A stretch of DNA of 64,000 nucleotides, taken from a virus. The position numbers were made by a program, and so were the translations under genes. The DNA is taken from IMG/VR virus record IMGVR_UViG_3300036770_002165, positions 1 through 64,000 of that record. One strand, given 5' to 3'. Positions within the stretch are counted from its first letter, which is position 1. Every line of letters begins with the position of its first letter. Below, piece after piece: positions 1 through 64,000 of this stretch. Under the pieces are notes generated by a model. The model saw only the letters and a program-made list of their open reading frames with translations, was not told the origin of the DNA and made no database searches.

Positions 1-46
1 ATGCCATGGTGTTATCCTCCGATGGATAGGTTTATTGGTTGGGTTG

Positions 47-823
47 TTAGAACCGGCCTCGTTGAGTCCGGGAACTTAGTAGCCTGTCACGCATCTTTAC
101 GTATTGATCCATCGGCATATTGCGGATATCCTCCGCGGTCAACGTTTGGTATTCCTGTTGGTTTTCCAGTGGCCCAGTTGGGGGAGCCGTAATTGGAGCC
201 CCCTTAGGACGAGCTGGCTGGCTCGCCCTCTGGATTGATTCGATTATAGCATTACTACGCTCACGAAGTACAGAAATGCTATTTTCGATCTCATCCTCAG
301 TATTCCCAGTAATTAGATCACGAAGCTCAGGAATAATAGATTCCTGCTCATCGTGAAGCCGCCGCTGCCGGTAGCTCTCTAGCTGCTGCAAATACCGCTC
401 TTTTTCGAGGAGAGCGTCCTGGGCCTGGCGCTGCTGCTCAAGCTCCGAGAACTTACGTCCCCACTCCTCTTCGACCTGGTTAATACGCTGGTTGAACTCA
501 TCTTCCTTCTTAGTAAGAAGTTCCTTAGCGGAGAGCTCTTCCATCTCACGCTGGCGGAGAAGCTCTGCTTCCTTACGGGCGCGCTCCTCGGCTTCCTTGA
601 TGGCCTTCTCGCGCTCCTGGCTTAGGATGTTCAACTGCTCTTCCATGGCCTTGACTCGGCCATCTGCGTCCTCAAGACGCTTGTACATTTTATCCTTTTC
701 CTGCTGACGGATCTTGTGGACCTCGTCCTCTGAGAAAAGCTTGGTGTTCTCCTGCTTCACCTCGGCCTGGGGGGCCGGATCTACGGGAATCTGAATACCA
801 TCTTCGATGGTTTGCTTAGCCAT
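47..823 (-). CDS. Scaffolding protein (predicted)
   Basis: 258 aa, highly charged. Residues about 35-200 are a continuous Glu/Lys/Arg/Gln-rich stretch with heptad spacing, so almost certainly a long coiled coil. The C-terminus is basic and short, ending in RTQRGRF, as expected for a scaffold tail that contacts the capsid protein. It sits directly downstream of the portal on the same strand, the usual place for a scaffold just before the major capsid gene, which should lie beyond base 1. There is no protease motif. The start is preceded by an AGAGGT-type ribosome site. Family identity is inferred from composition and position. Confidence 0.75.
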   Translation of the reverse strand: MAKQTIEDGIQIPVDPAPQAEVKQENTKLFSEDEVHKIRQQEKDKMYKRLEDADGRVKAMEEQLNILSQEREKAIKEAEERARKEAELLRQREMEELSAKELLTKKEDEFNQRINQVEEEWGRKFSELEQQRQAQDALLEKERYLQQLESYRQRRLHDEQESIIPELRDLITGNTEDEIENSISVLRERSNAIIESIQRASQPARPKGAPITAPPTGPLENQQEYQTLTAEDIRNMPMDQYVKMRDRLLSSRTQRGRF

Positions 824-874
824 ATCTATACCTCTGTTGGTTGGGCTTATATTGTCTGGGTTAATGCGTCGGTT

Positions 875-2572
875 TTATTCTTCGTCAGGTACACGTCGCT
901 GGGCGAACCTAGCTCCGTAAGCCTTTGCAACAATATTGTTAATCATTCCCTCAGCTGGGGACCCAACTGCTTGGGTTCCAGGGAGCGGGCCGTTACCGGC
1001 CTGAGGACCTCCTGCATTTGTTACATTAGCACCTCCGGCGGGTACCACGCTGGAACCCCCGTCTGGTCCTGGTAACAAACCTGTAGCTAACATAACAGCT
1101 TGATTGATTTGGGCCCTAAGCATGTCCAAGGCACCCTGATCAATAGCGTCATCCCGTAGCTCTTCAAATATTTCACCAAGCTTCTCTCGCGGGAACTCTT
1201 CACCAAGAGCCCGTAGAGCGCCTTCCTTAGACTCAAGTCCGAGGGCCATCTTGGCCTGTACCTCATTAAGCTTGATGAGTACGTCGACTGGGAGCGGTTC
1301 TGGCCAGTGAACCTGAACCTTGTAAGTCAATGGGTCAGCCGGGTCTAGTTGCGGCAGCGCGTCCATCTCCGGTGGCTCACCCAGTGTTGGGTTATAGGTC
1401 AGCCACTCCGGCTCGAACACCGCAGCAGTACGAATGATCAGCTCGTTAACCCGCTCAAGGCCCTTGGTGAAATGGATCCGCTTCATATGGAAACGATTCA
1501 TCATTGGCTGATACTGGATTGCTAGGGCGACACCAGAGGTATTGGACACTGGCTGGAACTGGCCTAGAGCTGTTTCGGGAACTCCTGTGATCTCGTGCAT
1601 TGCGCGCTTTAGGAAACTGATGTACTCAAGTGCCCCGGCCATTTCACCACGTGATTCCAGGTTAAACACGCTGGCATCCTTAGGCAGGCCCGCCCACACC
1701 TTCTTGGGGCCACGCTCAAGCTGGCTAGCCTTAGCGCCGGTAATGATAGTTACCGGAGCAGCGTGGTAGTTGATGATGTCCGATACTTCGGTCATCTTCT
1801 CATTAAGTTCACGGTTCAGTGGGATGATGTCCCAGATATCTGACTGCCCCCATGGGGAGGAGGAAATCGTCATGTTAGGAATGTGAACTACCGGGATCGT
1901 CCCCACTGGGTTCGGGTACTGGTCGATGAGCTCATCGTTGATGTACTGCTCAATCAGGTCATCAGTGAGGATTTCAGTAAAGGTGTAGACCTGACGAGTT
2001 CCTTCAGGAGATGTACCCCAAAAGCGGTACTTCAACTTAAACCGCAGCAGCCGGTTGCGGTCGTGAGGGTGGTACTCAGGGAAACAGTGTGAAGGGTTAA
2101 GGGGGATCACTCGAATACGTCCAGCCTGTGGCACGCCGAGGGCGTCTACGTAGGGCTCTTCGTAAGCAACCTTTACGAAACAGTCTCCCGTTACGCTAGC
2201 AAGCTGCCCCATTTCCCACAGCACATAGTGCTTAGAGTTGTCCTGTTCCCATACCTTGTGTAGCAGATGCGGGATTACCGCTTGGTTCTGTGCAGGAACC
2301 TGCCACTGCACGCCCTTACCAAAGCAGAAGTTTGTGATGTAGTCCGACATTGTCCGGACGTAGTTCATCGTGATGTTCTGCTCACCCATTTCACGGCGGT
2401 AAGACCAGTGGTGTCCGAGGTACCACGCCCAGCAGGTGGAGTACCGGTTAAGGCGAGGGCCATGTACTTCAAACTCTTCGTCCGCAAGCTCTACTAGGCC
2501 CAACGGTGAAATAGCGACCGTTAGGTCGCTGGACGAGGCTCTATAGCTTGGTGACCAGAAATCAATCGGCAT
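875..2572 (-). CDS. Portal protein
   Basis: 565 aa, the normal size for a portal. The N-terminal part (SPSYRASSSDL, then a region with NYVRTMSDYITNF) and the central segment with INYHAAPVTIITGAK and PKVWAGLP-like turns match the general plan of portals in large actinobacteriophages. The last 60 residues are Gly/Pro/Ala-rich and probably disordered. The dodecameric portal forms the DNA channel at the capsid vertex and docks the terminase. Context supports the call: terminase and metallophosphoesterase upstream, scaffold downstream. No single diagnostic motif exists for portals, so the call rests on size, overall resemblance and neighbours. Confidence 0.8.
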   Translation of the reverse strand: MPIDFWSPSYRASSSDLTVAISPLGLVELADEEFEVHGPRLNRYSTCWAWYLGHHWSYRREMGEQNITMNYVRTMSDYITNFCFGKGVQWQVPAQNQAVIPHLLHKVWEQDNSKHYVLWEMGQLASVTGDCFVKVAYEEPYVDALGVPQAGRIRVIPLNPSHCFPEYHPHDRNRLLRFKLKYRFWGTSPEGTRQVYTFTEILTDDLIEQYINDELIDQYPNPVGTIPVVHIPNMTISSSPWGQSDIWDIIPLNRELNEKMTEVSDIINYHAAPVTIITGAKASQLERGPKKVWAGLPKDASVFNLESRGEMAGALEYISFLKRAMHEITGVPETALGQFQPVSNTSGVALAIQYQPMMNRFHMKRIHFTKGLERVNELIIRTAAVFEPEWLTYNPTLGEPPEMDALPQLDPADPLTYKVQVHWPEPLPVDVLIKLNEVQAKMALGLESKEGALRALGEEFPREKLGEIFEELRDDAIDQGALDMLRAQINQAVMLATGLLPGPDGGSSVVPAGGANVTNAGGPQAGNGPLPGTQAVGSPAEGMINNIVAKAYGARFAQRRVPDEE

Positions 2573-2578
2573 GAATGT

Positions 2579-2929
2579 TTACCTGCTTCGCCGTTTCTTC
2601 TTGTCAATAATAGCAGGATTATCGAGGTAGGTTATCTTTTTAACCATACCTGAGGGGATGTGAATCACGTTGCTATAGATGTTCGCCTTATCCCTAAACA
2701 CGCAGTACGTAGATGTGAGGGTTATGTAACCTTCAAACTCAGAGGGCCAAACCCAACCAATTGTCACTGGTATTGCGGGATCTGGTTTGTAATCGTCACC
2801 AAACACCCACGTGTCGTCGCCATCGAATGCGTCTACCCACTCGACTATTGCGGCTCGTGCTAGGGGCTCCTGGTGCATAGGAGAATGATACCCTGGATCT
2901 GATTTACTTAGTACTGTATAGTTTCCCAC
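2579..2929 (-). CDS. Small protein between metallophosphoesterase and portal
   Basis: 116 aa with the start chosen at GTG 2929, because GGGGGGAGG lies 9 nt upstream on the minus strand; the upstream ATG at 2995 has no such signal and would overlap the phosphoesterase by 92 bases, whereas this start overlaps by only 26. Predicted mostly beta, with a very basic C-terminus (KKKRRSR). The gene ends 7 bases before the portal start, so it is translationally linked to the morphogenesis genes. Function unknown; head-tail connection or a structural role is possible. Confidence 0.65.
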   Translation of the reverse strand: MGNYTVLSKSDPGYHSPMHQEPLARAAIVEWVDAFDGDDTWVFGDDYKPDPAIPVTIGWVWPSEFEGYITLTSTYCVFRDKANIYSNVIHIPSGMVKKITYLDNPAIIDKKKRRSR

Positions 2930-4043
2930 GGAAGAAGGCCTCCCCCCCGTGGAACGGGACCTGCTCGTACCAGAACTGCCCATCGCCCTCCTCAAAGGTC
3001 ACAACGCCGAGGCCCTGCTGCCAGTCCTCTACTACGGTCATTGGGCGGCCATCCAAATCAAGTCCGCCTTTAGTACTGGGCACGGTGCCGTCGCAGCGAG
3101 CTAGCGTACCAGGGGATGCGGCCATGACAGTCTTGGGACCGTCCCAGTCCGAGCGTGACCGCTCAGCCCACTCGCGTCGGTGAATATGGCCGTATAGGAC
3201 GCTGGTTTTCTCTGTACTAAGGTACGCGTGCGCCGTGGATCCGTTACTCCGTACTTTTGTGCCGTGGATGACCCGGAGCCGCTGGTTGATCCAGAACTGG
3301 CCAGCCGGGTAGCCTGGTACAAACTCAATGCCAAACTCGTCAAAACGACAAAGGTAAGGAACGCTGAGTACGGGCCAGCTATCTGGCGTATTGCCCTTAC
3401 GGAGAGCAAACGCAGACTTCGCATTGTCGATAACATAGTTCACCAGCCTCTCTTCGTGGTTACCAGAGAGCCAGACGACCCTGGCATGTGGAGCAAGCGA
3501 CCGGATTTGAGCACACAGTGTTGTGGCGCGGTCAATGGACGCCTGGGTCGTCAGGGCATATGCACTGCTGAGTCGGTACTTACCAAACTCAGGTAGATCC
3601 AGATTGTCTCCGACCATTACAATCAGATCTGGCTTAACGTCCTTAATGATTGAGAAGGCGATATCAATCGCCCCCTCGTCATGGGTCGGCTCCAGCTGGC
3701 CTTCTTTGTTGCGGAAGTACCCGATCTGCATGTCTGGCAAAACAACGCAAGTGCGGTAGTCAGTGGGGGGCTTTGGCTTAGCCTTTACTGGTGGCAATTT
3801 AACGGCTGGTCCCTGCTGCACTACCGGCCACTGTGGACCTGCCTCAAATGCCGGGCTGAATTGGATACCGAGAAGATCGTGGATCTCGGCTTCTCCATCT
3901 TCGTTTTTAGTAAGTGACTGGTACAGCGATACACGCTTAACTGCGCCTATTTCATCCAGCTCGATATCGTTGCGCTTGAGAAGCTCAGCTATCTTGCCCA
4001 GTGCGTATTTAGAGTTTCCAAGATCCTTTGACAAGTCACTCAC
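2904..4043 (-). CDS. Calcineurin-like metallophosphoesterase
   Basis: 379 aa. From about residue 100 the five metallophosphoesterase blocks appear in order: LPDMQIG, VGDNLDLP, SGNHEER, VIHGTKV and LYGHIHRRE. The first block reads D-x-Q where most family members have D-x-H, so one metal ligand differs. The N-terminal 80 residues form a separate domain of unknown role. The enzyme should hydrolyse phosphoesters (nucleic acid or nucleotide) with two metals. Similar genes sit near terminase in other large actinobacteriophages. The C-terminus overlaps the next gene and the N-terminus overlaps the HTH gene by 8 bases, so expression is coupled. Confidence 0.88.
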   Translation of the reverse strand: MSDLSKDLGNSKYALGKIAELLKRNDIELDEIGAVKRVSLYQSLTKNEDGEAEIHDLLGIQFSPAFEAGPQWPVVQQGPAVKLPPVKAKPKPPTDYRTCVVLPDMQIGYFRNKEGQLEPTHDEGAIDIAFSIIKDVKPDLIVMVGDNLDLPEFGKYRLSSAYALTTQASIDRATTLCAQIRSLAPHARVVWLSGNHEERLVNYVIDNAKSAFALRKGNTPDSWPVLSVPYLCRFDEFGIEFVPGYPAGQFWINQRLRVIHGTKVRSNGSTAHAYLSTEKTSVLYGHIHRREWAERSRSDWDGPKTVMAASPGTLARCDGTVPSTKGGLDLDGRPMTVVEDWQQGLGVVTFEEGDGQFWYEQVPFHGGEAFFRGKLYSTK

Positions 4044-4311
4044 ACCGGCACCTCTTTGCTACGTGTCTTGCAACAGTACTTGAGCTGATGTCGTATCCAT
4101 GCTTACGGAGAACCCCCGTAAGCCACTGCGACGAATACACTTTTGACCTTCCCGAACCGGCGTCTTCACGAATCATGTCAACAGCACGGTCGAGAGCCTG
4201 AGCCTCATCAGTGTTCATCTGCTGGCGGATCTTCGTTAGCCCACAGTCTGTCTTTCCGTCTGCGGGTACCGGGGATGTCAGGTCATCAAAAAGTGATGAG
4301 TCCTGCTCCAT
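4036..4311 (-). CDS. Small HTH-type protein, possible small terminase or regulator
   Basis: 91 aa. The C-terminal 40 residues (SSQWLTGVLRKHGYDISSSTVARHVAKRCRCE) read as a helix-turn-helix of the kind that recognises DNA through a second helix starting SSSTVARH. The N-terminal half is acidic. It precedes the metallophosphoesterase and overlaps it by 8 bases. A small DNA-binding protein close to TerL and portal could be the small terminase subunit, but TerS proteins are usually longer, so a regulatory role is equally possible. Confidence 0.6.
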   Translation of the reverse strand: MEQDSSLFDDLTSPVPADGKTDCGLTKIRQQMNTDEAQALDRAVDMIREDAGSGRSKVYSSQWLTGVLRKHGYDISSSTVARHVAKRCRCE

Positions 4312-4335
4312 ATTGTGCTCCTACGGTTAATCTGT

Positions 4336-4506
4336 TTAAGCAGCTTTGCCGCTTTTAGAAGTATAGCCGTTCTTGCTTTTGTTTGTGCGCATTATCTGCG
4401 CGTCGATCTTCTTTATAAGCCTGACCAGGGTTTCTTCGTCTTCAAATCCACGAACATGCACTCGTGATAGGTACTCGCGAATCAACTGAAGTTCTCCTGC
4501 AGTCAT
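4336..4506 (-). CDS. Small charged protein (56 aa)
   Basis: 56 aa starting MTAGELQLIREYLSRVHV and ending in a Lys/Ser-rich tail. The start is decided by a perfect AAGGAGG 5 nt upstream of ATG 4506. Predicted helix then basic tail. It lies between the terminator pair and the HTH gene and is the first gene of the leftward portal-scaffold operon. No family recognised. Confidence 0.6.
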   Translation of the reverse strand: MTAGELQLIREYLSRVHVRGFEDEETLVRLIKKIDAQIMRTNKSKNGYTSKSGKAA

Positions 4507-4567
4507 TGTTTCCTCCTTAAGGCCGGAAGAAAACTGTAGCAGAGGTTGTCAAGTATGAACAGCACAA

Positions 4568-4589
4568 AGGCCCCCCTTTCGGGGGGCCT
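4568..4589 (-). terminator. Rho-independent terminator hairpin
   Basis: Perfect 9-bp stem (AGGCCCCCC with GGGGGGCCT) and a 4-nt loop, followed on the minus strand by TTTGTGCT. It lies downstream of the 4674-5075 gene and upstream of the 4336-4506 gene, so it separates the terminase segment from the portal segment of the leftward genes. Confidence 0.7.
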
Positions 4590-4628
4590 GAACCTACATG
4601 CCGAAGCAAATAGGGGAGTGGATGTGCG

Positions 4629-4650
4629 AAGGGGGGCTTACGCCCCCCTT
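4629..4650 (-). terminator. Second perfect G/C hairpin, tandem with the terminator
   Basis: Perfect 9-bp stem (AAGGGGGGC with GCCCCCCTT) and a TTAC loop, 23 bases after the stop of the 4674-5075 gene. It has no T-run on the minus strand, so it may stabilise the 3' end or act with the hairpin at 4568-4589. Confidence 0.5.
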
Positions 4651-4673
4651 CTAGTAGCGGTAGTTGGTGTTTG

Positions 4674-5075
4674 TCAGTCGGTAACTCGCGCGATATTCGG
4701 GCGGTTCATGTGCCCACCACTACCGTAGACATATTCAAACTGAGGCATTGCGTCGCCTGACATTGAGCCCTGAACGAAGTCTGAGAGCATGGCAGGAGCC
4801 TCGATCCAGGAGGCAGAACCAACGTGGGCGCGCTCGCGCATGGTCTCCTCTGGATACTTGTAGAACATCTCTGGGTTGTTGTGGTTCATGCGCATTGGTG
4901 ATGGGGCAGTATCGGCGTAAGCTCCACGACCGAAGTCCATGGGAACGTCGGTGTCACTCTCGATACCTTCCTGGAAGCGCTGTGGTCCCCGGTTGCCCGG
5001 GATGCTTGGAGCCATTGTCCGCTCAAAGACGGGCATTCCCTTCTCAGGGAACATTGGGTTTGGAGCTACTGTCAT
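4674..5075 (-). CDS. Unknown virion-region protein (133 aa)
   Basis: 133 aa, rich in Met, Pro, Gly and Asn, little predicted secondary structure, many short acidic and aromatic patches. It follows TerL and is closed by two hairpins, so it ends a transcription unit. Good ribosome site (AGGAGG) just upstream. Composition resembles the disordered proteins encoded at 53.4-57.9 kb. Probably a minor virion or assembly protein; no family recognised. Confidence 0.6.
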   Translation of the reverse strand: MTVAPNPMFPEKGMPVFERTMAPSIPGNRGPQRFQEGIESDTDVPMDFGRGAYADTAPSPMRMNHNNPEMFYKYPEETMRERAHVGSASWIEAPAMLSDFVQGSMSGDAMPQFEYVYGSGGHMNRPNIARVTD

Positions 5076-5128
5076 GTACCCTCCTAAAGGAATACGTGTT
5101 TATATGTAAAGGATAGCATCTTTTTATG

Positions 5129-6691
5129 TCACCGTCCAAAGAATGGCGACTCGCTAACCGTTATAACTGGCATTGTATCAGCTACTGACAGTGAGCAGGC
5201 GATGGCCAGGGAGTCTGGGTAATCGTCGAAGGCCCCCTTCTCATCTGGGGCGGCAGCCAACAGATAAGGACCTCTGTACACTTTCTCGAGGTCGGACATC
5301 TGCTGGTTGAACTTTTTCCATACTTTGGTACGGCGCGCCTTTGAGTGGCCAGGAACTACGATCTGGTTTCTTTGGATCAGCTCGGTAAGATGCACCCAAC
5401 GTTCGTTCTGAGCTTTTGCGTCGGACGAAACCGCGGTGACTTCTATGTTAGGCATGAGGATCTGCAGGCGTTCCGCTACAGCTCCTCCAACACCTTGAGC
5501 GTCTACACCAATTCTGTACACATCGTAGTTACGTAGGAAATCAACAATTTCAAAGTACTGTTGCTCCCACTCGGTGTTGTTGATTTCTAACCAGTTAAGT
5601 ATGCGGTGCTCATAGAAACCAAACCCATCTGGATGATCCCAGTCCACCCATACCGCAGTAACTACGGTTGAGTCGTTGGTTCTAGCAACGTCGATTCCCG
5701 CCACAATCGGTGTTCTCCACCACTGCCGCACCAGGGGCATTGAGGGGTCGTACAGCTGCCCCAACTTCTCGTCGGTGACGAACATTCCCTTCTCCAGAAT
5801 CCACTTGTTGCAGTAGGACATTTGGAATTCATCAGAGTCTTCTCCTATGCGGACCTTCTCCTTGGCGATGAACTTCGCGTAGTTTGGGTTGTACTTGGAA
5901 GCCGTGCGCCAGTCATACTCAAAATGAGCTTGACGGTGGTTGCGCTTTGCGTTGATATCCCGCCGCTTGTTGTATTGGATCATCTTATAGAAATAAGACT
6001 TGTTACGGGTAGCTGTACCCGTGAGAGTTATCGAACCGTTATTGAACGCCAACATGGGCTTGATTGACTTAGTAATCATAAACTCATCGGCCTCCTGGGC
6101 CTCATCAATGAGCACAAAATGATACGTCTTAGATTCGATCTTGGCTTTTGGGTTACAGGTCTGCATACGGCACAGAGATCCTGAATGTTTAAGGCTGATG
6201 AGGCGACCCTTGCCACGTGACCCGCCAGCAGCGGGCTTGTCATCGATCTCTGGATCAAGAAGAAAGTCCATAGCATGATCGCTGGTGAGCTTGTTGACTA
6301 TACGGCTGAACACTGTGTCAGCCTGATCCTCAACGGGAGCAAACACCCCGCACCAGAATCCTTTTTCAAACTTACCCAGCCAGGTTGGGTAGACCTTGGC
6401 CAGCTTGGGCAGGATGACCATCATGGCTGCCATGACGTTGGAAAGTACCTCTGACTTTCCCGACTGACGCGTTGCCACCAGGGTCATTTCTTCACCATCG
6501 CCAAGAACTATAGATTCGATAATGCGGTAGGCAATGGGTATCTGATAGGGGAAGAGTTTTACATCACAAAACTCTTCAGTAAAAAGAATCAGTTTAAGTA
6601 CAAGGTGGTCTACGAACTCAGCGGATGTTTCGTCAAGCTCAGTTTCTGGATGCTCAGGCTCCAGCTGGTCCTCAAGAACTAGGTCGTCCAT
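5129..6691 (-). CDS. terL: Terminase large subunit (TerL)
   Basis: 520 aa. The ATPase half shows a Walker A-type loop VATRQSGKSE (residues about 74-81) and a Walker B FVLIDEAQEAD with the catalytic Glu, followed by a TGTATRNKS coupling motif. The nuclease half shows the RNase H-like acids in IDVARTNDST, IGVDAQGVGG and DDYPDSLAIA. The enzyme pumps DNA into the prohead and makes the packaging cuts. The start is taken as ATG 6691 with AAGG 9 nt upstream; GTG 6694 is equally possible. It overlaps the preceding 79-aa gene by 20 bases. Confidence 0.95.
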   Translation of the reverse strand: MDDLVLEDQLEPEHPETELDETSAEFVDHLVLKLILFTEEFCDVKLFPYQIPIAYRIIESIVLGDGEEMTLVATRQSGKSEVLSNVMAAMMVILPKLAKVYPTWLGKFEKGFWCGVFAPVEDQADTVFSRIVNKLTSDHAMDFLLDPEIDDKPAAGGSRGKGRLISLKHSGSLCRMQTCNPKAKIESKTYHFVLIDEAQEADEFMITKSIKPMLAFNNGSITLTGTATRNKSYFYKMIQYNKRRDINAKRNHRQAHFEYDWRTASKYNPNYAKFIAKEKVRIGEDSDEFQMSYCNKWILEKGMFVTDEKLGQLYDPSMPLVRQWWRTPIVAGIDVARTNDSTVVTAVWVDWDHPDGFGFYEHRILNWLEINNTEWEQQYFEIVDFLRNYDVYRIGVDAQGVGGAVAERLQILMPNIEVTAVSSDAKAQNERWVHLTELIQRNQIVVPGHSKARRTKVWKKFNQQMSDLEKVYRGPYLLAAAPDEKGAFDDYPDSLAIACSLSVADTMPVITVSESPFFGR

Positions 6692-6911
6692 CACGTCGTA
6701 CCTTTAGTTCTGACCACACCTCATCAATGGCACCAAGACATTTATCCACCTCTTCTGGTAGTTCGTCGTGGTCTCGCCATACGTCGTAAGACGACCCAAG
6801 TTGCATGATTAGTGAGTCCATCCACATAATCAGGTCGTGTTCGGATAGCTTGGCCACCCGAGGAATGATTGACCCCTTGAGTTCCTTTGGCTTGTTTTTA
6901 AACAGTTTCAT
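6672..6911 (-). CDS. Small acidic protein upstream of TerL
   Basis: 79 aa. Basic N-terminus (MKLFKNKPKELKG), then an acidic helical body with HDLIMWMDSLIMQLG. It overlaps both neighbours by a few bases, so it is translated with TerL. A small protein immediately before TerL could be the small terminase subunit, but no HTH is visible. Function unknown. Confidence 0.6.
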   Translation of the reverse strand: MKLFKNKPKELKGSIIPRVAKLSEHDLIMWMDSLIMQLGSSYDVWRDHDELPEEVDKCLGAIDEVWSELKVRRDGRPSS

Positions 6912-7177
6912 CGCCAGTCGCCTATCTCATCTGGGTCAGAGTCTAACAGTCGGCCCTGGATGGCGTAAAGAAGACCGTCTTGGTCGTTTAACTTTTGAGG
7001 TTTTCCGCATATGCCAACCTGGAATGAGTACTTACCAAAACGTACTTGGATACCGTTACCAGTCAGCCAGGGCGCGGATGTCTGACGCATAAACCCCCTT
7101 GCGATGAGTGGTTCCCCCTTTTTACCAGTATTTTTTGTTATCCAATACAACTTGTAAAATACGTATAAATTATTCAT
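6908..7177 (-). CDS. Unknown protein (89 aa)
   Basis: 89 aa, predicted beta-rich after an aromatic N-terminus (MNNLYVFYKLYWITKNTG). No motif recognised. It overlaps the next gene by 4 bases (ATGA) and follows the 199-aa tail-region gene by one base, so it belongs to the tail-to-terminase operon. Confidence 0.55.
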   Translation of the reverse strand: MNNLYVFYKLYWITKNTGKKGEPLIARGFMRQTSAPWLTGNGIQVRFGKYSFQVGICGKPQKLNDQDGLLYAIQGRLLDSDPDEIGDWR

Positions 7178-7178
7178 G

Positions 7179-7778
7179 TTAATCCTCTACTAATAGTTCT
7201 CCGGTAAAAGTGGGGTGTAGAGACCTATACACCGACTCATCTTTCGTACCACGAAAATAGTCCCCAGAAGCAGTAATCCCCGAAGCTCCTGATGGATGGC
7301 TCGGTCCTTGTCCGATAATCCTACCCAATGAAGTGCCTGTTTTTAGTCGATCAAAATCATCGCGTAAGCGTCTTTCATACGTGTAGTACACCGAAGGATT
7401 AGATTTACGACGTCTAAAAACCACTATCAAATCTCCTATTACTGCTTCACCGCGCTTACCAGTAGGTACCCATTGAAACAACTCAACTCTGGTTGAAAGA
7501 TCCGGGCCATACCCGTAGTTTGCCGGTTTTTTATCTGGCCGCGGGCCACCCCCTGATGGGTCAACAGCCACTACCTCGGTCGGTGGGGGAAGGGGTTCAG
7601 TAGCTGTCCCTTCTGTTGTTTCAAAGCTCTCTGTGCCCTCTTCAACTACGGGTTCTGGTTCTGGGCCGTATAGTGCCTCAGCGGCTGATGGGCGGTAGTA
7701 CGGTGTGTTTTCAATAATCTCGCCTAGGCGAGTACCTAGGCCCCTAACCCTTCGGGGAGGGATGTCTTCTACAGCCAT
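7179..7778 (-). CDS. Unknown virion-associated protein (199 aa)
   Basis: 199 aa. Residues about 30-85 are Pro/Glu/Thr-rich and disordered; residues about 95-199 form a folded segment with WVPTGKRGEAVIGDLIVVFRR. It lies two bases after the tail collar gene. The layout (linker plus compact domain) suits a virion accessory protein, but I do not recognise the fold. Confidence 0.55.
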   Translation of the reverse strand: MAVEDIPPRRVRGLGTRLGEIIENTPYYRPSAAEALYGPEPEPVVEEGTESFETTEGTATEPLPPPTEVVAVDPSGGGPRPDKKPANYGYGPDLSTRVELFQWVPTGKRGEAVIGDLIVVFRRRKSNPSVYYTYERRLRDDFDRLKTGTSLGRIIGQGPSHPSGASGITASGDYFRGTKDESVYRSLHPTFTGELLVED

Positions 7779-7780
7779 AA

Positions 7781-8914
7781 TCAGGTCTTAATAATATAGT
7801 TGACCACCAACGAGGGCTGAACGTGGGGGATTGTAGAAGCTGCGGGTAGAGAGTTAGTGATATTAGCTTCGTGTGAGTGGCCACCAGAACTGGGGATACT
7901 TAGCGTGTGGGTATGCCCCTGACTTGCATTTCCAGAAGACCCACTGTGGCTGTGGTTGTCCAGGTCTTGGGTTTGGCCCGCTAAAGATCCGGTGCCATTT
8001 AAACCGATAGGCCCAGTACCAAATCCACTCCCCGTTCCACCGATGTCAAAGAAGTTTACGGTGTGTTTGTGCTTTCCTCCGGAAAGAGAAACGGAGTGAC
8101 TATGGGTTTGACTTTGGTCTCCAGTAGTCACCTGGTCATGGGGGTGGGCACCCTGTCCAGTAAAGGTTATGCTATGAGCGTGTCCTGGTAGCTGAACTTG
8201 GTTTGTGTTTGGTGCGGGTGCTCCCCCAATCAAGGAGGTATCAGCCCTACCAACTTTTCCTCCTAAAACACCAAAGTTAGCGTTACCGGATTCAAATCCC
8301 GCTGGAACACGACCACGAAGATCTGGAACGTTAAACTGCGCGGGGTTAGTAGTTGTAGTGTAAGAAGTTCCTATGGCTGTAAACAGCGCTGAGTATGTCG
8401 ATCTTGAAATTGCTTGTCCGTCACACAAAAAGAACCCGCCAGGAAGCTCTACGCCGCTAAGGGCGGTTCCGGCAAAAGGAAGAATTGTCCCAGTTGGAAC
8501 AACGGCACCGCTGCTTGAAGACGCCGCAGCCCAACGTACACCTACTGATTGAGTGGAGTCCGCAACAAGAACAGAACCGTTAGCTCCTACGGGAAGGCGT
8601 GCGTAGGTATCTGGGCCTGCGCCGACGATCAAGTCACCAGGTGCGTCAATGGAATCTGCGGTAACTACGAATGAAGTGTCGATACCAAGAGTTGCCTGTC
8701 CAGAGGTTGCGCCTCCGGTAAGACCGGTACCTGCGATAACAGCCGTTATATCACCAGCTGCCGCTACTGGGAGGCTGTCCCAGGCAGTAATGCCGTCACC
8801 AAACTTTATGACCTTTGTGTCGCTTTCAAACCCCAGTTCGCCCTCTGCGAGAACGGGGTTAGCTGAGGACCACTCCGTCGAGGTTCCTCGGCGGAATTGA
8901 ATTCTTACGGCCAT
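7781..8914 (-). CDS. Tail-collar domain tail fibre protein
   Basis: 377 aa. The N-terminus (IQFRRGTSTEWSSANPVLAEGELGFE) is the short beta module found at the start of many tail fibre and tropism proteins. Residues about 140-220 carry a phage tail collar domain (PVGTILPFAG-like entry, GGFFLCDGQAISRSTY, NVPDLRGRVPAG). The rest is a His/Ser/Gly-rich stretch with repeated H-S-H and H-x-H pairs (HAHSI, THSHSV, HSHSG), probably metal-binding as in other collar fibres. It should form a trimeric distal fibre that contacts the host. It is encoded between endolysin and terminase. Confidence 0.85.
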   Translation of the reverse strand: MAVRIQFRRGTSTEWSSANPVLAEGELGFESDTKVIKFGDGITAWDSLPVAAAGDITAVIAGTGLTGGATSGQATLGIDTSFVVTADSIDAPGDLIVGAGPDTYARLPVGANGSVLVADSTQSVGVRWAAASSSSGAVVPTGTILPFAGTALSGVELPGGFFLCDGQAISRSTYSALFTAIGTSYTTTTNPAQFNVPDLRGRVPAGFESGNANFGVLGGKVGRADTSLIGGAPAPNTNQVQLPGHAHSITFTGQGAHPHDQVTTGDQSQTHSHSVSLSGGKHKHTVNFFDIGGTGSGFGTGPIGLNGTGSLAGQTQDLDNHSHSGSSGNASQGHTHTLSIPSSGGHSHEANITNSLPAASTIPHVQPSLVVNYIIKT

Positions 8915-8926
8915 TGATTACTCCAA

Positions 8927-9658
8927 TCAGCCAAACATCTTCTTCCAGGTAGCAGGTCCTACGATACCATCTGCCTTGAGGCCGTTCTTGGATTGCCAAG
9001 CTTTGACCGCCTTATCTGTGGCTGCGTCAAACTTGCCCGTCTCTGGGGCCTTGACGATGGCCTGAACGAGCTGTGTAGCAGGTCCCTCCGAGCCAAGCTT
9101 CTGGGGTGTACCGGGGTACTGGAACAGCGAAGTGGTGTTCGAGGCTGGGGCAGTCTTGTATGCAGCTGGCTGTACAGCAGCAGGCTTACCACCGGTGATC
9201 TTAGCGAAGGCGTCGATGTAGTACTGGGGGTTGTCAGCGTGATCTGGGGCGATTTCAACGTGCCACCAGTCGCCGCCAGGGGTGCCAATAGTGGGCTTGT
9301 CGTAGACCTTCCAAGCGGCCCGATCACAACGCCAACCACGACCATGTGGCTTTAGGAAGTAATCGTGGATCTCCTCAATGAGGAGTATCTCAGCATTGGC
9401 GATCCAAAAGTCAACCACGGCCAAGGCCTTGTTGTAATCTCCAAAGCCCTTACCATTAGCCGCACGCCATGATAGGTCGGCAGCGCGACCAGTACCGTGT
9501 ACCGATGGCTTGCCGTTACCTCGCGCTGGGCGGATATTCCAGGTGCCGTTATTCCACACTCCATTGTTGAAGTGCTGGCATGTGAGCTTTACAAACGTCT
9601 CGGTACCGGCGCGCTTACCTGGTGCGTTCTTATCCCAACCAGTGTATTTACGTCCCAT
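8927..9658 (-). CDS. Endolysin: M15 peptidase plus peptidoglycan-binding domain
   Basis: 243 aa. The N-terminal domain has the zinc motif of M15 (VanY/D-Ala-D-Ala carboxypeptidase-like) peptidases: SVHGTGRAADLSW with His54 and Asp61, and WWHVEIA with His133. The C-terminal 60 residues are a PG_binding_1 domain (KLGSEGPATQLVQAI, then KADGIVGPATWKKMFG). It should cleave peptide cross-links in host peptidoglycan. It has no signal peptide, so it needs a holin; candidate holins are 11 kb upstream at 20.7-21.7 kb. Its position inside the tail genes suggests co-expression with late proteins. Confidence 0.9.
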   Translation of the reverse strand: MGRKYTGWDKNAPGKRAGTETFVKLTCQHFNNGVWNNGTWNIRPARGNGKPSVHGTGRAADLSWRAANGKGFGDYNKALAVVDFWIANAEILLIEEIHDYFLKPHGRGWRCDRAAWKVYDKPTIGTPGGDWWHVEIAPDHADNPQYYIDAFAKITGGKPAAVQPAAYKTAPASNTTSLFQYPGTPQKLGSEGPATQLVQAIVKAPETGKFDAATDKAVKAWQSKNGLKADGIVGPATWKKMFG

Positions 9659-9695
9659 AAATCCTCCTTAGGTTAATTCAATAGTACTACATGCT

Positions 9696-10097
9696 CTACG
9701 TAAGTAGTGACTTAATAGTTTCTACCCATTTTACAGTATCCTCATCCCACGAATAGACACCATCGTCGGTTGGGTACGGAAAAGGCGGGTCCCACAAACA
9801 AGTGTACTCATTTAACACCCACGATGGGTATGGCTTCGGTGGTATGAAGGCGTCCCTAATTTCATCGTAGGCGTAGCCAACCCCGGCGTAGTTCTTCCGT
9901 AGCGCCTTCGATTGATCCACTGACGGCTGACCGGTCGTTGAATCGTAATGTACCCCACCCCGGGTATTGTAGGAGGTCTGCACATAACGGTCGCCAGTAC
10001 GAGCACACAACTCGGCCTCTTTACCGTCATCTTCCTGACTACCGACCGTCACGAAAATAACGATGTTTTTTTCATCAAGTTTGGCAAAATGGCTCAC
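9696..10097 (-). CDS. Small tail-region protein of the aquatic-phage type
   Basis: 133 aa. It starts MSHFAKLDEKNIVIFVTVGSQ and contains YNTRGGVHYD and a Pro/Trp-rich centre. This plan is common in T4-like cyanophages and other marine myoviruses, where the protein is encoded beside tail fibres; the resemblance is from memory. Overlaps the glycine-rich adhesin by 4 bases. Role unknown, probably virion-associated. Confidence 0.7.
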   Translation of the reverse strand: MSHFAKLDEKNIVIFVTVGSQEDDGKEAELCARTGDRYVQTSYNTRGGVHYDSTTGQPSVDQSKALRKNYAGVGYAYDEIRDAFIPPKPYPSWVLNEYTCLWDPPFPYPTDDGVYSWDEDTVKWVETIKSLLT

Positions 10098-11014
10098 GAG
10101 AAGGTCACCGTTTCACTTGTTGTTGAAGTTGCAGTAACAGTACTAATTTTAAACCCACCGCTAATTGCCGTAGATTGTGTTACGCCAGCGCTAAAGGTAG
10201 CTGTTCTAGTGGCGGGGTATTTGATGACCACAACGCCAGAACCACCATTACCACTTGTCCCGTCACCGGAGTCACTGAACCCACTTCCACCACCTCCTCC
10301 ACCCCTATTTGCCGCCCCATTACCTGCCGTCACAGACCCTTTGCTGCCATTACCCCCAACGCCACTTCCCCCTATACCAGCTACGCCGGTGGAGCCGGAA
10401 TAATTACCTCCCCCTCCCCCTCCAGCGTAAGGTAATGACGTTCCAGTTATGGAGTTAGACAGCCCAACACCGCCATTTCCACCAGAGGAGTTTGTACTAT
10501 TAACTGCATTACCACCTACACCACCCGCACCTCCACCGCCTCCCCCAGCGTATGTTGCCGGTCCCCCACTTCCGTTACCATTTCCTCCGGAGCTACCCTG
10601 CCCTGATGTTCCGCTGCCACCAGTTGACCCGGTATAAGCGCCCCCACCCCCGCTACCCCCCGAGGGGGCTGCTCCTGTTGGGTTAATGTTACTAGCACCA
10701 CCACCACCACCGGTAGATGTTATCGTGCTAAATGTAGAGTTAAGGCCATTAGTCCCAGAGAATGGGTAAGGACTTACTGACGAGGATATGCCTGCTCCTC
10801 CACCCCCTATAATCAATGGGTAAATTTCGTTTGTTTCTAGTTCTACCTGACCAGTGCGCATACCCCCGGCACCCCCACCACCTCCGTGACGCCTACCTCC
10901 ACCTCCCCCTCCGGCTACTACAAGGTATTCAACAATTAGGGTAAGTACCTCTGACGTGTCTCGATATACGCTTTGTGGTCCGTAATTCCCTCGTAAACTT
11001 CCCATCAAAGGCAT
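10094..11014 (-). CDS. Glycine-rich adhesin / receptor-binding tail tip protein
   Basis: 306 aa. Residues about 30-230 are dominated by Gly runs (five to six in a row) separated by short Thr/Ser/Asn segments, typical of polyglycine-II adhesin domains in distal tail fibres. The N-terminus MPLMGSLRGNYGPQS matches that of the 11455-12441 protein (MPFISSVRGTFGPTS), a shared attachment module. EYLVVAGGGGGG marks entry into the Gly domain in both. The C-terminus is a Thr-rich beta segment. It should bind the host surface receptor. Confidence 0.82.
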   Translation of the reverse strand: MPLMGSLRGNYGPQSVYRDTSEVLTLIVEYLVVAGGGGGGRRHGGGGGAGGMRTGQVELETNEIYPLIIGGGGAGISSSVSPYPFSGTNGLNSTFSTITSTGGGGGASNINPTGAAPSGGSGGGGAYTGSTGGSGTSGQGSSGGNGNGSGGPATYAGGGGGGAGGVGGNAVNSTNSSGGNGGVGLSNSITGTSLPYAGGGGGGNYSGSTGVAGIGGSGVGGNGSKGSVTAGNGAANRGGGGGGSGFSDSGDGTSGNGGSGVVVIKYPATRTATFSAGVTQSTAISGGFKISTVTATSTTSETVTFS

Positions 11015-11060
11015 TTGTCTTAATCTCCCAGTATATTTTTAACTTTATTAAGTATAGTTC

Positions 11061-11444
11061 CTACTTAGTCACCATAGTTTTGGTATAAACCTCATCAACC
11101 CATAATAAATTATTTTGCAAAAAAATTCCCATGCTTTTGAGTAGTTTGTTAAGCTTAAGCTCTCCTTCTATTCCCCAAAACTCATGGGTTATTGACCAGC
11201 CATTCATCACAACGAAATAGTGCGCGTATGGGCACCACGCTGCGTAAACTCCGAGGGGACCTGAGGATTCGTATATTACCTCCCATATATCAACATCCTC
11301 AAATTTTATAGGCCTTTCTGACCCCCATACTGGATTAGGTGGCATATATTGATAAATTGAATTATAGTTCATCCAATTTTCATCAAATAGTTCCCCGTCA
11401 TGTATTTGTGAAAGGATATTATTAGTTGATTTCCAACGCGGCAT
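11061..11444 (-). CDS. Aromatic-rich tail-region protein between the two adhesins
   Basis: 127 aa, starting MPRWKSTNNILSQIHDGELF, rich in Trp, Tyr and Phe. Similar short proteins accompany fibre genes in marine myoviruses (recalled resemblance only). Its base composition is noticeably more A/T-rich than its neighbours, consistent with acquisition from another phage. It lies between two paralogous adhesin genes and may be a chaperone or alternate tip module. Function not established. Confidence 0.6.
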   Translation of the reverse strand: MPRWKSTNNILSQIHDGELFDENWMNYNSIYQYMPPNPVWGSERPIKFEDVDIWEVIYESSGPLGVYAAWCPYAHYFVVMNGWSITHEFWGIEGELKLNKLLKSMGIFLQNNLLWVDEVYTKTMVTK

Positions 11445-11454
11445 AACATTATGC

Positions 11455-12441
11455 CTATGTCAAATACCTGATTATTACTATCCCTGAACCGCCATCTCCG
11501 CCTTTACCCGTAGCGTCACCATTAGATGAACCACCACCACCGCCACTACCAGTGTTAACAGTACCATTAGAGCCTTGAGTAGTCCCACCGTTGCCACCTA
11601 TACCAGATCCACCAGTACCATGATTTTTAACTGATGTACTAGTTGATTGCGAGTTACCATATGTAGAGCCTCCACCGCCAGCAGCATAAAATGTGGGTGA
11701 TCCAGAAATGCTCGACGATAGCCCGGCACCGCCATTACCACCACTAGGCTGCGCTCTAACATTACCGTTTTGACCTACTCCACCAGCACCGCCACCACCG
11801 CCAGCGCCAGCCCAAGCCCCAGACGTATGACCGTTTCCACCGGCGCTTCCTTGACCTGATGTTGCAGCTCCACCTGGATAGTTACCGCCAGCTGAGTTTT
11901 CTCCACCACCACCGCCAGAACCGCCAGAAGTACCACCACCAGCTGATACTGTTATTCCTTGAACGTTACTGGTAACACCAGGTGAACCACCACCACCACC
12001 ACCTATTGCTGTAAGTCCAAATGCTGAGCTTGATGACCCACGCTGTCCTAGGTAACCTGTTGAATTAGTAAAATTAAACTGTGTTTCCACAGCGCCAGTT
12101 CCAACGACTATTGTGTTGCTTTGGTTTGACGTGGATGTACTTCCTGTTAATAGACCACCACCGCCGCCACCACCTGCATGGCGTGAACCACCGCTTCCAC
12201 CGCCAGCAACTACCAAATATTCAATTGATAGAGAACTAAGAGACCCCAAAGTAAATGATGAAGATCCAGTGTTTGTAAAAGTGTGTATCCGGTAACCACC
12301 AGCAGTAGAGACGTCCCCCCCAGATGGAAGAATAAAACCAGGATTTTGACGTGAAGCTTCAGTCAGTTGACCACCATTGGAAACGCCTCTGTTTTCCGAC
12401 GTTGGGCCAAAAGTCCCCCGGACACTACTAATAAACGGCAT
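11455..12441 (-). CDS. Glycine-rich adhesin / receptor-binding tail tip protein, paralogue
   Basis: 328 aa. N-terminal module MPFISSVRGTFGPTSENRG, a linker with GYRIHTFTNTGSSSF, the entry motif EYLVVAGGGSGGSRHAGG, then about 230 residues of Gly-rich repeats ending GGDGGSGIVIIRYLT. That C-terminal GIVIIRY strand is typical of this adhesin type (GVVVIKY in the paralogue). Two adhesins with one shared anchor suggest alternative or mixed receptor binding. Confidence 0.82.
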   Translation of the reverse strand: MPFISSVRGTFGPTSENRGVSNGGQLTEASRQNPGFILPSGGDVSTAGGYRIHTFTNTGSSSFTLGSLSSLSIEYLVVAGGGSGGSRHAGGGGGGGLLTGSTSTSNQSNTIVVGTGAVETQFNFTNSTGYLGQRGSSSSAFGLTAIGGGGGGSPGVTSNVQGITVSAGGGTSGGSGGGGGENSAGGNYPGGAATSGQGSAGGNGHTSGAWAGAGGGGGAGGVGQNGNVRAQPSGGNGGAGLSSSISGSPTFYAAGGGGSTYGNSQSTSTSVKNHGTGGSGIGGNGGTTQGSNGTVNTGSGGGGGSSNGDATGKGGDGGSGIVIIRYLT

Positions 12442-12452
12442 GTTCAGCCTTT

Positions 12453-15400
12453 CTAGAAGTTCAAGTTTGCAGAACCAAGAACTATATAAGCGTCTGACCT
12501 TCGTAGTAGTGAAAATGTAAATATATCAATTTTACCAGCCGATGATGTTGGTGTTGGAATTACGTTTGCCGCCCACCTTAATGTTTGCGCAACGTTGTTT
12601 ATCCAAAGGCTTGTTGGTTTGTACCCTGTTGCGCCTTGTGTAACTATTAAGTTAATAGTTGTAATGCGACCATTATCAGTTGGAACGTCAGTAATACGGA
12701 ATGAAAAATCAGCAGCAGGTGTGTTAGTTACATATACAATGTTTCCGTTTGTGTATGAAACTGTTATTACGTTTGCTGAAATTGACGCATCAACAACATC
12801 TTCAATCATTTCCTGGACGCGAACACCGCCGCTAAACGACGGGGTGCCAGTAAACGATGGATTACCGCTGAATATGGGGGATCCGCTAAAGGTGGGATTT
12901 CCGGTGAAGGTACCGTTGCCCGAGAAAGTACCACTCATAACAGCGCTTGCGCTGAATGCTGGATTTCCGCTAAACGTTGGATTGCCAGTGAAATCAGGGT
13001 TACCAGTGATTTCTGGCGTTCCCGGCAGAACTAGCCCACCAACTTTTAGATTGGGGAATACCAAATCTCCGTCGGAAAGATTAACAGTATCAGTAGGTTT
13101 GCTATAATCGCTGCCCACAACCTTAGATGGGACGTTAGCTACCAGGTTCCACGTACCGTCTGAGTCATCGCGAATAAGTCCTGCGTACTTGGTGCGCGTG
13201 TTTACAGTTGCTGTACCACTAGTGTTAGTCGGTGCTACAGGTCCTGTGAAGTCAAAACTTACTGAGGCCCCGGAGGCTGAAGCGACGAAGTTCTTAGTAC
13301 CGTTTAGCCCTGACACACCGGAACCGGCTATTATTAGGCTATCACCGTTCACTATACCGGTGGGTACGTCTGGTTGAACAAATCCACCGGTGTCTGCTAC
13401 CTGGGTAATGTTGCCGCTAGTAACGGAGTAGGTGATAGTGTCAACTCCTACTGTTGCTACAGTAAATGTCCCGTCAAATGGAGCACCCAGTCCAGTGACT
13501 GTTACGGTTTCACCGGCTTGAATTGAGTGTGACTCAACAAACGTGATGGTAGCAATAGAGTTTTCTACGGCTTTAAATGCCGAAGCATAACCCTTACGAG
13601 TTACAACACCAACACTTGCGCTTGATGCGAATGTACCAATATCAAAAACAACCGACGCTGATCCAAGACTGGCCTTGTACTCTGCTAGAAATCCTCGATC
13701 GCTTGTGTTTTCTGTGGCTTCTTCACCAACTACAAATATTGGAGTAGTTGAAACCACTGTTTCAGCCTCGAACGCACCACCAAAAATTGTTAAAGAACCG
13801 TTGATCGTTACGTCTCCAAGGACGTTCATATTTCCTTGAGTACCAACACCGCCGACAACGGTTAGAGCTCCCGTTGATGGGCTGGTCGACTCTGTTGCAA
13901 TTTCAATATGTACATTTGTATCTGGGGTGATCGACATCTGCTCGTTATCGCTGAGCAGGCCACCCGCTGCAAAAACGATCTTGTTCTCTGAACCGTTTCC
14001 GCCGGTTGCAATGACCAGGTTGCCTTTACCGGAAGTACCCACTGGGGCTTCCATGAAGATGTACCCATCGTTGATGCCGGTGCTGCTGAACTCAGGATCC
14101 GAGAACGTGCTAGATGTAATACCCATGTCGATCCAGCCCGAAGCATCATCACCATTGTCGGCATACGCAATGAAGTCAGCTGAAGCATCAGAACCGCTGT
14201 TTACGTTGACAAATGAGATCTGGGCGTAATCGTTCTCGTCGACTGAGAATACGGCAACGGGGTTAGTGAGGGTTGCGGAAGCTTTGAATGTCTGAGCGTC
14301 ATCACCAACTGTGAGAATTCCTGTACCAGCAACGTTAAGCTCACCTTGAGAGTTAATGTCACCGATTACCTCAATGCCAGAAGGGGTCACCTTTAGCTGT
14401 TCTGTGCCGCTGGTTAGACCACCTGCTGCGATTACAACACTGTTTTCAACACCGTTTGTTCCAGTTGCAATAACCAAGTTACCGTCACCGGTAGTTCCGG
14501 ACGGGGCCTCCATGAAGATGTAGCCATCGTTTTCACCAGTAAGACTAAACGCCGGATCCGAGAACGAACTGGACGTAATGCCCATATCAATCCAGCCGGA
14601 GTCGTCATCGCCGTTATTTGCGTAGGCAATGAAGTCAGTAGACGCATCCGCACCACTGTTTAGGTTCACAAACGAGATCTGAGCGTAATTGTTAGCATCT
14701 GCCTGACCGACAATTACTGGGTTTGTAAGACCGGCGCTGGCGCTAAAACCTTCAGCTGAAGAACCCGCGTATAGGTAAATGTTTGCTGTTACTTCATCAG
14801 CAGCCAGCTCTGATGTCCATGCAGTGGTTGTACCGTTTGTAGTTAAATATTTGCCTGCGTTACCAGTTTGTACTGCGATTTCACCGCTAAGAGCCCCTTG
14901 AGCTAAAAGTGTCCAATCGGTATCGTTATCGAAACTAGTTGCGTCTGAGGTGAACGTGTCAGTTGCTAGGTAAGTGTTCCCTCCGTAAAATACGGCGTCG
15001 CCTTCCAGATACGAGGTGCTCAACGCATAAGTGCCACGCCAACGAATACCAGTTGTGAGTAGCTCCCACTTGCTGGCAGCTAGATCAGTGACGAATGTTC
15101 CTGATGTGTGTGCTTCTACACAGACGTACACGTAAGCGCCGTAAGTAACAACATCGTTGAGATCGTATGAGGTACTAGTTGCCCAAGCTGATTCCCAATC
15201 AAAACCCTTGGTTTGTAGCGACCACTTATTGTTACCCAAATCGGTCGAGAATGTTCCAGAGGTGTGGTTAACCTCTGCAACATACAAGTAGTTTCCAAAT
15301 GCAACTACATCACCTGAGAAATACCCAGTCGATGTTGCCCACGTACCTCTCCAGTTTGTTCCCTCAACAAGAAGCTCCCAGTATGAGGCCACCCGATCGG

Positions 15401-15701
15401 TGTCAAATAACCCAGAGGTATGAATTGTTGTACAAATATATACGCTATTACCGTATGTGACTATGTCGTTTAGGAAATAGTTAGTTGAGGTTGCCCACGC
15501 ACCCCTGACATCAAAACCCTCGGCCATTTTTGCCCAGTAAGTAGTGCTTGTAGGCGCGTTACCGGTTGTAACAGTGGGGTTTACATAAACGTAGGATGAT
15601 CCACCGTATGAAACTACGTCGTTAAGTTCATAGGAAGCAGAAGCACCATAGGTTCCACGGTGGTAAAACCGTAGACGGCCCAGATCAATGGATCGTGACA
15701 T
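12453..15701 (-). CDS. Long tail fibre with carbohydrate-binding-like repeats
   Basis: 1082 aa, the largest gene in the window. The N-terminal 270 residues are five tandem units of about 50 aa, each with a W/Y-x-x-G-T/A-W-A-T-S-T-x-Y-x-x-x-D-V-V-x-Y-G core, resembling chitin-binding type 3 modules. Next come two paralogous domains of about 120 aa (each with YAQISFVN, WIDMGITSS and DGYIFMEAP). After a linker and Ig-like segment with SIQAGETVTVTG there is a block of short N-P-x-F-x-G repeats, then a C-terminal domain ending VLGSANLNF. Similar architecture occurs in cyanophage structural proteins. It should be a trimeric fibre that binds host polysaccharide. Confidence 0.82.
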   Translation of the reverse strand: MSRSIDLGRLRFYHRGTYGASASYELNDVVSYGGSSYVYVNPTVTTGNAPTSTTYWAKMAEGFDVRGAWATSTNYFLNDIVTYGNSVYICTTIHTSGLFDTDRVASYWELLVEGTNWRGTWATSTGYFSGDVVAFGNYLYVAEVNHTSGTFSTDLGNNKWSLQTKGFDWESAWATSTSYDLNDVVTYGAYVYVCVEAHTSGTFVTDLAASKWELLTTGIRWRGTYALSTSYLEGDAVFYGGNTYLATDTFTSDATSFDNDTDWTLLAQGALSGEIAVQTGNAGKYLTTNGTTTAWTSELAADEVTANIYLYAGSSAEGFSASAGLTNPVIVGQADANNYAQISFVNLNSGADASTDFIAYANNGDDDSGWIDMGITSSSFSDPAFSLTGENDGYIFMEAPSGTTGDGNLVIATGTNGVENSVVIAAGGLTSGTEQLKVTPSGIEVIGDINSQGELNVAGTGILTVGDDAQTFKASATLTNPVAVFSVDENDYAQISFVNVNSGSDASADFIAYADNGDDASGWIDMGITSSTFSDPEFSSTGINDGYIFMEAPVGTSGKGNLVIATGGNGSENKIVFAAGGLLSDNEQMSITPDTNVHIEIATESTSPSTGALTVVGGVGTQGNMNVLGDVTINGSLTIFGGAFEAETVVSTTPIFVVGEEATENTSDRGFLAEYKASLGSASVVFDIGTFASSASVGVVTRKGYASAFKAVENSIATITFVESHSIQAGETVTVTGLGAPFDGTFTVATVGVDTITYSVTSGNITQVADTGGFVQPDVPTGIVNGDSLIIAGSGVSGLNGTKNFVASASGASVSFDFTGPVAPTNTSGTATVNTRTKYAGLIRDDSDGTWNLVANVPSKVVGSDYSKPTDTVNLSDGDLVFPNLKVGGLVLPGTPEITGNPDFTGNPTFSGNPAFSASAVMSGTFSGNGTFTGNPTFSGSPIFSGNPSFTGTPSFSGGVRVQEMIEDVVDASISANVITVSYTNGNIVYVTNTPAADFSFRITDVPTDNGRITTINLIVTQGATGYKPTSLWINNVAQTLRWAANVIPTPTSSAGKIDIFTFSLLRRSDAYIVLGSANLNF
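13945..14765 (-). repeat. Internal duplication in the long tail fibre gene
   Basis: Two direct repeats of about 360 bp (roughly 14405-14765 and 13945-14300) encode paralogous 120-aa domains. Shared peptides include YAQISFVN, NGDD-SGWIDMGITSS, NDGYIFMEAP and GNLVIATG. The copies differ at many third positions, so the duplication is old. Confidence 0.8.
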
Positions 15702-16123
15702 TAAAAAACCTCCATAACGAAGTGGCCATTGTAGCTTCCGCCGCCACTAGTATACCAATAGAAATCTGCCTGGCTGTAAGTTATCATCCAGTTTTTGTAA
15801 ACAGTTGGACTTGCAGGATCAAGTATTTGCCACTTGTCGAGATTTGATTGCGCACTATCCAAAGTCTCTGACTGGTCGTAATAAGGATCCTCAGTTGTTA
15901 GGGTGGAGTCCCCAACCCTGTAGTCAGGAATTTGGATAACAGTTTCTTCGTCGTCTATTTCTTGTATGGTAAGCCTGCCCGTTAATGGGTTGTACTGGAT
16001 TCCGTAAAAGTAATTAAAGTCGTTAGAGAATAATTCATCTACGGATGGATCCCAAATCACTTCTTTTGTATTTATTGTATGTGATTTTTGTGTACCTGGA
16101 GTAGTTACGGCAAAACCTGGCAT
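15701..16123 (-). CDS. Unknown tail-region protein (140 aa)
   Basis: 140 aa, acidic, no motif recognised, predicted mainly beta. Its last base is the first base of the long-fibre start codon region, so the two genes are translated together. It could be a fibre adaptor or baseplate-peripheral protein. Confidence 0.6.
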   Translation of the reverse strand: MPGFAVTTPGTQKSHTINTKEVIWDPSVDELFSNDFNYFYGIQYNPLTGRLTIQEIDDEETVIQIPDYRVGDSTLTTEDPYYDQSETLDSAQSNLDKWQILDPASPTVYKNWMITYSQADFYWYTSGGGSYNGHFVMEVF

Positions 16124-16138
16124 GTCATTCCAATCAAA

Positions 16139-16450
16139 TTACTGTAGTTGGTCGATACCATTGAGTATAAATGAAACTTGACCAGTGGACGATCTAACGT
16201 ATATAAGATCATTTGGGTTTGCTGTAAACCTAAATGTTTCAAAGGTGTTGTTTTCTGATAGTGGCAAATCTTTGCAAAGATACCCAGCCTGCGAGGTTGC
16301 GGGATCTAGCACCCACACACTAATGGCTGCCGGGTAGGTTTCTTTGTTAGTAGCTATTACCGAAGCCAAAAGGTACGTATCAGAGTCGTAAATCATAGTA
16401 TCTGTGTTTGCTGCTGGATTTACCGTTATGATTCTCTGTATTTGTGACAT
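16139..16450 (-). CDS. Small tail-region protein (103 aa)
   Basis: 103 aa, predicted all-beta, starts MSQIQRIITVNPAANTDTMIY. Short proteins with this N-terminal style occur beside fibre genes in cyanophage-like tails. One base separates it from the upstream 555-aa fibre gene. Probably virion; function unknown. Confidence 0.6.
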   Translation of the reverse strand: MSQIQRIITVNPAANTDTMIYDSDTYLLASVIATNKETYPAAISVWVLDPATSQAGYLCKDLPLSENNTFETFRFTANPNDLIYVRSSTGQVSFILNGIDQLQ

Positions 16451-16451
16451 A

Positions 16452-18119
16452 TTAATTTCCCATCCAATAAGTTAATGACAAGTCGCCTCCGCCTCCGCCA
16501 CCACCGGTAATTGTTGCCCAGGAGAAGTCGTAGTTAGCATTCGTTAGCTTGATTAGACTTTGCCCAGCATTACCGCCCGTAGGGATAATTGTTGTTGGTA
16601 TATATTTTGTACCATTGTACATTAGCACTTGATACTGAGTACTGCTAGTAGTGTCAAGCTCAATCCCATCAACAGTTAGCACTGATGTAGCAACCGTCCC
16701 GTTACTGGTAAGACCGTTAGAGAAGGTATGAACAGCCGTTACAGTCCTAGCTGTGCTGGTGTGCATGTACTGCAGGTGATCGTCGTCAGCAAGGCCAGCC
16801 TGCGAACCGTGATCAAGTACCGGTGTAGTGGGAACTCCCCCTCCAGCTGGAATTATGGTGCGCAAATCCCAAACTGCGGTAAAGGCAGACTTCACAGAGT
16901 TAGTAAAGTCTGTCTTAGTTCTATAGACAATTTTATACAGAGGTCTGAATTCAAATACAGGAAAATCTGTGAGGTCAAGTTGGTCGAATGTAACTGCGTC
17001 AGCCTCTCCCTGAGTACCGTATTCACCTTGACCTAGCAGGGCGAGTATTGGGCTATCGAGATTGTTAGTTGCAACAACCCATGAAATGCCGAATTTGTTG
17101 GAGCCAATATCTGGGGTCGACCACGTGCCAGCAGTGTTCAAGTTGTAGGTAGCAAGTGCCGTGCCGACCCGCAATGGGAACTGCGTGGCTGTAGCCTTTT
17201 TCCATACAGAACCTGACCGGTAGAAAACGGGTATCTGAGCTGGTCCGTTGAGGATTTGCTCCCAGGAATTTGCGGCGGGTGAGGAACTGTGGGTGACATC
17301 AACCTGTAGGTCTTCATCAAAGAACGTACCGTCAGCAATGGAGATCTGGGCGTGCGAATCAGCACTACCGTCTCCGACAACGGTGTAGCCAAGTGCCCCA
17401 AACCCGCTAGCAATTGCGGCACCACGTGTGCGGTGGAGGTATTCGTGTGTCTGCCAGTCAAGGACTACCCCATGACGCTCATCGGCAAAGAAATAGGCTG
17501 CGCCGTCAGTCGCGTTCCAATATACATAAGCAATGGGGGTATCAGAGTCCCACGTGAAGTAGCTCGTCTTGTAGCTTAAAACTCCAGTTGAACTAAAGTA
17601 TATGTAGTAAAGACCACTTGTATTGGGTATGTCAACTGTCTCTGTTGTTGACTTAACGTACCTAACGCCTTTACACCAGACATCATATGAAGTAGCCACT
17701 GGCGCAATTGAGAACCGCCGATTGCCTGCATCAAAAGAAATAGTGCTATCGGTGCGTGTTGGGAAGCCAATCGGCTCACCAGTGGCTTCATAGATCTCCT
17801 GGGCCTTCTGCTTTGTGGGTACAAACGCAGTACCGTTGTACACTAGTGCGTAGTTTGTGGAAGCGCCAACGGTCGTTATTTCAGTGTCGTATACGTACAG
17901 CCCTTGAGAATCAAGAACGTCGTCCGTAGTTAGTGTGTTTGCTGCCGACCTATATAGGTTTACATCACCAGATTCGGACCCACTTCCCCAGGTAAGTCGG
18001 CCTCCAGCGTCTACGGCAAGGCGCGCGTGCTGTTCTCCAGCAACGCCAACGTCAATAGCAGTGTCGGCAGCGGTGTTGAAGAACCGCGCTCTAATTGCTG
18101 ATAGAAATTTGCCTGCCAT
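16452..18119 (-). CDS. Tail fibre / baseplate-associated protein (555 aa)
   Basis: 555 aa. The N-terminus MAGKFLSAIRARFFNTAADTAI resembles fibre proteins with a short anchoring helix followed by beta repeats. YNGTAFVPTKQKAQ and MYNGTKYIPTTI mark repeated fibre modules, and a Gly-rich run near the end (TGGGGGGGDLSLTYW) suggests a trimerising tip. The central 200 residues have a distinct beta-rich domain with WQTHEYLHRTRGAAIASG. It belongs to the contiguous tail-fibre block. Confidence 0.72.
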   Translation of the reverse strand: MAGKFLSAIRARFFNTAADTAIDVGVAGEQHARLAVDAGGRLTWGSGSESGDVNLYRSAANTLTTDDVLDSQGLYVYDTEITTVGASTNYALVYNGTAFVPTKQKAQEIYEATGEPIGFPTRTDSTISFDAGNRRFSIAPVATSYDVWCKGVRYVKSTTETVDIPNTSGLYYIYFSSTGVLSYKTSYFTWDSDTPIAYVYWNATDGAAYFFADERHGVVLDWQTHEYLHRTRGAAIASGFGALGYTVVGDGSADSHAQISIADGTFFDEDLQVDVTHSSSPAANSWEQILNGPAQIPVFYRSGSVWKKATATQFPLRVGTALATYNLNTAGTWSTPDIGSNKFGISWVVATNNLDSPILALLGQGEYGTQGEADAVTFDQLDLTDFPVFEFRPLYKIVYRTKTDFTNSVKSAFTAVWDLRTIIPAGGGVPTTPVLDHGSQAGLADDDHLQYMHTSTARTVTAVHTFSNGLTSNGTVATSVLTVDGIELDTTSSTQYQVLMYNGTKYIPTTIIPTGGNAGQSLIKLTNANYDFSWATITGGGGGGGDLSLTYWMGN

Positions 18120-18165
18120 AGAGCCTCAACTCTGTGGGTGTGTAGTGGCCCCGCAAGGCCTGTGA

Positions 18166-19485
18166 TTAACCGTTTATAACTACTCGATATGAGTTTAGTG
18201 CTGGTGCTGTGGAGAATGTGATGGTCACCGTGTCTGTGGTTGCGCGAACAACATCAGCAAACACCGTATCATTTGTTGAAATGTCGTAAACCTGAACAAC
18301 GACATCACGTGTGCCGTAATTATGGGTGATCGTATAGGTGGTGTTTACAGCGTCACCTATGGTTTTGGCCGAGACGCGCGACAGTACAGGTGTGCTTACG
18401 TTATACCCAGACGTTGTAAATCCTAGGTTTGTACGCGCATCAGCAGCGGTTGACGCGCCGGTACCACCGTGCAGTACGGCTACGTCTGTAGCTTCCCAGG
18501 TTCCTGTTGAGATAGTTCCCAGGGTGTTGATACTGGTTTGCCCAACATAAGTTGAGGCAATGTCGATTGAGTTGGGGTTGATCGTAATTCGATCGGTGGT
18601 TCCCACAACATCAATTGTGTTGCCAGTTTTCGTAAGACCGCCACCGGCGATGCTTTGTCCTGCTGCGGAGAACTGGACGAAGGTAAGACCAGTCGACCCT
18701 ACGTTGATTGGATTATTTGTTGTAAGTACCCACCCCGAATCAGACCAGCTGACGCCGTCTTCAACAAAGACGAACAGGCCTGCTGTAACTTCTGCGTTAG
18801 AGTCGGCATCGATTGAGCGGGTTAGGACGAAGGTTGATGACGCGCTGCCGGGATTCGTAACGTCGTATATTCCGTTAAACGGTGCGTTTGGCCCAGTCTC
18901 GTTTTTTACTAGAATTCTGTTGCCAGCAGCGGGTGTAATATCGTCTATTGATAAGGCACCAGACGAAACTGCCGTTAGCACTCCAGATGCGTGTGTGTAG
19001 GACGGCAACGCCTCATTAGTTGTTAGGCGAACGGATTGCTTTACGTCGAGGCCAGATCTAGCTGCATCTACGTAGTACTTGTTTGCAGCATCAAGATCGT
19101 TTTCTGGCGTAGTTACCTGGAGGCGTCCATTTACGTCGCGAAGTGCCAGCGTGGAGGCAGTATTTGATGATGTGGCGTTGTCTAGTTTGGTCTTGTCAGA
19201 CCCGGTCATTAGGCCGGACGCGCCGCCATTAACAACATCAGCGATGCTTAGGGTTACAGTACCATTAGCTTCTGTACTAACCAGAGCTGTAGTGGATGAC
19301 GAAACCTGCTTAAGTGTTTTGCGCCATACTGTTCCGTCGTACCACTTAAGCACCTTTTCGGTGCTGTTGTAGATAAGCCGACCTTCGAAGTTACCAGTAG
19401 TGGGGTCGCTTTCTACGACCTCAAACCGACCATTGATGATCTGGTTCTGGAGAAGTTCTAGGTTTGTAACGAACTTAGTTGCCAT
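18166..19485 (-). CDS. Tail fibre protein (439 aa)
   Basis: 439 aa. Contains modules typical of long fibre proteins in large aquatic phages: LIYNSTEKVLKWYDGTVWR, DANK-type YYVDAARSG, GAPFNGIYDVTN-like NAPFNGIYDV, FVFVEDG and GGGLTKTGNTIDV, then HGGTGASTAADARTNLG, which commonly leads into distal tips. The last 70 residues (TYTITHNYGTRDVVVQVYD) match the 104-aa protein encoded next door in style. Virion fibre or short tail spike. Confidence 0.78.
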   Translation of the reverse strand: MATKFVTNLELLQNQIINGRFEVVESDPTTGNFEGRLIYNSTEKVLKWYDGTVWRKTLKQVSSSTTALVSTEANGTVTLSIADVVNGGASGLMTGSDKTKLDNATSSNTASTLALRDVNGRLQVTTPENDLDAANKYYVDAARSGLDVKQSVRLTTNEALPSYTHASGVLTAVSSGALSIDDITPAAGNRILVKNETGPNAPFNGIYDVTNPGSASSTFVLTRSIDADSNAEVTAGLFVFVEDGVSWSDSGWVLTTNNPINVGSTGLTFVQFSAAGQSIAGGGLTKTGNTIDVVGTTDRITINPNSIDIASTYVGQTSINTLGTISTGTWEATDVAVLHGGTGASTAADARTNLGFTTSGYNVSTPVLSRVSAKTIGDAVNTTYTITHNYGTRDVVVQVYDISTNDTVFADVVRATTDTVTITFSTAPALNSYRVVING

Positions 19486-19497
19486 CAGGCTACCTCA

Positions 19498-19812
19498 CTA
19501 TGAAAGATAAACTTTGCCGGTAAAGGGCGCTGTAAATCGGATGGTTACCTGTTGTTCTCCTGTGTACTGGACTTCTCCGTGTACGACCTCGCCTGAGTTG
19601 TTTAGAACCGTAACAGCCGGATTAAACCCAAGAGTATGATTTACAACCCACACATCGGATACGGATGATTGGGTATGCTCATAACTTTCTACTGCCCCAG
19701 ATGTTAGCGCTGTAATTCTATCATCAACAACAACTGTATTATTGATGGTTTTAGTAACCGTCACTGACCCTCGGGGGCGTCGAGACGTTACGTCTACTGA
19801 TGTGCCGGTCAT
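19498..19812 (-). CDS. Small fibre-tip-like protein (104 aa)
   Basis: 104 aa. The C-terminal half VWVVNHTLGFNPAVTVLN and TIRFTAPFTGKVYLS has the same layout as the C-terminus of the 439-aa fibre (ITHNYGTRDVVVQVYD, ITFSTAPALNSYRVVI), so the two end in the same kind of tip domain. It overlaps the 256-aa gene by 4 bases. Confidence 0.65.
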   Translation of the reverse strand: MTGTSVDVTSRRPRGSVTVTKTINNTVVVDDRITALTSGAVESYEHTQSSVSDVWVVNHTLGFNPAVTVLNNSGEVVHGEVQYTGEQQVTIRFTAPFTGKVYLS

Positions 19813-20579
19813 GACGGCATCACCGAGATAGTTTCTTCAACGTTGACGGCTCCCTTAGCTAGTACTGACCAGTCTCCGCTGGAATCTTGTACGAATATAT
19901 CGTACCGATGGCTACCCGTTGGTACGGGGTTGAGGTTCGAGATATGTAGGGTGATCGAGCCGTCGTCGTTAAGGGTAAAGTACGCGCGCTTCTCGGGGTC
20001 CATTGCGGCAATGACTGACTCTGTTGGGGCTGGCTCGTACCAGCGAGCGTCCACAACCACAGTTCCGCTGGAGTCTTTTGCCTGCATATAGGCGTTCTGA
20101 ATCGCGATAATATTGCTATTCTCATCGCGCCAAGTGAAGGTACGGTAGAAGTCCTCATAACGATTGAACCGCAGTTCCATGTAATCGGCCTCCTCTAGCG
20201 GCGTAATATTATTAAGTCCTGTTACTTTTATAATACCTTTTGCAACAATACGGGTTACAGTATCTCCATATCCTTCATTGCTGTATGAAGCTGTAAGACT
20301 TCCGTATGTAAGCCTCTGATACTTATAGTGCTTGGCAACAACATCAAACTGAAGGTCTCCGGCAGGAAGATCGGCAGTGTCCTCTTCTGACAGGCGCAGA
20401 AGTATTCCGCCCTCGGAAGTAATAAAGCAGTCAATTTCTTTAATACTAATGTCACTCGTCTTGATGTTGGCCCAGGCATCGATGGGCTTGATAATGCGAC
20501 GAGTTGCTCGGTCTTTAACGACAACTAGACGTTCCCAATACTCACCTTGAGTGGCTCTGTATGTAAGCTGGTTAGTCAT
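19809..20579 (-). CDS. Tail-region beta-rich protein (256 aa)
   Basis: 256 aa. ATG 20579 (MTNQLTYRATQGEYWERL) is chosen because GGAG lies 4 nt upstream; the longer frame from 20633 would run through the terminator hairpin at 20606-20637. It contains two similar halves, each with DAWANIKTSDISI or NAYMQAKDSSGTVV, followed by D-x-S-I-T-L-H-I, resembling baseplate upper proteins of BppU type. It opens the tail operon after a terminator, so a late promoter is expected close by. Confidence 0.65.
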   Translation of the reverse strand: MTNQLTYRATQGEYWERLVVVKDRATRRIIKPIDAWANIKTSDISIKEIDCFITSEGGILLRLSEEDTADLPAGDLQFDVVAKHYKYQRLTYGSLTASYSNEGYGDTVTRIVAKGIIKVTGLNNITPLEEADYMELRFNRYEDFYRTFTWRDENSNIIAIQNAYMQAKDSSGTVVVDARWYEPAPTESVIAAMDPEKRAYFTLNDDGSITLHISNLNPVPTGSHRYDIFVQDSSGDWSVLAKGAVNVEETISVMPS

Positions 20580-20605
20580 ATGCTCCATTCTACCGCAAAT
20601 AAAAT

Positions 20606-20637
20606 ATGGGTGGACCACCCGCAGGCAGTCCACCCAT
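20606..20637 (-). terminator. Rho-independent terminator between lysis and tail genes
   Basis: Perfect 10-bp stem (ATGGGTGGAC with GTCCACCCAT) and a 12-nt loop, followed on the minus strand by ATTTTATTTG. It lies 17 bases after the stop of the 84-aa membrane protein and ends the lysis cluster transcript. Confidence 0.8.
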
Positions 20638-20654
20638 TAGAGCACTCAGGTTAA

Positions 20655-20909
20655 TTATACACTCTTTTTGGTACTGCGTGCCTTTGGGGCTGGCTTTTCA
20701 AGTTTGGTTACCCGACCATCGATACGGTCGACCTTTTCGTCAAGGCGATCAACCTTGCCGTCCATACGGTCAACTTTGCCCTCCATACGGTTCAGCACCT
20801 GCATGTTCTGCCCGTGCTGCTCGGTGTTCCGCTTATCGAAGCGGTGGAGAGCCCACATGAGGGGCCCTCCGATGAGGGCTACGACGACTGGTACCCAGAT
20901 GGCTTCCAT
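20655..20909 (-). CDS. Membrane-anchored coiled-coil protein, lysis-cluster
   Basis: 84 aa. One N-terminal transmembrane helix (WVPVVVALIGGPLMWAL), then five heptads built on M-x-G-K-V-D-R-x-D-x-K-V-D-R, then a basic Lys/Pro tail. The layout resembles DUF2746-type holin-associated proteins in actinobacteriophages. It overlaps its upstream neighbour by one base and sits in a run of four small membrane proteins, so a lysis accessory role is likely. Confidence 0.7.
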   Translation of the reverse strand: MEAIWVPVVVALIGGPLMWALHRFDKRNTEQHGQNMQVLNRMEGKVDRMDGKVDRLDEKVDRIDGRVTKLEKPAPKARSTKKSV

Positions 20910-21238
20910 TACTCGGCGTCCTCATACTGCTCGTCGTCCCGGCGGGAAGCAGCACTACCGACAGCACGGCCAGCGGCAAGACCCGTTAGGGCACCACCAA
21001 TCGAGAACATCAGTGGCTCAAGAATCTTGAGGAATGCCGCGTCGTTGGGGGACTGCTCTGCTGGCTGGTACACGAAGATTAGGCTGTACAACAAAGCCAG
21101 AACACTCACACCCAGGACACCAGCCAGTGTGAGGATAAGGAGAGCCCTTACGCGGGCCTCAATATCCTCTGAGCTGAGTCGCTTACGGCGTGGGGGTCGA
21201 ACAATCACAGCTCGGCGTGGGTTGGTTTCTTGGGTCAT
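20909..21238 (-). CDS. Two-helix membrane protein, possible holin
   Basis: 109 aa. A basic N-terminus (RRAVIVRPPRRKRL) then two hydrophobic segments, LILTLAGVLGVSVLALLYSLIF and PLMFSIGGALTGLAAGRAVG. Small size, two membrane spans and lysis-cluster position fit a holin or pinholin. No diagnostic motif. Confidence 0.65.
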   Translation of the reverse strand: MTQETNPRRAVIVRPPRRKRLSSEDIEARVRALLILTLAGVLGVSVLALLYSLIFVYQPAEQSPNDAAFLKILEPLMFSIGGALTGLAAGRAVGSAASRRDDEQYEDAE

Positions 21239-21319
21239 CTTCAGGGTTCCTATATCTGTCGGAGCAAGATGCTAGTAGAACAGAGACTAATACAGATAGT
21301 ACCACTTTGGTACCGCGGG

Positions 21320-21553
21320 TCACTTATCACCCTTACCCAGCTTCAAAAGAGAAGCTGTGGCGTCACCGAGGGGGCCGCCAGCGGCAACGGCACCTTTGAG
21401 TACGGAAATACCAGCTGCAACAGCGGCAGCGGCAGCGGTCTTGGCCGACGACAGATCGGACACAACTACCAGGGCCAGGAAAGTCTGGACAGCGGTCATA
21501 ACCGCGCGCTCTGCAATGTCCTTGATCTGAGTGATGTCAAGTTTAAAGTTCAT
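21320..21553 (-). CDS. Holin-like protein (77 aa)
   Basis: 77 aa. The segment IAERAVMTAVQTFLALVVVSD with the following Ala-rich helix, and the C-terminal GDATASLLKLGKGDK, matches the plan of r1t/LL-H-type holins seen in many siphoviruses of Actinobacteria. It overlaps the 60-aa membrane gene by 4 bases. It should permeabilise the cytoplasmic membrane so that the M15 endolysin reaches the wall. Confidence 0.72.
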   Translation of the reverse strand: MNFKLDITQIKDIAERAVMTAVQTFLALVVVSDLSSAKTAAAAAVAAGISVLKGAVAAGGPLGDATASLLKLGKGDK

Positions 21554-21732
21554 GATTCCTCCTCAGGACCATCTTTACCCAGTACAACACCGGCCAAATG
21601 GGCCGCCAAAGATGCAATGGATATCCAAACACCAATTGTACGCGTTGTACCACTTAACGTTATTAACACCAGCGCTGTACCACCTAGGGTCCAGGCCAAG
21701 GCGGATGTTTCGCCTAGAAGTTTCTTGATCAT
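21550..21732 (-). CDS. Small two-span membrane protein (60 aa)
   Basis: 60 aa. Two hydrophobic helices (ALAWTLGGTALVLITLSG and IGVWISIASLAAHLAGVVLG) and an acidic C-terminus. ATGA overlaps on both sides couple it to the secreted Thr-rich protein and the holin-like gene. Possibly a second holin or antiholin. Confidence 0.6.
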   Translation of the reverse strand: MIKKLLGETSALAWTLGGTALVLITLSGTTRTIGVWISIASLAAHLAGVVLGKDGPEEES

Positions 21733-23111
21733 GGCTTACCTCTCCTCGAAGATCCTGCTGCGACTGGGGCGGGGGCGGCGATCATGGTTGCAGCAGATAC
21801 CGCGACCACCACTCGACGTTGCCCGACTGATACGACGGAGCCAGAGGGGACATAGTTGTCGAACTGGCCGCTATACACGTTTACTTCCTGCTCAAACGTC
21901 TGCTTTACCTCATCTGGGGCTTCGTTGAGCGCTTCAACAATTTGCGCGGTCTGCTCGTCAGTTAGTTCTTCAAAATCTATTGATTCAATAATAGCTTCTG
22001 CATCATCTATAGACATTTCTTCAAAAGAAGTATTAGCTACTACGGCTAGTAATGTCGATGTATCAGCAGTTTCAATATTTACAGTTTCAAGAGTCGGAAT
22101 TTCTGGTTCTGGCTCTTTTTCTACAGGTTCCTCAACTACTGGCTCCTCAGTCCCAACACTTGGCGCATCCGCAGTTGTTGCAGGAGCATCCCCAACCGTC
22201 GCAGTAACAGATGGGGTCACAGCAGGTTCCGTCGATGTCGGCTGAGTAGTCGGGGGCTGAGTCACCGGCGTCGTCGTCAGTGAGGGCGTCGAGGAGGGCG
22301 TCGATACTGTCGTAGACGGCGCTTCCGTCGTTGCAGGCACAGTCGTTGTTGGGGCAGTGGTAGTAGGCGTCGTCGTCGGGGGTGTGGATTCCGTGGTTGG
22401 CGGCCATGTGGGTTCCTCCTGTGCGGGTGGCTGTGGGGGCGGTGGCGGTGGTACGTAGATCGGGGCAGCTGTGGTGGTAGTGGTGCTGGTCGAAGTAGTA
22501 GTTGTTGGCTCTGGTTCTGTAGTTGTCGTTGTCTGTGGGGATTCAGTTGTTGTAGTTGGCGCTGGTTCCGTTGTAGTCGTAGTTGGTTCGGGCTCGGTAG
22601 TGGTCGTGGTGGGTTCCGGTTCGGTAGTTGTCGTCGTCGGCTCTGGTTCCGTGGTCGTGGTGGTCGGCTCTGGCTCTGTTGTGGTGGTAGTGGCTACTTC
22701 TGTGGTTGTGGTAGTTGGTTCCGGTTCCGTAATCAGTGAACCATTACCTTCTACAACATATGAATCTCCGTACCAACGATTGGGGTCACCACAGCAAACC
22801 CCAGTTCGCAACCTATATGTTACGCCTGGCTGAGCTTCATATTCTAAATAACTGTCTAAGCCGAACCAGTCGTCATTTGCAACTAGCAGGTTGTCTTGAT
22901 CATCGTAAAACCAGAGCATGGAGTCGATGCCGTACTCCTGCGCGTAGGTACGGAAAGTGATGAGCGTAGGCTCATCGAACGAGAAATAGAAGTCTTGGGG
23001 ACCGGTTACGGTCATTGTTTCCGCTGAAGCTCTCGAAACCGGCATGATCGCCAGGACAATGAGGCTTAGTTGAAGAACACGAGTTATCCTACCGAGTAGG
23101 TTTTTAATCAA
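21729..23111 (-). CDS. Secreted Thr/Pro/Glu-repeat protein with PPC-like domain
   Basis: 460 aa from TTG 23111, chosen because GGGAG lies 4 nt upstream and it opens on a clean signal peptide (MIKNLLGRITRVLQLSLIVL, cleavage after SRASA); the open frame upstream encodes no leader. Residues about 35-125 form a beta domain like bacterial pre-peptidase C-terminal domains (FYFSFDEPTLITFRTYA). Then about 200 residues of T5-E-P-E-P repeats, then a 100-aa C-terminal domain with LTDEQTAQIVEALNEAP and YVPSGSVVSVGQRR. Exported, adjacent to holins: possibly a cell-surface or lysis-associated protein. Confidence 0.7.
   Translation of the reverse strand: MIKNLLGRITRVLQLSLIVLAIMPVSRASAETMTVTGPQDFYFSFDEPTLITFRTYAQEYGIDSMLWFYDDQDNLLVANDDWFGLDSYLEYEAQPGVTYRLRTGVCCGDPNRWYGDSYVVEGNGSLITEPEPTTTTTEVATTTTTEPEPTTTTTEPEPTTTTTEPEPTTTTTEPEPTTTTTEPAPTTTTESPQTTTTTEPEPTTTTSTSTTTTTAAPIYVPPPPPPQPPAQEEPTWPPTTESTPPTTTPTTTAPTTTVPATTEAPSTTVSTPSSTPSLTTTPVTQPPTTQPTSTEPAVTPSVTATVGDAPATTADAPSVGTEEPVVEEPVEKEPEPEIPTLETVNIETADTSTLLAVVANTSFEEMSIDDAEAIIESIDFEELTDEQTAQIVEALNEAPDEVKQTFEQEVNVYSGQFDNYVPSGSVVSVGQRRVVVAVSAATMIAAPAPVAAGSSRRGKP
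22540..22735 (-). repeat. Tandem Thr-Thr-Glu-Pro-Glu-Pro coding repeat
   Basis: About seven tandem 27-bp units encode TTTTTEPEP, with third-position variation between units. This is a flexible, probably O-linkable stalk inside the secreted 460-aa protein, not an independent genetic element. Confidence 0.85.
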
Positions 23112-23239
23112 TACACTCCCTCGCAGCAAGCGTCTCGACGACCACAAACGGTGCAACGGTAATGAGCGTGCTCCGGTTTCATCTCGCCGCCGCAGTAGAC
23201 GCACTGCGTGGAGGTATCACATTGGTTCTCTTTGCTCAT
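23108..23239 (-). CDS. Small zinc-ribbon protein (43 aa)
   Basis: 43 aa, ending in TGA that overlaps the TTG start of the secreted protein. Four Cys in two knuckles: CVYCGGEMK and CTVCGRRDACC. That is a classic zinc-ribbon of a very short phage protein. The ribosome site is weak (AAGTAAT), so translation may couple to the gene before. Role unknown. Confidence 0.62.
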   Translation of the reverse strand: MSKENQCDTSTQCVYCGGEMKPEHAHYRCTVCGRRDACCEGVY

Positions 23240-23240
23240 A

Positions 23241-23399
23241 TTACTTAGATACAACTAGTGTAACTTCGTAATCCTGTAGGCCGACTTTCTTTACAGCGGT
23301 TACTGACGCACGACCCCAACCCTCAGCGTTAGCACGACGCAGCGCAATACTGCGCGCATCGTGCATCATTGGTGTATGGATGGTGTACGTGATGACCAC
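23241..23399 (-). CDS. Small alpha/beta protein (52 aa)
   Basis: 52 aa from GTG 23399. Reads as strand (VVITYTIHT), helix (HDARSIALRRANAEGWG), two strands ending VTLVVSK; a tidy beta-alpha-beta-beta fold that needs the GTG start to include its first strand. Stop is one base before the zinc-ribbon start region. No family recognised. Confidence 0.5.
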   Translation of the reverse strand: MVITYTIHTPMMHDARSIALRRANAEGWGRASVTAVKKVGLQDYEVTLVVSK

Positions 23400-23415
23400 G
23401 TAACGATTATACCAG

Positions 23416-23489
23416 TGCCGGGTACGGGAGTTGAACCCGTCTACGAGTGTTTATAAGACACCTTGCGTCAACCGGACGCATCACCCGGC
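23416..23489 (-). tRNA. tRNA-Ile (anticodon UAU)
   Basis: 74 nt. Acceptor GCCGGGT pairs perfectly with ACCCGGC; D-arm TGCG/CGCA with GG in the loop; anticodon stem GGTGT/ACACT with 7-nt loop CTTATAA (U33 present, anticodon UAU at 23453-23455); T-arm ACGGG/CCCGT with loop TTCAACT. No CCA is encoded. Position 8 is G instead of U, the only irregular feature. It would read AUA, rare in high-G/C hosts. Confidence 0.82.
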
Positions 23490-23494
23490 GTGCC

Positions 23495-24073
23495 TTACTT
23501 AGCTATAGAATGTATAGCGAACTGCCAGTGCCACTTAGCGACAACTGGCCAATTAATGTTAGTTGTTGGGTCAGTCCATGAAGTCATGCGTGTGTCATTA
23601 GGGATAGTGTCAAAGTAATCAACTAGCTTCTTGAAGCCTAGCGACTCCATCATTTCCCACACACGTTGGTGGTGACAATTCCAGTGATGGGTTGCCCCAT
23701 CCCAGAATTCGTCCTCACGATCAGGCTGGTAGTTGTGCTCTTGGTGTTCGATGGTAGACAGAACCATATGCCACGGCTCCTTGCCATCTTTCCACCGCTG
23801 GATCGTCTTTAGAACGTCTGGCCCTACTACCAGTATCGGCGCACCAGCCTTAGCAATGCGACGCATGTCCCGCATAAAACCAGGAACAGACCGCCAGTCA
23901 ATGTGTTCGATGACATGCCCGAGATAAATGGCGTCAAAATAATCGTCAGGAAAAGGATACGGTTGATCCGGGTTAACGACAACGTCGGGTTTTGTCGTCT
24001 CGCTTTGCCAAACATCGCAGTTCACCCATCCCTCAGCGTAATGGGTACCACACCCAGCATTCAGTAGTTTCAC
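23495..24073 (-). CDS. SAM-dependent methyltransferase, class I
   Basis: 192 aa. Motif I is LLNAGCGTHYAEGW at the very N-terminus, followed by the acidic NCDVW and DDYFDAIYLGHVIEHI, with post-motif I HVIEH as in small-molecule methyltransferases. It overlaps the PhyH oxygenase by 4 bases. The substrate is not apparent; the pairing suggests two-step modification of one molecule (host lipid, sugar or virion glycan). Confidence 0.85.
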   Translation of the reverse strand: MKLLNAGCGTHYAEGWVNCDVWQSETTKPDVVVNPDQPYPFPDDYFDAIYLGHVIEHIDWRSVPGFMRDMRRIAKAGAPILVVGPDVLKTIQRWKDGKEPWHMVLSTIEHQEHNYQPDREDEFWDGATHHWNCHHQRVWEMMESLGFKKLVDYFDTIPNDTRMTSWTDPTTNINWPVVAKWHWQFAIHSIAK

Positions 24074-24849
24074 TTGTAGTAGAGCTCCAGATCAGTTTCT
24101 AGAGGAAAGTACCACCCACCGCCTGGACGGCGCAAGGCTTTTGGCATATCATTCCGGTGATGGATCCCCGAGTAGTGAGCGATGAGAGCCTTTCGCTGCA
24201 TCCCAGGTACATTTGGCCGCGACCCACGGTGCATCAACCGCCCGTGCCAGACGAGGAGATCTCCACGACTGGCAAGGTGCGATACAACGTTGTTACCGCG
24301 CTTAGCAATCTCTTCCTCAAAGAGAGGCGTCAAGATACGCTCTGAGTGCTTCGGCCATCGATGATCACGTTCGTGTGGCTCTAGAGCGGCCAAGATCTTC
24401 TTGTTCGATACCTGCGGCCACCTATGCGATCCTGGTACAAATTGGAATGGGCCAGAGTCAGGGTGGATGTCATCTAGGGCAATCCACACAGCGGCGTAGT
24501 AATCCCCAACATGGGCTGGGTTCAGGTACGAATCCTGGTGCCAATCACGTTCTGTACTGCGCCAGCCGGTCAGATTGAGGTGTAGACCCGCTGGTTCGGT
24601 GATCAGGCTCTCTAGAAGGTTGGCGAGTGGGTCCCAAGTCAGGATTTCGAGCAATTCTGGGTGACGGGTGTACGGAATTGGGTCTGGCCAGCCCATTGGG
24701 CGGTCAGAATTCTCTTTTTCCCAACACTTTTCGTACTCAACCATCAATTCTTCGGCAAAAAACGACTTATGAATGACAAAACCGTCCTCATTCCAGTCAA
24801 AAACCGAAAAATCAGGGGCTGGATCGGTCAAATCCTCAAAAGTGGGCAT
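24070..24849 (-). CDS. PhyH-type Fe(II)/2-oxoglutarate dioxygenase
   Basis: 259 aa. Contains the facial triad: HQD in RDWHQDSYLNP, and the distal His in WHGRLMHRGSRPN, plus the ALDDIHPDSGPFQFVPGSHRW stretch that defines the phytanoyl-CoA dioxygenase superfamily. It should hydroxylate an unidentified substrate. It forms an overlapping pair with a methyltransferase. Such genes occur in aquatic phages and in host secondary metabolism. Confidence 0.88.
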   Translation of the reverse strand: MPTFEDLTDPAPDFSVFDWNEDGFVIHKSFFAEELMVEYEKCWEKENSDRPMGWPDPIPYTRHPELLEILTWDPLANLLESLITEPAGLHLNLTGWRSTERDWHQDSYLNPAHVGDYYAAVWIALDDIHPDSGPFQFVPGSHRWPQVSNKKILAALEPHERDHRWPKHSERILTPLFEEEIAKRGNNVVSHLASRGDLLVWHGRLMHRGSRPNVPGMQRKALIAHYSGIHHRNDMPKALRRPGGGWYFPLETDLELYYK

Positions 24850-24857
24850 GAAAATCC

Positions 24858-25073
24858 TCAGATTTTGCGAGATTCTGATGGTGAGTGGTGCGCCTCTACC
24901 TCTTCAGCGTGCTCAACGCTGTCATAAACACGCAAAATCCAGATGCAAGGATCGTTTTCCCAGAATTCGTCGTACTCTTTAGCCGACATTGGGACTCCAT
25001 CGTGGGTTTCACACACCATTGGGCCCACAAAACCGTTGTCAATCCCGTACTTTAACCACTCATTGAACTCCAT
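24858..25073 (-). CDS. Small acidic protein (71 aa)
   Basis: 71 aa from ATG 25073, which has AGGAGG 9 nt upstream; an earlier in-frame ATG at 25208 lies inside the neighbouring gene and was rejected. Starts MEFNEWLKYGIDNGFVG and contains VCETHDGVPMSAKEYDEFWE, a pattern seen in small phage proteins of unknown function. It is 8 bases upstream of the dioxygenase start. Confidence 0.7.
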   Translation of the reverse strand: MEFNEWLKYGIDNGFVGPMVCETHDGVPMSAKEYDEFWENDPCIWILRVYDSVEHAEEVEAHHSPSESRKI

Positions 25074-25086
25074 TTTGAGTCCCCTC

Positions 25087-25377
25087 CTATTGTCCCGTGC
25101 AGCAACTCCCACTGCCGTGGATGAAACTACCCGATTTTGTGACCGTGTTGCAACCAGGTCCACAACCTTGGATGCTTGATTCGGGAATAGTAACGTCTCC
25201 CTCCTCATTCATCACGGTATATGGGTTGACCGCGCTCTGTGGCATATAGAAACCGGGCTGGGCCTTGGTCTTCTTTTGACGCTTTGCCAGCTTCTTACGG
25301 TACATCTGGGCTTCGTAATCCTCTTTAGAGGAGTACTCGCCGTCATCCTCTCCGTAGCCACGAACAAAGTAGGCCAT
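25087..25377 (-). CDS. Small protein with Cys/Gly-rich C-terminus (96 aa)
   Basis: 96 aa. Basic middle (KKLAKRQKKTKAQPG) and a C-terminus containing GCGPGC and GSCC, which could bind a metal or form disulfides. Two bases separate it from the 108-aa gene upstream. Function unknown. Confidence 0.6.
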   Translation of the reverse strand: MAYFVRGYGEDDGEYSSKEDYEAQMYRKKLAKRQKKTKAQPGFYMPQSAVNPYTVMNEEGDVTIPESSIQGCGPGCNTVTKSGSFIHGSGSCCTGQ

Positions 25378-25379
25378 GA

Positions 25380-25706
25380 TCAGTAGTCGCCCATCCGCTT
25401 CCCAAGCTTTGAGACGCCGTAGCCAATGGCCGCACCGGCGATGGCCCCCTTGATGCCGCCGGGAACCTTGTCTGCGTCGGCCAAAACCCCAAAGCTGGGG
25501 TTGTCACCAGTACCTAAGCCAGTACCAAGGGCGTAACCGGCAGCTCCGGCGCTTAAGGCAAGCACGTTGCGGTCGAGAGTTTCCTTAACACCCTGACGGC
25601 TGATGATCGATGGCACTGTTGGCTTACGCGTTACAAGGTGCTGGACATACGGATCCATACTGCGCTTTCCAGCATGAACAGCTCGGCCTCGGTGATCTTG
25701 TGCCAT
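25380..25706 (-). CDS. Small protein with Gly-rich hydrophobic C-terminal half
   Basis: 108 aa. N-terminal half polar and basic (MAQDHRGRAVHAGKRSMDPY); C-terminal half has two Ala/Gly-rich hydrophobic stretches (ALSAGAAGYALGTGLG and IKGAIAGAAIGYGVSKLG) with glycine-zipper spacing. May insert in membranes. First gene after a 170-base gap, so probably the start of a leftward transcript. Confidence 0.6.
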   Translation of the reverse strand: MAQDHRGRAVHAGKRSMDPYVQHLVTRKPTVPSIISRQGVKETLDRNVLALSAGAAGYALGTGLGTGDNPSFGVLADADKVPGGIKGAIAGAAIGYGVSKLGKRMGDY

Positions 25707-25787
25707 ATTTGCTCCTTCGACTCTTCTATTGTAGCCAAAACCGCGACCCCAAATTTTTCACGCCACCTAGAAATACCTAACTACCAG

Positions 25788-25817
25788 GTGATACATGTTA
25801 TTTATTGGGGTTTTCAA
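25788..25817 (-). promoter_or_regulatory. Candidate leftward sigma-70-type promoter
   Basis: In the 169-base gap 25707-25875, minus strand, TTGAAA (25812-25817) and TATCAC (25788-25793) are separated by 18 bases, about 80 bases before the 25380-25706 start. The gap is A/T-rich compared with its surroundings and has no open frame. Only motif resemblance supports this. Confidence 0.3.
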
Positions 25818-25875
25818 GGATTGTATCATTCATGATAGCAATCCATAGTTACGGTTAGTGAACTATAACGTCAGC

Positions 25876-26130
25876 TTACCTTTTCCTAGGTAACGGCTTA
25901 TCCAAATGACGGAATAAGTCGACCTTAGCAGGCATAAACCTGAACAAATGCAGTGTCAGATATACCCAGAATCCTAATACCGCCCAACGGCCTGTCTTAT
26001 GCCGTGACCCCCTGTGGAAAGTAGACGACAGTGTGGATAACCCTGTCGCCATGGCTAGGACATCATAAACCAACACATACAGGGCAATACCGCCCCACGC
26101 CATCGGCCCAGCCTTAGATCTAAGCGTCAT
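25876..26130 (-). CDS. Two-span membrane protein (84 aa)
   Basis: 84 aa. Two predicted transmembrane helices (GGIALYVLVYDVLAMATGLS and WAVLGFWVYLTLHLF) with a polar loop rich in His/Arg. Proteins of this plan are common in actinobacteriophages near the left-arm promoter. Overlaps the upstream 51-aa gene by 11 bases. Its coding sequence contains one inverted DnaA box. Confidence 0.62.
   Translation of the reverse strand: MTLRSKAGPMAWGGIALYVLVYDVLAMATGLSTLSSTFHRGSRHKTGRWAVLGFWVYLTLHLFRFMPAKVDLFRHLDKPLPRKR
26032..26040 (-). promoter_or_regulatory. DnaA box (perfect, minus orientation)
   Basis: TGTGGATAA, the exact reverse complement of TTATCCACA, about 820 bases left of the five-box cluster at 26860-26954 and opposite in orientation. 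It lies inside a membrane-protein gene. It may be part of an extended origin or chance. Confidence 0.45.
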
Positions 26131-26275
26131 GTGTCCTTAGAGGGTGTCCCTGAGGGAGCATCACGCGCTTCTTGCCAGCTTTGGTACCGGCTACGTGTTC
26201 GACAGCACCAGTCTGTGGATTAACACGGGTACGCCCACCGGCGCTACCGCTACCTTTACGCTTGCTCTTCCCCAT
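26120..26275 (-). CDS. Small basic protein (51 aa)
   Basis: 51 aa from ATG 26275 with AGGGGGGG upstream; earlier in-frame starts would overlap the 71-aa gene entirely and were rejected. Begins MGKSKRKGSGSAGGRTRVNP; one third of residues are Lys, Arg or His, so it may bind nucleic acid. No family recognised. Confidence 0.6.
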   Translation of the reverse strand: MGKSKRKGSGSAGGRTRVNPQTGAVEHVAGTKAGKKRVMLPQGHPLRTHDA

Positions 26276-26285
26276 GAGCCCCCCC

Positions 26286-26501
26286 CTAAATATCCCAACT
26301 ACCAGCGTCCATACGGGAACGCACCGCATCACGAATACCTTGTTTTTCAGTAATAAGCTTCTGCTTCTTGGCACGCCAGGTAGGTGGCGATTCAGAGTGG
26401 ATAACACCACCATAGCGCGACTCAAGGTTATTAATACGCTTATTAACAGACCCAAGGGCTTTATAGAGCTGTTGGTTGTTCAAAGCTTCGTATGCTGCCA
26501 T
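26286..26501 (-). CDS. Small helical protein, first gene of the left arm
   Basis: 71 aa starting MAAYEALNNQQLYKALGSVN, with Lys/Arg-rich second half (TWRAKKQKLITEKQGIRDAV). Predicted alpha-helical. It is the first leftward gene after the putative origin, so likely expressed from a promoter in 26502-26630. Function unknown. Confidence 0.6.
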   Translation of the reverse strand: MAAYEALNNQQLYKALGSVNKRINNLESRYGGVIHSESPPTWRAKKQKLITEKQGIRDAVRSRMDAGSWDI

Positions 26502-27037
26502 AACCCAAGATTACCAGAATAGGGCTACTTACGGTAGCGCGCGTTTACTTCGTAGTTCAGAATAGGGCTATTCAGCAGTTGAGCGTTCCTTGGGGCCCGG
26601 GTACAGCCCCCCCTTCGGGTGGGTGCGCCTCACCTAATGATAGGGGTACACACCGGTAGCCTAGCCGTGTGCGTGTGCCTATCCTAACATTAGTCCCTGT
26701 CCCTATGTGGGACTGTGGTGGTCGAGCGCCCATCGAATAGTAGTGGCCTTCGTCCTAACGGAGTTCTAAGAGGCGCGCCCCTAGGCAGGGCGTGTGACCT
26801 ACCCACCACAGGAGAGACACAGGACAGGGCGGGGTATCCCCACTTGGGAGTCCCCCAGGTTATCCACAGCCCTTGTGGAAGTTATCCACAGGCTACTCAT
26901 AGTTATCCACAGGCCTAGACCTGGGCCTATGAGTTATCCACAGGGTTATCCACAGGGCTGTGGCCAGGCCTAACATTAGGTAACGGTCATCGGGAGTTGC
27001 TATCGCCAACCCAACCCATGTTCTAAGGAGGAACATC
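26502..27037. other. Divergence region without genes, holds the putative origin
   Basis: 536 bases between the leftward and rightward gene blocks, no credible coding frame. It holds three variants of the early-region palindrome (26633-26644, 26683-26693, 26969-26980), short G/C-rich inverted repeats around 26600-26625, five DnaA boxes (26860-26954) and, at the right end, the AAGGAGG of the first rightward gene. Promoters for both arms must lie here, but I cannot point to clear -35/-10 pairs. Confidence 0.75.
26860..26954 (+). other. Putative replication origin: five DnaA boxes
   Basis: Five exact copies of TTATCCACA, all on the plus strand, at 26860-26868, 26882-26890, 26903-26911, 26934-26942 and 26946-26954 (start-to-start 22, 21, 31 and 12 bases). 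This is the strongest consensus box bound by bacterial DnaA. The cluster lies exactly at the divergence of leftward and rightward genes. Known precedent for DnaA boxes in a phage origin is P1 oriR. An alternative is a DnaA-titration site like datA. No A/T-rich melting region is obvious next to it. Confidence 0.72.
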
Positions 27038-27610
27038 ATGGCAACAGCAACACTCACCCCGAAGTACCAGCCGGTGCTCAACCTCGAAGCAAGCGAGGCG
27101 ATCAAGGTCGTCTTTGCCGCCGCTGACAAGGTCAAGGCACTCAAGGCCAGCCTGCGCGAGGGCATCACGGCGTACAACCAGACTCTGTCTGTGTTGGGTT
27201 CCGTGTATCTCGCATCGGATCTGGCCAAGGCAGACGGTATGTCGGCCAAGTCCATCGCCGCCCTTGCTGGGCGCGACGATGAGCAGCAGACACGTTACTA
27301 CCTGCGTAACGGCTGGATTCAGGCCCGTTTGGTCAACGATGGAAAGACCGCCCCGGCGGCTATCCAGACGCAGATCAACAAGGTTGCCCAGCAGGGCAAC
27401 GGTCTGACTCTCAGCCGTGTCGATGAGATCATCAAGGATCTGGTCGACAAGGGTGGTTCGTGGGCCGACTTCGTCTCTGCCGTCAAGGCTGAGACCGACA
27501 AGGTCAATGCCAAGGTCGAGCGCGCCCTCAATGCGCTCGAAGACGCCGACAGCCTGGACGCGGGCCAACTCGCCCGTCTCCAGTTGTTGGTCAGCAAGCA
27601 CACCAAGTAA
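27038..27610 (+). CDS. First rightward early protein (190 aa), possible origin-linked factor
   Basis: 190 aa, alpha-helical, with a strong AAGGAGG 6 nt before ATG. Residues about 45-100 (TLSVLGSVYLASDLAKADGM, then RDDEQQTRYYLRNGWIQARL) could hold a helix-turn-helix-like segment; the rest is charged coiled helix. It is the first gene to the right of the DnaA-box cluster and is followed by a structured 250-base gap, so it seems to be its own transcription unit. A role in replication initiation or early regulation is inference from place alone. Confidence 0.72.
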   Translation: MATATLTPKYQPVLNLEASEAIKVVFAAADKVKALKASLREGITAYNQTLSVLGSVYLASDLAKADGMSAKSIAALAGRDDEQQTRYYLRNGWIQARLVNDGKTAPAAIQTQINKVAQQGNGLTLSRVDEIIKDLVDKGGSWADFVSAVKAETDKVNAKVERALNALEDADSLDAGQLARLQLLVSKHTK

Positions 27611-27862
27611 CTCTTGGTGACCGTACCTAATCGTTAGGCCACGACCTGGGGGGCTGCCTAGTGGGGATACCTCAACCGACCTAACCAACATGGTTGGGCC
27701 GGGCGTGTGTAGGCAGGGAGCCTGATTGTAAGGCGCTCTTACCTGACCGATAGCGCCCGGCCTAATCATTAGGGACAAGACGGGTGCGCGCCGCAACCGG
27801 GCGCCCGTCTAATCATTAGGTCGATGTGCTGTGTAGTGTCTCCGGCAGAAACGGAGTACACA
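27611..27862 (+). other. Structured intergenic leader with palindromes
   Basis: 252 bases without a gene. It holds palindromes at 27626, 27761 and 27808, and perfect stems CTGCCTA/TAGGCAG (about 27655/27710), CCAAC-ATG-GTTGG (about 27686) and GGCGCT/AGCGCC (about 27732/27751), then the 33-nt hairpin at 27778. The nesting of stems suggests a folded RNA leader for the next small gene. Confidence 0.5.
27778..27810 (+). promoter_or_regulatory. 33-nt covarying hairpin, copy A
   Basis: Stem AGACGGGTG pairs with CGCCCGTCT (nine pairs, one G-U); the 15-nt loop contains the conserved core GCCGCAACCG. Its first base pair is A-U where copies B and C have G-C, and the eighth pair is U-G where C has C-G, so the stem covaries. 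It lies 52 bases upstream of the start at 27863 and runs directly into a palindrome copy. Confidence 0.65.
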
Positions 27863-28096
27863 ATGGACACAATCATCTTCACCGAAGAGGGGCGCGAGTG
27901 CCTGCGTAAGGCCCGTGCCCTTGTTACCGCAGCCGTGCGGGCGGAGAACACCTTCGCCAAGCGCATGACTGTCTTCTCCCTCTTCGCTATGTCGGAGGAG
28001 GAGTTCACGGCGAAAGAGACCGAGCGCGCCTCTGGCCTCGCCCTGTTCACGGGTGAGATCACCACGCTCATCGATGCCCTGACGGGCGATCACTGA
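27863..28096 (+). CDS. Small helical early protein (77 aa)
   Basis: 77 aa from ATG 27863 with ACGGAG 6 nt upstream; an in-frame start at 27824 lacks a ribosome site. Sequence begins MDTIIFTEEGRECLRKAR and is wholly alpha-helical. No family recognised. Preceded by hairpin A and a palindrome copy. Confidence 0.65.
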   Translation: MDTIIFTEEGRECLRKARALVTAAVRAENTFAKRMTVFSLFAMSEEEFTAKETERASGLALFTGEITTLIDALTGDH

Positions 28097-28202
28097 CCAA
28101 CACAACCCGTCGGAGGCACTCCACAGCACATCGGTCTAACATTAGGTCGTACACTGTCACGGTGGCATCGCCACTATCCTCTGAGGAGGAAGGAGAACCA
28201 CC

Positions 28203-28520
28203 ATGAGCAAAGTGATTAGCGATGCCAAGCGGGCGCTCAACCGAGTGCTCGCTTACGAGCAGAACCAGCATCTCGTCCTGCGTGACGAGGTGGCCCGACA
28301 GATGGAGGCCGCCAACGAGATGGTGCGTCTGGGCAATGCCCTGACCGCCTACCGTGGGCGACTGTCCAAGAAGGCCGTGGTCACCGCTGGTTCCGATCTG
28401 GGATCGATCACCCTCAGCGTCGAGGGTGACGAGACTCTGCTCGAAGAAATCAAGAGGGCCAAGAACGCGGCCTTCCGTCTCGCCAACCGCTTCGCAGCCA
28501 ACGCTGCGGCCAACCTGTAA
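28203..28520 (+). CDS. Small helical early protein (105 aa)
   Basis: 105 aa, starts MSKVISDAKRALNRVLAYEQ. Good start context GAAGGAGAACCACC-ATG, the leader seen at many genes of this block. Alpha-helical with a short central beta pair (ITLSVEGDETLLE). Possibly nucleic-acid binding from its basic surface; unknown. Confidence 0.68.
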   Translation: MSKVISDAKRALNRVLAYEQNQHLVLRDEVARQMEAANEMVRLGNALTAYRGRLSKKAVVTAGSDLGSITLSVEGDETLLEEIKRAKNAAFRLANRFAANAAANL

Positions 28521-28983
28521 CTAACCGACAGGCGGTGCCACCATGAGAGTGTACGGCCTAATCATTAGGCATTGACTGCCGACGTGGGCAGTCACCTTGG
28601 GCGGGTTACAACGATAGTTGTACTTGAGGGAAACCAGGGTGACTGTCCTCGTGGGCAATCGGTGCCCAGCCGCTACGGCGGATTAGTTGCTAGCCAGCGT
28701 GTGCTGACTGGTGAAAGGGTGAGGACAATGTGAGCGCAGCACGCTCAGTCCTGGGCATGACAATGAACATAACTGCCCGGCCCCCGTACTCAGATGGGAG
28801 TGACGTCTAATCATTAGACGTTTGTAGGTTCGAATCCTACCGAGGGTGCGACCATCAAATGGTGCGAGGAGGGACAACAATCTCCCTTCGGTGTCAATGG
28901 GGCCTCACCAGCCGTGAATGGTTCGACCTGGGTATGTCGTAAAACTGCCCACCCTAATCATTAGTCACTAGGAGGTGACAGTA
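28521..28983 (+). other. Gene-free structured region, candidate non-coding RNA
   Basis: 463 bases with no credible frame but many perfect inverted repeats: AGTCACC/GGTGACT closing about 28588-28645 with TACAAC/GTTGTA inside; TGGGCA/TGCCCA at about 28652-28669; AGCGTG with a matching CACGCT across 28695-28745; the tRNA-like fold at 28780-28848; and palindromes at 28557, 28806 and 28953. The last palindrome leads into AGGAGG of the next gene. The density of stems is unlike coding or simple spacer DNA. Confidence 0.5.
28780..28848 (+). ncRNA. tRNA-like element with the palindrome in its anticodon arm
   Basis: A textbook T-arm (GTAGG, loop TTCGAAT, CCTAC at 28824-28840) is followed by CGAGGGT, which pairs with GCCCCCG at 28780-28786 except for one C-A mismatch. 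U8-A9 and a short D-arm CTC/GAG follow. The anticodon position is occupied by stem CGTCT/AGACG with loop AATCATT, which is palindrome copy 28806-28818. U33 is missing, the D-to-anticodon spacing is too long and total length is 69 nt, so a working tRNA is unlikely. A degenerate tRNA or a tRNA-mimic domain fits better. Confidence 0.45.
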
Positions 28984-29229
28984 ATGACACTGGAAGAGAT
29001 CAAAGAGTTCATCTCTCTTCTGGAGAGTGAGACTCCGACCGATCACTTCGGCTGGTTGCGTCTTCGAAAAGACGTCCTGACCTGCCGTGTGTGGTTGGAT
29101 CAGGTGCCACCGCCGACACCTGTGTGTTGGGCAGAGGTCGACCTCGAACGCATCCTCGCCAAGGCGAATGCGGCAATCACGGGGAAGGCAGCCTCTCGGT
29201 GGAGCGGGCTGTGCCTCGGCCACCACTAA
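28984..29229 (+). CDS. Small acidic early protein (81 aa)
   Basis: 81 aa from ATG 28984 (AGGAGG 9 nt upstream); GTG 28975 lies within that ribosome site and was rejected. Starts MTLEEIKEFISLLESETPTD, alpha-helical N-terminal half, then VPPPTPVCW. No family recognised. Confidence 0.62.
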   Translation: MTLEEIKEFISLLESETPTDHFGWLRLRKDVLTCRVWLDQVPPPTPVCWAEVDLERILAKANAAITGKAASRWSGLCLGHH

Positions 29230-29247
29230 CCACTAGGGAGAAACCAA

Positions 29248-29493
29248 ATGGGTGACAAACTCAGAGACGAAACGCTGGACGATGTGCCCTTGTGGCGCAT
29301 CCAGTGTGTCAAGGGCAAGGCTGGCGATGGTGGCGTCGTAGTGAACACGATCTACGCCACGAAGAAGTGGGAGCGTGTACAGCATGTACTGGACGATCAC
29401 TTCGACAACCCTGACCCACGGAAAGAGTCGTATTACCTTCGAGTCACACGACTCGTGGCGATCGACCAAGAAGAGTTCCCGCTGGGAACCTAA
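29248..29493 (+). CDS. Small early protein (81 aa)
   Basis: 81 aa, mixed alpha/beta (VVNTIYATKKWERVQHVLDD, then YYLRVTRLVAI). Ribosome site GGGAG 7 nt before ATG. Its TAA stop is the TAA of palindrome copy 29489-29501. No family recognised. Confidence 0.65.
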   Translation: MGDKLRDETLDDVPLWRIQCVKGKAGDGGVVVNTIYATKKWERVQHVLDDHFDNPDPRKESYYLRVTRLVAIDQEEFPLGT

Positions 29494-29510
29494 TCATTAG
29501 GGAGGAAATC

Positions 29511-29783
29511 ATGGCAGACAAGGTACTTGTCAGCACGACAGTGCTTCGCATGGTCGACAGTGCTCTGGCGAAGTACGAGAACCACTTCGCCAACTGTTTG
29601 GACACCATCTCAGAGGTGAAGTTCAAACTCCTGTCAGATCCGGGGGCAACCCTGGTGATGAAGGCAGCCAACATCAGAGAGGGCGACCTGATCCACGAAC
29701 GAGAGTCGGTCATGTCGGTCAGGGCGCTCGTTCAGGATGCGCTCAACCAAGAGGCTGAGTGGGAGCCGTACTACACACGGTGA
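29511..29783 (+). CDS. Small helical early protein (90 aa)
   Basis: 90 aa, alpha-helical, starts MADKVLVSTTVLRMVDSALA. The ribosome site GGGAGG is the tail of palindrome copy 29489-29501. Followed by a structured gap. No family recognised. Confidence 0.65.
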   Translation: MADKVLVSTTVLRMVDSALAKYENHFANCLDTISEVKFKLLSDPGATLVMKAANIREGDLIHERESVMSVRALVQDALNQEAEWEPYYTR

Positions 29784-29865
29784 GACTTTGGGAGTTGCCC
29801 GACCCCAGCGCAAGCGAAGGGCGCACTGCTCACCCCCAGCAGTAGCGACCATCGGGCAAGATCTG

Positions 29866-29898
29866 GGACGGCGGTGCGCCGCAACCGTGCCGCCGTCC
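29866..29898 (+). promoter_or_regulatory. 33-nt covarying hairpin, copy B, with upstream stems
   Basis: Perfect nine-pair stem GGACGGCGG/CCGCCGTCC with loop core GCGCCGCAACCGTG. Just upstream, 29784-29865 folds as an outer stem TTGCCCGA/TCGGGCAA with an inner hairpin ACTGCT/AGCAGT. A palindrome copy (29906) and the GTG start at 29947 follow. Confidence 0.65.
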
Positions 29899-29946
29899 AG
29901 ATGCGCCTAATACTAGGCGTACCCAACAAACAGAAAGGAGGCCACC

Positions 29947-30099
29947 GTGGCCTTTACTGTTCGAAAGCCCGTCAAGGGCTCGGGAAAGTACCCTGTGTGG
30001 GCTCAAGGTATCACGCAGGACATGGATCTCCTCCAGCGGGAGATCCTGTACACGCTCAAGTTGTTGGAGCGTGGGCGTAAGGCGGTGGTTCGCCAGTGA
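29947..30099 (+). CDS. Small basic protein (50 aa)
   Basis: 50 aa from GTG 29947, preceded by AAAGGAGGCCACC. Begins VAFTVRKPVKGSGKYPVWAQ, then an amphipathic helix with MDLLQREILYTLKLLERGRK. Its stop overlaps the next start as GTGA. Ribosome site and overlap make it credible despite its size. Confidence 0.62.
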   Translation: MAFTVRKPVKGSGKYPVWAQGITQDMDLLQREILYTLKLLERGRKAVVRQ

Positions 30100-30317
30100 A
30101 CCGCCGCAGACAGAAGCGCCTAATCACTAGCCTGGCGCACCGGCTCCGTCGCCTGATGGAGCAAGAGGAAGCATACGGCGACGAACTCTCCGTCGTGGAG
30201 ATGTCGTCGTTCTACTCAACCATTCAGGCGGTGGCGTTTGCCATTGCCCGTGGTGACGAACGCAAGGCCGAGCAGTTCATCATGGCGGTCGAAATGGAGG
30301 CCCGAGTATGGGAATGA
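30096..30317 (+). CDS. Small helical protein (73 aa)
   Basis: 73 aa from GTG 30096 overlapping the previous stop. Starts MNRRRQKRLITSLAHRLRRL, very basic N-terminus then acidic. Palindrome copy 30119-30130 lies in frame inside it (encoding part of RLITS), so the motif is kept even within coding sequence. Confidence 0.6.
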   Translation: MNRRRQKRLITSLAHRLRRLMEQEEAYGDELSVVEMSSFYSTIQAVAFAIARGDERKAEQFIMAVEMEARVWE

Positions 30318-30466
30318 TCGTCGGACTCATCGGGCTGCTGTTCTTCAGTTTCCTGCTCACCGGCCTAATCGTTAGGCTGCCCCAGATGTTCAGGGACTTC
30401 CAGGAAGTCCGTGACCGCTGGGACGATGACTCCTTCTGGGACGACGACTACCGCAAGGAGTTGTAA
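30308..30466 (+). CDS. Small single-span membrane protein (52 aa)
   Basis: 52 aa from ATG 30308. MGMIVGLIGLLFFSFLLTGL is a clear membrane helix, followed by an acidic tail (RWDDDSFWDDDYRKEL). Overlaps its upstream neighbour by 10 bases and the next gene by one. Palindrome copy 30364-30376 is in frame within the membrane segment. Confidence 0.62.
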   Translation: MGMIVGLIGLLFFSFLLTGLIVRLPQMFRDFQEVRDRWDDDSFWDDDYRKEL

Positions 30467-30798
30467 TGCAGGAAGACTTCATCAAGACCTTCGGGCCTTG
30501 TGTTGTCATTCTCCATGGTCCGTCAATGGAAAAGCATTACGGGCCATTTGAGTCTGGCAAACAAGCGATCGAATGGATGAACCATCAAATCATCGTCGGT
30601 AATGTTCGCAACTTCTCTGTTGATCGGTTGCGTACACCGTACGTTGAGAGAGCCTACGATGACTGGTGGGCAGGCGACTGGCACCAGATCAACATCGTGG
30701 ATCAGGAGTACCCCAAGGACTCCTGGGTCAAGACCAAGCGCCGAGTCTGGCGACGCTGGCGGCGTCAGGCAGACAAGGTGTTGGAACAACTCGTCTAA
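30466..30798 (+). CDS. Unknown early protein (110 aa)
   Basis: 110 aa, aromatic-rich, with WMNHQIIVGNVRNFSVDRL and basic C-terminal helix TKRRVWRRWRRQADKVLEQL, possibly nucleic-acid binding. Start overlaps the previous stop (TAATG). Its own TAA lies in palindrome copy 30794-30806. Confidence 0.65.
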   Translation: MQEDFIKTFGPCVVILHGPSMEKHYGPFESGKQAIEWMNHQIIVGNVRNFSVDRLRTPYVERAYDDWWAGDWHQINIVDQEYPKDSWVKTKRRVWRRWRRQADKVLEQLV

Positions 30799-30820
30799 TC
30801 ATTAGACAGAAGGGAGCACC

Positions 30821-31204
30821 GTGAACATCAAGGTGTCACGCACAGGGCTAATCGACGCCCTCAAGAAGTCGATCAAGACTCGTGAGGCTGCTATTGCCGA
30901 ACAAGAGAAGGCTCACAAGGAGTTCGAGAAGGCTCAGAAGGAGTACGAGGATAAGGTCCTCGCTTACGTCACCTCTGGCAAGGCGACCAACCCCAAGTTG
31001 TTCGTCCGATACGACGGTGAAGCCACTGTGACTGTCGAACTTCCTGCGGCCCTCAAGAAGGGCCCCAAGCAGAAGGATGTGCGCAGGTACTACAGCGTCC
31101 ACGAGATCCAGGAGATCAAGTCGGCTATCGCCCTGCTCGAACTGTCCGATGAGGACACCATCTCTGCGTCTGCGTACAAGAACGTGGCGCAGTACCTCGC
31201 CTAA
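30821..31204 (+). CDS. Coiled-coil early protein (127 aa)
   Basis: 127 aa from GTG 30821 (AAGGGAG upstream). Residues 15-50 form a Glu/Lys coiled coil (EQEKAHKEFEKAQKEYEDK), then a small beta pair (ATVTVELP) and a C-terminal helix. Its TAA lies in palindrome copy 31200-31212. No family recognised. Confidence 0.65.
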   Translation: MNIKVSRTGLIDALKKSIKTREAAIAEQEKAHKEFEKAQKEYEDKVLAYVTSGKATNPKLFVRYDGEATVTVELPAALKKGPKQKDVRRYYSVHEIQEIKSAIALLELSDEDTISASAYKNVAQYLA

Positions 31205-31271
31205 TCATTAGGCAACCACAGGGGGTGCGCATCTCACACGCACACAACAGCAACAAACGAAAGGGGTCTCA

Positions 31272-31982
31272 GTGACCATTACAGAAACTTTGCCGCAGTG
31301 CTGGCAAGACGTGGCAGACGCAGTGGCTGCTGGTATCAAGAACATCATCCTGTACGGGCCTCCTGGTACAGGCAAGACGTTCACCGGCATCCACTTCGAG
31401 ACCAACCAGCCAGCACAGCGTGTCGTCTGTAACGAGGACATGACTGCGGCTGACGTGACCGGGTGCTATTTCCCCGGCCCCGACAACCAGTTCGTCTGGA
31501 ACGACGGTGCCGTGCTCAAGGCATGGAAGACGGGTGCTCGTGTCGTGGCTGACGAGATCGACCGTGCGTCTGGTGACGTGCTGTCTCTCTTGCTTGCCAT
31601 GTTCGACTCGCCCGAGTCAGCATCGTGGACCCACCCGTCCACTGGTGAGATCTTCCGTCCGCACGCTGAGTTCAGCGTGTTCATGACCACCAACGTGGAG
31701 GACATGGACGAGTTGCCCACGGCACTCAAGGATCGCTTCCCTGTTGCGATCCGCATCAACCAGCCGCATCCGACTGCTCTGCTGTCGTTGTCGCCTGACC
31801 TCCGTCAGGCTGCCAGCCTCAGTGCTGACCGTCGTGGTGAGCAGCGCATCTCCATGCGTACCTGGAAGGCCTTCGACCAGATGCGCAAGTCCCTCGATGA
31901 CGAGCGTGCTGCCGCTCTCATCTTCCGTGACATGGCTGTCGACGTGCTCGACGCCATTCGCATCAACGCAGTCACCGCCTAA
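31272..31982 (+). CDS. MoxR-type AAA+ ATPase (first pair)
   Basis: 236 aa from GTG 31272. Walker A GPPGTGKT at residues about 27-34, Walker B VVADEIDRA, sensor-1 FMTTNVED, and arginine finger region ALKDRFPVAI. This is the MoxR/dynein-like AAA+ clade, which acts as a chaperone for metal insertion or complex remodelling together with a VWA protein. The next gene encodes one, separated by 28 bases and a palindrome copy that supplies this gene's stop. Short for the family, with a reduced lid. Confidence 0.9.
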   Translation: MTITETLPQCWQDVADAVAAGIKNIILYGPPGTGKTFTGIHFETNQPAQRVVCNEDMTAADVTGCYFPGPDNQFVWNDGAVLKAWKTGARVVADEIDRASGDVLSLLLAMFDSPESASWTHPSTGEIFRPHAEFSVFMTTNVEDMDELPTALKDRFPVAIRINQPHPTALLSLSPDLRQAASLSADRRGEQRISMRTWKAFDQMRKSLDDERAAALIFRDMAVDVLDAIRINAVTA

Positions 31983-32010
31983 TCATTAGGCCAAACAGAA
32001 AGGGGTCATC

Positions 32011-33387
32011 ATGACCAACGGCTCGGCTTATCCCGAGTTCCAGGAGCGTGATGACGTAGAGGTCGGTACGTGGGATGTTCGCCCGTCGATCACCCCACGT
32101 ACCGACTTGGTTAACCGCATCATGGCAGTGCCTCTTGGTACTGACCCCAACTCACGTGCGATCCGTAACCGTGAGACGATGCGTGCCAAAGTAAGTCCTC
32201 AGGAACTTTACATTCCTATTGACTTGCCTCCGTCATTTCCTCTCATGGATGCTTGCGAGACTGTGCGTCTCAACGCACTGCTCAAGCACCAGGGCGTAAC
32301 ACACGATGCTGACAGCATCGACGCACGTGGTCTGTCTGCCATGGTCGATCGTGCCCTTGCTAGTCGTGACGTCAACACTCTTGTTGACCTAACGATTAGG
32401 CACTACGGCACCAAGGCTGGTAAGTCAGTGTCTCGTGCGATCAAGGATGCGTCTGACAAGCATGGGCTGCCCCAGGCCAACGAGTACTTCAAGGGTCTGC
32501 GTAGGGTTCTACGTGACAACTGTGGTAACTGGTCATACAGCTACTACCGGCGTTACTTGTCCGACAATGACCCGTCATCTTTGGCATCGCACGGGCACGA
32601 TGATGTGGTAACGATACCTCACGGTTATCGCTACACCACTGGGCTTGCTGCTGCTGTCAATCGTTTCCTCGAACGTGGTGCCGATCCGACTGCCGAGGTC
32701 AAGCCCAACGAGGTTCCTGGTGATCTCCCCGAGGCTGGTGACATGCCCACCGACTTCGCACCACTCAGGCTTCAGCATCTGCCCAAGCCTGAGCGTGTCG
32801 CTGGTCGTATGGGTCGCAAGCGTTCGGCTACCAACATCGGTGTCAATCCACGCCGTATCCACCGCTACCTGGTTGATCCTGAGAAGCGCATCTTCGACCG
32901 CCGCATCCGTGGCATTGGTGGTGTCGTTCTCATCGACCAGTCTGGCTCGATGCATCTCAGTACCGACGAGATCTGGGACATCATCAACGCCAGCCCTGGT
33001 GCCACCATCATCGGCTACAGCCACAGCGATGGTGCCCCGCACAACTGCTGGGTGCTTGCTGAGAACGGCAAGGTAGTCAGCGAGGTGCGTGACGGCAACG
33101 GTGGTAACGGTGTCGACGGCCCTGCCTTGCTGTACGCTCTCAGCAAGCGCAAGAAGGGTGACCCACTCGTCTGGGTGTGCGACGGCCACGTCACTGGTCG
33201 TTACGACCTACACACTCGTGAGTTGGCCAAGTGGTGTGCTCAGGTAGTCTCCAAGTACAACGTCCACATGTGTGAGGACGTGCCCGAGGCTGTCGAAGCA
33301 CTCAAGCAGGTGCGTGACGGGCGCAAGTTGCCTATGCGTATGGTCGGCGCAGTCAAGTCTGCTGGCCTCAGGCTCGCACACGCCTAA
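32011..33387 (+). CDS. VWA-domain protein, partner of the first AAA+ ATPase
   Basis: 458 aa. The C-terminal 160 residues are a von Willebrand A-like domain with the metal site DQSGSMH (about residue 310) and VWVCDGHVTG. The N-terminal 300 residues are helical, with no catalytic motif. VWA proteins next to MoxR ATPases act as adaptors. Palindrome copy 32388-32400 lies inside the gene. Stop TAA is within copy 33383-33395, followed at once by hairpin C. Confidence 0.82.
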   Translation: MTNGSAYPEFQERDDVEVGTWDVRPSITPRTDLVNRIMAVPLGTDPNSRAIRNRETMRAKVSPQELYIPIDLPPSFPLMDACETVRLNALLKHQGVTHDADSIDARGLSAMVDRALASRDVNTLVDLTIRHYGTKAGKSVSRAIKDASDKHGLPQANEYFKGLRRVLRDNCGNWSYSYYRRYLSDNDPSSLASHGHDDVVTIPHGYRYTTGLAAAVNRFLERGADPTAEVKPNEVPGDLPEAGDMPTDFAPLRLQHLPKPERVAGRMGRKRSATNIGVNPRRIHRYLVDPEKRIFDRRIRGIGGVVLIDQSGSMHLSTDEIWDIINASPGATIIGYSHSDGAPHNCWVLAENGKVVSEVRDGNGGNGVDGPALLYALSKRKKGDPLVWVCDGHVTGRYDLHTRELAKWCAQVVSKYNVHMCEDVPEAVEALKQVRDGRKLPMRMVGAVKSAGLRLAHA

Positions 33388-33393
33388 TGGTTA

Positions 33394-33426
33394 GGACGGG
33401 CGTACGCCGCAATCGTGCGCCCGTCC
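33394..33426 (+). promoter_or_regulatory. 33-nt covarying hairpin, copy C
   Basis: Perfect nine-pair stem GGACGGGCG/CGCCCGTCC; loop core ACGCCGCAATCGTG. Compared with copy B, pairs 7 and 8 are flipped (C-G to G-C and G-C to C-G) with pairing kept. It overlaps the end of palindrome copy 33383-33395 and ends 26 bases before the start at 33453. Confidence 0.68.
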
Positions 33427-33452
33427 AGCCCTAACAACCAAGGAGGGACAGT

Positions 33453-33818
33453 ATGTCCGTCACACAAGGTATGCCCAACGGCGTGCTCGTTTACCTGGAT
33501 AACGAAACAGGTAACTGGGTCATGTCGGTCAACAGATTCGTCAAGAAGAAGATTGACGCAGAGCAGCGTGCTGAACTCCTTCAGCAGGCTAAGGAGTTTC
33601 TCCGTGAAGCACAGAGCCAGGGTTTCCCAGTCGTTGATCCTGACGACGATGACGCAATCTCCGAGCGTATCCCGTCGATTGGCGAAGAAGTCGAAGGACT
33701 TGAGTCACTCAATCGGGTCCTCGAAGGTGGTCTTGAAGAGGCGGCGTCGATCCTCCCTAACCTCTGGGATTGGCTCGTCGGTATCACCGAAACGCCGTGG
33801 CAGCCCGACGAGGACTAA
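33453..33818 (+). CDS. Acidic early protein (121 aa)
   Basis: 121 aa, starts MSVTQGMPNGVLVYLDNETG, then a helix (AEQRAELLQQAKEFLREAQS) and an acidic tail with WLVGITETPWQPDED. AGGAGG 6 nt upstream. TAA lies in palindrome copy 33814-33826. Unknown. Confidence 0.65.
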   Translation: MSVTQGMPNGVLVYLDNETGNWVMSVNRFVKKKIDAEQRAELLQQAKEFLREAQSQGFPVVDPDDDDAISERIPSIGEEVEGLESLNRVLEGGLEEAASILPNLWDWLVGITETPWQPDED

Positions 33819-33835
33819 TGATTAGGAGGGCTTAG

Positions 33836-34042
33836 ATGCCTCTTAGCCCACAGTTCGCAGACCTTAACAAAGGTCTAGAACAAACACTCACCACACAAAT
33901 CAAAAACAGTGTGGACGAAATGTTGTCGATGACTGCTGGTCACCAGATAGTCTCGGCATCAGAAATGGCCGACAAGTTGCTTGACCTACGCATCCTTGTC
34001 AGCCAACTAGAACACCAAGGAGAACCACATGGTGACGATTGA
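33836..34042 (+). CDS. Small helical protein (68 aa)
   Basis: 68 aa, alpha-helical, starts MPLSPQFADLNKGLEQTLTT. The ribosome site AGGAGG is the tail of palindrome copy 33814-33826. Overlaps the next gene by 14 bases. Unknown. Confidence 0.62.
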   Translation: MPLSPQFADLNKGLEQTLTTQIKNSVDEMLSMTAGHQIVSASEMADKLLDLRILVSQLEHQGEPHGDD

Positions 34043-34676
34043 CGATGTGTGGAAGCACATCAGCAACAAGATTGCGAACAAGGTAAACGACCCGTTTGCT
34101 GAGTTGTTCGCAATGGTGATCCCCGTCGATACAGAGGGCAACTTCTGTAAGGAGATCAACTCGGACTGCGAGGAGTACGAGGGCGATAGTTACACGCTCC
34201 TTCGCAAGTTGAGTAAGACCACTGAACTCCTGCCCAGCGGGACGTTTGCGTATGCCTGCCCGGCTAAGATTAGGCAGGTTGATCTGGCTGGGCGAAACGC
34301 CGATGAGATCGACGCCGAGGAGTTGGAGGAGTTGCGAGCCAGCACGACTCCCACTCAGGTGCTGATGATCAACCTCGTCCATGCGGTCGAGGCTAAGGAC
34401 GACGGCCATCCTGGTGACATGGTCATCGAGAGCGGCGTCTACTACATCGATGAGAACCGTTTCGAGGCGTTGCCCACGCTGGTAAACGGTTCCGACGACC
34501 AGGGGCAGGACAGCAAGGGCCCGCTGACCATTGCTCTTGGTGCTCTCGCACTTGCGTGGGCACTCAGTAACGACAGGCTTGGTGACGTGGGTCGAATGCT
34601 CAAGGAGTCATTGGACCTGGCCAAGAAGTCGTTGGAACAGGCAGAAGCAGCTTTCAACAATCTGCCGAAGCCCTAA
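34029..34676 (+). CDS. Unknown early protein (215 aa)
   Basis: 215 aa, acidic. Helical N-terminus, then alpha/beta body with TTELLPSGTFAYACPAKI, and an Ala/Leu-rich C-terminal helix. Start context AAGGAGAACCAC-ATG. TAA is within palindrome copy 34672-34684. No family recognised. Confidence 0.68.
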   Translation: MVTIDDVWKHISNKIANKVNDPFAELFAMVIPVDTEGNFCKEINSDCEEYEGDSYTLLRKLSKTTELLPSGTFAYACPAKIRQVDLAGRNADEIDAEELEELRASTTPTQVLMINLVHAVEAKDDGHPGDMVIESGVYYIDENRFEALPTLVNGSDDQGQDSKGPLTIALGALALAWALSNDRLGDVGRMLKESLDLAKKSLEQAEAAFNNLPKP

Positions 34677-34692
34677 TCATTAGGAGGCAACA

Positions 34693-35103
34693 TTGCATTC
34701 CAACATCTCGATGCTAGTTATATTCCCTAACGGCATCGTTGCAGTTCCTGAGGAGTACATGCCTGAGGACACACCCATGCACGAGGTCATCAACGCACAA
34801 GTCGGAGGCCACTTCGACTCTGTGCGTCCGATGCGTCGTGAACAGAAGTTCATTGGCTATGTCAATGACGAGGGATTGCTTATGGGTCTTGAGCCTAACG
34901 CTCTTGCCAGCGCAGTCTTCGGACGGTTCCTTGCGGGGCCGTGCGTCATCGTTGGTACAGCCAATGAGTTCGGGGAAGAGAACGGTGAGGATTACAACCT
35001 CATGGATAACGATCTCGACCTCATCATGCGCATGGCACAGCCACTTCTTATGTGGCGTGACAGCGTTGACCAGCAGAAACAAATTGAACAACTGAGAGGA
35101 TGA
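34693..35103 (+). CDS. Unknown early protein (136 aa), TTG start
   Basis: 136 aa. TTG 34693 is used because AGGAGG (tail of palindrome copy 34672-34684) lies 6 nt upstream and no later ATG has a site. Starts MHSNISMLVIFPNGIVAVPE, beta-rich. Stop is one base before the next ATG. Unknown. Confidence 0.65.
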   Translation: MHSNISMLVIFPNGIVAVPEEYMPEDTPMHEVINAQVGGHFDSVRPMRREQKFIGYVNDEGLLMGLEPNALASAVFGRFLAGPCVIVGTANEFGEENGEDYNLMDNDLDLIMRMAQPLLMWRDSVDQQKQIEQLRG

Positions 35104-35104
35104 C

Positions 35105-35578
35105 ATGAACCTTTCCATGGAGATTGCCGAGTGGGTCAACAAAGACCTGCGTGAGTCAATCGACGAGACGCTGCGTTACCGAGCCACCCGCTTGTTCGCA
35201 GTTAACAAGACAGCCAACGGATACGAGCGTCGCCTCGTGGACTCCGACCCTGATCCGTACGATCTGATCAGGCGGCTGCCCAAGCCTGACAAGGTGGATG
35301 CCTACTGCCTCGTCATGACTGGGTGGATGACTCCCATCGCTGATGGTGACGACGACGAGCAGATCAACAGCCCGTACAACGACGAGCGTGTGCGTGTGCG
35401 TCTCTGCGCCGCTGTGTCCGACGCTGGTGTGTCGGTGCGTGTACAGCGTTGGGTCAACGGTTACCCGGAGGGTGACTCGTTCGAAGATGGGGGCGAGGGT
35501 TCTTTCCCCGATGCTCTCCGTCTGTGGTGGGACGCCACGCAAGGGCGTAACAACCTGTTCGAACTGATGGGTGACTGA
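35105..35578 (+). CDS. Unknown early protein (157 aa)
   Basis: 157 aa, alpha/beta, contains YRATRLFAVNKTANGYERRL and VRVRLCAAVSDAGVSVRVQR. It ends exactly one base into the next gene (TGATG), so it is coupled to the lipoprotein. No family recognised. Confidence 0.66.
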   Translation: MNLSMEIAEWVNKDLRESIDETLRYRATRLFAVNKTANGYERRLVDSDPDPYDLIRRLPKPDKVDAYCLVMTGWMTPIADGDDDEQINSPYNDERVRVRLCAAVSDAGVSVRVQRWVNGYPEGDSFEDGGEGSFPDALRLWWDATQGRNNLFELMGD

Positions 35579-36039
35579 TGTTCCGTAAGACCATTATCGC
35601 CCTCTCTGTTGCTGGTGGGCTAATGGTTAGTGCGTGTGGGGGTGAGACTGTGTACGTCACGGTCTCACCCTCCACTACGGAGCCAGCCTCAACTACAACG
35701 GTGCGTAAGACAACCACGACGTTGGCTACCACGCCACCGTTGGCCACCCGCCCACCATCAAACGTAAGCACGTATGACCCCGATGCTTACGACACTTTCC
35801 TTTGGTCAAGTGTTCGTGACTTCTGGTGGTTGTTCACTGAAGAACAGCTGCTCCAGATGGGCCTGCTTGTCTGCGAGGAGTTCGATCGTGGGTCAACTCT
35901 CGACCAGGTCACCATGGCTTTGGTGGAGGTTCTTAACGACAGCAATACGGCGTACCTAGCCGAGGGTATGGCTGCGGTTACCGCTGGCGCTCTGACCTAC
36001 TTGTGCCCCGAGCACAGTTGGTGGCTTAGCACCATCTAA
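35578..36039 (+). CDS. Lipoprotein with DUF732-like C-terminus
   Basis: 153 aa. Signal peptide MFRKTIIALSVAGGLMVSAC with lipobox VSAC|GG, a Thr-rich linker (TTTVRKTTTTLATTPPL), then a C-terminal domain with LLVCEEFDRGSTLDQVTMAL and ALTYLCPEH. Two Cys about 60 residues apart and the helix pattern resemble mycobacterial DUF732 domains. Early expression of an exported lipoprotein suggests superinfection exclusion or surface change, by analogy. Palindrome copies lie inside (35620) and at the stop (36035). Confidence 0.78.
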   Translation: MFRKTIIALSVAGGLMVSACGGETVYVTVSPSTTEPASTTTVRKTTTTLATTPPLATRPPSNVSTYDPDAYDTFLWSSVRDFWWLFTEEQLLQMGLLVCEEFDRGSTLDQVTMALVEVLNDSNTAYLAEGMAAVTAGALTYLCPEHSWWLSTI

Positions 36040-36056
36040 TCACTAGGAAGGATCAC

Positions 36057-36293
36057 ATGATCATCCTGTACAACAAACACACTGGTGAGCACTTCAACGC
36101 TGACGACGTGGTGCTTATCAACACCAGAGACATGGACAGCCACGTGCTGTCCGAGTTAGAGGACGGCAACCACGACGTGCTCGCAGACTTCGCTGAGACT
36201 TCTGTGGCCACGCCGTTCTGGGAGGCGTTCGACCCTTTCGCTGAGCGTAAGGACAATCCCAACTATGGGTACGGCCCAACAATCCTGGTATAG
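36057..36293 (+). CDS. Small acidic protein (78 aa)
   Basis: 78 aa, starts MIILYNKHTGEHFNADDVVL. Ribosome site in the tail of palindrome copy 36035-36047 (AGGAAGG). Alpha/beta, acidic. Unknown. Confidence 0.63.
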   Translation: MIILYNKHTGEHFNADDVVLINTRDMDSHVLSELEDGNHDVLADFAETSVATPFWEAFDPFAERKDNPNYGYGPTILV

Positions 36294-36305
36294 GAGGAGA
36301 TAACC

Positions 36306-36830
36306 ATGGGTATGGATGTGTATGGCAAGAAGCCGCGCACTGAGCCCGGCGGATACTTCCGCAACAATGTCTGGTGGTGGCGTCCGCTGTGGCAGTACTG
36401 CGTAGAGCAGCACCCCGACATCATTGACCCCAAGACTGCTGAGGCAGGCCACTTCAATAGCGGCGCTGGCCTCAACGCAGGTAAGTCCAGGGCCTTGGGT
36501 AAGGCGCTGTTGGAGGATATCTCCAATGGGGTCACCGACAAGTGGCGTGAGGAGTACTACGCAGCGATCGCCACGCTCCCGATGAGAGAGTGCACACTCT
36601 GTGGTACAACGGGTATCCGCACCGACGACGTAGGTAAGGATCACGGCATGGACACACGAGAGCTAGACCCTGAGACAGCGACCCTCTTGGGCCGCACACA
36701 TGGATGGTGTAATGGTTGCAATGGTGAAGGACACATGGAGCCATGGGAGGCCGGTTACCCATTCGAAGTAAGCAACGTCCGTGAGTTCGCAGAGTTCCTG
36801 TTGAACTGCGGAGGATTCGAGATTCACTGA
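36306..36830 (+). CDS. Conserved phage protein with zinc knuckles (174 aa)
   Basis: 174 aa. Starts MGMDVYGKKPRTEPGGYFRN then NNVWWWRPLWQYC, an N-terminal signature seen in many phage and bacterial proteins of unknown function. Residues 95-140 hold two Cys pairs (CTLCGTTG and CNGCNGEG), DnaJ-like zinc knuckles. Coupled to the next gene by TGATG. Function unknown. Confidence 0.75.
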   Translation: MGMDVYGKKPRTEPGGYFRNNVWWWRPLWQYCVEQHPDIIDPKTAEAGHFNSGAGLNAGKSRALGKALLEDISNGVTDKWREEYYAAIATLPMRECTLCGTTGIRTDDVGKDHGMDTRELDPETATLLGRTHGWCNGCNGEGHMEPWEAGYPFEVSNVREFAEFLLNCGGFEIH

Positions 36831-37123
36831 TGATCCCTGAGAACATTGAAGATCTGAGCGAGATCGAGTTGGCTGCTTTGTTGCGACCACTCAATCCGCA
36901 CCAGAAAGACATACTCAAGCGACGCCTCGGCCTAGCTGGGTATGAGAAACAAACCTTGCAAGAGGTTGCAGACAACATCGGCAAGGATGTAGATTACGTC
37001 CGCTTGATGGAAGTCAAGGCAATGGTTGACCTCGGTTGGGTCAACCTCGTCAAGAAAGTTGAGAACCACAATGAAGCCATACTTGAACACCCAAGTAACC
37101 GTTCAGTTCCAGCGACTGAGTGA
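36830..37123 (+). CDS. Sigma-70 region 4-like protein
   Basis: 97 aa. Residues about 20-75 follow sigma region 4: L-x-P-x-x-K-D-I-L-K-R-R-L-G-L-x-G, then TLQEVADNIGKDVDYVRLME and VKAMVDL. That is the -35-recognition helix-turn-helix with the usual R-L-x-E-x-K-A ending. No region 2 is present, so it cannot be a full sigma factor; region-4-only proteins can work as co-sigma or anti-sigma modules. It is a prime candidate to redirect host polymerase in the early region. Confidence 0.72.
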   Translation: MIPENIEDLSEIELAALLRPLNPHQKDILKRRLGLAGYEKQTLQEVADNIGKDVDYVRLMEVKAMVDLGWVNLVKKVENHNEAILEHPSNRSVPATE

Positions 37124-37358
37124 AACACCCATTACTCCTGAGTGTCGCACCATTAACGAAGGTGAGGACAACGAATTCCACATCTTCCAGTTTAATGTTG
37201 AAGAAACTCTTCCTCACAAGGTTCAGTTCTTCTTCAATACCACTCAGGAGTTCATCAACTTCCTCAACGATCTTCGCAGTACATGCGAGAACAAGATCTG
37301 GGATCTGACGGCAATGCCGAGCGAGTACGAGTACGACTACGCTCGTGAGCCGTTCTGA
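37071..37358 (+). CDS. Unknown early protein (95 aa)
   Basis: 95 aa from ATG 37071 (MKPYLNTQVTVQFQRLSETP), overlapping the sigma-like gene by 53 bases in another frame; GAGAACCACA precedes it. Beta-rich, with FQFNVEETLPHKVQFFFNTT. An earlier ATG at 37026 lacks a ribosome site. Unknown. Confidence 0.6.
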   Translation: MKPYLNTQVTVQFQRLSETPITPECRTINEGEDNEFHIFQFNVEETLPHKVQFFFNTTQEFINFLNDLRSTCENKIWDLTAMPSEYEYDYAREPF

Positions 37359-37371
37359 CCCCCAGACAACC

Positions 37372-37396
37372 CGGCGTCGCAATCGTGCCGCCGTCC
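37372..37396 (+). promoter_or_regulatory. Hairpin, copy D (partial relative of the 33-nt element)
   Basis: The 3' half CGCAATCGTGCCGCCGTCC is nearly identical to copy B, but the 5' arm is shortened: CGGCG pairs with CGCCG around loop TCGCAATCGTGC. It ends 27 bases before the ParB-like start. Confidence 0.5.
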
Positions 37397-37423
37397 AATC
37401 CACACACAAGTAGGAGAACCCCT

Positions 37424-38221
37424 ATGCGTACCTCTGTTCAGAGGGTTACGCCAGACATGGCACGGACCATGCTGGCAACAAACACCAAGAACCGCAAGCT
37501 GCGGCGTGCGCGTATCAACCAGTACGCCGAGCAGATGAAGCGTGGCCAGTGGCAGGCTACCGGGGAGGCGATCAAGTTCGCCAAGGACGGTACTCTGCTC
37601 GATGGTCAGCACCGTCTCCATGCGGTTATCGAAGCCAACGTTGAACTCGACATGCTCGTGGTGCAGGACCTCGACTTGTCGACGTTCAAGGTCATCGACT
37701 CGGGCCTTACCCGCACTCCGGGTGATGCCCTCCAGTTGATGGGGATCAGCAACAGCAACCATAAGGCTGCTGCTATCCGCATGTACATCGCTGCTGATGC
37801 TCAGATTCCGATTGACAAGAGCACTGCACTGACCAACCTCATCACCCGCACCGATATCACCAATTTCGTTGCTGTTAACGATGATCTGGTCAACGATGCT
37901 GTTAACGCAGCCCGTACCGTGTACAACAACTGTCGGGGTAACCGCCCCGCTTGGGCTGCTCTGTACATGATGATCACCAAGAAGTACGGACAGGCTGAGG
38001 CCGAGATGTTCTTCCAGTCAGTTGCGGAGGGTACGAATATGTCCCCTGGTGACCCGCGTCTTGCCCTGCGCAACTGGGCGGTTCGCAACACCAGCAACCC
38101 GTACCGTGGCGAGCATCTGTATGCGTACTGCCGTGCCTACAACGCTCACCGAGCGGGTGACAACATGCACTTGCTGCGTCTTCCTATCCCGGCGCATCGC
38201 AAGCCTCCCGTCGTCGACTGA
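37424..38221 (+). CDS. ParB/sulfiredoxin-like nuclease-domain protein
   Basis: 265 aa from ATG 37424 (GTAGGAGAACCCCT upstream); a start at 37385 lies in the hairpin D region and was rejected. The motif DGQHRLHAVIEA at about residue 65, after QATGEAIKFAKDGTLL, is the ParB N-terminal/Srx fold signature, here G-Q-H-R as in many phage members. The helical C-terminal 150 residues carry no clear HTH. It may bind or modify DNA; a plasmid-partition role is possible but unproven. Confidence 0.78.
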   Translation: MRTSVQRVTPDMARTMLATNTKNRKLRRARINQYAEQMKRGQWQATGEAIKFAKDGTLLDGQHRLHAVIEANVELDMLVVQDLDLSTFKVIDSGLTRTPGDALQLMGISNSNHKAAAIRMYIAADAQIPIDKSTALTNLITRTDITNFVAVNDDLVNDAVNAARTVYNNCRGNRPAWAALYMMITKKYGQAEAEMFFQSVAEGTNMSPGDPRLALRNWAVRNTSNPYRGEHLYAYCRAYNAHRAGDNMHLLRLPIPAHRKPPVVD

Positions 38222-38529
38222 TGGACGGGTTCCGTATCACCGAGTCGACAGCTGACTTCTACTGGCAGATCATCCATGATCATCCGGAGGAGTTCAAACT
38301 GGGGCTCGTTGAATCACAGTTGTCGACCGGGGTCACCTACAATGGTGACCCCGAGTCGGCACAATCAATCGCATATGACTTTGGCCGTACTTTCGGTGAA
38401 GCGATGCACGCCCTGTGGGAGAACCTAGATATGGATCACCCACTGTGGAACGACGACGCTTACTGCGATCATGGCCCGAGTGTCTACGAGAGCTATTGCC
38501 CCAAATGCACAGGACAAGAGGATGCCTGA
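38221..38529 (+). CDS. Unknown early protein (102 aa)
   Basis: 102 aa starting MDGFRITESTADFYWQIIHD, with C-terminal CDHGPSVYESYCPKCTGQED, probably one metal knuckle. Coupled to the ParB-like gene by TGATG. Unknown. Confidence 0.62.
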   Translation: MDGFRITESTADFYWQIIHDHPEEFKLGLVESQLSTGVTYNGDPESAQSIAYDFGRTFGEAMHALWENLDMDHPLWNDDAYCDHGPSVYESYCPKCTGQEDA

Positions 38530-38758
38530 ATTTCACGTTTCATCTAAGCGAATTGTCTACACAAAATTCGCTGCACTAGCACTGACAATCTTGCTCGCCG
38601 GGCGTATCATGCTCAGCGACCCCAACGTGGTGTACCGGTACATCGGTACTCTTGCGTTCATCGGATTCAACATCCGAGCCATGATGTTGGCCGTGTACAT
38701 CCAGTACCGTGGTAAGCACGGTTGGGGTAGTACGGTTGATATCCCAGATAATCATTAG
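38522..38758 (+). CDS. Small membrane protein (78 aa)
   Basis: 78 aa from ATG 38522 with AAGAGG directly upstream. Two hydrophobic helices (FAALALTILLAGRIM and YIGTLAFIGFNIRAMMLAVY). Ends D-N-H-stop, where the last codons AAT-CAT-TAG are palindrome copy 38747-38759. Confidence 0.62.
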   Translation: MPEFHVSSKRIVYTKFAALALTILLAGRIMLSDPNVVYRYIGTLAFIGFNIRAMMLAVYIQYRGKHGWGSTVDIPDNH

Positions 38759-38769
38759 GAGAACCACCA

Positions 38770-39033
38770 ATGAGAGCTAACCCGTACGTACTTACCTTTG
38801 ACGACGGTGCAGACGGTGGCCCAGAGCATTTGTTGTGGGTACTCACCGGTTTCTACTGCAAGTTCATGAAGCAAGGCGAGTTGGTATTCGAAGGGGTTAT
38901 CAAGGAGGTGGAGAGCTCCTTGGGGGAGGTACTAGTAGAGATACCCATTGACGAGAGGCCTGACCTAAGCGGCCCAGATCGTCGCCGCCTACTTGACATC
39001 TACGAAGACTTTGACGAAGTGATCTACCAATGA
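38770..39033 (+). CDS. Small acidic protein (87 aa)
   Basis: 87 aa starting MRANPYVLTFDDGADGGPEH; alpha/beta. Start context TAGGAGAACCACCA-ATG, combining the last palindrome copy with the leader typical of this block. Stands nine bases before the SNF2 helicase. Unknown. Confidence 0.63.
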   Translation: MRANPYVLTFDDGADGGPEHLLWVLTGFYCKFMKQGELVFEGVIKEVESSLGEVLVEIPIDERPDLSGPDRRRLLDIYEDFDEVIYQ

Positions 39034-39042
39034 GGACCACAA

Positions 39043-40482
39043 ATGCTTACGTTGCCAACTCTGGCTGTACCACTTCTAGCGCACCAGCAGGAGGCGGTGC
39101 AGTTCGTACTTGACCATCAGCAGGCTTACCTAGCATTAGATATGGGGTTAGGTAAGACAGCCTGTGCCATAGGAGTTGTGGAGTCTGCTCGTGTTATCGG
39201 GCAGACTCCTGCTCTTCTGGTAGTGCCCCCGTCGTTGCGTACGACGTGGATCAAGGAGTTGCAGAAGTTCGCTCCGCATCTCAAAGTGTTTGTAATCAAG
39301 GGTATGGAGACATACCCATTACCACCTGCTGATGTGTACATCATCGGTGACTCCGTGATCCGTAGTTGGGTAGACAAGGACGACCCCCACTCGCTACGGC
39401 ACCAGATCAAAGTGCTAGTCGTTGACGAGGCCCACCGTGTTAAGAACATGGGCTCTAGTCGTACTCGTGCTGTCATCGAGCTAGCCAAGACGATCCCTGG
39501 TTTCAAGATCCTCATGTCCGGTACCCCTACTCCTAACGGTAGGAACATGGAGATGGGTTCGCAGATCGAGATCCTCGGGGCGTCTGCCTGGGCCGCTGTC
39601 GGTGGTAAGGGTAAGTTCTGGAACTACTACTGCCCCGTGGAGCGTGACGACAAGGGTCGCCTTAACCGTTACGGTAAGCGTGCCAACATCGATTCACTTG
39701 GTCTGCACGAGGCAATGACAGGCTCGTTTATGATGCGCCGACGACGTGAGGAAGTGCTAAACCTGCCACACAAGGGTAGATCAGCAATTCATATCGAAGG
39801 ACGTGGTAAGGCTGTAAGTGATTACATCCTTGCCGAAGAAGATCTTGTTGCGTATCTAGCTGGCGAGGGGTTGCCATTCCGTGCCGCTATGCGCAACGAG
39901 GCACTCGTCAAGCTAACCACCATGCGGCGGTTGGCTGGCGAGTGCAAAGTTCGTGGTGTTATCGACCACGTGAAAGAGCTGCTCGTTGAGACGGCGCACG
40001 ACGATGTACCCATGGGTATCTTTATCGTTGCTGAGCACCACTCGGTGATGAGCCCCATCGCTGAGGGCCTTGACAAGTACGGCGTGGTCATGTACAACGG
40101 AACAATGGGGGATAAGGAGAAAGCATCAGCCGTGGAGGACTTCACGTCTGGTGCCGCTCGGGTCATGGTTGGCCAGATCAAGTCGGCGGGTGTCGGCCTG
40201 ACACTCCATGGTGATGGTCGTAACCACCGTGTCATTATCGCCCAACTACCTTGGTCACCTGCAGATATCCAGCAGGCCGAGGACAGGCTGCATCGCATCG
40301 GGCAAACATCCGATGTTGAAGTAGAGATCTGCCTTTCCAGCATCGACAACTCATGGACAGTAGATGAACGTCTGTGGGGATTGCTAGAGGGCAAAGCATT
40401 CTCAGCTAGTGAACTCATCGATGGTAAGGGTGAGTTCTTACTAGAGGAGATACAAGACAGCATCATTGATTCTTACAGATAA
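39043..40482 (+). CDS. SNF2-type helicase
   Basis: 479 aa. Motif I MGLGKTACAIG (about residue 33), II VVDEAHRVKN, III MSGTPTPNG, V KSAGVGLTLHG and VI QAEDRLHRIGQ. The last is typical of SNF2/SMARCAL1-like ATPases. It should translocate on double-stranded DNA or remodel protein-DNA complexes, for instance at forks or during recombination. Compact, without the long insertions of chromatin remodelers, as usual in phages. Confidence 0.92.
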   Translation: MLTLPTLAVPLLAHQQEAVQFVLDHQQAYLALDMGLGKTACAIGVVESARVIGQTPALLVVPPSLRTTWIKELQKFAPHLKVFVIKGMETYPLPPADVYIIGDSVIRSWVDKDDPHSLRHQIKVLVVDEAHRVKNMGSSRTRAVIELAKTIPGFKILMSGTPTPNGRNMEMGSQIEILGASAWAAVGGKGKFWNYYCPVERDDKGRLNRYGKRANIDSLGLHEAMTGSFMMRRRREEVLNLPHKGRSAIHIEGRGKAVSDYILAEEDLVAYLAGEGLPFRAAMRNEALVKLTTMRRLAGECKVRGVIDHVKELLVETAHDDVPMGIFIVAEHHSVMSPIAEGLDKYGVVMYNGTMGDKEKASAVEDFTSGAARVMVGQIKSAGVGLTLHGDGRNHRVIIAQLPWSPADIQQAEDRLHRIGQTSDVEVEICLSSIDNSWTVDERLWGLLEGKAFSASELIDGKGEFLLEEIQDSIIDSYR

Positions 40483-40490
40483 GGAGAGAT

Positions 40491-40679
40491 ATGCCCATTA
40501 TCAAATCATCAACAAACGGAGATGACATTACAGTTGTTGTCTTCTCCAAGGAGGAGGCCGAAGCCTTCGTAAACATGATGTGGAATGCATCTTTCAAGAA
40601 GAGCAAGGATGTTAAGGAATCTATCGAAAAGCTAGAAGAAATGTTCTATGCATTCGGTATTCCTTACCCTCCTGAGTGA
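40491..40679 (+). CDS. Small acidic protein (62 aa)
   Basis: 62 aa starting MPIIKSSTNGDDITVVVFSK, beta strand plus helix (VNMMWNASFKKSKDV). Follows the helicase by eight bases with AGGAGAG upstream. Followed by an 81-base A/T-rich gap. Unknown. Confidence 0.62.
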   Translation: MPIIKSSTNGDDITVVVFSKEEAEAFVNMMWNASFKKSKDVKESIEKLEEMFYAFGIPYPPE

Positions 40680-40760
40680 CGAAGGTCACAAAAATAATCC
40701 CACAACTTTCCTGTCTTATGGATAGGATGAACCTCAACCACCAACTGAAAGGAACCACCA

Positions 40761-41966
40761 ATGGTTGCAGCCAAAGCCCTCCGTGAGGGCATGGAAGTAG
40801 TCATCAACTCCGGGCCCTACACCGGACTGATAGCACGGGTCATCGATCCCACCGTCTTCCCCGACGGGCACCCCGACCAGCGCAAGATCCGTGTTGATAT
40901 CGCTGGTGTCGGTGAGACGCTGATCATTCCCAAGCAGCTCAGCATCACCGGCATGGCCCCCGTGGTGCACAGCGCACCAACTGTGGTTGCCAGTACTGCA
41001 CCAGTGCACGTGCCAACCGTGGCCGTGTCCAAAACGCCTATCACATCTCTTGACGATCCTGCCCTTGACCGTTGGCGTCCACAGCGTGCCAGCGTTGTCA
41101 AGGAGTACGTATCTCGAGAGTTGCCTGGCGGTATCAAAGATGTCGATGCGCTAGTCAAGTACTGGCGTGACGACCGCATCGATGGGTACGCCCCTAACAT
41201 CGGCCTGGTTGGTGACACCCAGTCCGGTAAAACAATGCTGGTTGAGGTTCTCGCCCACCTTGTGGCCAAGGAGATGGGGTTGTCTAAGCCCTTGCCGATC
41301 TTCTTGCTCGCCGGTAACAGCGCCATTACCGACCACGATATGTTCGGCCAATACCGTCCTGACGACACGGGTCAACTCGTGTGGATGGAGGGTGTGGTTG
41401 CCCTAGCCGCACGCATCGGCGGAATCCTGTATCTCGACGAGGTCAACGCAATGCCTGGTGCAGTCACCGCGGCTTTGCACCCGTTAGCTGACGATAGACA
41501 CCAGTTCGTTAACATCCGTAAGCCTGTCGATGACGGGCACGGTGGCATGATGCCTGATGTTGTCAAGGCATCTACTGACCTGTGGATCATGTCGACGTAC
41601 AACCCTGGCTATGCCGGTATGAGCAAGGCTAACGAAGCATTCCTCGCACGGTTCCGCTGGTTGCAGTGGAACTACGACGAGGAAGTTGAGAAGAAGTTGA
41701 TCAAGTCGCCTGGTGTCAGGTTGCTTGGCCAGTCTCTCCGCAACGCCCGTGAGGGTCGTGCTATCTCAACACCGGTGGGCACATCCGCACTGCAGCGTCT
41801 TGAGCGTGACATCGCCATGTTCGGCGTTGAGTACGCACTCTGGTCGTTCTGCGGGCAGTTCACCAGTAAGGCCGAGCGCACTGTTGTCGAAACCCTAATC
41901 GAAGACCGAAGCATCCGGCTCATGATTACCACAGAAGTCGAGGGGACAGTTAAGGAGCAAGCATGA
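40761..41966 (+). CDS. MoxR-type AAA+ ATPase (second pair)
   Basis: 401 aa. N-terminal 80 residues are a small beta domain (GMEVVINSGPYTGLIARVID, KOW-like), then a Pro/Thr linker, then AAA+: Walker A GDTQSGKT (about residue 155), Walker B ILYLDEVNAM, sensor-1 MSTYNPGY, and FLARFRWLQW in the arginine-finger region. Resembles CobS/NorQ-type ATPases. Overlaps the VWA protein gene by 4 bases, a standard MoxR/CobT-like arrangement. Confidence 0.9.
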   Translation: MVAAKALREGMEVVINSGPYTGLIARVIDPTVFPDGHPDQRKIRVDIAGVGETLIIPKQLSITGMAPVVHSAPTVVASTAPVHVPTVAVSKTPITSLDDPALDRWRPQRASVVKEYVSRELPGGIKDVDALVKYWRDDRIDGYAPNIGLVGDTQSGKTMLVEVLAHLVAKEMGLSKPLPIFLLAGNSAITDHDMFGQYRPDDTGQLVWMEGVVALAARIGGILYLDEVNAMPGAVTAALHPLADDRHQFVNIRKPVDDGHGGMMPDVVKASTDLWIMSTYNPGYAGMSKANEAFLARFRWLQWNYDEEVEKKLIKSPGVRLLGQSLRNAREGRAISTPVGTSALQRLERDIAMFGVEYALWSFCGQFTSKAERTVVETLIEDRSIRLMITTEVEGTVKEQA

Positions 41967-43894
41967 CAGACATTGATGAGCCCCAGGAAGTAGTGCCCGG
42001 AGTAATGACCCGCAAGGAGTTACAGAACTCACGATCTAGGCTACGTAACTGGATCACACGAGATGCTGCTAACTCTGAGAAGCGTGCTCGTAACCTCGCG
42101 GCACAGCTGCTAGCAACTGCGGATAACAACTACCTTCACCGCTCCCGTAACGAGAGGATGAAGTCAGACGCGCTAATCAATAGCGTTAGCAATCTGGCTA
42201 GCCGAGTGCTAGTGAGTATGAACGTTACAGCACGGGTTAAAGTGTCCCACGGGTCGGCTAAGTACTCCGGTAGGGCTGTTCAAGCTTACACGGACTTTGA
42301 CACGATTAACATTCAGGTTGATCCATCGTCGTTTAACACCAGCAGCATTGAGAGCGTGTCTGAGCTAATCCACGTAATCAAAGGCCTTGTGTACCACGAG
42401 GGTGGGCATATCGCATGGACTACGCCGATGTCATCGTTGTGTGACAGGATTGGGTGCAGCCGTAACCACGATATCGATGGTAAGCAGTACCCGTTGGTGT
42501 ATATGCAGCAGTCGTGGAACGTTCTTGAAGATCAGCGTATGGAACGCGCCATGGTTGTTACCTCTCCGATCATGGCTAAGTACTTCACGAGTATCGTTGC
42601 GAAGTATGCCATTGACCCGCAGCTTCCTGGCCTAGCTTGGCCGTGGCTTGTTGGCCGTACGTATTTGCCAAAGGAATTGCGGCGTGCTGTACGAGCCGAG
42701 GCTGAGCGCATGGAGGCTGCCCACCTTATACCGAGGATGGAGTCCGCTATCTTGGCTTACTGCAATGCCAGCGATGCCAGGACAATGCACGATGCTGTTA
42801 TCGAGATGCACATCTGTCTTATGGAATGGCTTTCTTCCAACAACGGCAAGATCAGCGAGGTTGACCGTCACTCTGGCCTTTTCAAAGATGACAAGCGCAG
42901 TTCACAGGAAATGCCAGTTCCCCCAACGCCAATGGAACCAGACGACAACGGTGATTCAAGCGAGGGGGGCAGCCCGTCTGACGACGCTGGTGAGGACACG
43001 CAGGAGAAAGACGAGAACGACGGTGACTCAGATAGTGATAAGGATTCCACCGACAAGTCGGCGGGTGATGGTGTTAGTGATAAATCGATCAAGGAACAGC
43101 TTGAGCAGATCGTAAACCAGAACATCAGTTCAACCAACATTAACGAGGTTAATGAAGTTATGGCTGATATCAACACCAGCCAGGGAATGATGGCTATTCG
43201 TGACGACACAATCAAGCAGATGAATAACACTGAGGTAACACTGAGCACCGAAGTCCGTAACCGTATGCTTGATGTGCTTGACCGCTTGGTTGTTCAAGTA
43301 GATCCGTCTTGGATGTTCTATCGGGAGAACGGTGTGCTAGACCCCACCGCCTACACGACACGTGAGCCTGGTGACATGAACTTCTGGTCAGGCATGGATG
43401 GGGATAAGGGCAACGGCCATGATCTCGCTGTGTCTCTGCTTATCGACTCATCAGGGTCGATGGGCAATGAGATCGAGAACGTCAGCATCATGGCTATGGG
43501 TATCCGTAAGGCGTGCGAGCATTACGATATCCCCTGCACTATCACCACGTTCTCTGAGGACGTACGCTTAGTTGCTGCCGGTGACGAAGAATGCGGGTTT
43601 GTCAAGGTAGAAGCTGGCGGTGGTACGCAAGTGTTCGATGCCATGACCATCCTTGATGACCAGCGTTACGGTAAGCATAACCACCTCGTAGTCATCCTTA
43701 CGGATGGTGAATGGAGCGACCTAAAGGACGTGCGTATCTGGGGTAAACCAACGCGCCACATCATGATCGTCGGGTACAACGTAGATCATTCAATCATTGC
43801 TGATAAGGGCGCTAATAGCGCCATTACCATTAGCAATATCAACGAGCTAGCGCCGCTAGTCACAAACTCCCTGGCTGGGTATTTCGGTAGCTAG
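41963..43894 (+). CDS. CobT-like VWA protein with metallopeptidase-like N-terminus
   Basis: 643 aa. N-terminal region has VYHEGGHIAWTT (about residue 145), a zinc-protease-like HExGH motif with a downstream N-V-L-E-D-Q-R-M-E-R segment, similar to DUF2201-type putative metallopeptidases. Residues 310-375 are an acidic Asp/Ser/Glu linker as in CobT. The C-terminal VWA domain has DSSGSMGNE, GGTQVFDAM and ILTDGEW, a complete MIDAS. Paired with the AAA+ ATPase before it. Confidence 0.85.
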   Translation: MTDIDEPQEVVPGVMTRKELQNSRSRLRNWITRDAANSEKRARNLAAQLLATADNNYLHRSRNERMKSDALINSVSNLASRVLVSMNVTARVKVSHGSAKYSGRAVQAYTDFDTINIQVDPSSFNTSSIESVSELIHVIKGLVYHEGGHIAWTTPMSSLCDRIGCSRNHDIDGKQYPLVYMQQSWNVLEDQRMERAMVVTSPIMAKYFTSIVAKYAIDPQLPGLAWPWLVGRTYLPKELRRAVRAEAERMEAAHLIPRMESAILAYCNASDARTMHDAVIEMHICLMEWLSSNNGKISEVDRHSGLFKDDKRSSQEMPVPPTPMEPDDNGDSSEGGSPSDDAGEDTQEKDENDGDSDSDKDSTDKSAGDGVSDKSIKEQLEQIVNQNISSTNINEVNEVMADINTSQGMMAIRDDTIKQMNNTEVTLSTEVRNRMLDVLDRLVVQVDPSWMFYRENGVLDPTAYTTREPGDMNFWSGMDGDKGNGHDLAVSLLIDSSGSMGNEIENVSIMAMGIRKACEHYDIPCTITTFSEDVRLVAAGDEECGFVKVEAGGGTQVFDAMTILDDQRYGKHNHLVVILTDGEWSDLKDVRIWGKPTRHIMIVGYNVDHSIIADKGANSAITISNINELAPLVTNSLAGYFGS

Positions 43895-43931
43895 GTTGTA
43901 GCAACAATAAACACAAGGTAGGGTGAACCAC

Positions 43932-44291
43932 ATGGACCACAACATTGAGAACCAAATCAGAGAGTTTCTGCAGATCAGAGACGCAATCAAGACATTTGAG
44001 CCCAAGCTCAAAGACCTTGAAAACCAACTGAAGCAGTACATGACAGACAACGAGATCAAGAAGATCACCGTCGATGGACGGACCATCACCTTGGTTTCGT
44101 CGCCTGGTGTACGTAACTTCAATGCCGAAGAACTGCAGAAGCTCATCTCCGCAGCAGTGTTCAAGCAAGTCACAGAACCTAAGGTCAAGACAGAACTTCT
44201 TGATGCTGCTGTAAGTCTCGGCAAGATCCCCCAGGATGTTGTCGATCAAGTAACAACAAAAACCCCCTACAACCAGTTGCGAGTCAACTAG
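43932..44291 (+). CDS. Coiled-coil protein, possible Gam/Gp157-like
   Basis: 119 aa from ATG 43932. Residues 5-45 form a coiled coil (FEPKLKDLENQLKQYM), then KKITVDGRTITLVSSPGVRN, the pattern of phage host-nuclease inhibitor or Gp157-like proteins. That family link is tentative. GGGTGAACCAC precedes the start. Confidence 0.62.
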   Translation: MDHNIENQIREFLQIRDAIKTFEPKLKDLENQLKQYMTDNEIKKITVDGRTITLVSSPGVRNFNAEELQKLISAAVFKQVTEPKVKTELLDAAVSLGKIPQDVVDQVTTKTPYNQLRVN

Positions 44292-44300
44292 GAGATAACA

Positions 44301-44675
44301 ATGAAAACCATCAAGAGTAGTACGTACAACCTCAACCCCCGCGATCTTGACCTCAAGACTCTGGTTACCCTGGTTGCTGAGGGTTACGTCGAGAGTGACA
44401 TCGCAATCGTCCTCATGGCACGAGCCTCAAACGTAGACGAGGGTGCCCTCGCCAACGCTCTCCGCAAGGTCCCCAAGGCTGTCCGTAAGGCCACCAAGTG
44501 GACCGTCGAAGAGGAGCAGATCATCATCAAGATGTGGAACGAGGGTAAGACCGCTCGTCAGATCGGGGAGATCATGGGCCGCACCGCTGGTTCCGTTGGT
44601 CTCCGTATCAACCACTTGCGTAGCGCAGGCCACGAGCTCGTCTCGCACGAGGCTGGCCGCCGCAAGCAGGCGTAA
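44301..44675 (+). CDS. GcrA/SANT-like helix-turn-helix DNA-binding protein
   Basis: 124 aa. Residues about 70-110 (WTVEEEQIIIKMWNEGKTAR, then QIGEIMGRTAGSVGLRINHL) form a Myb/GcrA-type three-helix HTH with the conserved initial W and recognition helix TAGSVGLRI. The N-terminal half is helical. It should bind specific DNA, so it is a candidate reader of the early-region palindrome. Followed by a structured leader region. Confidence 0.78.
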   Translation: MKTIKSSTYNLNPRDLDLKTLVTLVAEGYVESDIAIVLMARASNVDEGALANALRKVPKAVRKATKWTVEEEQIIIKMWNEGKTARQIGEIMGRTAGSVGLRINHLRSAGHELVSHEAGRRKQA

Positions 44676-44862
44676 GGAGAGTAAGCCGGAGCCTTCAGGA
44701 ACCTTAGTAGGGGTAAGCGTGGTCATTCGCTCCCCTGTCTCCTTTCACCTGAAGGAACTCTCCTCCCTCCCATCCCTATTTCGTTGCTGTTGCGGGGATG
44801 GGAGGGTGAGTCCGGTTAGACTCCACACCAGCGCAATCGTGGCGCTGTCCAAGGAGGTCTAT
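44676..44862 (+). promoter_or_regulatory. Structured leader of the HNH gene, including hairpin copy E
   Basis: 187 bases without a gene. Outer stem CCTTCAGG (44692-44699) with CCTGAAGG (44748-44755) encloses AGGGG-TA-AGCG paired with CGCT-CCCCT; then a perfect 12-pair hairpin CCCTCCCATCCC (44765-44776) with GGGATGGGAGGG (44795-44806); then hairpin E, CAGCGC/GCGCTG around AATCGTG (44829-44847), followed by GTCC. The HNH start is 16 bases later with AAGGAGG. The 12-pair hairpin lacks a T-run, so attenuation or a structured 5' UTR seems likelier than simple termination. Confidence 0.6.
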
Positions 44863-45333
44863 ATGAGTCTGTGCCGTGGCCCGCTATGTAGCGAGAAAGT
44901 CGTGGCTAAGGGTTTGTGCGCTGCGCATTATAAGCAGATGCAGCGTGATGGTGTCTTACACGTCATTGAGAAATCCAAACTCCCAGAAGATAAGTTCTGG
45001 AAAAATATCAACCGCACTGACGATGGCTGTTGGTTGTGGACCGGCCCGGTTGACAAGGGTTATGGGCGTATGTACGTGGGTAACAAAGCGTTTCAGGCGC
45101 ACCGATGGTCATACGAGCAACACAAGCACATAAGTCTTACCAAGGCTGAGACGCTGGACCACCTATGCCGAAACACGCTGTGCTGTAATCCCGATCACCT
45201 TGAAAAGGTTTCTCTTATCGAGAATATCGAGCGGCAGCACCTATACCACGCGCTTAACGCCGAGATAAAGCGCCTGCGAGAGTTCTTGATTGATATCGGG
45301 TACAACCCCGACACGCTACAAAAGGAGATGTAA
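44863..45333 (+). CDS. HNH endonuclease
   Basis: 156 aa from ATG 44863 (AAGGAGGTCTAT upstream). N-terminal Cys-rich knuckle (CRGPLCSEKVVAKGLCAAHY), then an HNH core: WLWTG.. KGYGRMYVGNKAFQAHRWSY, TLDHLCRNTLCCNPDHLEKV. The last gives D-H and N-x-x-H metal ligands. This is the homing/packaging-type HNH with N-terminal zinc finger common in phages. Could be a homing endonuclease or aid packaging; position in the early region argues for homing. Confidence 0.9.
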   Translation: MSLCRGPLCSEKVVAKGLCAAHYKQMQRDGVLHVIEKSKLPEDKFWKNINRTDDGCWLWTGPVDKGYGRMYVGNKAFQAHRWSYEQHKHISLTKAETLDHLCRNTLCCNPDHLEKVSLIENIERQHLYHALNAEIKRLREFLIDIGYNPDTLQKEM

Positions 45334-45548
45334 TGGAAGAGGAAATCCCTAACGAGGTACAACTTAGGTACATCAAACACCCGTACTTCTGCCCTTACTG
45401 CGAGAGTGAGAGCATAGGACTGGTTAACCACCCCGAACCATCAGAAGCAGACTTCGTGACTCAGACCGTCGGCTGTGCTGACTGCGACAACGTGTGGTTA
45501 GAGGTGTACCAACTAAGCGGTATCGAGCCGTACCCCAGCCTGCCATGA
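45333..45548 (+). CDS. Small zinc-ribbon protein (71 aa)
   Basis: 71 aa with two Cys pairs (CPYCESES and CADCDNVW) 37 residues apart, a classic zinc ribbon as in transcription-type proteins. Start overlaps the HNH stop. Unknown partner. Confidence 0.7.
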   Translation: MEEEIPNEVQLRYIKHPYFCPYCESESIGLVNHPEPSEADFVTQTVGCADCDNVWLEVYQLSGIEPYPSLP

Positions 45549-45589
45549 CCGGGAAAGCATTTCATAACCCTTCCGATAACGGAATAGAT

Positions 45590-45805
45590 ATGAAATCTGA
45601 CGACATCGTGACCCGACTATGGCAGTACACGCCAGAAGCGCCAAATATCCCAATGGAGACACGGTTGCTTCTGAATGATGCCGCCAATGAAATTTTACGA
45701 CTTCGGGCTGAAGTCGCCCGTCTAGGCACATTCCTGCATCCAGTTGGAATGGTCATAAACACCTATGGGACAAGCCTGACAAAGAGAGCATGCAATGAAA
45801 CCTGA
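45590..45805 (+). CDS. Small protein, tandem paralogue 1 (71 aa)
   Basis: 71 aa from ATG 45590 (MKSDDIVTRLWQY); an ATGA-overlapping start at 45545 would add 15 residues. The core MKSDDIVTRL ... AANEILRLRAEVARL matches the next gene (MKPDDIVTRL ... AINEIERLRGY), so they are paralogues. Short proteins of this plan are widespread in phages of diverse hosts. Unknown. Confidence 0.65.
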   Translation: MKSDDIVTRLWQYTPEAPNIPMETRLLLNDAANEILRLRAEVARLGTFLHPVGMVINTYGTSLTKRACNET

Positions 45806-46109
45806 CGACATCGTGACCCGACTACGGGAATCGCTAGAAATGATTCACCCCGACCCCCAGGATGTGCGCGACGCCATCAACGAGATTGAACGGCTACGTG
45901 GATACCAGGCAGGATATGCCGGTTTAGTCGAGGATAACTCGACCTATGAAGATGAGGTAGAGCGTCTCAAAGGGTTGTTAGACCCCATCATCAAGGCATT
46001 CACGGTTCAGGGACCCGTTCCTGCGTACCATGAACACATCAAGCGCGGTTTGAAGAAAGAATGGCCTGTTCTGTACCGAGCGCTAGAACAGGCTAGTAAA
46101 CAGTACTAG
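45795..46109 (+). CDS. Small protein, tandem paralogue 2 (104 aa)
   Basis: 104 aa. Shares MKPDDIVTRL and the AINEIERLR helix with its neighbour, then adds a 60-residue C-terminal part with YEDEVERLKGLLDPIIKAFT. Overlaps the previous gene by 11 bases. Confidence 0.68.
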   Translation: MKPDDIVTRLRESLEMIHPDPQDVRDAINEIERLRGYQAGYAGLVEDNSTYEDEVERLKGLLDPIIKAFTVQGPVPAYHEHIKRGLKKEWPVLYRALEQASKQY

Positions 46110-46119
46110 GAGAACCACC

Positions 46120-46569
46120 ATGCAGACATTCGTACCATACGGTAAACACTTCGTTGGTAATGCCGCTGTTCTTGACCGACAGCGATTAGGTAAGCAACGA
46201 GTCGAAGGATTACAAATCCTCAGAACACTTAAGGGCATCAACTACGGATGGGCCAACCACCCAGCTGTCAAGATGTGGGATGGCTACGAGGACGCCCTGG
46301 GGTATTACACCCTAACCATATGTAACCGTTGGACTTCTTATGGTTACAAAGACACCTGCGCTTACAAGGTGCGCCAAATCCTCCCGCATCTTACTGACGC
46401 AGTTATTAACCGTGAGCAGATCAGGGAAACGATTGAAATGCCGCCGTGGTTAGACGACCTAGACTTAATGATGTCTCATAGGTCAAACCTGATCCGTAAG
46501 AAGCCTGACTACTATGGACCGATATGGCCAGAGACTCCTAGCTACCTGCCTTACAAGTGGCCCCGCTAA
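46120..46569 (+). CDS. Predicted pyrimidine-dimer DNA glycosylase-like protein
   Basis: 149 aa. FVPYGKHFVGNAAVLDRQRL, GKQRVEGLQILRTL, NHPAVKMWDGYEDALGYYTL and CNRWTSYGY match the MSMEG_6728-type family related to T4 endonuclease V, which cuts DNA at UV-induced pyrimidine dimers. Sunlight damage fits an aquatic lifestyle. It ends the rightward block and overlaps the convergent deaminase stop by four bases. Start AGGAGAACCACC-ATG. Confidence 0.8.
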   Translation: MQTFVPYGKHFVGNAAVLDRQRLGKQRVEGLQILRTLKGINYGWANHPAVKMWDGYEDALGYYTLTICNRWTSYGYKDTCAYKVRQILPHLTDAVINREQIRETIEMPPWLDDLDLMMSHRSNLIRKKPDYYGPIWPETPSYLPYKWPR

Positions 46570-46964
46570 GCGGCGGCGACCATCTCCCTTACCCGCATCT
46601 TTCCCCATCCGGTAGGGGTGGTCCAGACGGCGGTGTGAATACCGTAATCGTTTAGCATCTCTTGGCAACGCTCACAAGGCATAGCCATACCTACATAACC
46701 GCTTCTGGTTACCCGCGCGACGTAGATCTTCGAGCCAGCTACGTCTCCAGCGCGTCGGATCGCCACCTCTTCTGCGTGGTAAGAGACCCCATCAAGAGAC
46801 ATTACCTTTGAGGGGTGGTTACGGTAACGATTAACACCAGTGCTTAGGACACTCCCACCACGGACGATCACCGCCCCCACTCTCCATTGAGAGTGAGGTG
46901 CGGTAACCGCCTGATCCATAGCGTAGTTAAGCCACCTAAAGTCAGATGAACTCAGGGAGGGCAT
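46566..46964 (-). CDS. Cytidine/deoxycytidylate deaminase family protein
   Basis: 132 aa. Zinc motif HAEEVAI with catalytic Glu and PCERCQEML with two Cys, the CDA fold signature. It probably converts dCMP or a cytidine derivative to the uracil form for dTTP supply; substrate not proven. Last gene of the right leftward block, overlapping the WhiB gene by 23 bases. Confidence 0.87.
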   Translation of the reverse strand: MPSLSSSDFRWLNYAMDQAVTAPHSQWRVGAVIVRGGSVLSTGVNRYRNHPSKVMSLDGVSYHAEEVAIRRAGDVAGSKIYVARVTRSGYVGMAMPCERCQEMLNDYGIHTAVWTTPTGWGKMRVREMVAAA

Positions 46965-47472
46965 TGTTTTTGATCATTCTTTCTACTGCTGACGTGGTGG
47001 TGTCCAGGTAGGGGGCCAAATCCGCAGCGAGAGATACGGGTTTAGGCTTACCCTCCATTCGGCGCATCCTTTGGATGTCTGTAATCAAATACCTAACTGG
47101 TATACGTGAATCTTGCTCTAGATTGTCAAGCGACATCTTGCGCCTATCGCGCGAAGTCTGCCCGCCGTACATCCCATAGGTAAGCCCGTTATCCAGGGCA
47201 AACGCTAGGCACTCTTTCCTAACTGAACACTTAGCGCACAGCAACCGAGCGCGGCTAAGCATGTTGCCCTGAAGGTTGGGGTTTGTTGAGTCCTTAGTTC
47301 TTTCTCTGGCCTTCTTCTGGGCCACTGTCATCCCGCTTAGATCTTCTTTTTCGGGAAAGAACACTCTGGTGTCTTTACCCTTGCAGGCTGCCTTGGAGCG
47401 CCATGCGTCATCCCCCCAGTTATTTAGTGATGGTAGTTGTACTTGTCTTTGTAGGTCTAGTTCTAGTTCCAT
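46942..47472 (-). CDS. WhiB-family regulator with insertion
   Basis: 176 aa. Four Cys for a [4Fe-4S] cluster: AACKGKD, then CAKCSVRKEC, and the diagnostic turn YGMYGGQTSRDRR (G-[VIM]-[WY]-G-G). About 30 extra residues (VAQKKARERTKDS) sit between the first and second Cys, unusual for WhiB. The C-terminal 70 residues resemble an HTH (SLAADLAPYLDTTTSAVERM). Should modulate host sigma-dependent transcription. Confidence 0.88.
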   Translation of the reverse strand: MELELDLQRQVQLPSLNNWGDDAWRSKAACKGKDTRVFFPEKEDLSGMTVAQKKARERTKDSTNPNLQGNMLSRARLLCAKCSVRKECLAFALDNGLTYGMYGGQTSRDRRKMSLDNLEQDSRIPVRYLITDIQRMRRMEGKPKPVSLAADLAPYLDTTTSAVERMIKNNALPEFI

Positions 47473-47478
47473 AGTCTT

Positions 47479-48546
47479 TCAGATGTTAGAGATGATGTCT
47501 GTTAGTAGCTTTGTACCAATTGAAATGTCTCGTTTAATCCGTACCACCTCCCTGTTCATGTCCGCCTCCTCTTGTCGTACTCGGTAATCCGACAGCCTCT
47601 TAATGTGCTTACCCCAATCAAGAGGTTTTTTGGCGATCAACCCAACGCCGAGGTCGTGCTGCAGCTCAATGTAGGCGTCGAGGTTGCTGGCGATGAATGG
47701 CACGCCCGCTGCGGCATACTCAAGGCCCTTGATGTCTGATTTACAACGATTAAAGGGCATGTTGGTCAGCGGTACTATGCCGATATCCATGACCATCAGC
47801 TTTGGGTACTGATCGTGGGGGACTAAGGGCATCGTAGACACTGCTTCTTCAGGTACCCCAACACGGGAAGCAAAAGAGGGGGCCTTATCAGTTACCCCTC
47901 CGTGAAACAAGCGGATGCTCTCGTTGCGGACTAGCGGGGCAAGCACACCTTTGAGGGTTTCAAGGTCCCCTGAGCGATGCTTGGTACTACCTACCCACCC
48001 AACTGTAGGCACTGGCGTGTCGAAGTGCTCACGTGGGGTGAACCGTCTGGCGTCTACGGTGTTCTTGGAGATCACGATCGGCGCACGACAAAAATCCTTG
48101 ACACGACTAGCTAGGTAAGGTGTGCTGGCTATGACAAGATCAGATCGTGAGATGATCGACCGATAGTGATTGAAGTTCTCTTTGGGGTTGCGCTTAGGGT
48201 GGTTGTGGTTGAACGCATCGTTAGCTGTTGAAAGGCCCCAATACCAGTCATCAATGTCATTAATGATCTTGATGCCCTGCTTCTGGGAGGCCACAATATG
48301 GTCTGCGATACCAGCGTGCATAAGGCGCTGCATGAGGATCACGTCGACATCGTGCAACCCACCCGCTTGATCCATGATCCCCAGGTGGTCGTTAATCCAG
48401 GTAAGCGTCCCCGTAACGATAGAAAACGGAAGATGTTCGATGTACTGGCCAACACGGGCCCAACCAGAGCCACCCCACCGTTCTTTTTTATCAGCTGTCT
48501 TCTGCGGACTTGCCCAGTCCCCTGACGCTATTCCTAGTCTTAACAC
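47479..48546 (-). CDS. Glycosyltransferase, GT-B type
   Basis: 355 aa from GTG 48546 with AAGGGG upstream. N-terminal domain starts RLGIASGDWASPQKTADKKE; C-terminal GT4-like donor site with VGWVGSTKHRSGDLE, then FNRCKSDIKGLEYAAAGVPF with the E-x7 position occupied. It could glycosylate phage DNA, virion or host surface. Overlaps the zinc protein by 56 bases. Confidence 0.82.
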   Translation of the reverse strand: MLRLGIASGDWASPQKTADKKERWGGSGWARVGQYIEHLPFSIVTGTLTWINDHLGIMDQAGGLHDVDVILMQRLMHAGIADHIVASQKQGIKIINDIDDWYWGLSTANDAFNHNHPKRNPKENFNHYRSIISRSDLVIASTPYLASRVKDFCRAPIVISKNTVDARRFTPREHFDTPVPTVGWVGSTKHRSGDLETLKGVLAPLVRNESIRLFHGGVTDKAPSFASRVGVPEEAVSTMPLVPHDQYPKLMVMDIGIVPLTNMPFNRCKSDIKGLEYAAAGVPFIASNLDAYIELQHDLGVGLIAKKPLDWGKHIKRLSDYRVRQEEADMNREVVRIKRDISIGTKLLTDIISNI

Positions 48547-48694
48547 CCTTTTCCCCTTTGTACACCATTAGATGAACTTTCTTCCCTACCCCGCAACAGT
48601 GGGTTGGAGCCTCGGTAAGAGGGACAAATACTTCCAACCCACTGTTGCACTTAGGGCACTCGTAGTACCCTGCGGGCAGTAGGGGTTTTTCCAT
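48491..48694 (-). CDS. Small zinc-ribbon protein (67 aa)
   Basis: 67 aa from ATG 48694 overlapping the previous stop as ATGA. Two Cys pairs: ECPKCNSG and THCCGVG. Overlaps the glycosyltransferase 5' end by 56 bases. Unknown. Confidence 0.65.
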   Translation of the reverse strand: MEKPLLPAGYYECPKCNSGLEVFVPLTEAPTHCCGVGKKVHLMVYKGEKGVKTRNSVRGLGKSAEDS

Positions 48695-48891
48695 CAGGCC
48701 GACTTTGGCTTGCGACGGTTCCAAGTGGTTGCAAAGGTGCGGATGTCATCCAGGTTCCACAGCGGGGTGGCTGCGAGAGTACGGATGGGCTTAGGGAAAT
48801 CGGCGCGCTTACGCAACGCATGGATCTGCTGCTTGGGGCAGCTAAGAAGCTCTGCGACTTCCGCGGTTCCACCGATGTTATTGATGTCCAT
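48694..48891 (-). CDS. Excisionase/AlpA-like small HTH protein (65 aa)
   Basis: 65 aa from ATG 48891 with AAGGAGCAAGT upstream; an upstream in-frame ATG was rejected. AEVAELLSCPKQQIHALRKR, then DFPKPIRTL and PLWNLDDIRTFATTW form the winged HTH typical of AlpA/excisionase-type proteins. No integrase is in the window, so a regulatory role is likelier than excision. Confidence 0.78.
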   Translation of the reverse strand: MDINNIGGTAEVAELLSCPKQQIHALRKRADFPKPIRTLAATPLWNLDDIRTFATTWNRRKPKSA

Positions 48892-48961
48892 ACTTGCTCC
48901 TTGTTTTGTACACCGTGGTGGTGTGGGATACATGATACACGTGTTGTGATCAACGTGCAAC

Positions 48962-49573
48962 TTACGGGTGGCGTTGAATTGTGGTGTACTTGTTACATGG
49001 GGTAGCCCATGGCCCACGCCAGCCACAGCCGTGCTTTTCTTCGCCGTACAACCAGATGGCTAGGCCAGCCCGGAGGTTGATCTCTGGATTGTAAAGGTCA
49101 TCACAGGTGGTAAGGATGCCACGGTCCTGCAACCAACCAGCCTTTGACCATTGTGAGGGCCTGCACCAGTAGCCGTTGATCTGCATCAGGCCGCGAGAGC
49201 CGGACATAGGGTCGGTCTTGTTGTGGCTACCGATGTTGCACCGACTCTCTCGGTACAAAACGTATGAAAGAGTCGGCCACTCCTCTGCTGGCCACCCAAC
49301 TAGAAGGGCCAACTCGCGCCACTCGCCACACTTACCGTAGGTATCCCTGGCGATTTGCTTGAAGTCAACCCCGGACAGATCGGGGAATGTGGTTGTGGTT
49401 GTAGGTGCTGGGGTTGCTGGTGGTTGTGTTGTAGGTGCCGCCGTGGTGGTAACCACAGTAGTCGTTGTCGACTCGGGGGCCGCTGCTGGTGTTCCTACTT
49501 GCCCTGCGCAGAAGGTGATCACGAGACTTGCGATTGCTACACCTACTGCTCTGGGGATGGTGAGGATACTCAA
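48962..49573 (-). CDS. Secreted lytic transglycosylase
   Basis: 203 aa. N-terminal hydrophobic signal (RAVGVAIASLVITFCAGQVG), a Thr/Pro linker, then an SLT-like domain: LSYVLYRESRCN with catalytic Glu, GSRGLMQINGYW, and NPEINLRAGLAIWLYGEEKH. It should cleave the glycan strand of peptidoglycan outside the membrane. Being exported and far from the M15 endolysin, it may act in entry, in wall remodelling or as a superinfection factor. Confidence 0.86.
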   Translation of the reverse strand: MSILTIPRAVGVAIASLVITFCAGQVGTPAAAPESTTTTVVTTTAAPTTQPPATPAPTTTTTFPDLSGVDFKQIARDTYGKCGEWRELALLVGWPAEEWPTLSYVLYRESRCNIGSHNKTDPMSGSRGLMQINGYWCRPSQWSKAGWLQDRGILTTCDDLYNPEINLRAGLAIWLYGEEKHGCGWRGPWATPCNKYTTIQRHP

Positions 49574-49603
49574 TAGTCTGCTCCTTGATAGGCGGATAAA
49601 GCA

Positions 49604-49630
49604 AACGCCCTACTTTGGACGTAGGGCGTT
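49604..49630 (-). terminator. Rho-independent terminator
   Basis: Perfect 10-pair stem AACGCCCTAC/GTAGGGCGTT with a 7-nt loop, followed on the minus strand by TGCTTTATCC. It lies between the second WhiB gene and the transglycosylase, ending the upstream leftward transcript. Confidence 0.72.
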
Positions 49631-49668
49631 GACTCAATGTTACCATCTGGTTACGAAAAGTTCCTACA

Positions 49669-50043
49669 TCATCCACCAATTAGGGTAAAGAGCAGGGCTT
49701 TTACGTCGAACTCGACGCCTTGAGCCGGGAGTAGAGACAGGTCCGCGCGATTCGGGATGCGTACGTTGGCCTCTCGGCACGGGGCACACCGGCAACCTTT
49801 TCGGTATGCCTCAACAGTACCGCACTGAAGCTTTACTGTTCCGCGACGTTCTTGCGGGGTCAACCCACCCCACATACCCCAGGTTTCCGACTTACCTGCC
49901 TCAAGACATTGCGCCCATACCGGACAGCGGTGGCACGCCAGCTTGGCAATGGTGTAGTACTCGTTGGGTGAGGACGACTCAAGGGGGGGATACCACAGGT
50001 CGGCGTTCTTGTGCCGACAGAGCGCGTCCCGCATCCACTCCAT
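49669..50043 (-). CDS. WhiB-family regulator with extra Cys-rich tail
   Basis: 124 aa. WhiB core: MRDALCRHKNADLWYP, CHRCPVWAQC and TWGMWGGLTPQERR. The C-terminal extension CGTVEAYRKGCRCAPCREAN has four more Cys, resembling a zinc knuckle often found in phage WhiB proteins. Likely binds host sigma factor region 4. Overlaps the Nmad1-like gene by one base. Confidence 0.88.
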   Translation of the reverse strand: MEWMRDALCRHKNADLWYPPLESSSPNEYYTIAKLACHRCPVWAQCLEAGKSETWGMWGGLTPQERRGTVKLQCGTVEAYRKGCRCAPCREANVRIPNRADLSLLPAQGVEFDVKALLFTLIGG

Positions 50044-50465
50044 TACGAGTTGAGTGGACGTTCCTCTAGTATTACTTCATCAAACAGGCGCTCGTTTGAG
50101 AGTAGGTGCCGTGGGTGTGGTGAGGCGCTGCGACGAAACAGGCACACTGCGATAATCGCATACGTGGCGATGTCAAGGAGGCTGTCCTCGATCCCCTCGT
50201 TCTTGAGGGTAGATCCCTTAGCAGCCGATTGTAATCTGGCCACCTTGTCGCTTACCCGCATCATTGCCCCAACCCATGGCTCGATACCCCAATTAGCGGA
50301 TGCGCTTACGTTTGCAAAGAAGTCCTCGTCGGTGCCGTAGTCCGCACCCTTGCGGCGGTGCATCTCAAGAACCTCTTCAACGACTGTTTCAAACTCTGGG
50401 CTACCGTTGGTGATCGCTGGTTCTAGGGCCCGAATCATGGCTTGCCTCATTTCTTGAAAGTCCAT
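50043..50465 (-). CDS. Nucleotide-modification-associated (Nmad1/DUF1599-like) protein
   Basis: 140 aa. The core HRRKGADYGTDEDFFANVSA, MMRVSDKVARLQ and GIEDSLLDIATYAII is the pattern of phage Nmad1/DUF1599 proteins, helical relatives of MazG-type nucleotide hydrolases. May act on modified nucleotides. Confidence 0.78.
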   Translation of the reverse strand: MDFQEMRQAMIRALEPAITNGSPEFETVVEEVLEMHRRKGADYGTDEDFFANVSASANWGIEPWVGAMMRVSDKVARLQSAAKGSTLKNEGIEDSLLDIATYAIIAVCLFRRSASPHPRHLLSNERLFDEVILEERPLNS

Positions 50466-50782
50466 CAGTGTGTGTGGGCGTGTGTCGGGCCGTTATGGAG
50501 ATAGGCGTGTACAGCGTTACGTACCCATTCCTGAAGGAACGAGGAGTTGATCATCGGTAGGATCTCGTGTGTTAGATCTACAACTTCATTGCCGACAGTG
50601 AGTGTAACTTGTGTTAGTTCTCTGTACCGACGAAACTCAGCTGCCTGAGCAGCGATGAACTCTGAGGCATCACGGAGGATGTCCGCGATGTCCTGTACGG
50701 TGTAACTCGTCATATCCGAGATCAGGTCATCAGCCGTCTCGGCAAGAGACTTAGCGTATTGGTATGCGTCAATGGGTTCCAT
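50465..50782 (-). CDS. Small helical protein (105 aa)
   Basis: 105 aa, alpha-helical (YAKSLAETADDLISDMTSYT), with a central QVTLTVGNEVVDLTHEI stretch and a His-rich end (PTHAHTH). One-base overlap with the Nmad1-like gene. Unknown. Confidence 0.6.
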   Translation of the reverse strand: MEPIDAYQYAKSLAETADDLISDMTSYTVQDIADILRDASEFIAAQAAEFRRYRELTQVTLTVGNEVVDLTHEILPMINSSFLQEWVRNAVHAYLHNGPTHAHTH

Positions 50783-50817
50783 GTATGCTCCTTGTTAGGC
50801 CCGTGATACTACAGGTT

Positions 50818-52254
50818 CTACTGCTGCTCGTCAATGTTTATTACGTTGGCTATGAAGTTATCTGTACGAGAGGCATCTAACCCGCCTCCCGGTAACTGCC
50901 TGGATATCTCCCCGGCCTTTTGGCCAAAGAGCCTAGAAAGTACACCGGCACTACCGCGGGCCTCGACCTCAATACGCATCATGTCGCGGGTGTCAGAGAT
51001 ATTCTTAAACTTGTCAACCAAGGCAAAGAGGCGATCCATCTCTGATGAAAGGGCTGGGTCAAGACCTTGTCCCTCAAGTTCCTCAGCAAACCGAGCAAAC
51101 AAAACTCGGCTTGCCTGCATCTCAATTAACGCCTGCAGCATGGCGGTCAGCTGGTCCTTGGTGCGTATCTCCACAGGCAACTTGTAACCACAATCAGAAT
51201 GTTCGCGGAATGCAGGACAACGAGATGCTAGATAGCAACTATCACACTGGCGTAGAGGACCCGATTGATACCTGATTACGGGGGTCTCTTGGGGGTCCAC
51301 TTCAATGTATTCACCCTGGTCATAGTCGGTTTGAGTACCAACCGAGACTATGTTCTCTATACCGATTACCGGTAGTAATACGCGTTCCCCCTCGTGCCGC
51401 CTTTCTAGGGGCGCGGTAGTAATAGGTGATGCTTTGGGAACCAGTTTAGGTGGGGTATGGGTTTCAGGGGTCATAGTAACTATTTCCCCTGTTTCGTTGT
51501 TTACGAACTCTTCTTCGTCGTCATCAACCTGGGGGTCATAGGCCCTAATTGTGGACTCTTCCCACGCCAACCACGAGCGGATGGCAAGTGTACCCATTGC
51601 ACTAACATCGTCTTCCATAACAGCGTCGTAGTCGACTCCGAGACGGATGATGTCTGGGCGGTGCTTCTTGCGAGACGACTCTTTCTGCTGGGCCGGGTAC
51701 CGCCGTAGCCCGTGCCCATCCCATACCTGGGTTTCCCCGTAGCGAATAACGGAAGTCCAGGAGCCGACGACTACCGCTGACCAAGGTAGGGATTCGATAA
51801 CGTCTGGCTTACTTGTTAAACCAATTAAGGAGGCTCCCCACCGCTGCGAGAGGGAGCGGATGCGCGGGGCGGTCTTAGCGTTGATTGCTTTGTCGGATAT
51901 GGCGGCTCGCCCGTATCGTTGGCATAACCACGCTAGACGCTCTAGGTCGTCCCCGTCAGACCACAGGGGTATGTATTTATCGCCCATCCAGTCACCGTCA
52001 TAGCCAGGACGACCTATGACGAAAGAGAGATCATCGATGTGTTCCCGAACGAAGTCCGTATACCGGTTCTCATCCTCATCACCTTCTGAGGTGTACAACA
52101 GAACCTCAGCACCATTGAACACGGTAGGGACGTGGAACTCCTTCACCTTGGGGATAGGCAAGTGGGTAAGGTTGACCGCCATGCTTTGTACGCCGTTAGC
52201 GATAAGCATGTTTCTGTGGGCACCCTTTTCAGCTCCGCCCAGGAATACCTTCAT
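50818..52254 (-). CDS. Unknown large protein with Cys cluster (478 aa)
   Basis: 478 aa from ATG 52254 (GGAGGG upstream, ATGA overlap). N-terminus MKVFLGGAEKGAHRNMLIAN, alpha/beta, then residues about 330-375 with CDSCYLASRCPAFREHSDCG, four Cys that could hold a metal or iron-sulfur cluster, then a helical C-terminus. It forms an overlapping trio with the next two genes. No family recognised. Confidence 0.68.
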   Translation of the reverse strand: MKVFLGGAEKGAHRNMLIANGVQSMAVNLTHLPIPKVKEFHVPTVFNGAEVLLYTSEGDEDENRYTDFVREHIDDLSFVIGRPGYDGDWMGDKYIPLWSDGDDLERLAWLCQRYGRAAISDKAINAKTAPRIRSLSQRWGASLIGLTSKPDVIESLPWSAVVVGSWTSVIRYGETQVWDGHGLRRYPAQQKESSRKKHRPDIIRLGVDYDAVMEDDVSAMGTLAIRSWLAWEESTIRAYDPQVDDDEEEFVNNETGEIVTMTPETHTPPKLVPKASPITTAPLERRHEGERVLLPVIGIENIVSVGTQTDYDQGEYIEVDPQETPVIRYQSGPLRQCDSCYLASRCPAFREHSDCGYKLPVEIRTKDQLTAMLQALIEMQASRVLFARFAEELEGQGLDPALSSEMDRLFALVDKFKNISDTRDMMRIEVEARGSAGVLSRLFGQKAGEISRQLPGGGLDASRTDNFIANVINIDEQQ

Positions 52255-52724
52255 ACATCCCTCCACGAGCGCTCAGCAGCCTTCAGGGCCTGTGTGTCAA
52301 TTTCATCTACAAGTGAGCCCCACTCCCTGATCTTCCTACCCGTATCCCATTCGGGGCGAACGATATATGGTACGGCTGCTACCAATGTGGGGATGCCCAG
52401 CTTGATGGTCTCGGCGCATGTCCTGGCGTCGTTGTCTATGTACCAGTTAATCTTGCCCGCGGCTGACCCAATGCGGTGTACTTTTTCCGCTTTGAGAACT
52501 GGGTCTTCCTCGTCTAAAAAGTCAAGCATTGATGCCTTGAACTGTTCCCGTTTAAGCCAGTCCATAAATTGCGAGCGGTCATATACCTCGTCGCATACAA
52601 CAATTATACGGCCCATGTACTTATCAAACATGGCACCCCACAGGGCTCTGCCGTCTGAGTCGGGTTGCCGTAGCGACAGGTTCTCAGCTGGCCTTGCCAG
52701 GACAGCAAAGTTAAAGACGATCAC
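52251..52724 (-). CDS. Unknown protein, HAD-like in part (157 aa)
   Basis: 157 aa. GRIIVVCDEVYDRSQFMDWL and NWYIDNDARTCAETIKLGIP resemble the Asp motifs of HAD-fold phosphatases, but the first motif is not canonical. Overlaps both neighbours by four bases, so the trio is co-translated. Function tentative. Confidence 0.6.
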   Translation of the reverse strand: MIVFNFAVLARPAENLSLRQPDSDGRALWGAMFDKYMGRIIVVCDEVYDRSQFMDWLKREQFKASMLDFLDEEDPVLKAEKVHRIGSAAGKINWYIDNDARTCAETIKLGIPTLVAAVPYIVRPEWDTGRKIREWGSLVDEIDTQALKAAERSWRDV

Positions 52725-53179
52725 CCGTCGTACATCCCCTTAGCCTTACGTACCTTATGAATAACGTAAGCGGATGCTGGGCAGTAATGGCATAGGTATT
52801 GGAGGTTCTCCTTAGGCACACCGATAGTGCGGCCAATCACCTTAGACCCATCCTCATAATCTGGACACATTCCAGATGGCCGGTTATGCTTGTTGAAGCA
52901 CTTAAGGGCTTCAACCTTGAGGTCATCGCGTACTTCTCGTACTTCCCACTCGTTCTTGAGGAGCTCTTTTTGGATCTGAGTTTCATTGCCCAGCTTTTCC
53001 CAGGTCTTCTCGTCTACCCGGAAGATAAGGGATAGGTGGGAGTCAGGGTTCTGATCCGATGCCTGGCCGAGGTGGCGTTTGATTAGTTCCTGGAGCTCCA
53101 TGTCGTAGTCAGGAGGGCCGTCATAGTCGTGCATCTTATACATGGTGCCGCAAGAACGGCAGGCCAGAAGCCTGGGCAT
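52721..53179 (-). CDS. Unknown zinc-knuckle protein (152 aa)
   Basis: 152 aa. Cys at ACRSCGTM near the N-terminus and LCHYCPASA near the C-terminus, which could together bind one metal; a helical middle (QIQKELLKNEWEVREVRDDL) links them. First of the overlapping trio. No family recognised. Confidence 0.63.
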   Translation of the reverse strand: MPRLLACRSCGTMYKMHDYDGPPDYDMELQELIKRHLGQASDQNPDSHLSLIFRVDEKTWEKLGNETQIQKELLKNEWEVREVRDDLKVEALKCFNKHNRPSGMCPDYEDGSKVIGRTIGVPKENLQYLCHYCPASAYVIHKVRKAKGMYDG

Positions 53180-53203
53180 ATTGTGCTCCTAATTAGCGAT
53201 TAA

Positions 53204-53428
53204 TCAGTCTTCAGCGTAGCCTGATTCGTACTCGTGGTCAAGTACCTTAGGTGTAACACCCTTCATCATATCAGTTACGTTGTATTGTGCCTGTAGTAAT
53301 CCGGACCGCACGTTGGCGTGTGACTCGTCGACTTCACCACCGCGGTCTGGAGTGAGGTTCTTCAGACGCCCATCATTTGTGCCGAGGTGGAGGTCGTTGT
53401 TCATCGAGCGGGAGTCGTTGATAGCCAT
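53204..53428 (-). CDS. Small disordered protein (74 aa)
   Basis: 74 aa, polar, starts MAINDSRSMNNDLHLGTNDG; little secondary structure predicted. 16 bases separate it from the Gly-rich gene upstream. Unknown; may belong with the virion-like disordered group. Confidence 0.6.
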   Translation of the reverse strand: MAINDSRSMNNDLHLGTNDGRLKNLTPDRGGEVDESHANVRSGLLQAQYNVTDMMKGVTPKVLDHEYESGYAED

Positions 53429-53444
53429 AGCGGGTCCTTATCTG

Positions 53445-54395
53445 TCAGAGCTTCTTGCCGAAACCGCGGTTACCTTTACCGCGGCCACGGTTGCGTGGTT
53501 GGTTGGGGCGCTGTGAAGCGCCTGCTGCTCCGGTTCGTCGCTGTGTGGTGGTCTGCTGTCCTGCTGCCATGTTTGATGCTCCCTGTTGGTGTTGTGAGAA
53601 GGTTGGGGAATCCCAAATGTCACCGGAACCCCAAATGTCATCAGATCCTACACTATAGGTGGACGCGCCGCTAGTGGATTGCGTTACTGGTGTTCCCCAA
53701 ATGTCATCCGTGGGACCACCAGTTGTAGCGCTCTGTGTCATCGGGAATGACCCGAGAAGGTTAACTTCTCTATTGGCCGTGGGCCTACGCAGTGGCGATT
53801 TAGCCCCTGGTTGCATAGGGCCTTGCTGCATACCTGTCTGCAGGGATTCTGCAGTTCCCATAGTGCGCCCAGCAAACTCCCCCAGACGAGCAGACTTTGC
53901 AGCTGCGGCTTGCTTGTCTGCACGTGCCTGCTGACGAGAACGGATGTTCTGTATACGCTCTGCTCGCTGTTGCTTTCCACGGTAATTTTGGTAAATGGGT
54001 GTGCCACCAAAACGAAAGTCAAGATCTGGGTCAGCCCCAGGCATACGGTCCATGGCAAAGTTGGCCGCTGTCTTGCCCAACTGTGCAGTCATACCGGCGG
54101 TGTTGGCGAGTGTTCGGTAATTGTACCCACCTGGGTTAGATGGGGTTCCACCACCACCGGGGCCGCTGATTGATACTGATCCTGAGCCAGTGTTATACCC
54201 CCAGTTACCTCCTGGCGCGGAGGAGGGGCTACCGAGTGTCGTGCGGTATCCGGGCTGATCAAGGTAGCTCCAGATGTCGTCCTCACGGCCACCGTAACGC
54301 ATGGCCATAATACGGGAGAAAGTATCGACGTTGCTGGCGTTACCCGCCATCGGGGTAGACGACCATCCTGGATTTTGTGCCTGCATTACCATCAT
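53445..54395 (-). CDS. Disordered Gly/Gln/Ser-rich protein with DDIW repeats
   Basis: 316 aa, low complexity with no membrane segment. The short motif D-D-I-W recurs (DDIWSYL, DDIWGTP, DDIWGSG, with a fourth D-I-W-D), usually with S or G after. The C-terminus is basic (NRGRGKGNRGFGKKL). Composition suits a virion or assembly scaffold with repeated linear docking motifs. No family recognised. Confidence 0.65.
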   Translation of the reverse strand: MMVMQAQNPGWSSTPMAGNASNVDTFSRIMAMRYGGREDDIWSYLDQPGYRTTLGSPSSAPGGNWGYNTGSGSVSISGPGGGGTPSNPGGYNYRTLANTAGMTAQLGKTAANFAMDRMPGADPDLDFRFGGTPIYQNYRGKQQRAERIQNIRSRQQARADKQAAAAKSARLGEFAGRTMGTAESLQTGMQQGPMQPGAKSPLRRPTANREVNLLGSFPMTQSATTGGPTDDIWGTPVTQSTSGASTYSVGSDDIWGSGDIWDSPTFSQHQQGASNMAAGQQTTTQRRTGAAGASQRPNQPRNRGRGKGNRGFGKKL

Positions 54396-54691
54396 GAACT
54401 CCAGAGACTGCTCATTGAATACCGACCAGAACCGGAGAACGAACCGTCCTCAAATGAAGTACGCATTACTGGCATACCGGATACCCAGGACCTATATGAG
54501 GGAGCGCCGTAGCGGCTGGTGTTGAGCACACTAATGATGGTGTGCTCTTGGCGAGCAAAACCAAGACGATCTGGGAAAAGAACCTGGGGTACGACAGGGC
54601 GTGTTTGCCTAATGGTCTCTGGATCGCTGATCGCGGATTCCAGGGCCAGGTCAGTAAGCATCTCCTGCCGTGTAGTCCAAGGCTTAGGCAC
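54392..54691 (-). CDS. Unknown protein (99 aa)
   Basis: 99 aa, starts MPKPWTTRQEMLTDLALESA; beta-rich C-terminal half with Ser/Gly/Tyr. ATGA overlap with the DDIW protein. Unknown. Confidence 0.62.
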   Translation of the reverse strand: MPKPWTTRQEMLTDLALESAISDPETIRQTRPVVPQVLFPDRLGFARQEHTIISVLNTSRYGAPSYRSWVSGMPVMRTSFEDGSFSGSGRYSMSSLWSS

Positions 54692-54693
54692 TA

Positions 54694-54858
54694 TTAGTAC
54701 CCTTGTGAGTTAGCGTTGTCCCCACGACCAGCGCCCATGCCACCACGAATAGTCCCCTTGATCTTTCGCGGCTTAGGTGCAGGTGCAGTAGTTGAATCAA
54801 ACCGCTCGGTTTGATCTCCTTCTGGCATTCCCTGTGGATTATAAGATCCTGATCCCAT
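54694..54858 (-). CDS. Small disordered basic protein (54 aa)
   Basis: 54 aa, starts MGSGSYNPQGMPEGDQTERF and ends GRGDNANSQGY. GAGGTAAGTG precedes the ATG, and the start overlaps the previous stop (TGATG). Belongs to the run of short virion-like proteins 53.2-58.0 kb. Confidence 0.55.
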   Translation of the reverse strand: MGSGSYNPQGMPEGDQTERFDSTTAPAPKPRKIKGTIRGGMGAGRGDNANSQGY

Positions 54859-55022
54859 CACTTACCTCGCTTTTTAATAGCAGCGTTGGCTGCCCTAATT
54901 GCTTTAGCATCGTCTCCTGTAGATTTTAGCACCTTATTTGCTACAGCAGACCACTGCTTCTTCTCAGCATTGGTGTTTACTTTTTTATTCTTTTTAGGTG
55001 CGTCAGATGGTTTCCAGGGCAT
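54858..55022 (-). CDS. Small basic helical protein (54 aa)
   Basis: 54 aa, starts MPWKPSDAPKKNKKVNTNAE, with a helix SAVANKVLKSTGDDAKAIRA. Similar short Lys-rich MPWKPSDA proteins occur in many actinobacteriophages (recalled). Overlaps next gene by one base. Unknown function. Confidence 0.62.
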   Translation of the reverse strand: MPWKPSDAPKKNKKVNTNAEKKQWSAVANKVLKSTGDDAKAIRAANAAIKKRGK

Positions 55023-55023
55023 G

Positions 55024-55533
55024 TCATCTCCACGGTGGTGCTAGGCGCTTTAGCTTGCTGCGGCGCTCCATGTTGACGACTTCCTGCTGGGGCCGAGACA
55101 ACCCACGTGGAATACCGCGGGGGCCGGTCTTACCGTCGTTGGTAAGACGCACAGGCTCCGCCCCAGGTGGGGCGAACTTCTTGCCCTGAGCCTGCAACTG
55201 CAGGCCGGTCAGGGGATTGAACTCCTGTGGCCAGATGTAATCACCCTGGTTGATGCGCTCACCTTTGTGCACGCCACGTGAATACGGTCTGGTGTTGGAA
55301 CGCATTACCGCATTTGTCAACTTATCTTGACGGCGATTAGAGGACATTGTCCCCAAATACCCGTCTGGGTACTGCACATCAGGAGATGCGCCCCAAGCGG
55401 CAAGCTGCTGGTCCTTACCGTTACGGAATACTGGGGCGGGTCCAAGCAGGGGCTGGCTGGTATTGGCATATGGGTCGTAACCCCCACCCCAATCAGTAAA
55501 AGTCTGTTGGTTAGCCACGGCTATTCGCACCAC
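55024..55533 (-). CDS. Unknown virion-like protein (169 aa)
   Basis: 169 aa, Gln/Arg/Pro-rich, mostly disordered, with YDPYANTSQPLLGPAPVFRN near the start. Sits in a cluster of similar proteins. Unknown. Confidence 0.62.
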   Translation of the reverse strand: MVRIAVANQQTFTDWGGGYDPYANTSQPLLGPAPVFRNGKDQQLAAWGASPDVQYPDGYLGTMSSNRRQDKLTNAVMRSNTRPYSRGVHKGERINQGDYIWPQEFNPLTGLQLQAQGKKFAPPGAEPVRLTNDGKTGPRGIPRGLSRPQQEVVNMERRSKLKRLAPPWR

Positions 55534-55639
55534 CCATGCTGTTCAAGATGGAAGCCTGCCCACCTCCTGTGGGGGGAACTGGGCGCGGCTTCTTCTTGAT
55601 CTTGCGCTTCTTAGAATCAGTAGTCTTCTTTGACGCCAA
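55511..55639 (-). CDS. Small Lys-rich protein (42 aa), TTG start
   Basis: 42 aa from TTG 55639, with AAGGAG 9 nt upstream; ATG 55648 would place that site one base away. Reads MASKKTTDSKKRKIKKKPRP, then PPTGGG. The beginning MASKK is shared with the 734-aa protein. Overlaps the next gene by 23 bases and the previous gene by 23 bases. Confidence 0.5.
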   Translation of the reverse strand: MASKKTTDSKKRKIKKKPRPVPPTGGGQASILNSMGGANSRG

Positions 55640-55769
55640 ATCGACCATGCTCCTTGCGTCGTTGTTTGCTTTGATGGACTACTTCTTCTTCGTATAACTC
55701 ATCAAACTGATCTTCATAGTCTGGTGAGTTAGCTAGTTTGTACCAGTCTTTTTGTGAATGTTTTGTCAT
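55617..55769 (-). CDS. Small acidic/basic protein (50 aa)
   Basis: 50 aa, starts MTKHSQKDWYKLANSPDYED. No Shine-Dalgarno is visible and the upstream sequence is A/T-rich, so start usage is uncertain, but the frame is open and phage-like and ends within the next small gene. Moderate support. Confidence 0.45.
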   Translation of the reverse strand: MTKHSQKDWYKLANSPDYEDQFDELYEEEVVHQSKQRRKEHGRFGVKEDY

Positions 55770-55784
55770 ATAGATAATAAATAT

Positions 55785-57989
55785 TTAGGGCTGCTGGCGG
55801 CGCTTCTTCTCTTCTGCCTTTTGCAAGTTGTAATTATAATTAGACAAGCCTCGTTGGTATGCCCCAACCATACCCCCGCGTGACTCAAACGGTGCTACGT
55901 GTAACGCCCTGTTGCGCATTTCAAAATCAGTAGGCTGATCCTTGGGAGCCTTAAACTCCTCCATTGCACCGGTCTCTTCGCTGTACTGTAGTGGCGGCAT
56001 AGGTCCGGTTCCGGGAACTACTGGGTACGCCTTCTTGGGCGGTTGGCTTAGCGCTGCAACAGCTTGCTGGTATGTTGCAACGAACTGCTGGCCTCGCATT
56101 GCCTGACGGGCGGCAATACCCTCTGGTGACTTGTAGAGAGCGGCCTGAGCGTTGCGGGCAACATCCTGGGCTACACGCTGGTCACCACCTGCTGGTGCGG
56201 GCCCTTGCTCTGGTGCAGGAGGGGCTGCTGGGGCTGGGCGTGTGCGTGGCGTTACGCCAGGCGAAACCTCAGTACCACGACGCCACATTGGCACTTCGCC
56301 ACGCTCCCATTTAATAGTGTCGCTGGGGCCGACTGTGCCGGTGTACATACCAGCCTCTAGGGCGGCTCCGGCACGCGGGCTGCGCTGTTTCAGTTCTGCA
56401 ATACCACGGAGTGATGGGGTTGGCATTGACCGGCCTGGGTCGCTGCGCCGCCCCAAATTACTGCGTCGGTAATCGAAGGGGACGGGAAGTCCCTTGCCAT
56501 CCTGTCCCTGCAGCTCAATATCATATGGCTGTTCGCCGCCAATACGAGGACCACCTTCGGCAAGGGGGCGCAGTTCAGAGTAGGTCTTTAGACCAAGGGG
56601 TTGCTCTGCGACTTCGATCTCACCAATAGCAGATGTAATTTCATCAATACCCATGGTGTTGATCATTTGCTTTGTGGTCCCCCGAAAGCCAGCCTTCTGG
56701 TATTCACGAAGATTTGATTGCAATAGGTCTGTACGCATTGGCGTGCCAGTGGGGTTAGCAGGGTCAACATCAGCACTTACTGGGTTTACCAGGCGGGCGG
56801 CCTGCCCTGAGCTAGTGCGTGAGGTTTTTGCTTTCGGGATATACGTAACCCCAACTTTTCCGCTGCGCCTTTCGCGACGGCGACCAACTACCTCGCGTAG
56901 CGCCCCTTCGTCAGTCAGGGGGTCCATGATGTATGGTTCATCGGGGTCGTCTGGATTGGGTGTAATCCGAAATCCTTCACGAGTTTTCAATGGGACATTA
57001 CGTTGAACATCTCGAACCACTGATCCAACTGCAGATCGCGTTGTTTCTGGGCTGACAGGTGCTTGCCCGAACATAGCTCCGAGGCCACTTACAACCTGAG
57101 ATGCCTCCGAGGCTTCCTCCTGTGTTGGGAACGTTATACGTTGTCCAGTGAGATCTCTACCAACCTTGGGGTCCCATGCTTTTATAGCAGCAGCATCAGC
57201 GGCACTCGGGGATGGGCCTGGACGACCGCCTCCGAGGATCATCGGACTGCGGCGTTGTGTCTTTTCAAAATACTCTGGCTGTTTAACTTCCTTAACAAGA
57301 CGTGTCCTCTGAGCGCCTTCGGTGATGCCGATTGACTTCTCAAGTGATCCGATTGAGTATGGCTTTGGCTTATCAAATCCCGCAGGACGGTCGGCGCTTC
57401 CAACAACTACGTCTGCCTCTGGTGTGGTATCGCTAGCGGCGCGCTTGATCTGTGTGCGTCGAGCCGTTTTTGGATCCGGGCTCATAATACGTGGTGTCTC
57501 GGCAGCACGGCCAATCGACTCCTGCTTAAGAATGTCTCCTACTGGAGTGCCCGCTCGCCGCGAAGGCATATTACGCCCCAAAACGCGAGATGAAACATTT
57601 GCTCCTGGTAGGAACCCCTGAAGGGAAGTGTCCCGAGCAGTAGCGTAATCAGCTAGTACACGCGCTGGGTCATCACTGAACTGGGTTGATAGATAGTCAG
57701 GATCAGAAATATCGATGTCCTGCCCTACATCAAGAGCCGATCGCAGGCCAGTGCTGATATCAGGGGTTTCATCTTCTTCGAGCCCGACGCTGACCATCCC
57801 GCCTTCGGTGGGATCGTAGTCTTCGACTGATCCTCCTGATAGGGCAATGTCTGATTCAGCACGCTGTTTCCGCAGGCGACGAGCTTCATCAACGCGCGCC
57901 TCAGCCTGGAGTCGCTGCTTTGTCTTTTGGCCTGTTAGCTTAGCGCGACGATTTGCAGGAGCGCTTACTCGCTTTTTCTTTGAAGCCAT
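55785..57989 (-). CDS. Large disordered structural-type protein (734 aa)
   Basis: 734 aa. Starts MASKKKRVSAPANRRAKLTG, very basic, then Pro/Gly/Arg-rich with only scattered folded segments (GTTKQMINTMGIDEITSAIG, TKTREGF-like). Such long basic/proline-rich proteins are often internal virion or assembly proteins. It opens the block 53.2-58.0 kb. No family recognised. Confidence 0.65.
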   Translation of the reverse strand: MASKKKRVSAPANRRAKLTGQKTKQRLQAEARVDEARRLRKQRAESDIALSGGSVEDYDPTEGGMVSVGLEEDETPDISTGLRSALDVGQDIDISDPDYLSTQFSDDPARVLADYATARDTSLQGFLPGANVSSRVLGRNMPSRRAGTPVGDILKQESIGRAAETPRIMSPDPKTARRTQIKRAASDTTPEADVVVGSADRPAGFDKPKPYSIGSLEKSIGITEGAQRTRLVKEVKQPEYFEKTQRRSPMILGGGRPGPSPSAADAAAIKAWDPKVGRDLTGQRITFPTQEEASEASQVVSGLGAMFGQAPVSPETTRSAVGSVVRDVQRNVPLKTREGFRITPNPDDPDEPYIMDPLTDEGALREVVGRRRERRSGKVGVTYIPKAKTSRTSSGQAARLVNPVSADVDPANPTGTPMRTDLLQSNLREYQKAGFRGTTKQMINTMGIDEITSAIGEIEVAEQPLGLKTYSELRPLAEGGPRIGGEQPYDIELQGQDGKGLPVPFDYRRSNLGRRSDPGRSMPTPSLRGIAELKQRSPRAGAALEAGMYTGTVGPSDTIKWERGEVPMWRRGTEVSPGVTPRTRPAPAAPPAPEQGPAPAGGDQRVAQDVARNAQAALYKSPEGIAARQAMRGQQFVATYQQAVAALSQPPKKAYPVVPGTGPMPPLQYSEETGAMEEFKAPKDQPTDFEMRNRALHVAPFESRGGMVGAYQRGLSNYNYNLQKAEEKKRRQQP

Positions 57990-58047
57990 TAATGTAACCT
58001 CACCGACTAAATGGGATATGAATAGATATTACCACTTTGTGGAGGTG

Positions 58048-58332
58048 TTAACGGATTACAGGCTTAAAGGTTATGGCAGAGATAACCTCACCATTCTCGC
58101 CCTTTATGTCATCAAATCCGATAACAAACGAGAGGTCAATCCCTCGCGGTGCGGCAAACCCGCGAGCAATAGCGCAGGCTTTGGCGGCCTGGTTAACTGC
58201 GCTGGCACCGATGGCCCGCATCTTGGGGGCCTGCCCTGCTACAACCGCTCGGGCTACGATCGAGCCCACACTCTGGGGGTTGCTCGTACCGGAAACCTTT
58301 ATTACGTCATCTACCGATAGCTCTTGAGACAT
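58048..58332 (-). CDS. SpoVS/Alba-like protein
   Basis: 94 aa. VIKVSGTSNPQSVGSIVARA, MRAIGASAVNQAAKACAIAR and GIDLSFVIGFDDI track the stage V sporulation protein S family (V-S-G-x-S-N-P, A-I-G-A-x-A-V-N-Q-A, A-R-G-x-A-P-x-G-I-D-L), a small Alba-like nucleic-acid-binding fold. Known mainly from Firmicutes, Thermus-type bacteria and some others. In a phage it could bind phage DNA or RNA, or reprogram host development. Confidence 0.88.
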   Translation of the reverse strand: MSQELSVDDVIKVSGTSNPQSVGSIVARAVVAGQAPKMRAIGASAVNQAAKACAIARGFAAPRGIDLSFVIGFDDIKGENGEVISAITFKPVIR

Positions 58333-58374
58333 TGTGTACTCCGTTATACTCTTATGGACCTACGTCCATAAATA

Positions 58375-58734
58375 CTAGGAGTAACCGGCCTCTTTTAACA
58401 GTTCAACCAAGTCACTAAGGCGCATAACAACGTATGAATCACCCAACGCTTTTTCCCCTTTACCAGGGCGTTTAACAACCAGGGCAGGGGCGGCATTACC
58501 CAGGTTAGCTGCCTGCTCTACCGTGGCATCTAACCACGCACTCAACGAGAACGCCTTCTGGTTCTTGCACTGTACGGCTACCTGTCGATTGGGGCCCTTG
58601 ATCCCATTGATATCCCCCGTATCGCCGCCGCCCTTTAGTACGGTCCGCTGTGCCTCGGGGAAACCGTTGTCGTTTAGGTACTGACGTACAAGGGTTTCAA
58701 ACGCTGTGCCCTTTTGCTTAGCTCGGTTGCCCAT
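58375..58734 (-). CDS. Hjc-like PD-(D/E)XK nuclease / Holliday junction resolvase
   Basis: 119 aa. KGTAFETLVRQYL (Glu), GGGDTGDINGIKG (Asp) and VAVQCKNQKA (Q-C-K) are the core of the archaeal-Hjc-type and VRR-like PD-(D/E)XK nucleases annotated as resolvases in actinobacteriophages. Should cut branched DNA before packaging or during recombination. Overlaps the next gene by 17 bases. Confidence 0.82.
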   Translation of the reverse strand: MGNRAKQKGTAFETLVRQYLNDNGFPEAQRTVLKGGGDTGDINGIKGPNRQVAVQCKNQKAFSLSAWLDATVEQAANLGNAAPALVVKRPGKGEKALGDSYVVMRLSDLVELLKEAGYS

Positions 58735-58891
58735 CGGCTGCTGTCCTACGGCGTTTATATGCTTCGTTAATTATTTCTGGCTGGCGTCCGCATAGTCCAC
58801 ACACGCCCATACGCAGATAGGGTATGTGGGGCCAGTCCCTGCAACATCTTGCTGTTTTGAGATCTTCGTATACTATGTAGTCGTTATCCAC
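58718..58891 (-). CDS. Small Cys-containing protein (57 aa)
   Basis: 57 aa from GTG 58891 (AGGAAAC 6-11 nt upstream); an earlier ATG at 58981 sits inside the coiled-coil gene. ARCCRDWPH and VCGLCGRQPE supply four Cys, a zinc knuckle. Unknown. Confidence 0.6.
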   Translation of the reverse strand: MDNDYIVYEDLKTARCCRDWPHIPYLRMGVCGLCGRQPEIINEAYKRRRTAADGQPS

Positions 58892-59213
58892 CGTTGTTCG
58901 TTTCCTGCATGTACATACGGATGCGCTCGCGCAAATTAAAGACCTCATTACGTAGATGTAGAATCTCTTCTTCTCGATCATTAACGGTGTTCATTAGCTG
59001 TCGAGCAATATCCGCGTTATGGGCTGCCTGCTCGCGGTACCTAAGGGTGTCCTCTTGCTGTGCGTCTAGCATGGCCTTCAGTATGTCTCGGATTTCTCCG
59101 AGAGTGTCGTTAGATCGCATCTGCTGGCCCAGTTCGTTACTGCGACGTAGCTGCTCGTTTGCTTCCTTGGCTGCTGCACGGCCAAGCTCATCCCATGTTG
59201 GGCTAAACGTCAT
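58884..59213 (-). CDS. Coiled-coil protein (109 aa)
   Basis: 109 aa, nearly all helical with heptads (REEEILHLRNEVFNLRERIR) and a Gln/Arg-rich middle. Overlaps both neighbours by a few bases. Unknown; may be an adaptor in the replication block. Confidence 0.62.
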   Translation of the reverse strand: MTFSPTWDELGRAAAKEANEQLRRSNELGQQMRSNDTLGEIRDILKAMLDAQQEDTLRYREQAAHNADIARQLMNTVNDREEEILHLRNEVFNLRERIRMYMQETNNGG

Positions 59214-59401
59214 GATTGACCCTTTTTCTTTTCAAGCTTCTTTAAAGTCTTCATAGCCTTTTTATACTCTTTTTTGTAGATGTAAGAGTAGTTAGCTGAT
59301 CTTTTTAGGCGGCCAAAGATGTTGTAGGCCTTAAATGGTTTGGGCGTCTTTTCTTGTTCCAATTTATGCTCCAAATCTACTTGTACGTTGTTCTTTACCA
59401 T
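59210..59401 (-). CDS. Small Lys-rich protein (63 aa)
   Basis: 63 aa from ATG 59401, starts MVKNNVQVDLEHKLEQEKTP and ends KKAMKTLKKLEKKKGQS. Strongly basic, helical. Overlaps the 166-aa gene by 38 bases. Unknown. Confidence 0.58.
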   Translation of the reverse strand: MVKNNVQVDLEHKLEQEKTPKPFKAYNIFGRLKRSANYSYIYKKEYKKAMKTLKKLEKKKGQS

Positions 59402-59864
59402 GAAGCCCAATACGACGGCTTAGTTCCCTAGATAGAAGTTGCGCACCGCGCTCGCAGCCCTCAAACAGAGCTTCCACAAGTTTCCGATAAGCCCGAGCAT
59501 TCTGGTACTTCTCCTGCTGAAGAACTACCCGCTCGTCTACATCACGGCGGGCCTTGGCAATAGTAACACGGTCACCCTTGGCGTCCGATCCCCACTGCTC
59601 GATAAGGACCCGGGCCTCCAGGATGCGGGCCAGGTTGGATTCCTTGTCCTCATCGATCTCAGACTTTACCAGCTCAGCCTTGGCGTAAGACACCCAGGCC
59701 ATGAACTGGGAATAGAGTTCCATGAGATCTCTGTCGTCCATGTCGTCAAGGTCGAACGGGATGGTTGGAGGGTTATCACCGGGGCGGTTGGGCAGTTCAA
59801 ACTTACTATTGAACTTTGTAACAGCAGGGTGTTCGGCTTGATCTCTACTGATGATCCGTGTCAT
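59364..59864 (-). CDS. Coiled-coil protein in the replication block (166 aa)
   Basis: 166 aa from ATG 59864, which overlaps the Cas4-like stop as ATGA; an ATG at 59900 was rejected. Acidic N-terminal (PPTIPFDLDDMDDRDLMELY), then a long coiled coil with LVEALFEGCERGAQLLSREL. Often found next to phage exonucleases in this lineage type; function unknown. Confidence 0.66.
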   Translation of the reverse strand: MTRIISRDQAEHPAVTKFNSKFELPNRPGDNPPTIPFDLDDMDDRDLMELYSQFMAWVSYAKAELVKSEIDEDKESNLARILEARVLIEQWGSDAKGDRVTIAKARRDVDERVVLQQEKYQNARAYRKLVEALFEGCERGAQLLSRELSRRIGLHGKEQRTSRFGA

Positions 59865-60733
59865 TGCCAGCAGACTTTCTGGTAGGGGCAGTACTTGCAT
59901 CCTGTGCAGTCTTTTGACTCTGCCCAGTCGGGTCGTTCGGGAGCAACATTCTCAGATAGGCATTCAATAACCAGTTTGCATTTGTCAAGAATTGGTTTAA
60001 CAATCTCTTCGTTGTACCTGACCACAAACTCTTTGACTTCTTGTGTTGGCTTCCATTCATAGATGAACACAATCTCTTCGATGCCAGTGCAGTAGAGGTA
60101 CAGATTACCCTGCCGGACATGAGAAGCAAACGGCTGTTTGATGTTTTGCCATAGGCCATCGATGTTCATGGCTCCGCTTGAGTAGTCCGCAAACAATTTG
60201 GGCTTCTCAAAGCGGACAGTGCCAACGCCTACGCTCTTGACTTCGACAAGGGCTGTACCTTGTTTATCAACCACTTTTCCATCCGCGTGCCCGAGTATCC
60301 GGTGTTCAGCGTTATGCACAGGAACCTCGCGGTACCTAATACGAACACCACCGCAGCTAGGGCAGGTATCAGGAGCAGTTGCAGTCCAGGTATGATCACA
60401 CGTCTCACAGTCCCAGTCACCTGACAGCACCCCGGCTTTCCATAGTAGGGTTTGCCATTTGTGGTGAATGGCGTGACCCTCTTCGAATACGTTTAGTCGG
60501 CTGAACGTCAGCCGCTCCTCTTTCTTAACCTCACCGGTAATGGTGTAGTACGACGACCGGGGGCACCAGTGCTTCTTGGAAAGCTCGCTGGGGTGCAGAT
60601 GGTCGGTATCTCGAAAGGTGTTGCGCATCTGCTGAGACTTGATCAACTGCATTTCTGCCAGCGGAACAAGGCGGCCACGGGACTTCAATGATTTCTGGTA
60701 CTCCTTCAAGTACCACGGTGTCTCGTCAGCCAC
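59861..60733 (-). CDS. Cas4/RecB-like PD-(D/E)XK exonuclease
   Basis: 290 aa. ILGHADGKVVDKQGTALVEVKS gives the G-x-x-D and E-x-K core. A C-terminal cluster CTGCKYCPYQKVCW with an earlier Cys (about residue 90: CDHTWTATAPDTCPSCGG) suits an iron-sulfur or zinc site as in Cas4. Likely processes DNA ends with RecA. No CRISPR array or Cas1/2 is present, so a CRISPR role is not suggested. Confidence 0.86.
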   Translation of the reverse strand: MADETPWYLKEYQKSLKSRGRLVPLAEMQLIKSQQMRNTFRDTDHLHPSELSKKHWCPRSSYYTITGEVKKEERLTFSRLNVFEEGHAIHHKWQTLLWKAGVLSGDWDCETCDHTWTATAPDTCPSCGGVRIRYREVPVHNAEHRILGHADGKVVDKQGTALVEVKSVGVGTVRFEKPKLFADYSSGAMNIDGLWQNIKQPFASHVRQGNLYLYCTGIEEIVFIYEWKPTQEVKEFVVRYNEEIVKPILDKCKLVIECLSENVAPERPDWAESKDCTGCKYCPYQKVCWQ

Positions 60734-60969
60734 TATTCAGATGCTCCTGGGTTATGCCATGCGGTGTGTAGATCTGTGTGGGGTTCAAGTACTGCTGAGT
60801 GGCACAGTTCGCAAATAAAAATATTAACCTTATTTGAATGCTCTATAACATTGTGGTATTCGACACCATCTTCAACACCAAATATGGGTTCTGACTTATA
60901 AGTAATCTGCACTATTCCTGGTGTTGAATACCCTGGGATTGAATTAGTATGAATAGTCTCTTCAGTCAT
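60733..60969 (-). CDS. Small protein with Cys-His knuckle (78 aa)
   Basis: 78 aa from ATG 60969 (MTEETIHTNSIPGYSTPGIV); an upstream ATG lies in the neighbouring gene. FICELCHSAVLEPHTDLHTAWH is a C-x2-C...H-x3-H zinc finger. Overlaps the exonuclease start by one base. Unknown. Confidence 0.63.
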   Translation of the reverse strand: MTEETIHTNSIPGYSTPGIVQITYKSEPIFGVEDGVEYHNVIEHSNKVNIFICELCHSAVLEPHTDLHTAWHNPGASE

Positions 60970-61318
60970 CGAGTCCACCCAGGTCTTCGGCCATGGCAAT
61001 AAAATCGTCTTCATTGAGTACGACGAAGTGCTTGCCACCAATATCGAACTGCAGAACGGGTGTTCTGTCGTCCAGGATCGCGCGCTGTGTTAGCTCGTTC
61101 ATCTCCTGAAGCTTAACGCTGTAGCTCTTAACGTTATTGGTCAACTTGTTCTCAATAAGGAACTTGTGGCTACGGACATCGTTCTTGCGAAGCCACCCTG
61201 AGCCTGACCCGGCGTTGCGGCTACCGCGGTAGATTTTTGCTGACCGATCTTCCTGCTTGCGTGAAGCTTTCATAATGCTGCGTCGTGCAGCTTTGGCGTC
61301 GTCCTTACCAAAAATCAC
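60962..61318 (-). CDS. Predicted PD-(D/E)XK nuclease (118 aa)
   Basis: 118 aa from GTG 61318, overlapping the RecA stop as GTGA. The pattern SGWLRKNDVRSHKFLIENKL (D ... E-x-K), with a preceding GSRNAGSGS, and the ending VVLNEDDFIAM match small phage PD-(D/E)XK endonucleases. It lies between RecA and the Cas4-like exonuclease. Confidence 0.72.
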   Translation of the reverse strand: MIFGKDDAKAARRSIMKASRKQEDRSAKIYRGSRNAGSGSGWLRKNDVRSHKFLIENKLTNNVKSYSVKLQEMNELTQRAILDDRTPVLQFDIGGKHFVVLNEDDFIAMAEDLGGLDD

Positions 61319-62331
61319 AGGAAGTACTCCTTTGCTTTCTGCTTTAGCTCTTCTTGCATTGTTAGGTCCCCGCGAACATGGGTTACTAGAGCGTCTTTGC
61401 CCTGCCACTTCTGATCGCCGTAGTTGTAGTAGGCACCCGCCCGCGTGATTACCTCAATAGCAATACAAATGTTAACGATGTCTTTTACTGTGTCGAACTC
61501 CCCAAGATGGAAAGTGTCGTGGTCAGCAAAGTAAAAGTCAACCTGAGCAACCTGTTGCGGTCGATAGGTCTTGTTCTTCATAGTACGGGCACGGATCGTC
61601 TGGCCGATGGGCTCGTCTTTATGCTTGATCCACTCATCACGCTTGACTTCCACGCGAGTGAAGTAATGGAAGTTCTTGGCCTTGCCACCGGGTGTAGTGC
61701 GCGGATCGCCGTACAAGACTCCGATCTTCTCGCGCCACTGGTTGATAATCAACCCAGTACAGCCACGGTCTTCCCGAATGAGGGAGCGCTTCTGTGCCTT
61801 TGACGACTTGCGGAAAAACTTACCTGTAAGGCGAGCGCCAAGGCCGACGGAAAACTCTTCCATCATCTTCTCTGCTTCATCACCAGGCACCAAAGCTGGT
61901 AGGGAGTCGAGGATAATGCAGTCAACAGCACGGTTTTCCATGGCACGGAGAATCAGATCGTAGGCGTGCTCCATGACGTTGGTCTCTACCACCCATAGGC
62001 GCTCAAGATCTACGCCAATCGCAGCAGCATACTCTGGTACAAATTCCTCGGCAGCAACCCACATTGCAATCCAGTCCGGATCAGCTGCCTGGTTGGCGGC
62101 GATGGTCTTGAACGCAAGAGCTGTTTTGCCTGATGACTCGTCCCCGATTATCTCTGACCACTGATTTACAGGCCAGCCACCACCAAGCATGAGGTCAAAT
62201 GCTAGGACCCCAGTTGTAATGCGAGGAAGCTCTTCTTTGACCTGGCTACCTTGGACGATGATGTCTTCGCCGTACTTTTTGTTGACGGAAGCGACGATCG
62301 ACTGGATCGTCTCCCACTGCTCAGATTTCAA
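61315..62331 (-). CDS. recA: RecA recombinase
   Basis: 338 aa. Walker A GDESSGKT at residues 63-70, Walker B in VDCIILDSLPALVPG, the L1-like loop before LTGKFFRKSS and L2-like TGLIINQWREKIGVLYGDPR. TPGGKAKNFHYFTRVEVKR completes the RecA signature. Phage RecA supports recombination-dependent replication and repair. Central gene of the leftward recombination operon. Confidence 0.93.
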   Translation of the reverse strand: MKSEQWETIQSIVASVNKKYGEDIIVQGSQVKEELPRITTGVLAFDLMLGGGWPVNQWSEIIGDESSGKTALAFKTIAANQAADPDWIAMWVAAEEFVPEYAAAIGVDLERLWVVETNVMEHAYDLILRAMENRAVDCIILDSLPALVPGDEAEKMMEEFSVGLGARLTGKFFRKSSKAQKRSLIREDRGCTGLIINQWREKIGVLYGDPRTTPGGKAKNFHYFTRVEVKRDEWIKHKDEPIGQTIRARTMKNKTYRPQQVAQVDFYFADHDTFHLGEFDTVKDIVNICIAIEVITRAGAYYNYGDQKWQGKDALVTHVRGDLTMQEELKQKAKEYFL

Positions 62332-62344
62332 GTTGTTCTCCTAG

Positions 62345-62740
62345 TTATACAACCCAGCTGGATTGTTCGCCTTGTTCGTAGATTCCGTTCCAGCCGCACT
62401 CAAAGCAACGTGGGGCTGGGGTGGCACCATTCACCATAGTGCCTTTGGCCCGAGAAAACACGTTACGACTACCGCAGGATGGGCAAGTTGCACCACCCTC
62501 ACGACGGGCCGCTTCGCCGCCCTTCCATAGACGGATAGCTTCACCCATCGAAACGTTATCTGTGGGGGCACGGTTCTCGTCTAGAACCCGCTGATTACCT
62601 GGTTGGGCCTGTTGCGCGGGGGCTTGAACAGGAACATGCACCCCAAACCTCGTTGGGGGTGTTACCGGGGGTGCGGTTTCCTGGCGCTGGGTTGGTCGCG
62701 GTGAGGTATCTGCCAACCGGCGTGACCACCAATCACTCAT
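62345..62740 (-). CDS. Zinc-ribbon protein with Pro-rich linker (131 aa)
   Basis: 131 aa. N-terminal 60 residues are Pro/Gln-rich and disordered; then CPSCGSRNVFSRAKG and CFECGWNG form a zinc ribbon. Encoded right before RecA, probably a nucleic-acid-binding accessory. Overlaps the 151-aa gene by 8 bases. Confidence 0.72.
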   Translation of the reverse strand: MSDWWSRRLADTSPRPTQRQETAPPVTPPTRFGVHVPVQAPAQQAQPGNQRVLDENRAPTDNVSMGEAIRLWKGGEAARREGGATCPSCGSRNVFSRAKGTMVNGATPAPRCFECGWNGIYEQGEQSSWVV

Positions 62741-63188
62741 CGTCCTCTTCCTCGTCTTCTAGATCGTACAGCTCGTCGTCTTCATCGGTGATGATAAACG
62801 TGAGGAGGTTAAATATAGCGGAACCTTTGCTGCTGTCAATCTCCCTTGGTGCAACTTCTGGCAGTAACAACATGTCGTTATCTACCAGGTGCGAAACAAG
62901 AGCCATACCGAATGACATGATTACATTCTTAGTGTTCTCAAGATCGTCCTCGTCTAGATCGTTATGTATCTTGACAACTTCCATCATCCATTCCGAGCAT
63001 TCCTGGATTGTCTGGAAGATACCGAGGTTAGTCAGGATTAGCCAGCGGCTAATAGTGTCCATTATTTCGCTCTCCTGTACCTCTTGAGAGGGTACGGAGA
63101 AACCAGCAGACGAAGCAATCTTTTGCCCTTCTAGGATAGATAGGGCCAGATAGAAATTTCGTTTGTCTACTGGGGATGTGCTCATCAT
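62733..63188 (-). CDS. Acidic protein (151 aa)
   Basis: 151 aa, helical, with a very acidic tail (EDDELYDLEDEEEDDE). Starts MMSTSPVDKRNFYLALSILE. Four bases overlap with polymerase stop. A DNA-mimic or polymerase-linked protein is possible. No family recognised. Confidence 0.65.
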   Translation of the reverse strand: MMSTSPVDKRNFYLALSILEGQKIASSAGFSVPSQEVQESEIMDTISRWLILTNLGIFQTIQECSEWMMEVVKIHNDLDEDDLENTKNVIMSFGMALVSHLVDNDMLLLPEVAPREIDSSKGSAIFNLLTFIITDEDDELYDLEDEEEDDE

Positions 63189-64000
63189 TTACCTTTAGCC
63201 TCCGCCCAGCTAGCTGCTGAGTGACAGGACACCTTAAGTGGGATGCCCTCATATGTTACTCCATCACCCATAGCCGTAACCAGCAGGTTCATCAAGTCGT
63301 CTGCCTGGCCCTGCTCTACAAGGACGACGAGTTCGTCGTGTACCTGTACCAGCAGCTTTGCCCCGTGAGGTGATAGTGCGTCGTAAACATCGATCATTGC
63401 TTTCTTGCAAATGTCAGCAGCAGACCCCTGGACTACGGCGTTTACGGCTTGCCTTTCCGCGCGCGCTCGAAGCTGCTGATCAGTAGATACAAGATCGTTG
63501 AGGTGGCGACGACGGCCAGAGAGGGTACTAACATAGCCCTTAGACTTTCCATAGGATATAACCTCTTGCTTCCATTTAGTTATTCCAGAAAACTGTCTAT
63601 AGTACTGGTCAATAACAAACTTAGCATGCTCTTCGTCAATGCCCGTTGTTCGGGCAAGCTTCTGAGCCCCACCACCGTAGGCGGTTAGGAAGTTAACGCC
63701 TTTGCCTAGCTGCCGCTCTTCTGGGGTGATCTGCTCTACTGGCTTATTGAGGCACAGCGCAGCAGCGCCGGAGTGGATGTCCGCCCCCGTTAGGAAGAAC
63801 TCGCTCATCTTTACGTCGTGGGAGAACATGCACATGACCCTAAGTTCGATCTGGTCGTAGTCGGCAACGAGCAGTTCGTAACCTTCCGGGGCCACGAACA
63901 GGCCTCGTACGTGGCTGTCGCGAGGGATATTCTGCAAGTTCGGGTTGCTTGATGAAAGACGCCCGGTGGCCGTACGGTGCAGGTGGAACGATGGGTGCAG
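63185..64000 (-). CDS. polA: DNA polymerase I, C-terminal part (continues past the edge)
   Basis: The frame runs off the right end; 271 codons are visible. Motif A is LLVADYDQIELRVMCM, preceded by GRLSSSNPNLQNIPRD; motif B has KGVNFLTAYGGG, with Phe at the position that disfavours ddNTP incorporation; motif C is LLVQVHDELVVL. This is a family A replicative polymerase palm. The exonuclease domain, if any, lies outside the window. Confidence 0.95.
   Translation of the reverse strand: MHPSFHLHRTATGRLSSSNPNLQNIPRDSHVRGLFVAPEGYELLVADYDQIELRVMCMFSHDVKMSEFFLTGADIHSGAAALCLNKPVEQITPEERQLGKGVNFLTAYGGGAQKLARTTGIDEEHAKFVIDQYYRQFSGITKWKQEVISYGKSKGYVSTLSGRRRHLNDLVSTDQQLRARAERQAVNAVVQGSAADICKKAMIDVYDALSPHGAKLLVQVHDELVVLVEQGQADDLMNLLVTAMGDGVTYEGIPLKVSCHSAASWAEAKGK

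Follow-up and report, generated by a model that had tools for sequence, protein, structure and literature searches.

Why should a bacteriophage carry a gene named for sporulation? The question is raised by an open reading frame (ORF) in the IMG/VR virus record IMGVR_UViG_3300036770_002165, of whose 95,597 bases the first 64 kb (the window) were analysed here, with the other 31.6 kb examined as separate regions. SpoVS was reportedly described in 1995, and no settled biochemical role for it was found in the literature searched. Passages of two reports on soil and marine viromes already describe phage-borne SpoVS and read it as an auxiliary gene of sporulation (PMC6172770, PMC8940887); these passages hold no analysis of its neighbourhood, lineage or substrate. 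Phage SpoVS is also named in PHROGs and UniProt. As such proteins have been reported before, the presence of SpoVS in a phage is not in itself new. As far as the literature searched shows, the new elements are its status as a core gene of one phage lineage, its diagnostic residues and the exchange of resolvases in the slot beside it.

The SpoVS gene and its predicted fold

The gene and its ribosome-binding site were located as follows.

58048–58332, minus strand: SpoVS (PF04232), 94 amino acids, phage-lineage type with Arg39 and Arg63; ATG start; supported by Pfam, PHROG and structure matches
58339–58342, minus strand: Shine-Dalgarno-like GGAG of SpoVS, read from the sequence

A profile search with PF04232 gave 69.7 bits for this ORF (cut-off 24, E 1.8e-19), residues 9–89 aligning on model positions 1–80 of 83. 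The family phrog_35646, labelled 'sporulation protein', matched it with E 3e-16, and the Thermus SpoVS proteins 2eh1/2ek0 matched by sequence with E 2e-10. The preliminary description had named the gene a SpoVS homologue, which the profile score and the agreement of the predicted fold with solved SpoVS structures confirm. Its further statement that the match is full-length applies to nearly the whole conserved domain, while about eight N-terminal and five C-terminal residues lie outside the alignment. Since the frame is conserved across hundreds of contigs with a median pairwise dN/dS of 0.07 (loci chosen by SpoVS similarity), the ORF is not a chance one, and SpoVS of this lineage is under purifying selection. 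GGAGTA is kept at the Shine-Dalgarno position among the aligned relatives. As the loci used for dN/dS had been picked by similarity to SpoVS itself, conservation was rechecked in loci picked by the neighbouring nuclease; here SpoVS was the better conserved of the two in 50 of 51 cases, with median identities to the window of 82% and 70%, respectively. By computation, the ORF is thus identified as a SpoVS of the phage-lineage type. A PADLOC search for a role of SpoVS in defence or anti-defence gave no match.

An AlphaFold model built from an alignment of 33 sequences (pLDDT 90) revealed the order strand-helix-strand-helix-strand-strand. The best matches among solved structures were the SpoVS structures 2eh1/2ek0/9a7h with TM values of 0.84–0.85, followed in Foldseek by archaeal Alba (2z7c, E 5.5e-4, TM 0.58); RNA-bound and RNase P/MRP proteins were also among the Alba-fold matches. 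The predicted model of the window protein therefore displays the Alba-like fold of the superfamily in which SpoVS has been included (PMC11621453). Archaeal Alba chromatin proteins share this fold with the model at a sequence identity of only 16–22%, and the chromatin and RNA functions are those of Alba. The Alba-like DNA or RNA binding proposed in the preliminary description would suit the predicted fold. The extra Arg39 and Arg63 do no more than hint at such binding.

A phage lineage with SpoVS as a core gene

A tail-sheath gene in the record indicated a phage with a contractile tail. The terminase (46%), the tail sheath (34%) and SpoVS (about 40%) encoded in the window found their best matches in the same cultured Streptomyces phages, namely BRock, LuckySocke, Alone3, pSt2308 and GiJojo, of which BRock has been described as a virulent myovirus (PMC7453282). 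Terminase, tail sheath and the order of the recombination block are common to BRock and the window phage, which places the latter in a BRock-like lineage. A nucleotide search of positions 50–64 kb against phage records returned no match. Two genes of the window encode WhiB-like proteins.

47134–47403, minus strand: WhiB-like protein, an actinobacterial marker (PF02467 E 4.7e-19; also matched in PHROGs)
49843–50037, minus strand: second WhiB-like protein (PF02467 E 3.3e-15)

WhiB proteins form a regulator family of actinobacterial development and, to our knowledge, are confined to actinobacteria outside phages. They were found in 32 of the 34 lineage records checked, and most uncultured members of the lineage carry two or three such genes. 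The earlier designation of the virus as an actinobacteriophage is hence well supported, both by its two WhiB genes and by the Streptomyces phages as best matches of terminase, tail sheath and SpoVS; as a sequence marker, WhiB would point to the host of the window phage at phylum level only.

SpoVS relatives were abundant in this group. A first scan confirmed 172 of them and a second one located SpoVS in at least 588 IMG/VR stretches. Together with the published viromes (PMC6172770, PMC8940887), these numbers show that the description of SpoVS as usually chromosomal understated its phage copies. Each phage record tested held a single PF04232 match, and among contigs selected by terminase SpoVS was present in six of six of at least 89 kb and absent only from two fragments, 63 and 69 kb in length. 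SpoVS is accordingly a single-copy core gene of the sampled BRock-group myovirus lineage.

The phage proteins are separated from their chromosomal counterparts. All 103 distinct lineage sequences have Arg at position 39, where all 81 chromosomal ones have Gln; position 63 is likewise Arg in 103 of 103 but mostly Ser in chromosomal SpoVS. At position 37, all chromosomal sequences have Glu, the window group has Lys or Arg, and the commonest residues of the BRock group are Lys, Thr or Tyr. The preliminary description had proposed a phylogeny against chromosomal SpoVS. In the resulting tree, chromosomal and host-like phage sequences formed a set apart from the lineage phages, and the window protein, with its Arg39 and a resolvase encoded directly upstream, fell outside that set. 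A recent transfer from a host chromosome is ruled out by this tree; rather, SpoVS of the lineage is an old phage-specific branch. SpoVS of BRock, LuckySocke, Alone3, pSt2308 and GiJojo, in some cases annotated just as hypothetical, has both diagnostic arginines and a resolvase gene directly upstream as in the window, but is only about 40% identical to the window protein and adjoins a RuvC-like instead of a PD-(D/E)XK protein. Stenotrophomonas phage TS-12 and Lysinibacillus phage LysYB1 also carry PF04232 proteins; unlike the window protein these group with chromosomal SpoVS, have Gln39 and lack an upstream resolvase. They and their relatives are likely later, separate acquisitions. A viral scan with the Lysinibacillus SpoVS did not find relatives.

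Chromosomal SpoVS (PF04232; Bacillus, Thermus 2EH1/2EK0) shares with the window protein the full domain, the fold and the invariant residues G42-A43, N47-Q48 and K51 (window numbering) at about 40–54% identity in the alignments made, but its neighbours are rny and ymdB, whereas that of the window SpoVS is a resolvase. In a Firmicutes-dominated set of chromosomal loci, spoVS lay downstream of recA in 50 of 78 and of rny in 56 of 78 (within the fetched flank); for the actinobacterial loci checked, these figures were 9 of 10 and 10 of 10. Descent of the phage recA–spoVS arrangement from such a chromosomal recA–rny–spoVS block was considered and is unsupported: the phage RecA is UvsX-like and only about 32–34% identical to the best chromosomal RecA of the fetched loci.

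SpoVS exceeded the cut-off in 127 of 396 genomes of the phylum to which Streptomyces belongs. Among these 396 Actinomycetota genomes, no full-length SpoVS of the lineage type stood out except in a genome with a Streptomyces block. Matches were found in merely 3 of 296 Streptomyces genomes, all three beside a BRock-type RuvC-like gene; SpoVS is thus absent from the sampled Streptomyces chromosomes outside BRock-like blocks. The three genomes in which the RuvC-like gene adjoins SpoVS are our loci L265/L359, L360 and L361, the first also encoding a phage-type RecA with 49% identity to that of the window. These blocks could represent a prophage, a plasmid-like phage or a co-assembled phage.

Exchange of nucleases upstream of SpoVS

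In the window, SpoVS stands in a block of recombination and replication genes.

58352–58371, minus strand: perfect hairpin of 20 bases with 8-bp arms, TTATGGAC GTAG GTCCATAA, between the resolvase stop codon and the SpoVS start and ribosome site
58375–58734, minus strand: putative branched-DNA/Holliday-junction resolvase of the PD-(D/E)XK type (PDDEXK_15; PHROG 244; phrog_244 E 1.5e-28; PF24608 30.1 bits, cut-off 27)
59861–60733, minus strand: Cas4-type exonuclease (phrog_2506 E 2.7e-38), with a homologue at the equivalent relative place in Streptomyces phages
60962–61318, minus strand: second, constant Holliday-junction-resolvase-like protein (PHROG 2002, E 2.4e-18 for the frame 60962–61408), with a homologue in BRock and LuckySocke
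61315–62331, minus strand: RecA/UvsX-like recombinase (Pfam RecA E 2.2e-51; phrog_97 E 9.7e-61)
63185–64000, continuing to 65266 of the record, minus strand: DNA polymerase (phrog_17 E 2.9e-70; gene call)

Read along the minus strand, the order is DNA polymerase, RecA, the PHROG 2002 protein, the Cas4-type exonuclease, several small genes, the PD-(D/E)XK protein and SpoVS, with a DpdA-like gene following further on. The PD-(D/E)XK gene lies 42 bp upstream of SpoVS, and its product is a putative Holliday junction resolvase by its PHROGs label. Streptomyces phages show the same order of the block, except that the gene preceding SpoVS encodes a RuvC-like protein. When nuclease families were assigned from Pfam and PHROGs, the gene directly upstream of SpoVS encoded a PD-(D/E)XK protein in 225 lineage loci, a RuvC-like protein in 12 as well as in the chromosomal blocks of Streptomyces, and an endonuclease VII (EndoVII) in 6, numbers in which some contigs were counted more than once via different scans. 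The sole exception was the locus L115, in which the RuvC-like match is further upstream. Conversely, SpoVS was present in 80 of 80 loci picked by their PD-(D/E)XK protein. Caution is required with all these counts, as they are inflated by a single lineage with largely fixed gene order, and adjacency within one lineage can reflect inheritance instead of co-function.

The SpoVS tree, computed from a short protein and with many weak forks, requires the type of nuclease to have changed at least four times. Two comparisons locate the exchange: SpoVS of L105, which has a PD-(D/E)XK neighbour, is 100% identical to that of L106 with an EndoVII neighbour, and L105 shares about 86% DNA identity with L102 (EndoVII) on both flanks, the similarity being interrupted precisely over the nuclease gene. 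Therefore, the nuclease was replaced in place and SpoVS stayed. Three unrelated nuclease families, PD-(D/E)XK, RuvC-like and endonuclease VII, have been exchanged in the slot upstream of SpoVS. Resolvase families are commonly interchanged among phages in general, so that such swaps do not require SpoVS, and a specific SpoVS–nuclease pairing is not established because SpoVS was not swapped along with the nuclease.

Many relatives carry a hairpin of different stem sequence at the place equivalent to 58352–58371, and many others have none. Arms of at least 6 bp were detected in 20 of 84 distinct spacers, compared to a mean of 4 for shuffled ones. The hairpin of the window is a possible intercistronic RNA element; Rfam gave no match to a known RNA element, either there or anywhere else in the window.

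Function of the phage SpoVS

We tentatively favour, with a confidence somewhat short of even, a role of SpoVS as an Alba-fold nucleic-acid-binding architectural accessory of the phage module for recombination and branched-DNA resolution. The ligand of SpoVS would be nucleic acid, above all phage DNA that is branched or undergoing recombination, with RNA as the alternative, and the protein would work as an architectural accessory to the phage RecA, the Cas4-type exonuclease, the resolvases and the DNA polymerase. It may act beside the resolvase encoded immediately upstream during the resolution of concatemeric or recombining DNA before packaging. Nucleic-acid binding, a preference for DNA over RNA, co-transcription and co-function with the resolvase are what we infer from the evidence above. 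As the nucleases were swapped while SpoVS remained unchanged, any cooperation would probably proceed through a shared DNA substrate and not through a tailored protein–protein contact. The host-like SpoVS of TS-12, LysYB1 and other phages, with no such nuclease upstream, argues against this reading, as does the low net charge given below. A bolder version, which we regard as rather unlikely, couples resolvase and SpoVS functionally: SpoVS would bind branched DNA in general and work with whichever of the three nucleases is encoded upstream; by extension, and in view of its recA-linked chromosomal place, the ancestral task of SpoVS would be recombination and its sporulation phenotype secondary.

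Alba-fold proteins often bind RNA, and a post-transcriptional regulator that binds phage or host mRNA, possibly the hairpin in its own leader, and tunes expression of the module is the serious rival to an accessory of recombination, since RNA-binding proteins occur among the Alba-fold relatives, chromosomal spoVS lies near rny, the RNase Y gene (56 of the 78 Firmicutes-dominated and all 10 actinobacterial loci), and a hairpin of varied stem precedes SpoVS in many relatives. The surrounding phage genes, however, serve DNA recombination and replication, and the hairpin is missing from many relatives; we consider this reading improbable on balance. A general phage nucleoid protein, which coats, compacts or shields DNA from host nucleases independently of the resolvase, would agree with the predicted Alba fold, with a strongly conserved single-copy core gene and with a genome in which the DpdA-like gene suggests other DNA protection. 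The net charge of SpoVS (about +1 to +2) is nevertheless below that of a strongly basic nucleoid protein, and its constant place is behind the resolvase and not among structural genes, both of which leave such a protein with little probability.

The name of the family suggests instead a modulator of host differentiation, septation, sporulation or dormancy. Deletion of spoVS alters septation and sporulation in Bacillus (PMC8510167), passages of published virome reports interpret viral spoVS in this sense (PMC8940887, PMC6172770), and the phages also encode WhiB, of a regulator family of actinobacterial development. Yet, BRock-like blocks aside, SpoVS is missing from the Streptomyces chromosomes sampled, which thus offer no SpoVS pathway for a phage to mimic; the gene belongs to an old phage-specific branch instead of being a recent host copy, and it is located in a recombination block. 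A published survey of gut phages for sporulation genes leaves spoVS unmentioned in its main text. This silence and the lack of a SpoVS of their own in the sampled Streptomyces chromosomes make control of host sporulation or dormancy the weakest of the named rivals, and quite improbable. An effect on the cell cycle, dormancy or sporulation of the host, as considered in the preliminary description, is consequently unsupported, given the 3 of 296 Streptomyces genomes, the tree and the position in the recombination block. It is more likely that SpoVS helps to process phage DNA than that it steers host spores or dormancy. A large and common phage group thus holds a core SpoVS beside exchangeable junction nucleases, and its cultured hosts of the genus Streptomyces have none of their own. 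This arrangement connects SpoVS directly with DNA recombination in a way that can be tested, with cultured Streptomyces phages as test material, and cautions against taking viral spoVS as evidence for dormancy control.

Several other features of the genome were recorded. Downstream of SpoVS, a run of low-complexity or disordered-looking proteins is encoded at 53445–57989 (minus strand); one of these, of 734 amino acids, had neither a PHROG match nor a phmmer match in the fetched loci. The DpdA-like or queuine-tRNA-ribosyltransferase-like protein is encoded further on at 50818–52254 (minus strand; phrog_887 E 3.4e-35 for the frame 50818–52266), its annotated counterpart downstream of SpoVS in BRock being gp36, and 7-deazaguanine modification of DNA is a possible function. 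ARAGORN called a tRNA of 70 bases with the anticodon TCA (stop-reading or selenocysteine type) at 28780–28849 (plus strand), a call with no Rfam match at the gathering threshold. A phytanoyl-CoA dioxygenase-like protein is encoded at 24070–24849 (minus strand; PF05721 E 1.8e-19), and a Dps/ferritin-like protein at L082:9461–9895 (genome positions 73461–73895, plus strand; PF00210 E 9e-17).
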